A DNA stretch of 36,792 bases from a virus: positions 1 to 36,792 of IMG/VR virus record IMGVR_UViG_3300024344_000051. One strand, given 5' to 3'. Position numbers and translations under genes: made by a program. Positions 1 through 36,792 of this stretch are shown one piece after another; the first letter of the stretch is position 1, and every line of letters starts with the position of its first letter. Below the pieces are notes generated by a model that saw only the letters and a list, made by a program, of their open reading frames with translations, had not been told where the DNA came from and did not search any database.

Positions 1-19
1 GTCTAGAAGGCATAGTAGC

Positions 20-145
20 TAAACAATCATAGCCCCCCTGTCTTATCAATAATTCCATTTAAATCCCAGATGCCTTGGGATTTAATATGGGATTTAATAT
101 GGGATTTAATGGGTTTTATCGTCAGCATATAAAAAAGGAAAAATG
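20..145. repeat. 126-bp terminal direct repeat, left copy
   Basis: Bases 20-145 are identical to 36667-36792. Such a repeat at contig ends normally means a circular map or terminal redundancy. Minus-strand gene order across the junction (HNH, Lar-like, then small terminase) supports continuity. The first 19 bases of the window lie outside the repeat and do not match the bases before the right copy, so the closure is not perfectly clean. Confidence 0.95.
59..110. repeat. Inverted repeat plus three 12-bp iterons
   Basis: A 10-bp inverted repeat (TTAAATCCCA at 59-68 and TGGGATTTAA at 76-85, 7-base loop) runs into tandem units of GGGATTTAATAT at 77-88 and 89-100, with a third truncated unit at 101-110. 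Phased short iterons next to a dyad suggest a protein-binding array, such as a terminase recognition site, an operator for the plus-strand gene at 293, or a secondary origin. The block lies inside the terminal repeat and so also appears at the right end. The function is inferred only from structure. Confidence 0.7.
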
Positions 146-232
146 CCTTTCAAATCAATACTGAGCATAGGGTGCACTAAAAAATGCACCCTGTGCACCC
201 TCTTTACACCACCCTATCTGAGGGCGAGATAA
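143..232 (+). CDS. Possible 29-aa Cys-containing leader peptide
   Basis: A 29-codon reading frame starts at an ATG preceded by a good purine-rich ribosome site (AAAAAAGGAAAA). It contains three cysteines in the middle and ends before the DNA-binding gene at 293. A strong hairpin (169-201) lies inside the frame, so this could be a leader peptide controlling the downstream gene, or chance. Only the start signal supports it. Confidence 0.25.
   Translation: MPFKSILSIGCTKKCTLCTLFTPPYLRAR
169..201. repeat. Alternative-pairing hairpin, TGCACCC repeats
   Basis: AGGGTGCAC at 169-177 is perfectly complementary to GTGCACCCT at 193-201. Its core GGGTGCA (170-176) can instead pair with a nearer TGCACCC copy at 185-191. 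One 5' arm with two competing 3' arms is typical of an attenuator, but it could also be a protein site near the packaging end. There is no convincing U-tract after it on the plus strand. Confidence 0.5.
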
Positions 233-292
233 TATACCGCATACCGTTACCCAAGACGGCTGAATTTGCTCAACAACAAATAAAGGTAAATT

Positions 293-496
293 ATGGACGC
301 TCAAAAACCAGATTACACGTATTCGACTATCAAACAATTTTGTAAACTCTACCCTGCTTTTTCCGTCGGCGGCATTCGCCACAATATCTTTCAGGCAGAT
401 AAGAATGGCTTAAAAGAATCTAAAGCAATAGTTCGTAATGGTCGGCGAGTACTCATCCACGCACAAAGGTTTTTTGACTGGGTGGAATCACGCTAA
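293..496 (+). CDS. Small DNA-binding protein (excisionase/AlpA-like)
   Basis: The product is 67 aa. The N-terminal half (STIKQFCKLYPAFSVGGIR) looks like a helix-turn-helix, and the end (AIVRNGRRVLIHAQRFFDWV) is the wing and helix typical of HTH_17, AlpA or excisionase-type proteins, in which a basic NGR/K-V segment precedes a terminal F-x-x-W helix. Start ATG 293 follows AAAGG. It is the only plus-strand gene in this part of the map and lies antisense to the presumed late transcript running from HNH/Lar into terminase. Iterons and hairpins just upstream could be its control sites. No integrase is present, so a recombination-directionality role is unlikely; a regulatory role is more plausible. 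Confidence 0.65.
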   Translation: MDAQKPDYTYSTIKQFCKLYPAFSVGGIRHNIFQADKNGLKESKAIVRNGRRVLIHAQRFFDWVESR

Positions 497-509
497 AGTA
501 TAGAGCCGA

Positions 510-749
510 TCAAACCGAATCCGCTCTGGGTGCGCGATTCCACGCTTGAATCGCAGCTTGTTTTGTAGCCTCGCTTTCGATGTCGTATTTAACCGTCCTG
601 AATTCGACATTCCAGGCGTCGCAGCAATCACCCGTTGCAATAGCATATTTATTGCTTGGCCCGCTCTGAGTTATATGCATTTCTTCAGGGACGCAACCAC
701 AAGGACATTTTAATATTTTGATGCCGTTTGGTTTGATAATAACTGTCAT
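510..749 (-). CDS. Lar-like restriction alleviation / Zn-ribbon protein
   Basis: The product is 79 aa from the ATG at 749, whose first bases overlap the HNH stop (ATGA), showing translational coupling. The pattern K-C-P-C-G-C near the N-terminus, a second Cys pair (DCCDAW) and a C-terminal A-I-x-A-W-N-R motif match the Lar_restr_allev family. Lar proteins in lambdoid prophages modulate type I restriction of entering DNA. The first Cys pair departs from the usual CPxCG spacing. It is the last gene before the window end on the late strand and lies upstream of terminase if the map is circular. Confidence 0.65.
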   Translation of the reverse strand: MTVIIKPNGIKILKCPCGCVPEEMHITQSGPSNKYAIATGDCCDAWNVEFRTVKYDIESEATKQAAIQAWNRAPRADSV

Positions 750-1066
750 TGGTTCCAAGGATGCAAAGGATCGACAGGCGCTCCGCTGGCATCACAGCCA
801 GCTTGCCTGCCTGTTTTTTCTAAACGCTGTTTATGTGACGAATGGCAATGGTCACAAAGTGCCTGCCAATTTGACCTGTCCCAAAATAGTTTTTTATCGT
901 CGCGATGTGGTGTGATGTGATCGACTACATGAGCGGCTTCTACACGCCCCAACTTTTGGCACATCACACATAAAGGGTGCTCTTTTAGATATCTCGCCCG
1001 CGCCTGTTGCCATTGATACGAGTACCCACGACCTGCCGATGTTTTTTTGATTTTTTTATATTCCAT
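746..1066 (-). CDS. HNH endonuclease (terminase-associated)
   Basis: The product is 106 aa from ATG 1066. An HNH core is visible: C-x-x-C (CVMC), then AAHVVDHI with the catalytic His pair, a W-x-x-L-C-x-x-C-H segment (WQALCDHCH) and a final H/K. Two CxxC pairs bind structural zinc in this family. In HK97-like cos phages a gene of this type sits immediately before the terminase genes and assists cleavage at cos; here it leads the late operon, with the Lar-like gene between it and the contig end. It follows a promoter and intrinsic terminator at about 1070-1170, as expected for the first gene expressed after antitermination. Confidence 0.9.
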   Translation of the reverse strand: MEYKKIKKTSAGRGYSYQWQQARARYLKEHPLCVMCQKLGRVEAAHVVDHITPHRDDKKLFWDRSNWQALCDHCHSSHKQRLEKTGRQAGCDASGAPVDPLHPWNQ

Positions 1067-1069
1067 GCA

Positions 1070-1106
1070 TAAAAAAACCCAGGACAATATTTCTATTGTT
1101 CCAGGT
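1070..1106 (-). terminator. Intrinsic terminator between Q-like gene and HNH
   Basis: Read on the minus strand, a 13-pair stem with one mismatch and two G-U pairs (arms at 1094-1106 and 1077-1089, GAAA loop) is followed by seven T. It lies about 60 bases downstream of a TATAAT box and upstream of the first late gene. That is the position of tR' in lambda, so it is the likely target of the Q-like protein encoded just upstream. Confidence 0.85.
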
Positions 1107-1197
1107 TTAGTAACAGGATAACAACACTCTTGATTGCTTTACATTATATTGTGCCTAGTTTAGCAACAAGATAAAACCATGCTTGAATACTTTACAT
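1092..1197 (-). repeat. Tandem 53-bp diverged direct repeat over the late promoter
   Basis: Minus-strand units at 1197-1145 and 1144-1092 align without gaps at about 41 of 53 positions. Shared blocks include ATGTAAAG, TCAAG, TTATC, CTAAAC and ACAAT. The second unit supplies the 5' arm of the terminator; the equivalent part of the first unit runs into the TATAAT box. The spacing is consistent with a duplicated regulatory element such as a Q-utilisation or operator site. Confidence 0.8.
1143..1169 (-). promoter_or_regulatory. Putative late promoter (pR'-like)
   Basis: On the minus strand a perfect TATAAT -10 box (plus 1143-1148) is preceded by TTGTTG (1164-1169) with a 15-bp spacer, or CTTGTT with 16 bp. 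The -35 is suboptimal, which is usual for activator- or Q-linked late promoters. Transcription would begin near 1136 and hit the terminator at 1070-1106 after a short leader. Confidence 0.6.
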
Positions 1198-1204
1198 TAA
1201 ATGG

Positions 1205-1624
1205 TTAACCCATGTCAAGCCTATCGTGGTATTTCTTAATGCACTCACTATATACAGCACCCTGTATATGCGCAACAACGTCACGTATATAGCCACGACT
1301 GACGCTATTTTTTTCTGCCAGATCTCGCTCCGTCATCTTAAAAACATAAATCGAGACAGCGATATGCTTGTATTCTGCGAGCAATGCTACAATGACGCTA
1401 TCAACATGCTCTGCTATGTCGCTGTCTGGATCTCCAGCACCACCTTCCGATCCATTATGTATAATGCTCTGAGCAAATGCAGCGTGCCGAGGATAGCCTA
1501 GCGATGCCAGGCCATGCCCCAATCGTGCCCATCTACCCCACCTAGATAGACACCATTCAGAATATAATCTGACCCTTGCTCTATCGTCGATTATAACGAT
1601 AGTCTTTTTTTTTTGCTTATCCAT
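1205..1624 (-). CDS. Q-like late antitermination protein
   Basis: The product is 139 aa. Residues about 24-44 (W-C-L-S-R-W-G-R-W-A-R-L-G, then L-G-Y-P) and a C-terminal segment at about 97-118 (ERDLAEKNSVSRGYIRDVV, a sigma-region-4-like HTH) match the Phage_antitermQ family. That family converts RNA polymerase at pR' into a terminator-resistant form so that late genes are expressed. Its position agrees: last gene of the early minus operon, followed at once by a promoter-like box, an intrinsic terminator and the late operon. It follows two mini membrane-protein genes, the nearer ending 1 base before its ATG. The family assignment comes from the motif pattern only. Confidence 0.75.
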   Translation of the reverse strand: MDKQKKKTIVIIDDRARVRLYSEWCLSRWGRWARLGHGLASLGYPRHAAFAQSIIHNGSEGGAGDPDSDIAEHVDSVIVALLAEYKHIAVSIYVFKMTERDLAEKNSVSRGYIRDVVAHIQGAVYSECIKKYHDRLDMG

Positions 1625-1625
1625 A

Positions 1626-1730
1626 TCAGTGGCCCAACGCGCCGGATATTATCAAGTATCGATACCAAACCGATATACCATAAAGCAAAAATAATAATAC
1701 AAATATAATAAGTACTAGGTTTTTAAACAT
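1626..1730 (-). CDS. 34-aa membrane protein, holin candidate
   Basis: A 34-codon frame with a good ribosome site (AGGATATATAAT before ATG) ends 1 base before the Q-like start. An N-terminal transmembrane segment (NLVLIIFVLLFLLYGISVWY) fills most of the protein and a short tail follows (RYLIISGALGH). Its place beside the endolysin suggests a holin or a holin regulator, but proteins this short are rarely confirmed holins. The tight coupling to both neighbours argues that it is real. Confidence 0.55.
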   Translation of the reverse strand: MFKNLVLIIFVLLFLLYGISVWYRYLIISGALGH

Positions 1731-1745
1731 ATTATATATCCTATT

Positions 1746-1847
1746 TTAGCGCCTCATAACAATTTCCAGAAACATAGATACAATCTTTATAAAAAGAATG
1801 GCTGAATATAACAACGTTAGCCAATATATAATTTCTATATAATCCAT
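1746..1847 (-). CDS. 33-aa membrane protein next to endolysin
   Basis: A 33-codon frame begins 6 bases after the endolysin stop. One hydrophobic segment (IEIIYWLTLLYSAILFIKIV) is followed by an Arg-Arg end. The ribosome site is poor, so translation may be coupled to the endolysin. With the 34-aa neighbour it makes a pair of single-span mini proteins, which could act as holin and antiholin. This is inferred from position and hydrophobicity. Confidence 0.45.
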   Translation of the reverse strand: MDYIEIIYWLTLLYSAILFIKIVSMFLEIVMRR

Positions 1848-1853
1848 ATTTTT

Positions 1854-2228
1854 TTAATTTTTACCCCATCTTGCACGATGATATCTAACGTCAAAATGCG
1901 TAAAAGTTTTGTATCTACCAAGGCCGCAAGTATTGGGCCACATATCATTAATAATATCTGCAACATCCTTAGGCTCGCATATTTTTGATTTTATGTCTGC
2001 TGCCAAACCTACTAGATGTTTGCTTGATTCTTCACCACCTACGTTTTTGTTATGTTTTTTACACCTATAGCCACTCGTTATTTGTATTGCTCCCCCTGTT
2101 TTTTCGCGTATTATTTCTAAGCGCTGAATCAATAACCAAGAAATAGAATGAGTTGAACACTGCCCGCAGTGACATTTAAACTCATCACTATGGAAGTGAT
2201 CTGATAATTGGCCGGTTATTCGCTCCAT
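1854..2228 (-). CDS. Peptidase M15 family endolysin
   Basis: The product is 124 aa and matches Peptidase_M15_3. The core I-T-S-G-Y-R-C at about 50-56, zinc ligands His71 and Asp78 in SSKHLVGLAADI, and His111 in THFDV are all present. Such enzymes cut peptide cross-links in peptidoglycan and act as phage endolysins. There is no signal peptide, so a holin is needed for release. Cys19, Cys21 and Cys24 near the N-terminus are unusual and could bind a metal or form disulphides. Oddly, the gene lies upstream of the Q-like gene in the early operon, so it should be transcribed before late genes. Confidence 0.88.
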   Translation of the reverse strand: MERITGQLSDHFHSDEFKCHCGQCSTHSISWLLIQRLEIIREKTGGAIQITSGYRCKKHNKNVGGEESSKHLVGLAADIKSKICEPKDVADIINDMWPNTCGLGRYKTFTHFDVRYHRARWGKN

Positions 2229-2245
2229 ATTTATCTCTGTTTGTT

Positions 2246-2575
2246 TTAAATCGATAAAGAAAATAGGTGTCTTAAATACGAGAGTGTCATCGGTTCATTA
2301 CCTGTATTTCCTGGCGCTTTGTACATACTCGCATTTGGGTGCATTATTGCTACCCCCGTTTTTATTGCTTCGCTGATTCTATCAAGTTTATTTTCCTTTA
2401 ATTCGAGTTTATTTAATATTCCTTGTAGCTCGTTTTCTGTAATATTGCTTTCGCGATTGGCTCCTGCTTCGTCAATTTCATTTCTTTGCTCTTCAATTTC
2501 AAATCGTAATGCCAGTATCTCTTTAATTAATTCTTTTTTTGTTTTTTTTAAAAGCATTGCGCGATTTTCATTCAT
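2246..2575 (-). CDS. Coiled-coil protein of unknown function
   Basis: The product is 109 aa, highly charged, with Leu/Ile heptads from about residue 8 to 70 (ELIKEILALRFEIEEQRNEI), then a short segment with Pro and Gly and a hydrophobic end. No family is recognised. It lies between the 18-aa frame or DUF1064 gene and the endolysin, on the same strand and apparently in the same operon. Position resembles the nin region of lambdoid phages, where small accessory proteins vary freely. Confidence 0.7.
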   Translation of the reverse strand: MNENRAMLLKKTKKELIKEILALRFEIEEQRNEIDEAGANRESNITENELQGILNKLELKENKLDRISEAIKTGVAIMHPNASMYKAPGNTGNEPMTLSYLRHLFSLSI

Positions 2576-2607
2576 TTGTTAATGCCCTTTGTTGGTAAAT
2601 ATATAAT

Positions 2608-2664
2608 TTAGCCCGCTGTATCGTAATATGTAGTTTTATCTGTGTCGTCGAGAGCAATTGTCAT
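2608..2664 (-). CDS. Possible 18-aa peptide coupled to DUF1064
   Basis: A short frame starts with an ATG overlapping the stop of the DUF1064 nuclease gene (ATGA). It encodes 18 residues rich in Asp and Thr and then stops, leaving about 30 bases before the coiled-coil gene. The overlap is the only support. Confidence 0.2.
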   Translation of the reverse strand: MTIALDDTDKTTYYDTAG

Positions 2665-3068
2665 GTCTCTAAATCTCCATAACTATAACAAGTATATTTC
2701 CATCCATCCCCTTTGACTGACTCAACAAGCCAGAATTCGAACTGTGGGAACGCCTGAGCGGCGATTTTAAGCTTTGCCATACCTGTGCTTAGCCTCATGC
2801 CTTTTACCTCGTGAAAAGCCATTACATTTCGTTTAACAACAAAATAATCTGGTGTGTAGGTCGTCCTGTTGGCCAATTTGAGCCTAATCTGCTCAAAACC
2901 ATAGCTTATGATCTCACCGTTGCGCTGTAATCCCGCTAAATATCCAGCATATCTGGCCTCGGTTTTATTCATACCCATATTATCTTTAATAATTCTGGGT
3001 CTCGTCTTCTTCGAATTAACCGCTTTTATATTATTTAATAATATTGATTGATTCATTATTCGTTTCAT
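2661..3068 (-). CDS. DUF1064 family PD-(D/E)XK nuclease
   Basis: The product is 135 aa. The segment NKTEARYAGYL at about 34-44, then YTPDYFVV with Asp74 and FHEVKG with Glu87 and Lys89, gives the E...PD...ExK signature of the restriction-endonuclease fold and matches DUF1064. Relatives are thought to be resolvase-like or structure-specific nucleases in phage recombination and replication. The gene follows the O- and P-like replication genes by 2 bases, as nin-region nucleases do in lambdoid phages. The substrate is not known. A second ATG four codons in is an alternative start. Confidence 0.8.
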   Translation of the reverse strand: MKRIMNQSILLNNIKAVNSKKTRPRIIKDNMGMNKTEARYAGYLAGLQRNGEIISYGFEQIRLKLANRTTYTPDYFVVKRNVMAFHEVKGMRLSTGMAKLKIAAQAFPQFEFWLVESVKGDGWKYTCYSYGDLET

Positions 3069-3070
3069 GC

Positions 3071-3481
3071 TTAATATTTTACTAGTAACCCTTTCACCGC
3101 TTCCCTCATTTTTTTAATATTTTCAGCCGCTATTTTTGCATCAGCTATATTCCTCGCTATGCGCGGCTGAGAAAGATTCTCTTTTATTTTTCTTTCCTTT
3201 TTCGCCTCTTCAATACCGCTTAATATTTTAAATATATTCGGCATATTTTGTGGACTTAATGAGCAAGCATATTCATACCCTGCGACAATATCTGCCATAT
3301 CGCAATGTTTGATTTTCGTATATAACCTGCGCTTAAATAGCCGCACCTCCTCGTCTGTCGGATAAGCGAAATGAAATTCTTTGGGATAATCCACGCGCAA
3401 CGCTTTGACTAGCCCAGTTACTTGGATTGCAGTTGAATCATCCAGGTTTTTTGTGGGGACAGTTTTTAATTCTTCACTCAT
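3071..3481 (-). CDS. Lambda P-like helicase-loading replication protein
   Basis: The product is 136 aa and starts 3 bases after the O-like gene ends. The middle (KRRLYTKIKHCDMADIVAG, then MPNIFKILSGIEEAKKE) resembles the region of lambda P and related loaders in which R-x-W/L...F...AG...MP precedes a helical end. P proteins hand the host DnaB helicase to the phage origin bound by O. The gene pair order O then P supports this. The protein is shorter than lambda P and no ATPase motif is present, so it is not a DnaC-type loader. Confidence 0.6.
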   Translation of the reverse strand: MSEELKTVPTKNLDDSTAIQVTGLVKALRVDYPKEFHFAYPTDEEVRLFKRRLYTKIKHCDMADIVAGYEYACSLSPQNMPNIFKILSGIEEAKKERKIKENLSQPRIARNIADAKIAAENIKKMREAVKGLLVKY

Positions 3482-3484
3482 TTT

Positions 3485-4177
3485 TTAAAAATCCAGGCTA
3501 TCGATTGTTTTCAAGGTCACTCGCCCATAATCTCGCTTTTTGCTCTGCTCTCGTCTGCCCCATTGTCGACAAGCGGCTTTCCAATCCTTCATTTTTGTTT
3601 TTCCAACGTGCCAGCCGTTGGACTCGTAATGATCAAAAAACTTTCCTGGGTCAATCCCGATTCCCTGCTCGCGCAGATATATTTTTATTTCGCTGGGCGT
3701 TGGCTTTACAAAAATTTTTTCTTTTTTTTCGTCGTTTGTTTTTTTTTCTTTTTTTATATATTTTTTTCTTTTTTTTATTTTATATAAAGATTCGGGTACC
3801 CGTTTGGGTACTGGTGTCGTTTTGGGTACTGGTGTCGTTTTGGGTACTGGTGTCGTTTTGGGTACTGGTGTCGTTTTGGGTACTGGTGCCGCGTCGTTTT
3901 TGGCACTGGTTTTTGCCTGATTCTCCTCGATAATTAATCTGTATTCATTAACCTTTCCCGCTGTTTTTTTTATCTGTATTAACTCGCTTTGCTCAAGCTC
4001 AGTAAGCGATTTTATAACCGCTTTTTTGTTCATCAGGGTGATTTTTGCTATCGAATCGATTCCGGGGAAACAAACATTATTTTTATTTGCTCGGTCTGCT
4101 AGATGCAATAGCACTAACTTTGACGAGTGCTTTATCCCTATTTGCGACCACGCCCAATTAGTTAAAAAATGGCTCAT
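3485..4177 (-). CDS. Lambda O-like origin-binding replication protein
   Basis: The product is 230 aa from ATG 4177. The N-terminal 15-85 region is a winged HTH (SSKLVLLHLADRANKNNVCF, SIAKITLMNKKAVIKSLTEL). Next come four perfect VPKTTP repeats and a VPKRVP unit, then a Lys/Glu-rich low-complexity stretch. The C-terminal domain (FFDHYESNGWHVGKTKMKDW, AACRQWGRR) is common in phage replication initiators. As in lambda, the gene itself carries the probable origin: 18-bp iterons encode the VPKTTP repeats and the adjoining purine-rich strand encodes the Lys-rich part. An upstream TTG at 4195 is a weaker start. P-like protein follows directly. Confidence 0.85.
   Translation of the reverse strand: MSHFLTNWAWSQIGIKHSSKLVLLHLADRANKNNVCFPGIDSIAKITLMNKKAVIKSLTELEQSELIQIKKTAGKVNEYRLIIEENQAKTSAKNDAAPVPKTTPVPKTTPVPKTTPVPKTTPVPKRVPESLYKIKKRKKYIKKEKKTNDEKKEKIFVKPTPSEIKIYLREQGIGIDPGKFFDHYESNGWHVGKTKMKDWKAACRQWGRREQSKKRDYGRVTLKTIDSLDF
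3709..3889. other. Putative replication origin: 18-bp iterons plus AT-rich tract
   Basis: Four perfect tandem copies of GGGTACTGGTGTCGTTTT occur at 3806-3823, 3824-3841, 3842-3859 and 3860-3877. Partial units flank them at 3794-3805 (containing the palindrome CGGGTACCCG) and from 3878. Directly beside them, 3709-3787 is almost pure T with some A on the plus strand, giving marked purine/pyrimidine strand asymmetry. Lambda ori has the same parts: four 18-bp iterons and an asymmetric AT-rich melting region inside gene O. Confidence 0.85.
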
Positions 4178-4232
4178 TAATAGCCATTTATGCAATTTAA
4201 TAATATGTTTATTATTGCTTTAATATACATAG

Positions 4233-4457
4233 CTATACCCCCTCAAATTTTGCACATATCCTATTACGCCCTCCAGACCCGCCCCAGAATAATCTACCTC
4301 CGAGCTGTTCATAAGCTCTTTTTAGAGCCTTTTTAGATGGTTTTTTAGCTCTATAATCATTATATTTTTTACACTGCCCAATACCCGCACCATCCCCTAT
4401 TTGATCAGGTATAAAGTGGGCACATAATACACACCTTATAGCCTTAGTTTTCTCCAT
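4233..4457 (-). CDS. Small Cys-rich protein, likely metal-binding
   Basis: The product is 74 aa. The layout C-x-x-C near residue 9 (CVLCAHF), then P-D-x-x-G-D-G-x-G-x-G-x-C, a Y-x-x-L-G-G-x-x-F-W-G-G segment and a final R-x-C-x-K-F is seen in many small phage proteins of unknown function. Four cysteines fit one zinc site. The ATG at 4457 lies inside the end of the upstream membrane-protein gene. It sits between the Cro-like and O-like genes, the place of CII in lambda, but it has no HTH and is not a CII. Confidence 0.7.
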   Translation of the reverse strand: MEKTKAIRCVLCAHFIPDQIGDGAGIGQCKKYNDYRAKKPSKKALKRAYEQLGGRLFWGGSGGRNRICAKFEGV

Positions 4458-4581
4458 TCAGGTACATTATAGTCCATATATATAGATACTTTATCCAATA
4501 ATATATATATACTGTAATAGATACTAATATTAATATAACAAGCGTTAATATATTTCTTAAATCAGAGATTTTATCACTCAT
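4444..4581 (-). CDS. 45-aa single-span membrane protein
   Basis: ATG 4581 follows GGA at a good distance, and the frame runs to a stop that overlaps the next gene by 14 bases. After a charged start (MSDKISDLRN) a hydrophobic stretch of about 20 residues (ILTLVILILVSITVYIYYWI) is followed by aromatic residues. It is the second gene of the early minus operon, right behind the Cro-like gene. An early membrane protein here could act in superinfection exclusion or host membrane takeover; nothing in the sequence decides. Confidence 0.6.
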   Translation of the reverse strand: MSDKISDLRNILTLVILILVSITVYIYYWIKYLYIWTIMYLNGEN

Positions 4582-4585
4582 TGAT

Positions 4586-4792
4586 TTATTCCAAATTATA
4601 GTCGGTATCAAATACCCCGCGTTTTATAGCGAGCTCCCGTATCGAATAGGCCCGCTCATAATATGTGCTCCTATGTCGCCCAGTCCTTAATCTGCTAACT
4701 ATTGATTGTGACGCACCAATTTCTGCGCCAATTTCTGCATCTGTCATAATCTCATTAAGACGTGTAAGTGTTTTTTGTATATTTATACTCAT
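4586..4792 (-). CDS. Cro-like HTH regulator
   Basis: The product is 68 aa from ATG 4792. The HTH (TDAEIGAEIGASQSIVSRLR, then TGRHRSTYYERAYSIRELA) follows the Cro/CI-type pattern. There is no C-terminal cleavage or dimerisation domain, so it cannot be a RecA-sensitive CI. It is the first gene after a strong minus-strand promoter that carries an inverted-repeat operator, with a matching operator on the opposite promoter. It probably represses both early promoters, including its own. A longer TTG start at 4921 would place the promoter inside the gene and is rejected. Confidence 0.85.
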   Translation of the reverse strand: MSINIQKTLTRLNEIMTDAEIGAEIGASQSIVSRLRTGRHRSTYYERAYSIRELAIKRGVFDTDYNLE

Positions 4793-4801
4793 GATCGAGC
4801 A

Positions 4802-4830
4802 AATATAATTCGCGAACGTATTTTTGTCAA
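4802..4830 (-). promoter_or_regulatory. Early minus-strand promoter (pR-like)
   Basis: On the minus strand TTGACA (plus 4825-4830), a 17-bp spacer and TATATT (plus 4802-4807) form a near-consensus sigma70 promoter. The start would fall only a few bases ahead of the Cro-like ATG at 4792, so the transcript has a very short or no leader. An operator sits in the spacer. Confidence 0.88.
4807..4822. promoter_or_regulatory. Operator over minus promoter
   Basis: AATTCG-CGAA-CGTATT is an imperfect inverted repeat with 6-bp arms (5 of 6 match) and a 4-bp centre. It lies between the -10 and -35 of the minus promoter and shares its half-site core (A-T-A-C-G) with the operator at 4878-4895. The likely ligand is the Cro-like protein. 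Confidence 0.7.
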
Positions 4831-4867
4831 TGCTTTTGTTTGACATCAAAAATAATAAAAATATATA

Positions 4868-4896
4868 TTGACTCCAGATATACGTTTGCGTATATT
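4868..4896 (+). promoter_or_regulatory. Early plus-strand promoter (pL/pRM-like)
   Basis: TTGACT at 4868-4873, a 17-bp spacer and TATATT at 4891-4896 form a near-consensus promoter reading into the plus-strand early genes from 4955. The perfect inverted repeat at 4878-4895 covers the spacer and the -10, so a bound repressor would block polymerase. Confidence 0.88.
4878..4895. promoter_or_regulatory. Operator over plus promoter
   Basis: ATATACG-TTTG-CGTATAT is a perfect inverted repeat with 7-bp arms around a 4-bp centre. It overlaps the -10 box of the plus promoter. It is a better palindrome than the site on the minus promoter, so the regulator may bind here first. Confidence 0.82.
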
Positions 4897-4930
4897 GTGA
4901 GCCACTAGAGCAATAAATCAACTATAAAAA

Positions 4931-4963
4931 TCATGAAAAAATCATGAAAAAATCATGAAAAAA
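4931..4963 (+). repeat. Three tandem 11-bp repeats each holding an ATG
   Basis: TCATGAAAAAA is repeated exactly at 4931-4941, 4942-4952 and 4953-4963. Because 11 is not a multiple of 3, each ATG is in a different frame. The first two open a four-codon frame (M-K-K-S) whose TGA overlaps the next ATG. Only the third ATG (4955) opens the gene. Confidence 0.9.
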
Positions 4964-5194
4964 TCAATAAACAAAAAAGTTAAAGAGCTAAAAAATGGCT
5001 TGTATAAAATAATTTGGAAAAATCAAGGCGGAGAGTCTTTGGCAGCAATCGGCAGAACTCCGTCAGGAGACGTATGGATTGCGCCTACAAACTGGGTTTG
5101 CGGCGCTGGAACGACCGGACATTTTAAAGACATTGAAAAAGTAATACTAATCAAAGACATTGAACAAGTAATTCTGATAGAACATAAAGACTAG
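4955..5194 (+). CDS. Small early protein of unknown function
   Basis: The product is 79 aa, first in the plus-strand early operon behind the operator-controlled promoter. A basic N-terminus (KKSINKKVKELKNG) is followed by a likely beta-rich part with three Trp and a Gly-rich GAGTTG segment; the end repeats K-D-I-E-x-V-I-L-I twice. No HTH is visible, although this is where cI would lie in a lambdoid phage. The start is the last of three tandem ATGs and no clear ribosome site precedes it. Confidence 0.65.
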   Translation: MKKSINKKVKELKNGLYKIIWKNQGGESLAAIGRTPSGDVWIAPTNWVCGAGTTGHFKDIEKVILIKDIEQVILIEHKD

Positions 5195-5239
5195 ATTTAA
5201 CTTTATAGGCAATAAAAATGACAGAATTTATTGATTGTA

Positions 5240-5431
5240 ATGGCAACAGATAATAAAACAAAAACTGTATACGTAAATTTACATGTTGATGAAAAACCAA
5301 CTTGGGTTAAAGCGTCCGTGACATGGGAAGATGAGCGCTCTATGCGTGTAACGCCAATAGATGGCGACCCACTGCACTCTATACACATAGATAAAATAAA
5401 TGGAAAAGGCGACCTGTACAGAGATGCCTAA
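5240..5431 (+). CDS. Small early protein of unknown function
   Basis: The product is 63 aa from ATG 5240. It is rich in Asp, Lys and Val and likely beta-stranded (KTVYVNLHVDEKPTWVKASV). No family is recognised. The ribosome site is weak, and an out-of-frame ATG at 5218 opens a 12-codon frame that overlaps the start, which may help coupling. It lies in the early plus operon between the first gene and a new promoter at 5524. Confidence 0.5.
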   Translation: MATDNKTKTVYVNLHVDEKPTWVKASVTWEDERSMRVTPIDGDPLHSIHIDKINGKGDLYRDA

Positions 5432-5523
5432 CGACCATGCTAAGCGGTGCGTTTTTTGCAGAGGTTGTGGAACCCCAAAACCCACATTAACTGTAACTAT
5501 TTTACTCATTTGATGTAAATAGC

Positions 5524-5552
5524 TTGACTAACTAAAACTATTATAGTATTAT
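5524..5552 (+). promoter_or_regulatory. Sigma70-type promoter
   Basis: TTGACT at 5524-5529, 17-bp spacer, TATTAT at 5547-5552. A leader of about 40 bases with a small GGG-AATAA-CCC hairpin and a strong GAGGAA ribosome site leads to the gene at 5602. It gives this gene and the HTH gene behind it their own transcript. Confidence 0.8.
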
Positions 5553-5601
5553 ACGCACATGGACTGAGGGAATAACCCCAAAGCCTGAAGAGGAACAGAA
5601 A

Positions 5602-5901
5602 ATGAAAACTGAATATAAAGCAACTTTCGTAACATTAACTAAAAATGTTGACGGTGATGAAAACTCTTATGAAGCTACTGTATCAGTAAATAACGAATTT
5701 GCTGTGCAATGTTCGGGAAATGAAGAGGAATCATTATTTTTAGGTATAGCTCACCCATCTGAAAAATTTCATGAAGATAAAAGTAAGCAGTTATCAGCAT
5801 ATGAAAATTTAGATAGTGACGAAATTGAAAAATCGCTGGAAGAATGGGGTTTTGAAAATAATCTAGGATGGTTAGAAGATAACGCGGAAGTGGTTCTGTG
5901 A
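5602..5901 (+). CDS. Acidic early protein, unknown function
   Basis: The product is 99 aa and strongly acidic (many Glu and Asp, e.g. CSGNEEESLF, ENLDSDEIEKSLEEWGFENN). The strongest ribosome site of the early region (GAGGAACAG) precedes it, and it has its own promoter. Its last codons overlap the GTG of an HTH gene. Small acidic early phage proteins are often DNA mimics or inhibitors of host enzymes, and the coupling to an HTH protein resembles anti-CRISPR/Aca pairs. That is an analogy only; no sequence family is recognised. Confidence 0.6.
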   Translation: MKTEYKATFVTLTKNVDGDENSYEATVSVNNEFAVQCSGNEEESLFLGIAHPSEKFHEDKSKQLSAYENLDSDEIEKSLEEWGFENNLGWLEDNAEVVL

Positions 5902-6074
5902 AACCATCCGAAAAATGCAAAGCGGCAGGGCTGAAAAGCCTTGCTGAGCTTGCAGAAATTAGCGGTGCAAGCATACAAACTTTAAACAATTGGTTTAAGA
6001 ATAAGCCGATTATTTTTGATTTAGTTTTACGCGGTGCGATCATGAAAAAACATTGTCAGTTGTTTGACTGCTAA
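5898..6074 (+). CDS. 58-aa HTH DNA-binding protein (GTG start)
   Basis: A GTG whose last two bases begin the preceding TGA (GTGA overlap) opens a 58-codon frame. The segment SLAELAEISGASIQTLNNWF is a clear helix-turn-helix, followed by K-N-K-P and a hydrophobic helix (FDLVLRGAIMKK). Short proteins of this pattern are common in proteobacterial phages. Coupled to the acidic gene and behind promoter 5524, it probably regulates its own transcript. It would be missed by ATG-only or length-limited gene calling. Confidence 0.72.
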   Translation: MKPSEKCKAAGLKSLAELAEISGASIQTLNNWFKNKPIIFDLVLRGAIMKKHCQLFDC

Positions 6075-6138
6075 CGATAAGCACCCAGGCGAACAAACCC
6101 CAAAATCAAGCTATTTTGTAATACAAAACGAGGCTGAA

Positions 6139-6291
6139 ATGAAAATAACTCACAAATTAAGGCAAGATAACTCCCACGTTTATCTGTTTAAACAAAACAA
6201 AATCGTCTTTATATCCTCAGACAAAAACAAAGACATTGCTTTCAATCGCGGCTGGAATCTCATAATGCAATCGATAAAGAACAAAATTTAA
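6139..6291 (+). CDS. 50-aa protein of unknown function
   Basis: ATG 6139 follows GAGG at good spacing, giving 50 residues; a longer TTG start at 6064 overlaps the HTH gene end and is less likely. The sequence is basic with alternating hydrophobics (SHVYLFKQNKIVFISSD) and a C-terminal helix (RGWNLIMQSIKNKI). No family is recognised. It is the last gene before the structured leader of recT. Confidence 0.55.
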   Translation: MKITHKLRQDNSHVYLFKQNKIVFISSDKNKDIAFNRGWNLIMQSIKNKI

Positions 6292-6438
6292 TAATTCGTG
6301 GTCTGGTGAAGCTGGTCTATTGCCAAAGTCTACAAAGCCAGCAGTGAGCTACGGGGAGTTCGCGATACCTCCTTGTCCCTAGGGGGCTCACCGGTTGGCT
6401 CACGTCACGAGCCATTTGTTATGAGCCTGGAGTAAGTA
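6292..6438 (+). promoter_or_regulatory. Structured, switch-like leader of recT
   Basis: This 147-base gap is GC-rich against an AT-rich background and full of complementary blocks: GCTGGT 6311-6316 with GCCAGC 6337-6342; GTGAGC 6344-6349 with GCTCAC 6386-6391; GGCTC 6397-6401 with GAGCC 6409-6413. A second GAGCC (6423-6427) lies two bases from the GGAG ribosome site (6429-6432) and can compete for either GGCTC. Mutually exclusive hairpins next to the ribosome site suggest translational control, or a stable small RNA. Confidence 0.55.
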
Positions 6439-7260
6439 ATGACCGTATTTTTAGACACAGAAAAGGACACGCAAACCATGACTAATAAAACAGCAGTACA
6501 AAAAAAAGCCTCAGAAAACAACTTATTAGATAATTTAGCGAATAAAGCTAATCTCGATCCACAAATATTTAAGCAAACATTGATGGCTACAGTAATGCCC
6601 TCAAAAACCGTTGTAACAGACGAGCAATTCACTGCTTTTTTGATGGTTGCGAATAAATACAATTTAGATCCGATGACTAAAGAGATTTATGCATTTCCAT
6701 CAAAAAAAGGCGGAATCCAGCCCATCGTGTCGATAGATGGATGGATAAAATTGATCAATACTAATCCAAATTACAATGGGATAGAGTATATAGACCATAA
6801 AAACCAAAATGATGAGCTAACTGCAATCACGTGCAAAATCCACCGAAAAGATCATGATTATGCGACAGAAATCACGGAATATTTGTCAGAATGTTCTCGA
6901 TCAAACGAGACCTGGAAGCAATGGCCCGCGCGAATGTTAAGGCATAAAGCGACTATACAAGCCGCACGTTACGCTTTTGGATTTAGCGGCATATTAGATC
7001 TGGACGAGGCGCAGAGAGCACAAGCTGTAGACGAGCATCAAGATGCAAATATTTATGATGCGAGCGAATACAAGACGGTGCAGAAACCTCTATACCCAGA
7101 ATCGAAATTTAAAGAAAATCAGACAGCCTGGAGAGAGTCATTTACAAAAGGAAAAACGGCTGAATCATTAATATTAGCGATCAACTCAAAATATCAGCTA
7201 TCAGCGGATCAAGAAAAAGCAATACTTGAGCTTGAGACGACTAAAGAATTAAACGCATAG
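6439..7260 (+). CDS. RecT/Bet-family ssDNA annealing protein
   Basis: The product is 273 aa, close to lambda Bet in length. Matches to the Bet branch of RecT include FLMVANKYNLDPMTKEIYAF, then GIQPIVSIDGWIKLI, and WPARMLRHKATIQAARYAFG followed by SGILDLDEA. These proteins anneal single strands and work with a 5'-3' exonuclease in phage recombination. The partner is the YqaJ-type exonuclease gene 10 bases downstream, and SSB follows in the same operon. ATG 6439 is set by GGAG 7 bases upstream. The leader may control its translation. Confidence 0.93.
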   Translation: MTVFLDTEKDTQTMTNKTAVQKKASENNLLDNLANKANLDPQIFKQTLMATVMPSKTVVTDEQFTAFLMVANKYNLDPMTKEIYAFPSKKGGIQPIVSIDGWIKLINTNPNYNGIEYIDHKNQNDELTAITCKIHRKDHDYATEITEYLSECSRSNETWKQWPARMLRHKATIQAARYAFGFSGILDLDEAQRAQAVDEHQDANIYDASEYKTVQKPLYPESKFKENQTAWRESFTKGKTAESLILAINSKYQLSADQEKAILELETTKELNA

Positions 7261-7270
7261 GACGCAGAAA

Positions 7271-8803
7271 ATGAACATAATAAAACTTGAAATAGGCGGC
7301 GCAGAATGGCTGAAAAAAAACAGCGCAAGTGAAGCCGCCGCAATGTTGGGTATCTCTAAATATACAACTCGATCCGAATTGCTTAGATATAAAGCAACTG
7401 GAATAAAAAAGGAAGTCTCTCCGGAAACACAAAAATTATTTGAGCGCGGGCATTTGGCTGAGAAAATGGCGCGGGCTTTAATAGAAGACTATATAAACGA
7501 TGATTTATATGTCTATACGGGCGAAACAGAAGTAGACGGTTTAACGCTATCAGCGAGTTTTGATGGGATTACTGAGAAACAATTAATAATATTTGAGCAC
7601 AAGCTTTTAAACAATGATCTGCGCATAGCTATGCAATCAGGATGCATCCCCGCTGAATATCATCCCCAGCTCGAACAGCAATTAATAGTATCTGATGCTA
7701 ACGAGGTACTTTTTGTAGCATCAAATTGTATAACTAGTCTCGATGACGAGCATTACATTATACCTTACTCAAGCGACCCTGATCTAAGGAGCGATATTAT
7801 TGCTGGGTGGAAACAATTTAATATCGATTTGAAAAAACTTAATGCCGATTTTGAAAAAAATGGCTTACCAGAACCCGAAGAAATTATAGAAAAAAAACGG
7901 CCCAGAACACTTCCATTGCTGAGCATTGAGATATCGGGCCAGGTATCTAGTACAAATTTAGATACTTATAATAATCGACTTGTGGAGATACTGGATAATA
8001 TTAACACAGAATTAAATACTGACGATGATTTTGCTCAAGCAGAAGCTGATATTAAATTTTGCAATGAGTCAAAAAAACAGTTAGATCATTGCAAAAATTT
8101 TGCACTAAGTCAGGTTGAGGACATCTTTCTTTTGTTTCAACAATGCGATTTTTTGAAAAACATGATAACAGACAAGGGCACATTATTAACACGCCAGGTT
8201 AAAGCTAAAAAACAAGACATAAAAGAACGAATTATTTTTGACTCTAACCTCTTATTTAAGAGGTACTTAGACGAAATAAAACGTGATTTAGATGGGCATC
8301 AAATAAAAATGAATTGTGACCCCATACAGATATTTTCGGACGCAATAAAAAACAAACGAAGCAGATCCACAATGCAAGCATCCGTTGATGCTGTATTAGC
8401 TAATTTAAAAATTACGGCATCATATAAATTCGATTCAGCAAAAATAAACTTAGATTATTATAACGATAATGACTATCACAAAAATTATAAGTTTTTATTT
8501 GGAGACCTCACCGATTTATTAGCTTATGATCTTGATAATTTTAAATCAATACTACAATCACGCGTCAATTCACACCAAAAGCTCGTATCTGAAAATGAAC
8601 AACAACAAGTTTATAAGCCACCAAAAAAAGAAAAAGTAATAGAAGAGTATATAACAATATCAAAAAGCCTATACAAACGTCTATGTGATATAGAAATAGA
8701 GTATAACGATATGATTAAGATGGGTCTTAAAAAATCCGATTTTTATGAAAATTATTGCGAAAAAATTATCAATATAACAAAACAAGAGGGAACATATTTA
8801 TGA
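7271..8803 (+). CDS. YqaJ-type viral exonuclease with C-terminal extension
   Basis: The product is 510 aa. The N-terminal 190 residues carry the YqaJ nuclease core: SASEAAAMLGISKYTTRSEL, FERGHLAEKMARALIE, Asp98 in SASFDGI, Glu109-His-Lys111 in FEHKLL, and YHPQLEQQLIV, i.e. a PD-(D/E)XK site. It should resect duplex ends to feed the RecT/Bet protein. The C-terminal 300 residues are a helical extension (TDDDFAQAEADIKFCNESKK onward) seen in a subset of phage YqaJ proteins and resembling DUF1351-type segments; its role is unknown. It is about 200 aa longer than minimal YqaJ enzymes. Confidence 0.88.
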   Translation: MNIIKLEIGGAEWLKKNSASEAAAMLGISKYTTRSELLRYKATGIKKEVSPETQKLFERGHLAEKMARALIEDYINDDLYVYTGETEVDGLTLSASFDGITEKQLIIFEHKLLNNDLRIAMQSGCIPAEYHPQLEQQLIVSDANEVLFVASNCITSLDDEHYIIPYSSDPDLRSDIIAGWKQFNIDLKKLNADFEKNGLPEPEEIIEKKRPRTLPLLSIEISGQVSSTNLDTYNNRLVEILDNINTELNTDDDFAQAEADIKFCNESKKQLDHCKNFALSQVEDIFLLFQQCDFLKNMITDKGTLLTRQVKAKKQDIKERIIFDSNLLFKRYLDEIKRDLDGHQIKMNCDPIQIFSDAIKNKRSRSTMQASVDAVLANLKITASYKFDSAKINLDYYNDNDYHKNYKFLFGDLTDLLAYDLDNFKSILQSRVNSHQKLVSENEQQQVYKPPKKEKVIEEYITISKSLYKRLCDIEIEYNDMIKMGLKKSDFYENYCEKIINITKQEGTYL

Positions 8804-9042
8804 TTAATAAAATAGAAGGAGTCGGCACTCAGTCACATTATGAGCAATTAATAATACAGCCTATTGATTATATAGTAAGTAATAATCTAGGATATTTGGA
8901 AGGTAATATTATTAAATACATAAGTAGATACAAATTAAAAAATGGAATTGAAGACTTAGAAAAAGCTAAACAATACATACAATGGTTAATTGATGTCGAA
9001 AAAACACGTGATGAACCAGACATTCATAAAAAGGAAACTTAA
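8800..9042 (+). CDS. DUF3310 family protein
   Basis: The product is 80 aa from ATG 8800, which overlaps the exonuclease stop (ATGA), with GAGGG upstream. The pattern SHYEQLIIQPIDYIVSN, then LEGNIIKYISRYKLKNG and DLEKAKQYIQWLID matches DUF3310 (SaV-like), a small helical protein found in many phage nucleotide or recombination operons. Biochemical function is not established. A longer upstream start at 8755 lies inside the exonuclease gene and is less likely. Confidence 0.88.
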   Translation: MINKIEGVGTQSHYEQLIIQPIDYIVSNNLGYLEGNIIKYISRYKLKNGIEDLEKAKQYIQWLIDVEKTRDEPDIHKKET

Positions 9043-9044
9043 TT

Positions 9045-9494
9045 ATGAACGGCGTTAATAAGGCAATAATAGTCGGCGTCGTGGGCAGAGATCCGGAAGT
9101 TAGAGACATAGCAAACGGGGCGCTAGCTTGCAATATTAGTCTAGCAACTAACGAGGCCTGGAAAGATAAAGCAACGGGCGAAAAAAAAGAGGCGACAGAA
9201 TGGCATCGAGTCGTGTTTTATAACAAGCTCGCTGATATAGTTAACAAATATGTCAGCAAGGGATCAAAATTGTACGTGGAAGGTAAATTAAAAACCCATA
9301 AATGGCAAGACAAAGAGGGCAACGACCGTTTCACAACGCAAATTATTGCTAATAATATGCAGCTTTTGGGCGACAAAAAACCTCAATCTGAAGCAGGCTG
9401 GGAACAATCTCAAAATGACTCGATAAAAACCGCCGACTCTACAAATAAAGCAAATACAACAACGGAGTATTTTGACGATGATATCCCTTTCTGA
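9045..9494 (+). CDS. ssb: Single-stranded DNA-binding protein
   Basis: The product is 149 aa with an OB fold: NKAIIVGVVGRDPEVR, ACNISLATNEAW, EWHRVVFYNKLADIV, GSKLYVEGKLKTHKW and a polar linker ending in the acidic tip YFDDDIPF used to recruit partner proteins. It coats single strands made during replication and exonuclease action, and lies in one operon with RecT/Bet and YqaJ. AAAGGA precedes the start. The last codons overlap the next gene. Confidence 0.96.
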   Translation: MNGVNKAIIVGVVGRDPEVRDIANGALACNISLATNEAWKDKATGEKKEATEWHRVVFYNKLADIVNKYVSKGSKLYVEGKLKTHKWQDKEGNDRFTTQIIANNMQLLGDKKPQSEAGWEQSQNDSIKTADSTNKANTTTEYFDDDIPF

Positions 9495-9729
9495 CAAAAA
9501 AAAATATGATTATCCTGAAGCGTGGCGAACAAGCGACGAAATCAAATTTATTGATCAAATAGGTACAAAAGATAGAGAGTATCTAATACCTATGTCGAGA
9601 CTTGAGGTATTAAGACTGTACAGACAAGCAATTAATCAACGTACAGAATGGGACAATTTGAAGCGAAGCGAAATAAAAAGGTACGCATCAAAAGCAATTA
9701 AAGACGAGTTAGATATAACTTATGATTAA
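9478..9729 (+). CDS. 83-aa protein of unknown function
   Basis: ATG 9478 lies inside the end of ssb (17-base overlap), with CGGAG upstream. The product is charged and mostly helical in its second half (RLEVLRLYRQAINQRTEWDN, then KRSEIKRYASKAIKDEL). No family is recognised. The tight overlaps with ssb and with the nuclease gene after it suggest a part in DNA metabolism. Confidence 0.7.
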   Translation: MISLSDKKKYDYPEAWRTSDEIKFIDQIGTKDREYLIPMSRLEVLRLYRQAINQRTEWDNLKRSEIKRYASKAIKDELDITYD

Positions 9730-10069
9730 TAAAACAGGCTTATATACATATAACGCAATTATAGAGAGCGTTTATGATGGAGACACAGTGACCGCATCAA
9801 TAGATTTAGGTATGGGCGTTTGGAAGCGTGGCGAAAAGCTAAGGTTAGCGCATATAGACGCTCCCGAGGTCAAAGGATTAACTCGTGAGCAAGGCTTGGT
9901 ATCAAGAGACTGGTTGCGCGGGGAAGTGCAGGGCAAACAAGTTATTATCAAGACGATAAAGGACAAAAAAGGCAAGTATGGACGCTATTTAGCTGAGCTC
10001 TGGCTGGATGGATCTAATATTAATGATCGACTGGTTAAAAACGGATTTGCAATTTATAAAGATTATTAA
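9722..10069 (+). CDS. Thermonuclease (SNase)-like endonuclease
   Basis: The product is 115 aa. The SNase core is visible: VYDGDTVTASIDLG (Asp19/Asp21), KLRLAHIDAPEVKG (Arg41, Asp46, Glu49) and KKGKYGRYLAEL (Arg88), matching the Ca-binding and catalytic residues of staphylococcal nuclease. No signal peptide is present, so it acts in the cytoplasm, perhaps in host DNA breakdown or recombination. The start overlaps the upstream gene (ATGATTAA). It is shorter than secreted SNases but the catalytic set looks complete. Confidence 0.93.
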   Translation: MINKTGLYTYNAIIESVYDGDTVTASIDLGMGVWKRGEKLRLAHIDAPEVKGLTREQGLVSRDWLRGEVQGKQVIIKTIKDKKGKYGRYLAELWLDGSNINDRLVKNGFAIYKDY

Positions 10070-10129
10070 TTATTTTTATCATAACAAATGCAGGATCAAG
10101 TCAATTATAAATAATAATTCATAAATAAC

Positions 10130-10157
10130 TTGACAGCGTCTATGTGTATGCTACAAT
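10130..10157 (+). promoter_or_regulatory. Sigma70-type promoter
   Basis: TTGACA at 10130-10135, 16-bp spacer, TACAAT at 10152-10157. The surroundings (AACTTGACAG, then TGTATGCTA and AATGTA) closely match the promoter at 11075-11102, so the two probably arose by duplication or share a factor. About 60 bases upstream of it hold no gene. Confidence 0.88.
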
Positions 10158-10163
10158 GTAATT

Positions 10164-10216
10164 GAGTTTTAAAAAACTCTCTTAATTTTAAACTAGATAT
10201 GCACCCGTTGGGATGC
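10164..10216 (+). promoter_or_regulatory. Leader with two hairpins and ACTAGAT box
   Basis: A GAGTTTT/AAAACTC hairpin (10164-10179) begins at about the transcript start, followed by ACTAGAT (10192-10198) and the small hairpin GCACCCGTTGGGATGC (10201-10216). The leader at 11103-11165 has the same order of parts. A 5' hairpin could protect the mRNA; the second hairpin lies just ahead of the start codon. Confidence 0.55.
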
Positions 10217-10230
10217 AAAGCGAGATAAAA

Positions 10231-11067
10231 ATGTACAAATCAATCACTGACATCGTAAAAATAGCTAGAGCCCACGGTCAAAACGGCGCACAAGCAAAGC
10301 GCACAAGGCAAGCAAGAGACCAGCGAAGAGCCGCAAACCTCACACCTTGTCTAAAGAGAAAAATCGACTTAGGGCCAGAAGCGGGAGCAAAAGCTTTTGA
10401 TTACGCTACAGATCTATATCCGCGCCGAAAAAACTTTGAAGCACCAGAGTCTGTATCATCAAGGTGCGCTTTTGTTGTAGTCCGCAAAGATAGCTACAGC
10501 ACCTACATCGGTAATTGTAGATATCAACGACACAGTTACCCTATTTTAGTTAGCTCTAATTTCGCCCACACAAAAACACAATGTTTTTGGTTCTGCGGTG
10601 AATCAAGCGGCAAGATAAAAGCCCCACGCGGCTATGAATGGAGTCATGACAATCTAGGGCTTAAGCTGATTGCAAAATCTGACGGAGTAGACTATCACCC
10701 CAACAGCGACGACTTAGCATCGGGCGCACGTCATATAGCCCGATTGATCCGGGACAAGCGCGAAACCATAAAAATCGAAAATCGGAAAATAAAAGCTAAG
10801 GCAAAATATGAAAAAGGCGCGTATTTATGCATGCAAGATAGCCTCAATGTAGGCAACTGTCGGGTAGGAACTGTAGGCTTTGCCAAACAAAATAAGCTAT
10901 CAATTAAAAAACATTATCCTGTCAAATTAATGCGCAAATTGCTTGAAAAGCTTAGCAGCACTGAAGAAAGATGTGCTTTAGAACGTGCGATTAATTACGC
11001 GACAAGTCGCCACAAATACGAGGTCGAAAGCGCTAAATTTTGCAAATTAAGCCATCATTACGGTTAA
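10231..11067 (+). CDS. Basic protein of unknown function (278 aa)
   Basis: The product is 278 aa from ATG 10231; an ATG at 10213 lies within the leader hairpin and is less likely. The N-terminus is strongly basic (AKRTRQARDQRRAANL), and the middle has Cys and aromatic residues (NCRYQRHSYPILVSSNFAH, QCFWFCGESSGK). A second basic helical region follows (RDKRETIKIENRKIKAKAKY). It probably binds nucleic acid, but no family is recognised. Strong own promoter and leader suggest high early expression. Confidence 0.72.
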   Translation: MYKSITDIVKIARAHGQNGAQAKRTRQARDQRRAANLTPCLKRKIDLGPEAGAKAFDYATDLYPRRKNFEAPESVSSRCAFVVVRKDSYSTYIGNCRYQRHSYPILVSSNFAHTKTQCFWFCGESSGKIKAPRGYEWSHDNLGLKLIAKSDGVDYHPNSDDLASGARHIARLIRDKRETIKIENRKIKAKAKYEKGAYLCMQDSLNVGNCRVGTVGFAKQNKLSIKKHYPVKLMRKLLEKLSSTEERCALERAINYATSRHKYEVESAKFCKLSHHYG

Positions 11068-11074
11068 ATATAAC

Positions 11075-11102
11075 TTGACAGATTCTAAATGTATGCTATA
11101 AT
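11075..11102 (+). promoter_or_regulatory. Sigma70-type promoter
   Basis: TTGACA at 11075-11080, 16-bp spacer, perfect TATAAT at 11097-11102. It is the best match to consensus in the window and a near copy of the promoter at 10130. It starts 7 bases after the stop of the 278-aa gene. Confidence 0.92.
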
Positions 11103-11165
11103 GTATGTAAGTTAAATAAATAACTTGCATACATTAATCAACTAGATCAGCGACCACTGGGACGC
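11103..11165 (+). promoter_or_regulatory. Leader with two hairpins and ACTAGAT box (second copy)
   Basis: GTATGTAAGTT (11103-11113) pairs with AACTTGCATAC (11122-11132) with one G-U pair; the outer bases may lie just before the start point. ACTAGAT (11141-11147) and GCGACCACTGGGACGC (11150-11165) follow, then a GAGG ribosome site. The order of parts matches the leader at 10164-10216. Confidence 0.55.
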
Positions 11166-11183
11166 TAAAAAGAGGTAAATAAA

Positions 11184-11606
11184 ATGGCAACATACACGAT
11201 CAAACATACTTGTGGCCACGTCGTACACCATAATCTAACAGGTAAAATTGACGGACGAACTAAAAGAGCTGATTATCTAACCAAAAAAATTTGTATCGAT
11301 TGTTACAAAGCCAAAAAAACCGCAGACGCAAAAGCCAAGAATGAAAAAAACAACCTGCCAAATCTGACAGGATCGCCGAAACAAATAGCATGGGCTGAGA
11401 GCATACGCGCTAACGTAGCTATAGATGCTAACGAGCTGAAGGGTATGTGCGACACTCACATAGACACTATGGATAAAACAGTAAGGACTAAAGTTTTATC
11501 ACTAATAAATGATCTTATGGCTAACGATAGTGCCACATTTTGGATAAACAGCAGATATGAATCTCTTGGCACAGAGAACTGGCTCAAAAAAGAACTTTCA
11601 AAATAA
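11184..11606 (+). CDS. Zinc-finger-like protein of unknown function
   Basis: The product is 140 aa. The N-terminus has HTCGHVVHH and later CIDC, enough Cys and His for one zinc site. A Lys/Ala-rich linker follows, then LTGSPKQIAWAESIRANV, a conserved segment found in several phage and plasmid proteins, and a helical end. The strongest promoter in the window and a GAGG site drive it, so it should be abundant early. Function is not known; nucleic-acid or protein binding is a guess from the zinc site. Confidence 0.75.
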   Translation: MATYTIKHTCGHVVHHNLTGKIDGRTKRADYLTKKICIDCYKAKKTADAKAKNEKNNLPNLTGSPKQIAWAESIRANVAIDANELKGMCDTHIDTMDKTVRTKVLSLINDLMANDSATFWINSRYESLGTENWLKKELSK

Positions 11607-11647
11607 CCCGATAAAGCCAGGGACGGCTCCTACAGGACTAATACATC

Positions 11648-12070
11648 ATGGCACAAACACAAAAAACCATTAGATTCAACAAACTATCAGATGAAATTAT
11701 CCGTGCCATCTGCCCCAACGACGAGGTTAACTATAATTTTGCGGTTAACCAGTTAATTTTAAGATATAAAGTGATGTGCTTAGAATTAATGAAAGGCCAT
11801 TTTTCTGAGGATGAAATTAGCGCTTTAGCCAAAGCTTATGAAGGATACAATTTTAATTCGGACATCGAACTTGAAGCCAAAGCTTTTAATTATAACGTCT
11901 CTAAATCATCACTACATGACGACATCAGTAATCAAAAGACTGAGGCTTTTTTGGAGAAATGCGGCGCAATGTCAACCCCTCAGATTATCGCGACATTCCA
12001 TGCTATACATTGTTTTTTAACCCCACCTGAAGCAGAGAGTAATGGCAATAATAAAGAGGTATCAAAATGA
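11648..12070 (+). CDS. Early protein, possible ribbon-helix-helix N-terminus
   Basis: The product is 140 aa. The start (KTIRFNKLSDEIIRAICPND, then NYNFAVNQLILRYKV) could form a ribbon-helix-helix, but the fit is loose. The rest is helical with a mostly acidic middle. AGGA lies ahead of the ATG, and a small AGCC/GGCT hairpin is in the 41-base gap after the zinc-finger gene. Its stop overlaps the next start (ATGA). No family is recognised. Confidence 0.68.
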   Translation: MAQTQKTIRFNKLSDEIIRAICPNDEVNYNFAVNQLILRYKVMCLELMKGHFSEDEISALAKAYEGYNFNSDIELEAKAFNYNVSKSSLHDDISNQKTEAFLEKCGAMSTPQIIATFHAIHCFLTPPEAESNGNNKEVSK

Positions 12071-12351
12071 GCATTAATAGAAAAGTGAAAGAAACCAATT
12101 ATGAAGATGTGTTAGATAATGTTCTATCGAAAAAATTACCGAATAGAACCTCCCCCGCAGGGTGCAGAGTTAGTGGTTTAACTGCTTATGGCCCTGTCTT
12201 TTCAAAAGGCACATGGACTGAAAATCATAAGTCAGCTCTAAATTGGTGCAAAGAAAATAACGCCAAAAACAAAAGCTGGGTTTTTAAAGTCAGTCAAAAT
12301 CATCGTTGCGAAGAAGCAGGAGTGATAGGTTCTTTTTGTGGCCGACCATAA
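12067..12351 (+). CDS. 94-aa protein of unknown function
   Basis: The start overlaps the previous stop (ATGA), showing coupling. The product has a basic N-terminus, three cysteines (GCRVSGL, WCKENN, RCEEAG) plus one near the end (SFCGRP), and Trp-containing segments. No known domain is seen. It belongs to the last early plus-strand transcript. Confidence 0.65.
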   Translation: MSINRKVKETNYEDVLDNVLSKKLPNRTSPAGCRVSGLTAYGPVFSKGTWTENHKSALNWCKENNAKNKSWVFKVSQNHRCEEAGVIGSFCGRP

Positions 12352-12409
12352 AAAGTTAGTTTAATCTCAAAGCGAAATTAGGCGACAACTTTAAATTGAG
12401 GAATAAATT

Positions 12410-12670
12410 ATGAACAATAAATGGGATATTGAAGAGCTTGCTTACAGAGCGATCGGAAAGACTGACGAAGAAGCTGAAAAAGAAATAAATAACGGAGATA
12501 TTGAACAAGCAGTTTACGATAAATACGAATGTAGCTTTGAAACATACTGCTCCATTGTTAATGACCTACTCAAGTTCACCCCGCTTGTTAGCAGCCCTTT
12601 AACGGGCAAAAATTATCATGCTTTTGTTGATACTGAACAACATAGAGTAATAGTTAAGTTAGATGTATAA
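12410..12670 (+). CDS. Conserved small phage protein, unknown function
   Basis: The product is 86 aa. The pattern DIEELAYRAIGKTDEEAEKE, then YECSFETYCSIVNDLLKFTP and a closing YHAFVDTEQHRVIVKLDV (two beta strands) is like small hypothetical proteins seen in other proteobacterial phages and prophages. TTGAGGAA precedes the ATG. No biochemical role is known. Confidence 0.75.
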   Translation: MNNKWDIEELAYRAIGKTDEEAEKEINNGDIEQAVYDKYECSFETYCSIVNDLLKFTPLVSSPLTGKNYHAFVDTEQHRVIVKLDV

Positions 12671-12691
12671 CAAGGCAAATTCAGCGGATAT

Positions 12692-12889
12692 ATGAAAAAA
12701 AGTGACATTGTCATGACCCCTGATTGGGTGGCAAAAATGATGCTGGAGGTTGTGGAGTATGGCGGCGTAAAAGAAATGCTGGTGGTAGCGCCGGGATCAA
12801 GGCTTAAGTTCTCCATCGGGTTTTGCATTGCTGCTGTTCATTTTGAGCGTGGTTATGAGGGCCCAATGAAGATTGGATTTTCAACATAA
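12692..12889 (+). CDS. 65-aa protein, possible methylase remnant
   Basis: The product is 65 aa. The start (SDIVMTPDWVAKMMLEVVEY) resembles the N-terminus of some phage DNA adenine methylases, where T-P-x-W precedes the first Rossmann motif, but the catalytic motifs are missing. It may be a decayed fragment or an unrelated small protein. It is the last plus-strand gene before the convergent hairpin at 12912. Confidence 0.5.
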   Translation: MKKSDIVMTPDWVAKMMLEVVEYGGVKEMLVVAPGSRLKFSIGFCIAAVHFERGYEGPMKIGFST

Positions 12890-12911
12890 CGCTGAAGGTA
12901 ACTATATGAAA

Positions 12912-12954
12912 TGCATAAGGTTATTTTGGCGGAAAATTTTCGCCAACCTATGCA
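12912..12954. terminator. Hairpin between convergent operons
   Basis: TGCATA/TATGCA, GGT/ACC and TGGCG/CGCCA pair around an AAAATTTT-rich loop, giving a stable interrupted hairpin between the end of the plus early operon (12889) and the end of the minus late operon (12974). No clear U-tract follows on either strand, so it may be a weak bidirectional terminator or an RNA-end protector. Confidence 0.6.
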
Positions 12955-12973
12955 GATAAAATGTTTAGTTAAT

Positions 12974-13459
12974 CTAAGTCACGACAATGCGCGGGCTATC
13001 TGATAATTCTAGCGACAATCGAGGGTCGATCATATCAAGCCGCACATAAAAAATTCCTTTTTCAGAAATCGAAAAAGACAGAGCGCCCGCGCCATTTGTT
13101 AGCGATAAAGTCAAAAACTTGGATTGTTTGCCATCGCTGGCGCGAATTACTGGCACAGTGTAAGTATTATTAATTGATAAATTAGGGCCTCCATTCGGGA
13201 GACTATATAATACAGCGGCGTTTATTATTTCGCCTACTGCCGCTGCGCTCTTGTCAAGAGATATTGTAAAACCATCCCGCGCTGAAGCCCGCTGATTTGG
13301 GGGCGTAAATACCGCGCCATCATACGACCAGCCGATTTCTGCGGTGTCATTTTGTACAGCAATATAGCCTCTGCTACTTGCTATCCTCGTCGCCATCGCA
13401 TCATTTCTAGCATCTATTTTATTTATTACAAGGCCGTCATTTATTATTAAATAATTCAT
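12974..13459 (-). CDS. Tail tip / fibre-associated protein
   Basis: The product is 161 aa and the last gene of the late operon. Its start (NYLIINDGLVINKIDARNDA, then GYIAVQNDTAEIGWSYDG) is like a short N-terminal module found in phage tail-fibre and chaperone-like proteins. The rest is beta-rich and Ig-like, with no Cys. Position after the glycine-rich adhesin suggests it helps assemble or extend the distal tail, but a fibre-chaperone role cannot be told from a structural one. Confidence 0.6.
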   Translation of the reverse strand: MNYLIINDGLVINKIDARNDAMATRIASSRGYIAVQNDTAEIGWSYDGAVFTPPNQRASARDGFTISLDKSAAAVGEIINAAVLYSLPNGGPNLSINNTYTVPVIRASDGKQSKFLTLSLTNGAGALSFSISEKGIFYVRLDMIDPRLSLELSDSPRIVVT

Positions 13460-13465
13460 TGTTTT

Positions 13466-14272
13466 TTATTCCCACCACACTATTTTGCAATAACCGCTTC
13501 CGCCCGCGCCGCCTGTTTTGGTCGTCGAATTGGATTCTCCCGCGCCGCCGCCCCCGCCGCCCGTATTAGCTGCAGCATCATCAGCATTTGCTTCATATGA
13601 TCCATTCCCGCCGCCGTGTGATCCGAGGCCTATTCCCACAAGATTTCCAGAGCACCCCCCGCCGCCCCCGCCGCCATATCCATCAACCCCTGCACCACCA
13701 TTTCCTCCCGAACCCGTGGCCGCAGTTGTTGCAAGTCCGCCCGCGCCGCCCGATTGCGCGGACTGCAAATAGCTGCTAAATCTCTGTGATGTTGCTGATG
13801 AAGTAGCATTACCCCCGTTGCCACGAGCTCCCCCGCCGCCGCCTGCGGCTAAGTAATTGTTAGCACCTGATTTTACGCCGCATCCTCCGCTTGTGCCTGC
13901 ATTTGTTAAATTTTGCGTTTGAAGCGCCAAACCACCACCGCCGCCCCGCGCAGTTAACGATCCTCCGCCGGTTATCGTGGAGTCCCCGCCATTCGCACCT
14001 GCTGCGCCATCTGTCGCTCCGCCACTTCCGCCCGCGCCTATGGTTATTGTCAGGTCGTCAGTAATCGGTATGATCCCGTCTTGTATGCACCCGCCACCGC
14101 CACCGCCACCGCAGCTATAAAGGCTGGTCGTATCTGATGCACCGCCGCCGCCACCGCCGCCTACCAAAAATGCTTGGACTGCAAGCACATTTTGAGGCCG
14201 GATCCAAGTTCCTGAGCTCGTAAATATTTGAGCTCTAGGCCGCTTGCCTGGGTCATTTGTTGCTGCGCCCAT
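13466..14272 (-). CDS. Glycine-rich tail adhesin
   Basis: The product is 268 aa. The N-terminal FTSSGTWIRP and VQAFLVGGGGGGG module is typical of glycine-rich tail-tip proteins; many runs of four to seven Gly follow (GGGGGGGC, RGGGGGL, GGGGGARGNGG, GGGGGGAGESN). In T-even-like adhesins such runs pack as polyglycine-II helices and the loops between them contact the receptor. The variable Ser/Asn/Thr-rich stretches between Gly runs are likely host-range determinants. Cys residues beside several Gly runs are unusual. The DNA is very GC-rich for this genome because of Gly codons. Confidence 0.88.
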   Translation of the reverse strand: MGAATNDPGKRPRAQIFTSSGTWIRPQNVLAVQAFLVGGGGGGGASDTTSLYSCGGGGGGGCIQDGIIPITDDLTITIGAGGSGGATDGAAGANGGDSTITGGGSLTARGGGGGLALQTQNLTNAGTSGGCGVKSGANNYLAAGGGGGARGNGGNATSSATSQRFSSYLQSAQSGGAGGLATTAATGSGGNGGAGVDGYGGGGGGGCSGNLVGIGLGSHGGGNGSYEANADDAAANTGGGGGGAGESNSTTKTGGAGGSGYCKIVWWE

Positions 14273-14587
14273 TTATATAGTGCTCCGTATCTCGCCCCAG
14301 ACATTAACAGCAACGCCAGTAGCGGACGCTTGAGCAACAACATTGTCATCACTATCCAATACTAAGCCCGAGAATTGCACGAAGCTATTAGCTGCTAGCT
14401 CGTAATCATAGATTAAATAATCTTCGTTAGCTAATGCTGCGACAAGCCCATCTACTATTGCCAGCCGAACGGTCACTGAAGTACTATTACGATTAGATAA
14501 TTGCACCCCTGCGACTGCTCGATTATTTGTTGGCACTTGATAGATGCTAGTATCCGTTGTTGCTGCTAAATCTGCACGTCCTAACAT
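14273..14587 (-). CDS. Small beta-rich tail protein
   Basis: The product is 104 aa, predicted beta-rich (SIYQVPTNNRAVAGVQLSNR, then TSVTVRLAIVDG). It resembles small structural proteins placed between fibre and adhesin genes in Mu-like phages. No catalytic motif is present. It starts 6 bases after the fibre gene ends and stops 1 base before the adhesin starts, so all three are probably translated together. Confidence 0.7.
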   Translation of the reverse strand: MLGRADLAATTDTSIYQVPTNNRAVAGVQLSNRNSTSVTVRLAIVDGLVAALANEDYLIYDYELAANSFVQFSGLVLDSDDNVVAQASATGVAVNVWGEIRSTI

Positions 14588-14593
14588 TGTTTA

Positions 14594-14935
14594 TTATCCT
14601 GTTTGGCTGGCATAATAATTCCAGTAATAAAAATCCTTAAACTGTGACACATCAATATTTGTAACATCGTCCCAGCCCGCAGTTACTATAGCTGCATCAA
14701 CTAAAGACTGGATATCTTGAGCGTTTATCGCCGCAGAAATTAGCGAATTCAAGGCGGTAGTTAATTGTCCATTATCTGCTTTATTTAAAGAGATAGCCGC
14801 GCCATTAATCACGCCTACTATTTCTTCTTGAACAGCATTTAATATGTCGGCTGTGATAGTCGTTGCTGGCGTTACCCCTTCCACTCCTTCGGTAAACATA
14901 TTATTATCATGGCCTGGGCCATCTACTCGATGCAT
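14594..14935 (-). CDS. Short tail-fibre paralogue
   Basis: The product is 113 aa. Its N-terminus (HRVDGPGHDNNMFTEGVEGV, then PATTITADILNAVQEEI) is clearly related to the start of the fibre gene at 15469-16119, with shared D-G-P-G, F-T-E-G and L-N-A-x-Q-x-E elements. This is the module that attaches fibres to the baseplate. The C-terminal part is different and short, so it may be a truncated or adaptor fibre to which the small tail protein and adhesin bind. Confidence 0.75.
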   Translation of the reverse strand: MHRVDGPGHDNNMFTEGVEGVTPATTITADILNAVQEEIVGVINGAAISLNKADNGQLTTALNSLISAAINAQDIQSLVDAAIVTAGWDDVTNIDVSQFKDFYYWNYYASQTG

Positions 14936-14938
14936 ATT

Positions 14939-15472
14939 CTACCACTCCGTCATTATGTCATCGACTTCGGAAATCGTTTGCGCTATCGCTATTGATTCCC
15001 TATCTTTCCTTGATTTTTCTAATATTTCTCTTCTGATTTTAACGCCATCTTTAAATACCTGAGCAATCTCCTTTGCTGTGTGTAACACATCTGCTTTTAT
15101 ATCAGACCCCATACTTGTACAAGGATAGGTCGTATCCTTTTTTAATACAGCCATTTGCGAGAGATTCAGCTGATCCTCTATAGTGCTGTCATAATAATGA
15201 GGTGATCCCAAAGCGTCCGATGTAAACCCAGACACCATTTTAGTTTTTGCGCTGTCTTTTATTTGTCTACATGCTAATCTTTTTGCATGCTCTAATTCCG
15301 CAAGAGGCGATGAATTAATAAGCTCTAGCTCGCTCGGCTGTGGGCCAAGGCGGTTATTATCCCACCGTCTTATTACTTGTGCGCCGTCTACTACATGGAC
15401 TTGATAATCTACATTTGCTTGGGCATGTGGGTGTGTGTGCGCTAATATTCTTGCTAAATTTAAGTTTATCAT
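14939..15472 (-). CDS. Tail-fibre assembly protein-like (DUF4376-like)
   Basis: The product is 177 aa. The C-terminal half has the pattern ELEHAKRLACRQIKDSAKTK, then a Tyr-rich segment and a helical end (IKADVLHTAKEIAQVFKDG), as in DUF4376 and similar proteins coded beside tail fibres. The start overlaps the fibre stop (ATGA). A role in fibre folding or as a small structural part is inferred from position. Confidence 0.65.
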   Translation of the reverse strand: MINLNLARILAHTHPHAQANVDYQVHVVDGAQVIRRWDNNRLGPQPSELELINSSPLAELEHAKRLACRQIKDSAKTKMVSGFTSDALGSPHYYDSTIEDQLNLSQMAVLKKDTTYPCTSMGSDIKADVLHTAKEIAQVFKDGVKIRREILEKSRKDRESIAIAQTISEVDDIMTEW

Positions 15473-16119
15473 ATCAGTTTATTACCCCATAGTAGCGCTG
15501 CGTCAACCTCGATGTCTAATGTCGCTGTCTCTACATACGCTGTTAAATCTACATAGTCAGTTGATCCATTCATATCTATGATACCCGCGCACGTGCTGCC
15601 GTGCTGCATCATTGATGCTGCGTGTAAATCCGATCCGCCCAGCTGCATAGACCCTGCATAATCACGCGGTAGTGTGCCGCTATTTTTGCGTATATTACAC
15701 GTTGCAAATTTCCAATTCGTTCCAGCGCCTTTATTATCTCTGTAGTATACAAAACCTATATAGAGATAATTACCCATTACTGTAGGAGTATGTCTACCTG
15801 CTGCAAGGTTTATATCCGCTGCATTACCTAACTCTAGTAACGTAAACGGTATCGGTGTATGTACTTTGTCAGGTATATCGATATTACCTGATCCCGTCTC
15901 TTTGTACATTCTAAACGCTCGACCGCCTAATACTGATAATAACTGTGCATCATCTAACTTGTCCGGCGTTACATTGGCATTAGCTAATAAAGCCAACAAT
16001 TCGCGCTGTATTGCATTTAGCCACTCTGCTGTTACCGCTGTTGCGGGTATTCCGCTAGCCGGATTTCCCTCCGTAAATTCATTGTTTGGATCCGCCCCTG
16101 GGCCGTCGATTTTAAACAT
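15469..16119 (-). CDS. Tail fibre protein
   Basis: The product is 216 aa. The N-terminal module (FKIDGPGADPNNEFTEGNPA, then AVTAEWLNAIQRELLALL) attaches fibres to the baseplate in Mu-like and P2-like phages. The C-terminal 130 residues are beta-rich (YLYIGFVYYRDNKGAGTNWK) with no long coiled coil, suggesting a compact receptor-binding head. It is short for a myovirus fibre, so several proteins of this block probably share the job. It is a paralogue of 14594-14935 at the N-terminus. Confidence 0.8.
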   Translation of the reverse strand: MFKIDGPGADPNNEFTEGNPASGIPATAVTAEWLNAIQRELLALLANANVTPDKLDDAQLLSVLGGRAFRMYKETGSGNIDIPDKVHTPIPFTLLELGNAADINLAAGRHTPTVMGNYLYIGFVYYRDNKGAGTNWKFATCNIRKNSGTLPRDYAGSMQLGGSDLHAASMMQHGSTCAGIIDMNGSTDYVDLTAYVETATLDIEVDAALLWGNKLI

Positions 16120-16150
16120 ATTTTTTAATCTCCATAATTCTAATATTATT

Positions 16151-16942
16151 TTAATAAACTGCTAAAACGTCGCCGACTGTATCTCCTGCGACAAATAAGT
16201 CTCGTGGTTTTTGTATGCAGCCCCAAAGTGGATCACCCGCCTTTGATACTCCTACAACAAAATGCCCCGCGCTCGGTACGACTGACCACCACAACAATGA
16301 CGTATGGGCTGGTATCAGCTCCAATATCCTGCAGCGCAATAAATCAAAAGCCAGAGTTTTAATAGCAAGCCCCGCTCTATCGCCCGCAGAAAAACAATGG
16401 ATACCCCAATTATCAGGAAATGTACGTAATTCAGTTCCCGCCTTGCTGCCCAGCGTGTCATCTGTAAAACTAGCCGCCTCAAATACACCGCTTGCTGCGC
16501 CTTGTACCTCCCACGCATGAGCATATTTTTCACCGTATGCCCTGCCGCCCGCTAAAAACCCCGCCCGCAACATTGGAAACTCATTAATTTCTATGGCCCA
16601 GCCCAACGCCGCCGCATAATCAATATAATATTGACGACTTTGACCGCCTGCCGTTGTCAATTTTGACGCTACATTCAGCCGACGCTGTGCGACAGTATCT
16701 AAATTTGTGAGACACTTGTCAGGCAGTCCTGCAACTCGCTCCCAATCTAACAATAGCTCGTCAGCTAACCGTGGGTCTGACTCCTTAAGCAGATCATCTG
16801 CGCGACAATCGACGCGAGACAAAACGCCTGATAAAGCTTTTAATACAGAGCCAAATATAGACCCCGATTCATACTGATACGCCACCCCCCGAGGCAGTAG
16901 CGCGGCTAGCTGTTGTGCGTAATCGCTAGCCGTTAAAGCCAT
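16151..16942 (-). CDS. Mu gp48-like baseplate protein (DUF2313)
   Basis: The product is 263 aa from ATG 16942, which overlaps the gpJ-type gene stop. ASDYAQQLAALLPRGVAYQY at the start, then DLLKESDPRLADELLLDWER and AQRRLNVASKLTTAGGQS are hallmarks of DUF2313 (Mu gp48). The protein lies at the outer baseplate and links the J-type wedge to fibres. A longer start at 16972 is less likely because the ATG chosen matches the usual first residues of the family. Confidence 0.92.
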   Translation of the reverse strand: MALTASDYAQQLAALLPRGVAYQYESGSIFGSVLKALSGVLSRVDCRADDLLKESDPRLADELLLDWERVAGLPDKCLTNLDTVAQRRLNVASKLTTAGGQSRQYYIDYAAALGWAIEINEFPMLRAGFLAGGRAYGEKYAHAWEVQGAASGVFEAASFTDDTLGSKAGTELRTFPDNWGIHCFSAGDRAGLAIKTLAFDLLRCRILELIPAHTSLLWWSVVPSAGHFVVGVSKAGDPLWGCIQKPRDLFVAGDTVGDVLAVY

Positions 16943-17985
16943 GTGATAGCGCCAAATACGGGCATAGCACACACGTTATGCGGTATATCATCTACCGGAG
17001 ATACAAGCGCATTATTTTGTTCCCCAGCTGCAACAGAGATGGCTTCCCTGATATGCGAGACATAAAGCGTACCCCCTGGTCGGGCCTCTCTAATAAACAG
17101 GTTTTTTAACTCTTGTTCAACCGCCGCGCGAACCGCCGAGGTATCCGGATCTACCTGAATACGGAAAGAAACATACTCCGCAACTGGTGCAAACACTGAT
17201 ACATCAGCCGTGACAGGTCGCTGTGTATCAATATGCGCTTGTACTGCAGCTACCTCTTGAGTAGATGGGATAACATTATCCTCCCCCACGACAAATGTTA
17301 GCCCCACTGTTCCGGTGCCGTACCAGCGGGGGAATACATACACGTCACTAACACCCGTGACCTCTTTAGCCCACGCGATATAGTCATGTTTCGCGCCGCC
17401 ATGGGGTGGTGCTTGTATACGAGATAAAAGCCGAGCTCTTAAGCTGTCATCATTTTCGACATCAAAGCCTGCGGCGATTCCTAGCGCCGCTACTATGGCC
17501 GTCGAATTGACGTTAGGAATTGGCGCGGATATACTCAAGCTTACCCCTTTTTGACTATTCGCCAACTCGCCCGCTACTACCGCCTGTATTTGTACATCAA
17601 TGGTGCCGATGGCGGGTATTATAGCTGCCTCTAATGTTGTGTATTTTTGGCCGTCACTTCGCGCTAGCTCTGTGCCTATGGGTATCGCGGTATTTTCAAT
17701 TCCAGTAAATGTGATATTGCCTGTGGCCTGAGTTGCAGGGTTACGATTAATACCCCAAATATCCGACCATCGCGCTAAGTTGTCAGAGTCCGCACTATCG
17801 GGCATTAGCTGTTTTGATAGCCAGTCAAGATATCCATATAATCCATGCGCAGCGCCCGCCTGGGATCGAGCCATTACGCCCATATTTGAGCGCCTTAACA
17901 GCGCATCACTGCCGGGCAAATACGCCGAGAAATCGCCGCTAATCCGGTCGATAATTGTTTGCAGGGTAGGGCGTTCAAAGGACAT
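16933..17985 (-). CDS. Baseplate J-like wedge protein (Mu gp47)
   Basis: The product is 350 aa from ATG 17985, with AGGGG upstream; overlap with the gp46-like gene. FERPTLQTIIDRISGDFSAY at the start, then WGINRNPATQATGNITFTG and RLLSRIQAPPHGGAKHDYIA, VSDVYVFPRW and RPVTADVSVFAP match Baseplate_J. It forms the wedge of the contractile tail baseplate. Length is normal for Mu-like phages. A longer start at 18015 would extend further into gp46. Confidence 0.94.
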   Translation of the reverse strand: MSFERPTLQTIIDRISGDFSAYLPGSDALLRRSNMGVMARSQAGAAHGLYGYLDWLSKQLMPDSADSDNLARWSDIWGINRNPATQATGNITFTGIENTAIPIGTELARSDGQKYTTLEAAIIPAIGTIDVQIQAVVAGELANSQKGVSLSISAPIPNVNSTAIVAALGIAAGFDVENDDSLRARLLSRIQAPPHGGAKHDYIAWAKEVTGVSDVYVFPRWYGTGTVGLTFVVGEDNVIPSTQEVAAVQAHIDTQRPVTADVSVFAPVAEYVSFRIQVDPDTSAVRAAVEQELKNLFIREARPGGTLYVSHIREAISVAAGEQNNALVSPVDDIPHNVCAMPVFGAITWL

Positions 17986-18526
17986 AAGCCACGCCCCTAT
18001 TCCAAACATAAGCAAACCGTACTACCTGCAGGGTTCGATCTGCTTGATGTACTTCTATCGTTAAATTCATTTTTCCAAGCTCCGAATATTTGGCCGCGAC
18101 ATCTACTGATGATGCGATACCGTCATCGATTAACCATTCGAGAGATTCCCGCGCATATTCAACCGCCCGGCCTAACACATCTTGCGTTGCCTTTTCTCGC
18201 CGCAACAACCATAAGCGCGAGCCGATTAAATCATTGTTTATCTCTAAATACTGATCAGCCCACCAGCCCCGACGATCACTGCCGCCGCCGATATCATCAT
18301 CTACTTCTGCGAGTCGATCCGTAAACAAACTAATAAATAATGCTGTCTCTAGGCCGTTATCTGCTACTAGATCACCGCTGTAGACCGCTACTGTTTGCCA
18401 TTCCGCAAGGATATCTCCTGCTGTCGCCATCCCTACCTGAGCTCGACTTAATGCCGTTTCCGTGCCAGTCGTTTCTAGATCCCAGTCCATGACGTAATCA
18501 CTAAAACACGTCCTGACGTCAGTCAT
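17975..18526 (-). CDS. Mu gp46-like baseplate protein
   Basis: The product is 183 aa. LETALFISLFTDRLAEVDDD, then DRRGWWADQYLEINNDLIGS and RLWLLRREKATQDVLGRAVE match the GP46 family, homologous to T4 gp25 and the sheath initiator of contractile systems. The start overlaps the gp45-like stop, and the end overlaps the J-like gene; the whole baseplate block is translated in tight coupling. Confidence 0.93.
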   Translation of the reverse strand: MTDVRTCFSDYVMDWDLETTGTETALSRAQVGMATAGDILAEWQTVAVYSGDLVADNGLETALFISLFTDRLAEVDDDIGGGSDRRGWWADQYLEINNDLIGSRLWLLRREKATQDVLGRAVEYARESLEWLIDDGIASSVDVAAKYSELGKMNLTIEVHQADRTLQVVRFAYVWNRGVAYVL

Positions 18527-19008
18527 TGCGGCTTGCCATTTTGATCATGAGTATGTGTTTTTAAGCTGATGTCCCCGGCTTTAATATCGCCATCTGGCAC
18601 ATAGACCAAAGGGCTTAAAACTGTGACCGATTTTTTAGCAGTAACTTCGATATTGCCCCCGCGCTTAATATGTATGATGTCGCCCTCGTCTGTGTACAAT
18701 GCGACTTCGCCAGGCAATAAACCCCTTAACCTATGTCTACGATCATCCACTGCTATCGCTACGCTATGACTGCGATGGCCTCCAACACTTAAGGAGATAC
18801 ATTCCGCGCCCGGCAGTGGATTGCTAGTAAGCCCGTAATTTTGGATGCGCTCGACTCCGTCTAAGGTCTCATCAGATAATAGCGTGACCTGTACCCCTTG
18901 CATTTTGAGCGCATCATCAACTACTCGCACGACGCCCCGCGATATCATCAACATGATTTTACGACGTAATGGCTCTAATATTTTGTTGATTACGCGTTGT
19001 TGTGTCAT
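18523..19008 (-). CDS. Mu gp45-like baseplate spike
   Basis: The product is 161 aa. An N-terminal OB-like domain is followed by PLPGAECISLSVGGHRSHSV, then LLPGEVALYTDEGDIIHIKR and a beta-helical end with the tip THTHDQNGK. The His-x-His tip binds iron in Mu and P2 spikes and punctures the outer membrane. Length is near that of Mu gp45. Confidence 0.93.
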   Translation of the reverse strand: MTQQRVINKILEPLRRKIMLMISRGVVRVVDDALKMQGVQVTLLSDETLDGVERIQNYGLTSNPLPGAECISLSVGGHRSHSVAIAVDDRRHRLRGLLPGEVALYTDEGDIIHIKRGGNIEVTAKKSVTVLSPLVYVPDGDIKAGDISLKTHTHDQNGKPQ

Positions 19009-19011
19009 TCG

Positions 19012-20070
19012 CTACCCGCCAAAATCCCACTGTATTGATGAGTCCGCTTGATTTCCTGGCCGCTGTCTGCGCGGCTGCACTGGCTCTGCGCTAAATGCCT
19101 CATGGGGCACGAGCTCTAATGTAGTGACCATGCCGCCGCCACTCGATAGACTATAAGTTACTGTGCTGATCAACAAATCACTGTCGATGCCGATTAAGTC
19201 ATCCTGCACCCTTACCCGTGTGTTGGGAGCCCATAGCCCTTCCCGATGAGTCCAGCCTGCTACGCTATAAGTAAACGCTTGAGACCGCCCCCAACGTATG
19301 TTCTGCTCCCACTGTGCGCGTTCTAGACACGCCGCTTCGGTTGCCTGGTCTTCCGCCAATACTATTCTTGGCCGATATCTTGGTACTTGAGCATCCTCTA
19401 CATGTCCGCTTGGGTGGGCTGCTATTTCTGCGGCTGTATCGTCACTCCCGCGCCCTTGGCCTTTTACAGTGTAAAGACTAAACCGATCTGTACCCACAAA
19501 ATTGGCCGAGCCTGTTTTGATGTTTACGCCCCGCTTCAATATCATAGGGACTCGTTGATTTCTGGCCCGCGTTAATACCAAATTTCCGAGCGAGTTATCT
19601 GTTAATAAAACACCACGCAACGCCGCCAGCTTTTCGAGCACCTCAAATATTCTCGCGCCTTCGTCTGGTTTCCATTCGCTAAAAACCGGATCATCTAATA
19701 GATACGACAAAACGCTGACCCCTTGAGGCTCACAGAGTGATTCACATATCTGTTCTAAACATTGATTTTTAAACGCCCTGGACAAACAAGAACAATCTAC
19801 TAAGTCGCCCGTTTTTGACCGCCCAGTGATCTGTACGCTATGTTGCAGTGCGTCATAAGATACAGACGTACTATCAACATAGCCGGTTATTATTTTGACT
19901 CCGTTATATTGCAGGATACAGCTATCAAACGGCCTGATGTTTACTTTTTGATTGCGCCATTTGTCAGTGACAGACAGGCGAAATGTAGACGCTACTTGAC
20001 GTAATCCACGCGTTATATCTACCGTTGTCCAACCGTTATATATGCGCCCGTTAATCCTAAGCTCTAGCAT
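19012..20070 (-). CDS. Mu gpP/gp44-like baseplate hub protein
   Basis: The product is 352 aa. LELRINGRIYNGWTTVDITR at the start, STFRLSVTDKW, VKIITGYVDS and SVQITGRSKTGDLVDCS match the hub family of Mu gp44 (T4 gp27-like, phage late control D fold). The end, with a loose VRVQDDLIGIDSDLLISTV segment, forms the last beta domain. It joins tail tube and spike. The next gene upstream is the short C-terminal piece of the circularization protein. Confidence 0.92.
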   Translation of the reverse strand: MLELRINGRIYNGWTTVDITRGLRQVASTFRLSVTDKWRNQKVNIRPFDSCILQYNGVKIITGYVDSTSVSYDALQHSVQITGRSKTGDLVDCSCLSRAFKNQCLEQICESLCEPQGVSVLSYLLDDPVFSEWKPDEGARIFEVLEKLAALRGVLLTDNSLGNLVLTRARNQRVPMILKRGVNIKTGSANFVGTDRFSLYTVKGQGRGSDDTAAEIAAHPSGHVEDAQVPRYRPRIVLAEDQATEAACLERAQWEQNIRWGRSQAFTYSVAGWTHREGLWAPNTRVRVQDDLIGIDSDLLISTVTYSLSSGGGMVTTLELVPHEAFSAEPVQPRRQRPGNQADSSIQWDFGG

Positions 20071-20072
20071 AC

Positions 20073-20399
20073 TTACGCTGCTATGTACTCAATCCGCCGA
20101 CCGCCAGCTATGAATCCTGGGTGTGATATATTGTTTTGTATATTAATTTCTTCGTCACGTGATGCGTCAATATAGAGTCTATGAGCAAGTACTAAGCTCG
20201 GCACTGTATCATTAGTTGTATAACTAATAACGCTCGGCAGGTCAGCAATGCGTTGATTAATGTCAACTACGAATGCAGATTGCACAGATCTAAGCGCTGC
20301 ATATGTATTATCCGGCACTTTATGTAACAATCCGTCTATTAGACGGGTTATCTCATCTCTAAAGGATAAAGCTTCATCTGTTGTATTTATTATTTGCAT
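20073..20399 (-). CDS. Separate C-terminal part of gpN-like circularization protein
   Basis: The product is 108 aa. Its end (VPSLVLAHRLYIDASRDEEI, NNISHPGFIAGG) matches the C-terminus of Mu gpN-like DNA circularization proteins, which in relatives is part of one longer chain. It is in the same frame as the upstream gene and separated only by one TAA and two codons. It may be translated separately by reinitiation, or the stop may be read through. The ribosome site is weak. Confidence 0.75.
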   Translation of the reverse strand: MQIINTTDEALSFRDEITRLIDGLLHKVPDNTYAALRSVQSAFVVDINQRIADLPSVISYTTNDTVPSLVLAHRLYIDASRDEEINIQNNISHPGFIAGGRRIEYIAA

Positions 20400-20405
20400 A
20401 TATAA

Positions 20406-21221
20406 TTATTGACTTACTAATACGCGAGCTGTTTCCAATACAGATACCCCTTCAACTAAGTTTGATATCGACCTGCGATTGACTGCTTGCGCTATGCGCG
20501 TTGGTGTATTTTCTTTCAAAATTGTCACGCTCGCGCCGAAATTATGGAGTTTCCGCAGGCCCGGAACATCGCCTACTTCGCCAATTAAGCCGCTTATCCC
20601 GGTAGCCAATCCCAGCGGATCGCCTAAAGCGTTGGACGCGTTTGACTTAAAATTTTTGACAGTCGCCACAGTCGCCCCCGCGATCTGTACAGCATCAAGC
20701 GCCTGATTGACTGCATCGAGCGAGTCCAAACCTACCGCTGAACTCAAGCTATCCACCCCAAACGCCGCCGAGAAATCACCCAAAACAGTACCGAGTGCTG
20801 CATTAATTTGTTGCTCTAAAAATGAGCCGCTATCTAATATATCACTCGGCTGATCATTGGTTCCAGCTTCTACAAAATCAACCGTAAATGCGGCCATCCC
20901 GCCCTTTTGATTTGATTCTGCAACACGGCAAGAGGTTATGTTTACACGTAAACTACCCCACAAAGGATGAACTAATGTGCCTGGGCCAACCGCCTCAAGC
21001 GCATTAATCAACAAGTTACGCTGGCCTATATAATCTGGGCCAATCACAAAGCATTCAAAACTATATGTACGCGCTAGTTTTCCCAAATCCTCGCTATAAG
21101 GCTGTTCGCGCCCTGGATATTCGTGGGTGACGACCCGCCGCCCGATGGTGCCCTCCATCGCTGCCGTGAAAAAAGCCGCATTGCGAAATTTACCAGGCCG
21201 CAATTCATCACGCCAGCCCAT
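20406..21221 (-). CDS. Mu gpN-like DNA circularization / tail protein
   Basis: The product is 271 aa. GWRDELRPGKFRNAAFFTAA, then VTHEYPGREQPYSEDLGK, SFECFVIGPDYIGQRNLLIN and LVHPLWGSLRVNITSCRVAE match the DNA_circ_N domain. In Mu gpN is a baseplate protein despite the domain name. Relatives run on for 100-200 residues more; here a TAA ends the chain and a frame with the missing end follows in phase. The start is 2 bases after the tape measure stop. Confidence 0.92.
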   Translation of the reverse strand: MGWRDELRPGKFRNAAFFTAAMEGTIGRRVVTHEYPGREQPYSEDLGKLARTYSFECFVIGPDYIGQRNLLINALEAVGPGTLVHPLWGSLRVNITSCRVAESNQKGGMAAFTVDFVEAGTNDQPSDILDSGSFLEQQINAALGTVLGDFSAAFGVDSLSSAVGLDSLDAVNQALDAVQIAGATVATVKNFKSNASNALGDPLGLATGISGLIGEVGDVPGLRKLHNFGASVTILKENTPTRIAQAVNRRSISNLVEGVSVLETARVLVSQ

Positions 21222-21223
21222 GC

Positions 21224-22834
21224 TTAAATCGCCAGCGCGTACCCCGCATCGATGTCCAAATCGACAGCAGGATTATTATTATTAACATCTGTTTTTTTAA
21301 TGCGGCCCTCAGAGTCTATCTGTACTGTAATCCGCCCACCTACATCTGTTTTTTGTGCTCCGTTTTGTTGTTGCTTGAACTCGTTTAAAAACCGTGTTTT
21401 TGATGCCGTCGATTGCGCGGCGGGTGATGATGACGCGCCGCCGGAAGCCGGAGCTGCGCCGCCGAGTAACCGGCCTATACCACTTAATGCGCCAAAGCCT
21501 TTAGCGATCCTCGCGCCTATATTCAATAGCGGCTCAAACAATACCATTACGTTATCTATAAATTTGCTAAAAACACCTTTTACTTGGTCTGTAACTGGTT
21601 TCACAAACGCCAAAAACTCTTTAAATTTATTGATGCCCGTCTCTATCGTGTCCGATACTGCCAGCACCATTTTAGGATATAAATTAATCAATGATTTAAA
21701 ACCTCCGATTAATTGATAGACAGCTATGCCAATCGCGACGACTCCCGCAGCAAACAGACCCACGGGCGTAGCCACCAAGAAGGTACCAAACGTGACGATA
21801 GCGCCGCCCAGCCCTACCAGGGCTGCAAGCAATGGCCCCGCAAGTATCGCAGCTAGACCAATCGCAAGCGTTTTAAAGCCGCCGATTGAATCTAATAAGC
21901 TGCTGATTTTTGGTACTATAATCTTAAATTGTGTAGCAAGATCACGGACACCCTGAGCCATACTTTTTGCAAACTCTTTTAATTTTTCTTGCCCGCCCGT
22001 CTGTTTGCTTAAAAGTAGCCACTCCCTAAACTCAATTAGCAAGCCTGATAACTCAGGTATTAATGCAGTGCCTAACGTAAATCCTACGGCTTTAAAAAGT
22101 GAGCCTATATTTGTCATTTCGTCTTTGAATTTTGCAGAATCTCGCAGCACATCGCCGCTAATGACCGCGCCGTATTTGTGCGCTTCTTTGCGCAAGTTTG
22201 CTATTTCTTTGCTTCCTTGTGCGGTGATTTTTACTAGCTGACGACCCGCCTCAGAAAACGCTTTATCCCCCAGTAATATTTGTTGTTGTTGGCTTTTTAA
22301 ACCCGACATGCCTTTAATCAGTGCGGCATATGCATCCTCATTGTTTTTTATTGCTAATATTTGTTCAAGAAATGCAGGGTTCACTTTTTTTAGCAACCCG
22401 AAAAGCTCACCTGTCCCGTTTCTGGCCTCTGACAATCTTTTTGTAAACGCCTGGAACGATTTATCAAGCGTTGCCTGAGCTACTCCAGACCGCTCTGCTA
22501 CAAAGCGCCACTCTTGCAGGGCATCCGTCGTGATACCAAAATTAGTAGCAGTTTTTAATACCTCGTCGCCTGTTGTCGCTAAGCTTTTTATGGCCGCGAA
22601 CGCCCCGCCAGCAACACCTGTTAGGCCCGCTCCAAGCAGCCCTAACTGCCGCCTTACTCCGCCTAGACCATTTCGTAATGCCTTAAATCCTGAGACTCGA
22701 TCCAAGGCTCTAAGCTGGTTATTAATCCTTGTTATTGGCCCCGTCAGATTTCTAAAACTTTTATTGATGCCTCGAAGTTTTGTAGTGCTCTTATCAGCAA
22801 CACTAATAACTGCTCTTAATTTAGCATCAGCCAT
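21224..22834 (-). CDS. Tape measure protein
   Basis: The product is 536 aa. It has basic, helical N-terminal repeats (ADAKLRAVISVADKSTTKLR), then a hydrophobic Gly/Ala-rich centre with membrane-like segments (LAIGLAAILAGPLLAALVGL, GLFAAGVVAIGIAVYQLIGG) and a Ser/Ala/Gln-rich end, as in Mu-like tape measures. It sets tail length and may help DNA cross the inner membrane. At 536 residues it predicts a fairly short tail. The start lies inside the end of the frameshifted chaperone. Confidence 0.92.
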   Translation of the reverse strand: MADAKLRAVISVADKSTTKLRGINKSFRNLTGPITRINNQLRALDRVSGFKALRNGLGGVRRQLGLLGAGLTGVAGGAFAAIKSLATTGDEVLKTATNFGITTDALQEWRFVAERSGVAQATLDKSFQAFTKRLSEARNGTGELFGLLKKVNPAFLEQILAIKNNEDAYAALIKGMSGLKSQQQQILLGDKAFSEAGRQLVKITAQGSKEIANLRKEAHKYGAVISGDVLRDSAKFKDEMTNIGSLFKAVGFTLGTALIPELSGLLIEFREWLLLSKQTGGQEKLKEFAKSMAQGVRDLATQFKIIVPKISSLLDSIGGFKTLAIGLAAILAGPLLAALVGLGGAIVTFGTFLVATPVGLFAAGVVAIGIAVYQLIGGFKSLINLYPKMVLAVSDTIETGINKFKEFLAFVKPVTDQVKGVFSKFIDNVMVLFEPLLNIGARIAKGFGALSGIGRLLGGAAPASGGASSSPAAQSTASKTRFLNEFKQQQNGAQKTDVGGRITVQIDSEGRIKKTDVNNNNPAVDLDIDAGYALAI

Positions 22835-23239
22835 TTTCGCTTAATTCCCTAGAGATTCTAATAGATTGTTTTTCATACAATTCTAACTCGTTTATATCCA
22901 TTGCTCTGATATCTGAACGGCTCATTTTCCAGCAATACCCAACGTCAAAATATCTTTCTATCAGTTCGCTGAATCGGTTTCGCCTAAAAAACTTGCCACC
23001 TCTAATGCTATCTTTTGTAGATCATTTGGCGATATTTCGCGCACCGCTGAACTAGGTATTTTACCCAACCGAACAATGTATTTTGCAATAACATCCATTC
23101 GAAAATAAAACGATTCATCAGAATTAATATTAAGCGGGTGCCCTATGTCTATAAAATCCCCGCCTGTGGGCTCGCGTAAGGTTATGCTGTCAATAGTCTC
23201 GCCGTGAGCTGTTATAGGCTGACTTAGCTTGATTTCCAT
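22827..23239 (-). CDS. Tail assembly chaperone, -1 frameshift product
   Basis: Reading starts at 23239 as for the short chaperone, slips -1 at T-TTT-TTA (22991-22985; codons 84-85) and continues for 52 residues to a TGA at 22829-22827 inside the tape measure start, giving 137 aa. The extension (RRNRFSELIERYFDVGYCWK, then MSRSDIRAMDINELELYEKQ) has the features of the second chaperone part in Mu gp41/gp42. Both short and long forms guide tape measure folding in tailed phages. The frameshift position and slip sequence are seen directly; use in the cell is inferred. Confidence 0.85.
22961..23239 (-). CDS. Tail assembly chaperone (Mu gp41-like)
   Basis: The product is 92 aa in the unshifted frame. 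ITAHGETIDSITLREPTGGD, then IAKYIVRLGKIPSSAVREIS and DLQKIALEVASFLGE match the Phage_TAC_7/Mu gp41 family. It lies between tube and tape measure genes, where all long-tailed phages put this pair. Its start overlaps the tail tube stop. A slippery heptamer near its end makes the longer form. Confidence 0.9.
   Translation of the reverse strand: MEIKLSQPITAHGETIDSITLREPTGGDFIDIGHPLNINSDESFYFRMDVIAKYIVRLGKIPSSAVREISPNDLQKIALEVASFLGETDSAN
22985..22991 (-). promoter_or_regulatory. -1 ribosomal slippery heptamer
   Basis: On the minus strand the sequence is T TTT TTA in the phase of the chaperone frame (last base of Ser83, Phe84, Leu85). It fits the X-XXY-YYZ rule, and the -1 frame stays open for 52 more codons while the zero frame stops 7 codons after Leu85. 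Confidence 0.85.
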
Positions 23240-23589
23240 ATACCCTCCTGTCCACTAAAATTAAGCTCCACTTTTCCCTCGTCGCCACTAATAGCAGCCG
23301 GGCCCATTAAATATGCTTTAGTCAAAGTATATACCCAACTGTTTGCAAGCTCGGCAGTAATAGTTAAATCCACTCTATTACTTATTTTTTCCCGGTCGAA
23401 TTCAGGGGGTAACAAAGCTGTTAACTTAATATAAGGGATTATCCTTTTTTCCGAGTAGTGCCCCGCTTGATTATCTAATGCTTCAACTGGCTCTCTCATA
23501 TAAGTGTTCATCGGGCATTCAACGCCACCCTCAACCTCAAATTGAACATCGTCCGCCTTAATAAAACATATGCCTGCTATTTTTGCCAT
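23224..23589 (-). CDS. Tail tube protein (Mu gpM-like)
   Basis: The product is 121 aa. AGICFIKADDVQFEVEGGVE, then PYIKLTALLPPEFDREKIS and DLTITAELANSWVYTLTKAY match Tail_tube (Mu gpM). It forms the inner tube of the contractile tail. Its position directly after the sheath gene and before the chaperones is the usual order. Length is as expected. Confidence 0.94.
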   Translation of the reverse strand: MAKIAGICFIKADDVQFEVEGGVECPMNTYMREPVEALDNQAGHYSEKRIIPYIKLTALLPPEFDREKISNRVDLTITAELANSWVYTLTKAYLMGPAAISGDEGKVELNFSGQEGIWKSS

Positions 23590-23592
23590 GAT

Positions 23593-25089
23593 TTACGCCG
23601 CCTCTGCGTATTGCAGTCTAAATTGATTCAAAAGCGCGAATACTCGTAACTGATTAACATAATCAGCAGGGAATAATACATTGATTCTGTTGGGGTCTCC
23701 AACATCCCGCTCAACTACTAAGTTTTGATTAAATAACTCAGTGTTTTCAACGATCCCCAAATACTCCATCTGGGTATATACATCCAGCATTGCGCCACGT
23801 ACTATATTAGGTGTAACAATCGCCTGACCTGCACCAAAATTCTGACCATCATCACGGAGCTTGTGACGTGCATATTTAGTCGTTACGGCAAACCGCAATT
23901 GACGCACAACATAAGCGCTTGTGTGCATAGTCTCAGAGTCTAAATAGCTGGTGTCGGGCTGACCAAAAGAGTTTGTTTGATAAGTTGTTATCGACCTACC
24001 TATTAATACCTGTCCACTTCTTGTGACGCTCGTTGCTATACCTGCATTTAACAAGCTCTCACGCTCGCTTAATATAAACCTGTTACCCACGCGTGGCGGC
24101 AAAATACCCACAAGCGGCCCTGTTTGAGTCGGGCGGGCTGGGTCGGCTTTTATATATACTGCATTACGTCCACCATACGCGGCTGCATACTCCCACACGG
24201 GATTTGGCGTATCTACTTCGTAACCTGCTATTGTATTATGTTGATCGTTACGAGCACTGCCCAGAGTTTGTAGGTTTGAAAACGTATCACGTGCTGCTGT
24301 ATAGACATGTCCATATATTTGTCGGCTATAGCTCCATCGCCCGGTGCTATCGTCCATTTCTGTACGCAATGCGTCCATTTGACTGGTGCCAGAATAGGGC
24401 GAGATGATAAAATCATATTCTTCCTCCCCCATGGCCGTGATCGCTGCAGATAGTGCAGGGTCGGTTGCCCCGCTTGCCATCGCAACAATAGCCAGAGACA
24501 CGCCCGCTGGTGTTTTCTCACCGCCTAAGTTGCCCCTGTAGTTTTCGATAATCGTGATATCGTTGCCAGTGGCCCCCGCCCAACGACACGTTAGAGTAAC
24601 TACGCCAGCAACATCTGCTGCAGTCACCGGTAACTCTGTAGCCGCTGTTACTGCTGCTGTAATCGCAGCGCCTATGGTCGTTGCAGTATCACCGCTTGCA
24701 ACCGTTACTGTGATTCTTTGACCGGCTATATACAGAGTTAATGTGCCTGCCGCTGTAGATGGCCCTGTTACTGTTATAGTACCCGTCGCTGCTACAGCGC
24801 CCCCATCATCCGCCAGGGCAATACACCAAATCTCACCCGCTAAATCGTTTTGTCTAACACTGGAATGCATACGCGCTAGCATTGACCCTAAACCGTATAG
24901 CGTTTTAGCGTCATCCGTCGAGTTTACTATTTCTGGCGTGTCTGTGCTTGCCGTTCCTGCTGCCAGTTTTTGGCCTATCAATAATATTGATTGATTTTGT
25001 GAAAAACTGCCCGCTTGGGAATTATCGACCTCCGCATAAAAAAGAGGTACTCTTATGTTTGATGGTATTGTATTAAATGATATCGTCAT
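23593..25089 (-). CDS. Contractile tail sheath protein (Mu gpL-like)
   Basis: The product is 498 aa, close to Mu gpL. The start (FNTIPSNIRVPLFYAEVDNS) and QSILLIGQKLAAGTAS are typical, as are YDFIISPYSGTSQMDALRTE and the C-terminal GAMLDVYTQMEYLGIVE, INVLFPADYVNQLRVFALLN. An inserted Ala/Thr-rich region (TVTGPSTAAGTLTLYIAGQR) matches the domain seen in Mu-like sheaths. It contracts to drive the tube through the envelope and fixes this phage as a myovirus. Confidence 0.96.
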   Translation of the reverse strand: MTISFNTIPSNIRVPLFYAEVDNSQAGSFSQNQSILLIGQKLAAGTASTDTPEIVNSTDDAKTLYGLGSMLARMHSSVRQNDLAGEIWCIALADDGGAVAATGTITVTGPSTAAGTLTLYIAGQRITVTVASGDTATTIGAAITAAVTAATELPVTAADVAGVVTLTCRWAGATGNDITIIENYRGNLGGEKTPAGVSLAIVAMASGATDPALSAAITAMGEEEYDFIISPYSGTSQMDALRTEMDDSTGRWSYSRQIYGHVYTAARDTFSNLQTLGSARNDQHNTIAGYEVDTPNPVWEYAAAYGGRNAVYIKADPARPTQTGPLVGILPPRVGNRFILSERESLLNAGIATSVTRSGQVLIGRSITTYQTNSFGQPDTSYLDSETMHTSAYVVRQLRFAVTTKYARHKLRDDGQNFGAGQAIVTPNIVRGAMLDVYTQMEYLGIVENTELFNQNLVVERDVGDPNRINVLFPADYVNQLRVFALLNQFRLQYAEAA

Positions 25090-25124
25090 TGCTTGATGCT
25101 CTTTTTAAATTGTTAGTACTAAGA

Positions 25125-25679
25125 TTATTCGGTTTCGATAGGTATTGTCAGCGTGTGATCTATCACGCCATCTGGTGGATATTCTTTATGGTCTAAATCT
25201 ATTTTGATACTTGAGAATGCGGGCGAAGTAGCAATATCTGCGCCCTGCCAGGTTGCTGTCGTGTCAATCGATAGCTGGGAATTAAATTCAAATTGATAAT
25301 CTAGGCGTTGTCTGTCGAGTGCTAATAAAGCACCACCTCCATAACTGATACGATCATAATCAACGCCTGGCTCCCAGCCCAATAATGCCGCCCAAAGCTC
25401 AGACCGCAGCGTGTCTAGCGCATCAGTAGCAGATTGGCCTCGCTCGTCTACCAGATTAGATACAACACACACAACGCCAAAATTATCATTGATTCTTTGT
25501 TGATACCCTGTCTGAGATCTGTTCAATTCTGCAGCGTCATCAAGTGGCACGACATAAGCCGCAGGCACTACAAGATTACTTGCCTCTCTTAGTCCCGCAT
25601 ACTCTGCAGCACCCGCAACGCGGCTTTCGAAAGTCGGTGCGTTTGTCTTTATTTGGTCTATTATTAAACTAAGTTTCAT
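25125..25679 (-). CDS. Tail terminator-like protein (Gp37 family)
   Basis: The product is 184 aa. APTFESRVAGAAEYAGLREA, then YVVPLDDAAELNRSQTGYQQ, FGVVCVVSNLVDERGQSATD and RSELWAALLGWEP match phage tail-terminator/Gp37-like proteins. It closes the tail tube and joins it to the head. The start overlaps the stop of the gp10-like gene, and the sheath gene follows. Confidence 0.85.
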   Translation of the reverse strand: MKLSLIIDQIKTNAPTFESRVAGAAEYAGLREASNLVVPAAYVVPLDDAAELNRSQTGYQQRINDNFGVVCVVSNLVDERGQSATDALDTLRSELWAALLGWEPGVDYDRISYGGGALLALDRQRLDYQFEFNSQLSIDTTATWQGADIATSPAFSSIKIDLDHKEYPPDGVIDHTLTIPIETE

Positions 25680-26071
25680 ATCGGCTTTAATGCTTGTTTA
25701 AAAGCACCCCTTAATGCCCTTATCGTCTGATCACGCCGCTGGTTTATTGCTACCAGCATATAATCTTTTCGCGGTTCTAGCCCTGTTGATAACGCACCAT
25801 GCGCCAATATAAACGGGTATCTGTCCTCATTTTTGCCAAGCACATGAGTGATGATGATGGCCATCCCTCCGCTTGCAAGCTTTGTTTTTATTGTGTCGTG
25901 CAAGTACCCAGTTGTAAGCCCTGGATATTCGCCCGCTTTAGACACTGCGTTCCTTGACACTAGCCGCTGGCCCGCTTTCTTTATTTCCCGCCCTTCTTTT
26001 CTGAGTACCTTTTTAAGCGCATCTCGATCATATCCAAAAAGTATATTACCTTCTAATTTTACACCAGACAC
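25676..26071 (-). CDS. HK97 gp10-like head-tail protein
   Basis: The product is 131 aa starting with GTG 26071. LKKVLRKEGREIKKAGQRLV, then GEYPGLTTGYLHDTIKTKL and RYPFILAHGA, LEPRKDYMLVAINQRRDQTI match HK97-gp10_like proteins, which complete tails or neck joining. It is 2 bases from the adaptor gene stop. Confidence 0.85.
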   Translation of the reverse strand: MSGVKLEGNILFGYDRDALKKVLRKEGREIKKAGQRLVSRNAVSKAGEYPGLTTGYLHDTIKTKLASGGMAIIITHVLGKNEDRYPFILAHGALSTGLEPRKDYMLVAINQRRDQTIRALRGAFKQALKPI

Positions 26072-26073
26072 GC

Positions 26074-26409
26074 TTATATTGAACCTAGTTGTTCTGTTTC
26101 AATAACACTGTATTTTTGTCTATGGTGCATATCAGATACACGTCTAATTCTGTAGCGCTGGCCGCTGTGCTCGATTACATTATCTTGAGTAATCCCTTTA
26201 ATGTATCTGATATAAAACCTGTGAGTTATCGCTTTGCCTGTTTGCTGAGTCCCATGGTATATGGCCGCGCCTACTGGCTCGACTTTGGCCCAGACTGAAA
26301 CCGGGCTATTAAATGTTTGATCAAGTGAGGCTTGAGCGTTAGCTGTTTCGAGCCATGTTTTTATTGTTATTCGCTCTCTTAGCTCGCCGGGCTTTGGCTC
26401 GTCCATCAT
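26074..26409 (-). CDS. Head-tail adaptor (SPP1 gp16-like)
   Basis: The product is 111 aa. PGELRERITIKTWLETANAQ, then SVWAKVEPVGAAIYHGTQQT, HRFYIRYIKGITQDNVIEHS and YRIRRVSDMHHRQKYSVIE match Phage_H_T_join. It forms the stopper ring of the neck. Two ATGs in tandem overlap the preceding TGA (ATGATGA), so either can be used. Confidence 0.92.
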   Translation of the reverse strand: MMDEPKPGELRERITIKTWLETANAQASLDQTFNSPVSVWAKVEPVGAAIYHGTQQTGKAITHRFYIRYIKGITQDNVIEHSGQRYRIRRVSDMHHRQKYSVIETEQLGSI

Positions 26410-26978
26410 CAGTAGGTTACATCCCTATAATATCGCATTAAATCTATTGCGCTGCCCGATAACCCCCCTTGACTCCCTTCAGTTCGGTTATGCCTGTATT
26501 CGTACAAATCCGTAATCATTAGGAGTATTGCGGCTCTTACTGGACCCGGCACATCCGCTCTTGTCTGATACCCTGATGTATACCTGATTTTTACGGCTCC
26601 AGGACGCACCCTAACATCGGGCCATACTTTTTCATAAGATGGCAGTATAAACCCTGGGTTTGATTCTGTAACAATGTCATATTCAGACGTGGCTAATAGC
26701 TGATTAATACCTGTAGTATCTAGATAGTTAACAGATACTACATTAATTAGCGCAATAGATACCGGTAGAACGTCGCTGTTGGGAAAACAATCTAACTGTA
26801 ACTCTCGAGTATGCAGCATCATAGGATGCCTCATATACTGGCCCGCTGCTTGCCTTGCTGCTGTTATCCATTCACTGATCTGCGCGTCTTCGTCGGTGTG
26901 ATCTACGCGCAAATGATCCCGCGCCTCGGTCAATGTCACCGGCTCTAAAGTCGGCTTAATAATTTCTATGTCTGACAT
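26409..26978 (-). CDS. Head-tail connector (HK97 gp6 / phiE125 gp8 family)
   Basis: The product is 189 aa. LEPVTLTEARDHLRVDHTDE, DAQISEWITAARQAAGQYM and the C-terminal VRAAILLMITDLYEYRHN are hallmarks of the family. It binds the portal as the first connector ring. Overlap with the adaptor gene gives the usual coupled neck pair. Confidence 0.94.
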   Translation of the reverse strand: MSDIEIIKPTLEPVTLTEARDHLRVDHTDEDAQISEWITAARQAAGQYMRHPMMLHTRELQLDCFPNSDVLPVSIALINVVSVNYLDTTGINQLLATSEYDIVTESNPGFILPSYEKVWPDVRVRPGAVKIRYTSGYQTRADVPGPVRAAILLMITDLYEYRHNRTEGSQGGLSGSAIDLMRYYRDVTY

Positions 26979-26986
26979 TGTTTATT

Positions 26987-27283
26987 TTAAAATTCGTTTC
27001 TTTTTATATATATTTCTATCCCTTCCGCAACAGTCAGGCCGCTTGAGCCTTCGTATCTCGCATGATAACGCCCGGATTGATCAAACGTTATCTGCACTTG
27101 ATATTGTCCAACGCCTAGTCTCTGTACCTCCGCCCCCGCGCCATAGACATAACTAATAACCGTGCCGTCCGGCTGTCCCAGTCGAAATGTCACAGAACTG
27201 GGATCACCTGCTAAGCCTGCAACATCTGTAAACTGGATATCAAAAGTCCGTCTATCACCCATATCATGTGTTTCTGTTGACAT
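26987..27283 (-). CDS. Small structural protein, Ig-like, unknown role
   Basis: The product is 98 aa. The beta pattern (DIQFTDVAGLAGDPSSVTFR, then YQVQITFDQSGRYHARYEGS) looks Ig-like. No Cys. It lies between the large LamG protein and the neck proteins, a place where capsid decoration or neck accessory proteins occur. No specific family is recognised. Confidence 0.6.
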   Translation of the reverse strand: MSTETHDMGDRRTFDIQFTDVAGLAGDPSSVTFRLGQPDGTVISYVYGAGAEVQRLGVGQYQVQITFDQSGRYHARYEGSSGLTVAEGIEIYIKRNEF

Positions 27284-27286
27284 TTT

Positions 27287-28792
27287 TTAGTGCACGGTTA
27301 ATTTAGATGATGCCCCAAATAATGACATAGCGCTGTATCCAGGGATAAAAGGATCAAGTATTGTTGCAGTCGCTATTGCTTGAGATACTGCCGCGCCTGA
27401 TAGCTTTATTTGAGTGCTAATATCACCCCCTGATAATGCATTGCTAATTGCGCTTACAGATAATCCAGAGATATCAGTAGTTAAGTCCCCAGCTGCTGTT
27501 GCATTAGCTATTGCTGTAGCGTCTAACTGTATTGATGCAGTTAAGTCGCCTGTGATATTTGATACACTGACGCTTAAGCCAGAAAGGGGTATTTGCGTAC
27601 TAAGTCCGCCAGTTGAACTAACGACCGCTACTGCCTGTCCGTCTAAATCTATTGAAGTTGATAAATCACCCGATCCTGTAGCCTGCGACGCAGCATTCCC
27701 GCCCAGCCCGTCACCATCAGCAGTTAAGTCGCCCGTGGCTAAAGCATCTGCTATTGCAGAGCCACTTAATATTATGCTCGTGCTTAATATGCCGGTTGCG
27801 CTGGCTTGTGACTGACTATCTGCCGCCAGTTCTGCCCCGCCCGTATCCAGAGCACCCGTAGCGATAGCACTAGCTATAGCCGCACCGCTTAACGTAATGT
27901 TTGCTGTTAAATCGCCACCCGATACTGCTATACTCGCCGCCGAGCCTAACAAATCTATCGATGTATCGAGGGCTCCGGTCGCCGTTGATAAGCCTACAGC
28001 CGCACCGATTATAGGGATACCCGTATCAAGCGCTCCGGTTGCCGCAGCTATTGAGGCTGCATCACCCGACAGCGCCGGATCACCCGAGCTAAACACCCAA
28101 TAAGTACGTCTAGGCTTAATAAATCCATACGGGTTGTGCCCAATCTCAAAGGCTTCATCATCATCTAACGCCTTTTTAAACTTAAACGCCGCTGCTATAT
28201 CGCAATCTGTGCCAAAGGTTGTTTGGTCTCGCAATCCATTTATATGACTATAAGTGGTATTAAGCGCTGACAGCGAAACAGACAAAGCACCATCTGGGAT
28301 GCCGTCGAAATAACCTCTTTGATCAGACGATTGACATGCAAACACCGCGACGCAAAATTTATTCGCGGTCACTGCTGCCGTTCCGACGACGTTAGCCGAT
28401 GCGCTGGCACGAATAAAATAACGAAACACAGCGCCTTCAATAATGATGCCCAAAAGCGGATTAGATGCAGTCGCCGACTCACTATAAAGCCATTTATTAG
28501 TAACCGAGGGCGTATCTACTGCCGCAACAACCGCTATCGTCACCTCGTTTGTACTTAAAACTCGCGTATTAGTATATTGTGTTGCGGTATAGTGCCATGA
28601 TTGATCCGGGTCTGCGTTAAACCCATCCGACGGCACTGATAAAACATTTTGTTCAACTAGATCGATTAAACCGCACCCGTCGAAATAGTTATACTCAAAG
28701 AGATCCCCGGCCAATGGATGAGACCAGTTAAGCTCGGGCTTAAAGCTTGGTTTTTTTTCCTTAAATCGATCGAAGCGGGGAATAAAAAACAC
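27287..28792 (-). CDS. LamG-like structural protein with 12 C-terminal repeats
   Basis: The product is 501 aa starting with GTG 28792. Residues about 15-235 look like a concanavalin/LamG fold (HYTATQYTNTRVLSTNEVTI, YFDGIPDGALSVSLSALN, LDDDEAFEIGHNPYGF). From about 245 to the end, some 12 repeats of about 20 residues follow the pattern L-S-G-x-A-x-S-x-A-x-A-T-G-x-L-x-T-S-I. The repeats are likely a beta-solenoid or fibre shaft. A carbohydrate-binding fold plus a repeat shaft fits a capsid or neck decoration that sticks to surfaces. RNA start signals are tight (AAAGGT before GTG). Confidence 0.78.
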   Translation of the reverse strand: MFFIPRFDRFKEKKPSFKPELNWSHPLAGDLFEYNYFDGCGLIDLVEQNVLSVPSDGFNADPDQSWHYTATQYTNTRVLSTNEVTIAVVAAVDTPSVTNKWLYSESATASNPLLGIIIEGAVFRYFIRASASANVVGTAAVTANKFCVAVFACQSSDQRGYFDGIPDGALSVSLSALNTTYSHINGLRDQTTFGTDCDIAAAFKFKKALDDDEAFEIGHNPYGFIKPRRTYWVFSSGDPALSGDAASIAAATGALDTGIPIIGAAVGLSTATGALDTSIDLLGSAASIAVSGGDLTANITLSGAAIASAIATGALDTGGAELAADSQSQASATGILSTSIILSGSAIADALATGDLTADGDGLGGNAASQATGSGDLSTSIDLDGQAVAVVSSTGGLSTQIPLSGLSVSVSNITGDLTASIQLDATAIANATAAGDLTTDISGLSVSAISNALSGGDISTQIKLSGAAVSQAIATATILDPFIPGYSAMSLFGASSKLTVH

Positions 28793-28794
28793 CT

Positions 28795-29208
28795 TTAGAC
28801 ATCCTCAATATTGACGCCTAAGAACGCCATAGAATTGCCCGTAGCCCCTAAAGCGAACGCGCCTGATGACTTCATGATCGCGTGGAATGAATAAAACTTA
28901 GGTAGATCATTTACCCTCAAAACACTACTAACCGCTGTTGTGCCGTTTAGTTTTACCGTGCCTATGCGCGTCATGTTTTCAGCTTCTGTCGTGGTCAAGT
29001 CGCCGGTGTCATTCCCTCGTCTCAAATACACTGCAACATGACCAGACTCACCCGCGTCATTGCCGGTTAAATCGACCTCTAAATCAGCATCTAAAAAACG
29101 ATTTGTTGAGTTATCAATTTCTGATGACGAGACGCCCGCGCCATCAGCCAAGCTGGCTAATGTAATCGTGACTGATTGAGTCGCGCTATAAAGCGGCTTT
29201 GCACTCAT
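28795..29208 (-). CDS. Structural protein of the head-neck block
   Basis: The product is 137 aa, beta-rich (SVTITLASLADGAGVSSSEI, then DADLEVDLTGNDAGESGHVA, VAVYLRRGNDTG). Start overlaps the previous stop (ATGA) and the end lies 2 bases from the LamG gene. Such proteins beside LamG-type virion proteins are usually structural. No specific family is recognised. Confidence 0.6.
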   Translation of the reverse strand: MSAKPLYSATQSVTITLASLADGAGVSSSEIDNSTNRFLDADLEVDLTGNDAGESGHVAVYLRRGNDTGDLTTTEAENMTRIGTVKLNGTTAVSSVLRVNDLPKFYSFHAIMKSSGAFALGATGNSMAFLGVNIEDV

Positions 29209-29621
29209 GCTCTGGCCTCCGTAACTTCGCCTATTCTTATGGAGCCGAGTCGTAATTGGTGTCCTTTCGACACCAGGCTATTCCCCAAGGCTAAAATCTG
29301 CGTTTTATCTGCCGCATCAATCACGCTGACGACGATTAAGGCATCCAAAATCTGGTTTAATTTAGCTGCAACTGAAGCGTCATCGATATCAAAAGAATCA
29401 AATAAATCCAAGGCGCGTTTTGCTGCCTTTGCAATCGGATCAAGAGAAGCTTCCAAAGGAAGCAATTTATCCACCAGCATTAGATACTTTTGAATATCAC
29501 GTGTCTGAATCGGATGGCTGACCGGAATATTTTTTAAGTTTAATTGAGCCAAAGCGTCAGCATCTGAAAGCCCAGAATAGGCGGGTTTAGACAGCTCGAT
29601 TGATAATATTTGCTTGTTCAT
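29205..29621 (-). CDS. 138-aa helical protein, unknown function
   Basis: The product begins IELSKPAYSGLSDADALAQL, then has helical segments (LLPLEASLDPIAKAAKRALD, VAAKLNQILDALIVV) and a strand-rich end. No Cys, no TM. It is coupled to the next gene. It may be a structural or assembly protein; no family is recognised. Confidence 0.6.
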   Translation of the reverse strand: MNKQILSIELSKPAYSGLSDADALAQLNLKNIPVSHPIQTRDIQKYLMLVDKLLPLEASLDPIAKAAKRALDLFDSFDIDDASVAAKLNQILDALIVVSVIDAADKTQILALGNSLVSKGHQLRLGSIRIGEVTEARA

Positions 29622-29637
29622 TTGTGCCTATTATTTT

Positions 29638-29784
29638 TTAAAGATAACCGCTAGGATAGTCACAATCAGAATCATCTAATTGATCACCGAGTGATTTACA
29701 ATAAATCATTGCTCTTGTCGCATATCCACATCCATTTAATAAAAAAGGGATTACAACTATTATAAGTAACGTTCTATATTTCAT
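29638..29784 (-). CDS. Small outer-membrane lipoprotein, o-spanin candidate
   Basis: The product is 48 aa from ATG 29784. The N-terminus (MKYRTLLIIVVIPFLLNGC) is a lipoprotein signal with lipobox L-N-G-C; the mature part is 30 residues with Cys, Asp and Tyr (YCKSLGDQLDDSDCDYPSG). The start overlaps the end of the gene for a membrane protein with a coiled coil, the usual arrangement of i-spanin and o-spanin. Together they would fuse the membranes in the last step of lysis. A longer start at 29844 lacks this signal layout. Confidence 0.7.
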   Translation of the reverse strand: MKYRTLLIIVVIPFLLNGCGYATRAMIYCKSLGDQLDDSDCDYPSGYL

Positions 29785-30112
29785 TTTTACGTCGATCAGG
29801 TTGCTGATAATCATACTCAGCGCCCCTGCTATTGCGCTGCTCAATAACTGATCTAAGCTGACTTACTGCTGTTGTCATTAGTTGCGTATTCTTACCGTTT
29901 GCTTCGGATATTGTGAGGTGTACATCACGATTTTTTTCCGATTCTTCAGCAAATTGCTTAGACCAGGCCTTTGTCTCCTCTTTATGATCATTTAATATTT
30001 GTTGTATAAATTTATAAACGCCCTTCAGTATCATCACAAATATGCATAAAAGGGCGAATATCACTAGCATTGCCGGACCATAATCGGCCCACACCTGGGG
30101 ATCTGCAGGCAT
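29774..30112 (-). CDS. N-terminal TM plus coiled-coil protein, i-spanin candidate
   Basis: The product is 112 aa from ATG 30112. A short N-terminal part is followed by one hydrophobic segment (PAMLVIFALLCIFVMILKGV) and a long helical, polar region (QILNDHKEETKAWSKQFAEE, VSQLRSVIEQRN). This is the layout of Rz-type i-spanins and also of some BhlA/UviB-like holins. Overlap with the lipoprotein gene favours i-spanin. Position between capsid and neck genes is unusual for lysis genes. Confidence 0.6.
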   Translation of the reverse strand: MPADPQVWADYGPAMLVIFALLCIFVMILKGVYKFIQQILNDHKEETKAWSKQFAEESEKNRDVHLTISEANGKNTQLMTTAVSQLRSVIEQRNSRGAEYDYQQPDRRKNEI

Positions 30113-30115
30113 CAC

Positions 30116-30289
30116 TTATAACAACCCTAGTCCTGCCATAAAAAACGCGCCGAATGCAAACCAAAGGAATCGATCCTGCCATACCGTCCTTGTTTTTGAT
30201 TGATCTACCAAAAGCCTGCTAATATTAATAGTCCTAGCTGTGATCGCATCTAAATCCTCTTGTATTATTAACAGTGTTTTTTTATCCAT
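30116..30289 (-). CDS. 57-aa tail-anchored membrane protein, holin-like
   Basis: A 57-codon frame with AAAGGA 6 bases ahead of ATG 30289. The N-terminal two thirds are polar and helical (KKTLLIIQEDLDAITARTIN), and the last 17 residues are hydrophobic (FLWFAFGAFFMAGLGLL). It ends 3 bases before the i-spanin candidate. Short membrane proteins in a lysis cassette are often holins or their antagonists, but one C-terminal segment is not a classic holin layout. Confidence 0.6.
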   Translation of the reverse strand: MDKKTLLIIQEDLDAITARTINISRLLVDQSKTRTVWQDRFLWFAFGAFFMAGLGLL

Positions 30290-30334
30290 TGTTCAATCCT
30301 TTTTTTATATAGCAACAAGAATTAATAATTATCT

Positions 30335-30775
30335 TTAATTATCTATCTGATTAGTTAAAGCGCCCGCAGCAAATGACGGGGCCGCGTCACCATTGTTGAT
30401 AGTCTTAGACGCTGTTAATGCCGCTTGCACCAACAAATTACCCGCGCTCACTGCATCATAAATTGCAAAGTGTGTTACTAGACCCCAGTTTGCTGTTGGC
30501 GCAGGGAACGTGATCACATTGTTGTTGCTTATAGTTCCCCCCGTCCCGCTGCTGGCTACAGTCGTTCCTGCTCCTTGCGTCCCGCTCCACTCCGTCATGT
30601 TCGCTGCGGATGCGACACGGGCATACGACCCGCCCGTGACCTCTATTCCCCCGCCTGAATCACTCGGTGCTGCTGTCAAAAGCGCAACATAAACAGTGCT
30701 CGGCGGGGTGAATGCTTGTCCTCTGAACACATAATCTAATATATTATTTTCCAAATAATCGCTTAATGCTGTCAT
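30335..30775 (-). CDS. Phage structural protein (tail fibre/decoration-like)
   Basis: The product is 146 aa. LSDYLENNILDYVFRGQAFT, then PPSTVYVALLTAAPSDSGGG, GSYARVASAANMTEW and GLVTHFAIYDAVSAGNLLVQ match a widespread family annotated as phage tail-fibre-like or capsid decoration proteins. It lies near the capsid gene, which favours decoration. The beta-jelly-roll look is inferred. Confidence 0.75.
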   Translation of the reverse strand: MTALSDYLENNILDYVFRGQAFTPPSTVYVALLTAAPSDSGGGIEVTGGSYARVASAANMTEWSGTQGAGTTVASSGTGGTISNNNVITFPAPTANWGLVTHFAIYDAVSAGNLLVQAALTASKTINNGDAAPSFAAGALTNQIDN

Positions 30776-31033
30776 CTATCCTGCCTCTTTTTCTGTTTCT
30801 TCACTTTTATCGACTAACTCTGATGATAAGGCCGCGCCCTCGAACTCATGCACTTCACCGTCTACTTGTTCTAGCGCGTAATTTACGGCTGGTTCTGAAT
30901 CATCGACTTGACCGTTTAACACTAACGTTTTAATCATTGATTTTTTCATTTCAATAACATCGTTAGGTCTTAGGTCGCGCCCTGCTATAACGCAGGACAC
31001 AAGTACGCGGGCCTTTTTTATTTGATTTGCCAT
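30776..31033 (-). CDS. Small DUF7210-like protein after capsid
   Basis: The product is 85 aa. KKARVLVSCVIAGRDLRPND, then a Met/Ile helix and an acidic end. This pattern (K-A-R-V-L-V..G..R/P-N-D-V-I-E) is found in small proteins coded directly after HK97-type capsid genes in other phages. The function is unknown; structural or assembly role likely. The next gene starts 1 base after its stop. Confidence 0.7.
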   Translation of the reverse strand: MANQIKKARVLVSCVIAGRDLRPNDVIEMKKSMIKTLVLNGQVDDSEPAVNYALEQVDGEVHEFEGAALSSELVDKSEETEKEAG

Positions 31034-31045
31034 ACTGCCCTACCT

Positions 31046-32272
31046 TTAAGTTGCTGAATTTTGGTAAAACTTAACAGCGCCGCCAATGTCTGTCCATTGT
31101 CCACCGTGGCGTGACCACATCAAAAATCCAACCTGACCTTTTTTCGAGTAAACCGAATCAGTGAATCTAAACATAGTCATAGCCATCACATCTCTAATCA
31201 GATAAAAGCTAAAGTCTCCAAATAAGATAGATTTGGCGTTGGCTGCCATCGCTGCAACATCGTTGTTAATTGTTACCGGATAACCGAGTATGGTATTAGC
31301 TACTGGCCCCGCTAGCCCGTCGTAACCAGGGATAAATATTGGCCGGTTTTGGCTGTCTTTTAATTTTTTAACGGCCTTGAATGCTGAGTCGGACAGCATA
31401 AAGCTGCATCGTCCTAGATCTCTATACGCATTATCCACTGAGTGCTCTAAATCAATCAGGTCGTCAAATATTACGCTAGTAGTTTGTCCCGTTGCGCCTG
31501 CTTTGCCCAGCGTTGAGGCTGTCACAATGCCATTCGGCTGGGCGGTGCCCGTGCCAGTTGTAAAATGCTGGTTAGTGATGCGGCCAATCCTTTGCACTTG
31601 TCTATTTGTCACATAAGCTTCTACATCGATTTGTGAGTCCTGCAGCAACTCAAACGGGACAGTAGTTACTTTTGAGCTGTATTTCTGGGTTTTCAATGTC
31701 ACTACCCCGAAACTTGGATCTAGGTCTGTAGCTGTTGCGTTTTCGCCGATTATTTCACCAACTTCTGCGGTTCCATCGGACTGTGGATAATTAATATCAT
31801 TACCCTGATCTGTGACAATGACAGTAGCTACCTTGCGCATTCCACCAAAATCTTTGAGCGCTTCCATGACGCTCTCCGCAACATCTGTTTGTACAGTATT
31901 ACCTCCCTCTGAGCCTGTCGTCGTGCTCATAGTATTACGATAAATTGCCCATTCGTCAGCGGTCACGGCGTTATCACCACCGCGCATCCATTTATTATAG
32001 ATTTCTAGGCTTTGAGCACGGGGGCTATTTCCATCGCTTAGCTTATTTATAGATTCCTGTAGCTGCTCATCTTCGGCTTGTATGCCTGACTGCTCTATAT
32101 ATTTAGTCTGTCTATCGACATGATCTTTTATAGCATCTAGTTCTAGCATTAAAGCATCGTATTTTTCTGTGTGCTCTGCCGTCCAATCCTCATGATTAAC
32201 ATCGTTCATTAACGAATCTATTTCTTTAGCTTTAACGTCGTGTTTTTCTCTAAGCGCTTGTATTGACTGCAT
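31046..32272 (-). CDS. Major capsid protein, HK97 fold
   Basis: The product is 408 aa. Residues 1-65 are a coiled-coil scaffold-like delta domain (QALREKHDVKAKEIDSLMND), normally removed by the protease encoded upstream. The HK97 core follows: EGGNTVQTDVAESVMEALKD, MRKVATVIVTDQGNDINYPQ, TVPFELLQDSQIDVEAYVTN, TGTAQPNGIVTAS and the C-terminal YLIRDVMAMTMFRFTDSVYS. It builds the icosahedral head. Order portal-protease-capsid is typical. Confidence 0.96.
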   Translation of the reverse strand: MQSIQALREKHDVKAKEIDSLMNDVNHEDWTAEHTEKYDALMLELDAIKDHVDRQTKYIEQSGIQAEDEQLQESINKLSDGNSPRAQSLEIYNKWMRGGDNAVTADEWAIYRNTMSTTTGSEGGNTVQTDVAESVMEALKDFGGMRKVATVIVTDQGNDINYPQSDGTAEVGEIIGENATATDLDPSFGVVTLKTQKYSSKVTTVPFELLQDSQIDVEAYVTNRQVQRIGRITNQHFTTGTGTAQPNGIVTASTLGKAGATGQTTSVIFDDLIDLEHSVDNAYRDLGRCSFMLSDSAFKAVKKLKDSQNRPIFIPGYDGLAGPVANTILGYPVTINNDVAAMAANAKSILFGDFSFYLIRDVMAMTMFRFTDSVYSKKGQVGFLMWSRHGGQWTDIGGAVKFYQNSAT

Positions 32273-32314
32273 TTTTTAATCTCTTTGTGTGTTTGTGAAG
32301 TAAATAATATTTTT

Positions 32315-33100
32315 TTAATCAGTTATTAACTGACATTTTTTCAGTGCTAAACGTCGTTTTCTATGGTTGTGTTCTTGAGCGGCGACTTTTGCGTGATCTG
32401 CTTGGCATCTATCCGGCTCGGATATAGATTCATTTTTCGCTTTTGATGGTGATAGCTCCGGCGGATTATGTCCATAAGCGCTCATATCCCAATTTATTCT
32501 ATTTCCAGGCACCTGTGTACCGTCGTCCATTGCAACTCGATCAATAAACCCTTCGTCAACTGCCGCTGATCCGATAAGATTAGTTTCTCGATCCATCATC
32601 TGCCGCAACACCTCTACATCTTTACCTGTCTTTGCCGCATAGATATCAGCCATCGACCCATCAATCTGCTGTAACACGTCGCTTACTTTATCTAGTTCAT
32701 TATGATCTCCGGCTGCAAATGTCCATGAGTTATGTATCATAAATAATCCGCCCGGACTGATCACAGAGTCATCCGCAGCCATCGCAAAATACGTAGCCGC
32801 ACTCGCACACATGCCGTCGACATGACAAACAAAACGCGTCGAAGACTCCCGCATATGTTGCGCCACTGATTGAGCCGGGAACACATCACCTCCTGGCGAA
32901 TCTATTCTCAAATGTATCTCTGGCGCGTTGATTTCGTTTATGGCTTTTATGATTGTTTTTGCTGATATCCCGCCAAAATAATCATCACTCACAATTACAT
33001 CATATATATAGATTTTGGCTATCTCGCTCTCTTCGTTTTTGACTGCGAAATAGCCTAGCTTATTGTTATTTGCTAATAGGTTAAATAATGGATTAATCAT
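32315..33100 (-). CDS. Prohead protease, ClpP-like (S14)
   Basis: The product is about 261 aa from ATG 33100, which overlaps the portal stop; ATG 33121 and GTG 33145 are alternative starts. IHLRIDSPGGDVFPAQSVAQ, the nucleophile Ser in GMCASAATY and a His in MIHNSWTF match phage ClpP-like head maturation proteases. The family's third residue, Asp, should follow in DEGFIDRVA or nearby. It cleaves the capsid delta domain inside the prohead. A Ser/Lys-rich C-terminal tail may be a scaffold part. Confidence 0.9.
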   Translation of the reverse strand: MINPLFNLLANNNKLGYFAVKNEESEIAKIYIYDVIVSDDYFGGISAKTIIKAINEINAPEIHLRIDSPGGDVFPAQSVAQHMRESSTRFVCHVDGMCASAATYFAMAADDSVISPGGLFMIHNSWTFAAGDHNELDKVSDVLQQIDGSMADIYAAKTGKDVEVLRQMMDRETNLIGSAAVDEGFIDRVAMDDGTQVPGNRINWDMSAYGHNPPELSPSKAKNESISEPDRCQADHAKVAAQEHNHRKRRLALKKCQLITD

Positions 33101-34340
33101 CGTTTTGTTTAGTGCCTTCATTGTCAAATGTCGGTAGTTTATCACCGCCCTCTATCGGCATCCTGTCCTCTAATCTTCTGATTTCGTTAACAGTTAACCA
33201 AGCAGGTTCACCCGCCCTGCCTGCAGCTATTCTGTAGGCCTCATGACGGCTCTTAATATCTCCGCGTTCAAGTCCTGCGGTATTAAACTTAAAAAAGTAA
33301 TCTTGTTTTCTTGGATACAACTTCCTGTTCAATTCCTGCTCAAGCTTAACAAGCCAACGAGACAATGTATATTTAACAAACCCTATAGACATCTGTTCTA
33401 TCCCAGTTCCATAACTCGTTGTTTTTTCTGTGCTACCGATCATCCATAGGGGCACGCCAAATATTCGGGCTATTTCTTCAGTTTGGTATTTGCGGGTGGA
33501 TAAAAGTTGGGCATCTTCGGCATTTATTGATATCTGTTCAATATCCATGCCCCCCGTTAACACTGCGGGCTTGCTTGAGTTAAGCGGGCCTTGGTGATAA
33601 CTGGCCCAAGTTTCTCTAAATACTTTTTGCTGCTCTGGACTTAAATCGCCAGGCGTTTTTAAGATAAAGTCTGCTCTCTGATTATTAGCAAAAAACGCCG
33701 CGCTGTATTCGTCCGCCGCTTGCGCTATGCCGCTACTATTCCTCAGACAATAACGTAGCTGTGACATCCCCCTCAACCCGTCAAACCCTAAGCCAGGAAC
33801 ATGTATTATGTCGTCCTGATCTCTGGTGTATCTCCCGCCGCTTGATGCGTTATCCTTTTGTATTATATATAATATTCTGCCGTCTTTTTCTATGGGTTCC
33901 ACCCATTTGCTTGGCAGCCATTCTATCGATTCTACTCCCGCGCCTCGCCTTTTGATTTCTGCAAAACCATCGCCATGCAAAAGCACTGAAGCCATTAGAG
34001 ACTCACGAAATACTGCAGCGCTATGATGCGGCGCGGGCTGTCTGTTGAGTAAGTTTGTTAAGTTGTTATTTTCTCTTTCGCGCCCTACAGACGTTGATCT
34101 GTATAGATGTAATGGTGTGCAAGCTATGGCCCCACCAATGAGCGACACGCAAGCATAAACTGCGCTTACTGCTAACGCTGTTTTTTCATTGACTGTCACA
34201 CCCGCTGTATTAATGCCTGATGTCATCCACTCGTAAAGCTCTGAACCTTTCAAGCCCGCGCTACTAAAGTATTGCGTGTCATTGCTGAGCGTCATTTTTT
34301 TACGCTCTTCCTTAGCCCACTTCATAAATCCATTACTCAT
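33093..34340 (-). CDS. Portal protein (HK97 family)
   Basis: The product is 415 aa. VSAVYACVSLIGGAIACTPL near the start, then LLNRQPAPHHSAAVFRESLM, LLHGDGFAEIKRRG, WASYHQGPLNSSKPAVLTGG and RIFGVPLWMIGSTEKTTSYG match Phage_portal of the HK97 type. The dodecamer forms the DNA gate and docks terminase and neck. The start overlaps the terminase stop (ATGA), and the end overlaps the protease. Confidence 0.95.
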   Translation of the reverse strand: MSNGFMKWAKEERKKMTLSNDTQYFSSAGLKGSELYEWMTSGINTAGVTVNEKTALAVSAVYACVSLIGGAIACTPLHLYRSTSVGRERENNNLTNLLNRQPAPHHSAAVFRESLMASVLLHGDGFAEIKRRGAGVESIEWLPSKWVEPIEKDGRILYIIQKDNASSGGRYTRDQDDIIHVPGLGFDGLRGMSQLRYCLRNSSGIAQAADEYSAAFFANNQRADFILKTPGDLSPEQQKVFRETWASYHQGPLNSSKPAVLTGGMDIEQISINAEDAQLLSTRKYQTEEIARIFGVPLWMIGSTEKTTSYGTGIEQMSIGFVKYTLSRWLVKLEQELNRKLYPRKQDYFFKFNTAGLERGDIKSRHEAYRIAAGRAGEPAWLTVNEIRRLEDRMPIEGGDKLPTFDNEGTKQNDD

Positions 34341-36037
34341 AATACAAACATCCCAGCGACAGGCTTATGTACCGCTTTCTTCGACGCGCCAACCGCCATA
34401 ACCGACGCAACCATCCCATCAATCCGGCCCCACGATTTCGCTTTGTTAAATTTTCTACTGCCTGTTGGATCTGTTTCTATCACGATATTTGACGAGCACC
34501 AGCGCATTACAGGATTGTTATTGAACCTAATATTATTAGATAGTATCAGACGTTCAAGCTCTTCCACACTCGGAGACATATCCTTATAGCCTTGACCATG
34601 CTCATGCATTTCTATTTCGAGACCTTCTTCATTGAGCAACGTTCGGAAATCATTTATTCGCCATCGATCATAGCTTAATAGCTTTAAATCTACTAAGCCA
34701 GATATCTCTGCTAACCTGCTTACTACAAACCGTTTATTAATTGCTCGGCCCGGTGTAGTCTCTAACCATCCCGCATCGCGCCAAGTTGTGTATGGCACCC
34801 TATCATTATCTGATTTCTGAACCAATCCATCGGCGGGCAACCAAAAATAGGGGTGTATCCTCCAATATTCATCTGCTTCTGTTGGCTCAAATAACAATAC
34901 TAACGATGTCAAATCGGTAGTACTTGATAGATCCAAGCCCGCGTAACATGTCCGCCCACGAAGCGCTTCTATCGTGCATTCATCATCCTGGATTCTGTCC
35001 CAATCTTCAGGGCCTATCCAACTAGCATCGCCTTCTGTCCATTGGCAAAAGTTTAAGCGCCGAACTATCGATTGCTTAGACGGCATTCCCGCCGCCTGAT
35101 CGACTTGCTCCTGTAGATATTTATCCGATATTGTTACACCCAGTGATGGATTGGCTTTCGGCCAACAATCCTTATTTTTAAACGGTTCGTCGTTTTCGTC
35201 TAGGGCGCAAATGTATGAAAAAAAGGTATCATCTTTTGATTGCTGCTCAGCGGCTTGGATGCCGTATTGGTGATAATCCCAACAAGCACTTGTCCTGTCA
35301 TGCCCGCTGTTTGTGATCATAAATATAAGGGCTTGCCGCCTGCCCTTAGTCCCAGCTCTCAACATCTCAATGATGCGGTTATCTCTATGCTCGTGGATCT
35401 CGTCGAGTAGAACTATATGCGGGCGCGGCCCTGATTGGCTATTATCTGAGCTTAGCGGCTTGAAAAATGACCCTGTTTCTTGATAAGCCAGATTCCAGCA
35501 CCGCTCGCCTACTCCGCTCTTGACAAGACGCTTAGACAAATGCGGGGATTGATCTACCATCGCCACCGCATCCCTAAAAAGGATCATAGCCTGGTCTTTC
35601 TTTCTCGCCGCTGCATAGATTTCTGCTCGCGGCTCATCGTCTGCAACCATGCCGTACAAGCCAATCCCTGCAGCTAGTGGCGATTTGCCTGAGCCTTTGC
35701 CGGTCTCGACATATGCCACGCGGAAGCGGCGCAATCCTTTTTTATCAACCCAGCCGAACAGCGAGCCAACTATAAAGCGTTGCCAGGGCAAGAGGTTATA
35801 GGGTGCGCCCTCAAACTCTCCCCCATTCAAACAAAGGACATCCCCAAAAAATCCGATAGCCCTTGATGCTTTTTCTAAATCGTAAAAAAAGCCCCGTGAA
35901 GGCGCTGTTTTTAAATCGTTTATATGGCGTTTACACGCATACCTGACATGCGGCCCCGCGACTATCTCGCCGCTTGTAACTCGCTTTGCGTAGTCGGTTG
36001 CATCATCAAAAATACTTTGCGGCGCTGTCGCTGTCAT
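34337..36037 (-). CDS. terL: Terminase large subunit (HK97-type)
   Basis: The product is 566 aa. Walker A is ETGKGSGKS at 111-119, Walker B is HIVLLDE at about 207-213, and an AYAAARKKDQAMILF segment follows Walker A. The nuclease domain has CYAGLDLSSTTDLTSLVLLF (catalytic Asp), SYDRWRINDF and a terminal WGRIDGMVASVMAVG. It pumps and cuts DNA at the portal. Length and order are normal for HK97-like phages, which cut at cos sites. It overlaps the small subunit gene by 32 bases. Confidence 0.96.
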   Translation of the reverse strand: MTATAPQSIFDDATDYAKRVTSGEIVAGPHVRYACKRHINDLKTAPSRGFFYDLEKASRAIGFFGDVLCLNGGEFEGAPYNLLPWQRFIVGSLFGWVDKKGLRRFRVAYVETGKGSGKSPLAAGIGLYGMVADDEPRAEIYAAARKKDQAMILFRDAVAMVDQSPHLSKRLVKSGVGERCWNLAYQETGSFFKPLSSDNSQSGPRPHIVLLDEIHEHRDNRIIEMLRAGTKGRRQALIFMITNSGHDRTSACWDYHQYGIQAAEQQSKDDTFFSYICALDENDEPFKNKDCWPKANPSLGVTISDKYLQEQVDQAAGMPSKQSIVRRLNFCQWTEGDASWIGPEDWDRIQDDECTIEALRGRTCYAGLDLSSTTDLTSLVLLFEPTEADEYWRIHPYFWLPADGLVQKSDNDRVPYTTWRDAGWLETTPGRAINKRFVVSRLAEISGLVDLKLLSYDRWRINDFRTLLNEEGLEIEMHEHGQGYKDMSPSVEELERLILSNNIRFNNNPVMRWCSSNIVIETDPTGSRKFNKAKSWGRIDGMVASVMAVGASKKAVHKPVAGMFVL

Positions 36038-36494
36038 CGTCTTTCTTTTTCTGATTGGGCGATGGGTTTATACGTGTTCGACTCGACGGCGATAAGCCAA
36101 ACTCACCAACAAATGCTTTCATTTGCTCTACTGCTTTTTTTGATATCTGCAGCCAGACGCTAATCTGTTGATAGCCTGATTGTGTATAGATAATTAGCCC
36201 GCCTTCTTCGCCCAGCTCTTTTATTTTATTTTCGGCTTCAACCCAACGACCGTATGCTTGGCAATAAACCGCCAAGGCTGCGCGGTCTAGCTGAGAGATC
36301 AATCCGTACTTTTCCAAGTGTACGATAATTCGTTTCCATTCTGCTTTAGCTGGCTTTGATAAATGGTTAGGGCAGCTTGGCTTTTCAACATCGACCGTTA
36401 ACTCTTTGTCTAATATATGGTCAGGTATCTTGCTTGGATTGCCTCGTAACCTATGCACCGTTGCTGGGGCAGGCTTTGGTCCTCGTTGTCCCAT
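36006..36494 (-). CDS. terS: Terminase small subunit (P27 family)
   Basis: The product is 162 aa. GQRGPKPAPATVHRLRGNPS at the start, then KAEWKRIIVHLEKYGLISQL and DRAALAVYCQAYGRWVEAEN match the P27/Terminase_4 family that recognises the packaging site in HK97-like cos phages. AGGAGA precedes the ATG. The non-coding stretch upstream carries direct and inverted repeats that may be the recognition site. Confidence 0.93.
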   Translation of the reverse strand: MGQRGPKPAPATVHRLRGNPSKIPDHILDKELTVDVEKPSCPNHLSKPAKAEWKRIIVHLEKYGLISQLDRAALAVYCQAYGRWVEAENKIKELGEEGGLIIYTQSGYQQISVWLQISKKAVEQMKAFVGEFGLSPSSRTRINPSPNQKKKDDDSDSAAKYF

Positions 36495-36666
36495 GTTTTT
36501 TTCTCCTATTTTATTGCTTATAACTCAAATAAACGATCAATTGTCGCAACTGTCGCAACTGTCATTTGAGCGCCTGTTATTTATTGATTGCTGTTTTATT
36601 CCCTATAGCTCAAAACTCACGCCGATGAAAATATCTATAGGGGATCGTTCTATATTAAACACCGTT
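36495..36666. other. Non-coding region before terminase: repeats, candidate packaging site
   Basis: No gene is evident. TGTCGCAAC occurs twice in tandem just upstream of the small terminase start (about 36542-36560), followed by a third TGTC. CCCTATAG (36601-36608) and CTATAGGG (36635-36642) form a perfect 8-bp inverted repeat 26 bases apart. Such paired repeats next to terminase genes are found at cos/pac sites. Confidence 0.5.
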
Positions 36667-36792
36667 TAAACAATCATAGCCCCCCTGTCTTATCAATAAT
36701 TCCATTTAAATCCCAGATGCCTTGGGATTTAATATGGGATTTAATATGGGATTTAATGGGTTTTATCGTCAGCATATAAAAAAGGAAAAATG
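36667..36792. repeat. 126-bp terminal direct repeat, right copy
   Basis: Identical to 20-145, including the dyad and 12-bp iterons (here at about 36724-36757). The window stops at the ATG that in the left copy opens a 29-codon frame. If the molecule is circular, these are one and the same locus. Confidence 0.95.

Follow-up and report, generated by a model that had tools for sequence, protein, structure and literature searches.

A probable theta-type replication origin, with six iterons and an A-rich tract, embedded in the HTH_36 initiator gene of an otherwise uncharacterised phage

The replication origin of phage lambda lies in gene O (PMC7466680), and oriL of phage SPP1 lies in gene 38, where direct repeats are combined with an AT-rich unwinding element (PMC6316719). 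In the plasmid pSK41 the origin (Rep boxes) is inside rep, the linker that it encodes is dispensable and the N- and C-terminal domains of the protein are modular; in a working mini-replicon, the pfam13730 (HTH_36) N-terminal domain of pPR9 replaces the pSK41 N-terminal domain and origin (PMC5703833). Here we analysed a phage record of 36,792 nucleotides (IMG/VR record IMGVR_UViG_3300024344_000051; this whole stretch is referred to as the window), in which a tandem array and an adjoining A-rich tract lie within a gene for a replication initiator. From the sequence, and by analogy with these systems, we consider it highly probable that array and tract together are the theta-type replication origin of the phage, embedded in its own initiator gene and working like lambda ori, pSK41 ori and SPP1 oriL. 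A sequence-only reading of the same DNA had proposed a lambda-style origin inside an O-like gene, and on the sequence evidence that interpretation appears sound once it is amended to six iterons, to an initiator of the HTH_36 family and to a neighbouring P gene that is so labelled by position. The kind of origin is ordinary, being known from lambda and some plasmids, and is found here in another protein family.

The two ends of the window (1–145 and 36648–36792) share a direct repeat of ~124 bp that is identical from about position 22 and contains three TGGGATTTAATA units, and the record is thus a one-piece phage genome, circular or terminally redundant, of ~36.67 kb. A Pfam scan of 20 ORFs turned up no helicase, primase or polymerase domain, consistent with a phage that uses the host replisome; several early ORFs were without any match. 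GC skew was dropped as a marker of the origin because it follows gene direction and is therefore unusable for placing it. Two 53-bp direct repeats (79%) occupy non-coding DNA at 1094–1199, between a Q-like antiterminator gene and an HNH gene, and are possibly a regulatory or packaging element. At 4800–4970, divergent promoter-like sites lie between a leftward HTH regulator and rightward genes; this region, which includes the 11-bp repeats AAAAATCATGA at 4926–4966, is likely an early control region of lambda-like layout. The features of the initiator locus are as follows.

3485–4195, minus strand: O-like initiator gene, 236 aa, with a TTG start at 4195; homologues align from the ATG at 4177 (MSHFL...)
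3893–3910, minus strand: iteron 1, ACCAGTGCCAAAAACGAC, degenerate, codon phase 0
3870–3887, minus strand: iteron 2, ACCAGTACCCAAAACGAC, codon phase 2
3852–3869, minus strand: iteron 3, identical to iteron 2
3834–3851, minus strand: iteron 4, identical to iteron 2
3816–3833, minus strand: iteron 5, identical to iteron 2
3798–3815, minus strand: iteron 6, ACCAGTACCCAAACGGGT, a degenerate dyad copy, 14/18 identical to iteron 2
3886–3906: dyad GTGCC-N11-GGCAC across iteron 1
3796–3811: dyad GTACCC-AAAC-GGGTAC across iteron 6
3715–3781, minus strand: A-rich, strand-biased tract, the presumed unwinding element; A-rich on the coding strand, it encodes a Lys-rich disordered linker
3536–3712, minus strand: C-terminal helical module of the initiator, ~aa 162–220
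3071–3481, minus strand: 136-aa ORF, placed where lambda has P; the gene order is that of phiV10 (O, P, DUF1064)
2661–3068, minus strand: DUF1064/Holliday junction resolvase-like gene, next in the operon (phrog_190, E 3e-14; weak PF06356)

The call of a winged-HTH replication protein was borne out: residues 20–73 of the initiator match HTH_36 (PF13730; E 1.8e-12, 47.3 bits against a Pfam gathering cut-off of 25), and among the PHROG families it matches best those for replication initiation (best E 6e-23). The description O-like survives for the layout, an initiator with an embedded origin, but not for the family, since the protein had no match to the lambda O family PF04492 at E up to 1, whereas lambda O itself scored 6e-36. 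Its score for DnaD_N was under the Pfam cut-off for that family. A PDB fold search with the N-terminal domain returned generic winged helices only; 4pt7 (‘Structure of initiator’) and 4pql (‘DNA binding protein’), which we take to be RepA_N proteins, align to it with Z 9.2–9.3, tied with many unrelated winged-helix regulators. The C-terminal module is common to many phage initiators with other N-terminal domains, and relatives that carry it have several N-terminal families (DUF6291, Phage_rep_org_N, Lin1244_N and others), a pattern that suggests, at the sequence level, domain swapping among these initiators.

Along the sense of the gene the wing domain comes first, followed by iterons, A-rich tract and C-terminal module. 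In an AlphaFold prediction made with 52 sequences, pLDDT exceeds 90 in the wing domain (~aa 10–92) and in the C-terminal helical module (~aa 165–222) and is ~50 over most of aa 93–155. The iterons encode ~aa 96–133 and the tract ~aa 139–161, and in this model the whole cis-element falls in a disordered linker between two confident domains. Residues encoded by the element would thus serve as a flexible linker and the protein would tolerate the element, in keeping with the earlier suggestion that it had evolved to do so.

Tandem Repeats Finder reported an 18-bp unit in 4.8 copies with 100% match at 3803–3888. The four perfect units that had been read by eye are the identical copies at 3816–3887, and the total is six when the degenerate copies at 3893–3910 and 3798–3815 are included, with start-to-start spacings of 23, 18, 18, 18 and 18. 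The unit pattern, with up to two mismatches, has six matches in 36.8 kb, every one in the array, while dinucleotide shuffles gave a mean of 0.23 matches and never more than 2; the array itself scored 68, whereas none of 60 codon shuffles of the gene exceeded 12. Degenerate flanking units with a 10-bp palindrome had also been noted, and the palindrome, CGGGTACCCG, is indeed present at 3793–3802, beside or overlapping the longer dyad at 3796–3811, whose arm-AAAAC-arm layout is seen in relatives and in lambda. When the exact two-unit DNA of the array was sought in viral contigs, none was found.

Codon phase separates the DNA of these repeats from the peptide that they encode. Iterons 1 and 2 are separated by five bases, which changes the codon phase, so that iteron 1 reads TSAKND and iterons 2–5 read TPVPKT, yet 16 of their 18 bases are alike. 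Among viral contigs, the wing domain has its highest-scoring homologue in L225 (41% identity), where the unit ACCAGTCCCAAAAACGGT occurs six times, with one change in the last copy and 18-bp spacing of the first four. These units match iteron 2 at 14/18 bases and iteron 1 at 15/18, a level of 14/18 being reached by ~0.1% of composition shuffles (218/200,000), and they read TSPKNG where the window reads TPVPKT. Because units of similar sequence are kept in different codon phases, the comparison shows the repeats to be constrained as DNA and not as peptide, which is the behaviour of a protein-binding site.

Embedded arrays of this kind recur in related initiators. The nine-sequence alignment of the wing domain was too divergent for searching and was replaced by narrower ones. 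A significant array, defined as one that beats 40 codon shuffles, is carried by 38 of 44 diverse, non-redundant HTH_36 relatives from viral contigs, usually directly after the wing domain (39 of 44 in a rerun with new shuffles, again with 23 non-triplet). In 23 of the 38 the period is 23 or 25 bp, which is not divisible by 3, so successive copies fall in different frames and the peptides do not repeat; these 23 arrays belong largely to one subfamily and are therefore not independent events. The copies in L231, for example, read EAVSGKSPEPCPENGKSRVR from DNA that is 89% identical. Relatives that share the C-terminal module have arrays in 43 of 55 cases (15 with non-triplet periods, and some arrays of low complexity), and arrays are ~15 times rarer in control ORFs on the contigs of these same relatives (10/198). 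The annotated phages phiV10, GF-2, Vibrio H20 and Ab105-2 have arrays at this gene position, and among phiV10-like prophages the number of units varies and the unit DNA is kept. The sequence-only reading had named VPKTTP repeats that lack DNA-level conservation in related phages as the finding that would speak against it; the check gave the opposite result, in that relatives keep the repeat DNA across frames, with non-codon periods and at the same position in the gene.

Two further groups of contigs were recorded. Contigs L226–L231 and others hold an HTH_36 subfamily whose 23-bp iterons, of GCCGTGTCCGGAAAATGGC type, occur in each of the three frames. In L037–L073, many initiator genes with the C-terminal module have, at the same place, a pair of 24-bp GGGGGTATTAAAGAAAACTTAAAG repeats, so that one iteron-like unit is shared by many metagenomic phages. 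Close phage relatives of the window, sought by DNA, by the 136-aa ORF and by RecE, numbered none or one distant.

An alternative interpretation is that the array is a coding tandem repeat, produced by recent slippage or selected as a peptide linker (VPKTTP, Lys-rich), in which the DNA has no role. This reading would account for four identical copies, as a recent duplication would give, for a period that is a multiple of 3 and for a region that encodes flexible linker, but we consider it very unlikely because copies are kept in different frames, in the window itself as well as when it is compared with L225, because more than half of the arrays of HTH_36 relatives have non-triplet periods and non-repeating peptides, and because of the excess of arrays over control ORFs.

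The tract adjoining the array had been described as T-rich on one strand, and the bias is the most extreme in the window. Its span, 3715–3781, is the top A-rich, strand-biased segment on either strand, with a score of 40 against 18 for the next segment and a shuffle maximum of 14, and the most AT-rich 60-bp stretches of the window (90%) start at 3732–3735. As in lambda, the tract is on the P side of the array. In related initiators the 70 bp after the array are likewise more AT-rich than the gene, as in lambda, in both sets of relatives (p ~2e-7 and ~7e-7); when the comparison is with the 70 bp before the array, the C-module set shows a clear difference (p 4e-5) and the HTH_36 set a weak one (p 0.014, 54% of genes). 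Codon choice within the tract was rejected as proof of selection on the DNA: its Lys codons are all AAA, but AAA already makes up ~80% of early-gene Lys codons, so the bias (~0.8^12) is too weak and adds little beyond amino-acid composition.

It is even less likely that the main origin is at the repeats at 1094–1199 or 4926–4966, the present locus being a genuine but secondary or inactive origin. Both clusters exist in non-coding DNA and SPP1 has two origins, but neither cluster is combined with an initiator gene, and no tract comes close in strength to that at 3715–3781. Least probable of all is that the array is an operator through which the initiator or a phage regulator controls its own expression while replication starts elsewhere, since, although iteron-binding proteins often autoregulate and plus-strand terminator-like hairpins were scored across the array, the array lies ~300 bp into the gene and has the A-rich tract alongside in lambda order, and its unit is found nowhere else in the window.

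The gene after the initiator had been called P-like, a label whose support is positional. The 136-aa ORF had no match to lambda P (PF06992) or to anything else in Pfam, PHROG, phage or related-locus searches; a phmmer comparison with 5,276 ORFs of related loci returned nothing usable, hhalign of the single sequence gave nothing, and a single-sequence AlphaFold model had a pLDDT of 59.

If the locus is an origin as we propose, the HTH_36 wing domain would bind the six iterons and build a nucleoprotein complex, strain from which would melt the A-rich tract next to it, on the P side; the host replicative helicase would then be brought in by the C-terminal module, either by itself or together with the protein encoded by the following gene. 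Whereas the repeats, the tract, their DNA-level constraint and conserved placement, and the domain layout were computed, we infer from lambda, SPP1, pSK41 and pPR9 that the iterons are bound, the tract melted and the helicase recruited. Of these, pPR9 is by analogy the nearest experimental support for such a mechanism.

The analysis gives an otherwise uncharacterised phage a defined candidate origin, and it indicates that an iteron-like array in the linker of an initiator is common, in at least two large groups of phage initiators, and no peculiarity of lambda. We regard the family-wide frame evidence as the most useful result; repeat periods that do not fit codons inside a coding gene are a simple and transferable test that flags DNA-level elements in metagenomic sequence. 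More tentatively, and with slightly less than even confidence, we suggest that HTH_36 initiators are a broad and modular class, the DNA-binding domain moving together with its embedded origin as a single cassette and being joined to unrelated C-terminal helicase-recruiting modules, and that the gene in the window is such a chimera, its C-terminal module recruiting the helicase without a classical loader.

Set against known systems, the locus resembles lambda in its mid-gene iterons within an initiator and its A-rich, strand-biased tract on the P side. The sequence-only reading had called the iteron unlike that of lambda, which is too strong, the core CAAAACGA being shared with lambda iteron 1; this 8-mer (shuffle p ~0.016) matches one of four lambda iterons and is suggestive only. 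Lambda O, however, is a PF04492 protein, whereas the window has HTH_36, a different C-terminal module and no recognisable P, and lambda iterons are dyads with starts 20–24 bp apart, whereas the window has six units, mostly at 18-bp spacing, with half-dyads. Phage phiV10 and Edwardsiella phage GF-2 share with the window the N-terminal family, embedded arrays at the same place, CCCAAAA cores and the O-P order, and phiV10 also has DUF1064 next; both differ in their 24-bp units with full dyads and in the C-terminal part of the protein (a DnaT domain in phiV10), and phiV10 has a true lambda-P homologue beside its initiator gene. With pSK41 and pPR9 the likeness lies in Rep boxes within rep, an origin-encoded linker and modular domains, the pPR9 N-terminal domain being pfam13730 as in the window, but these are plasmids of Firmicutes (staphylococci) and the pSK41 C-terminal domain binds DnaG. 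SPP1, finally, likewise combines direct repeats with an AT-rich element inside an initiator gene, but its loader, gp39, is defined and it possesses another origin, oriR, whereas the window shows one site.
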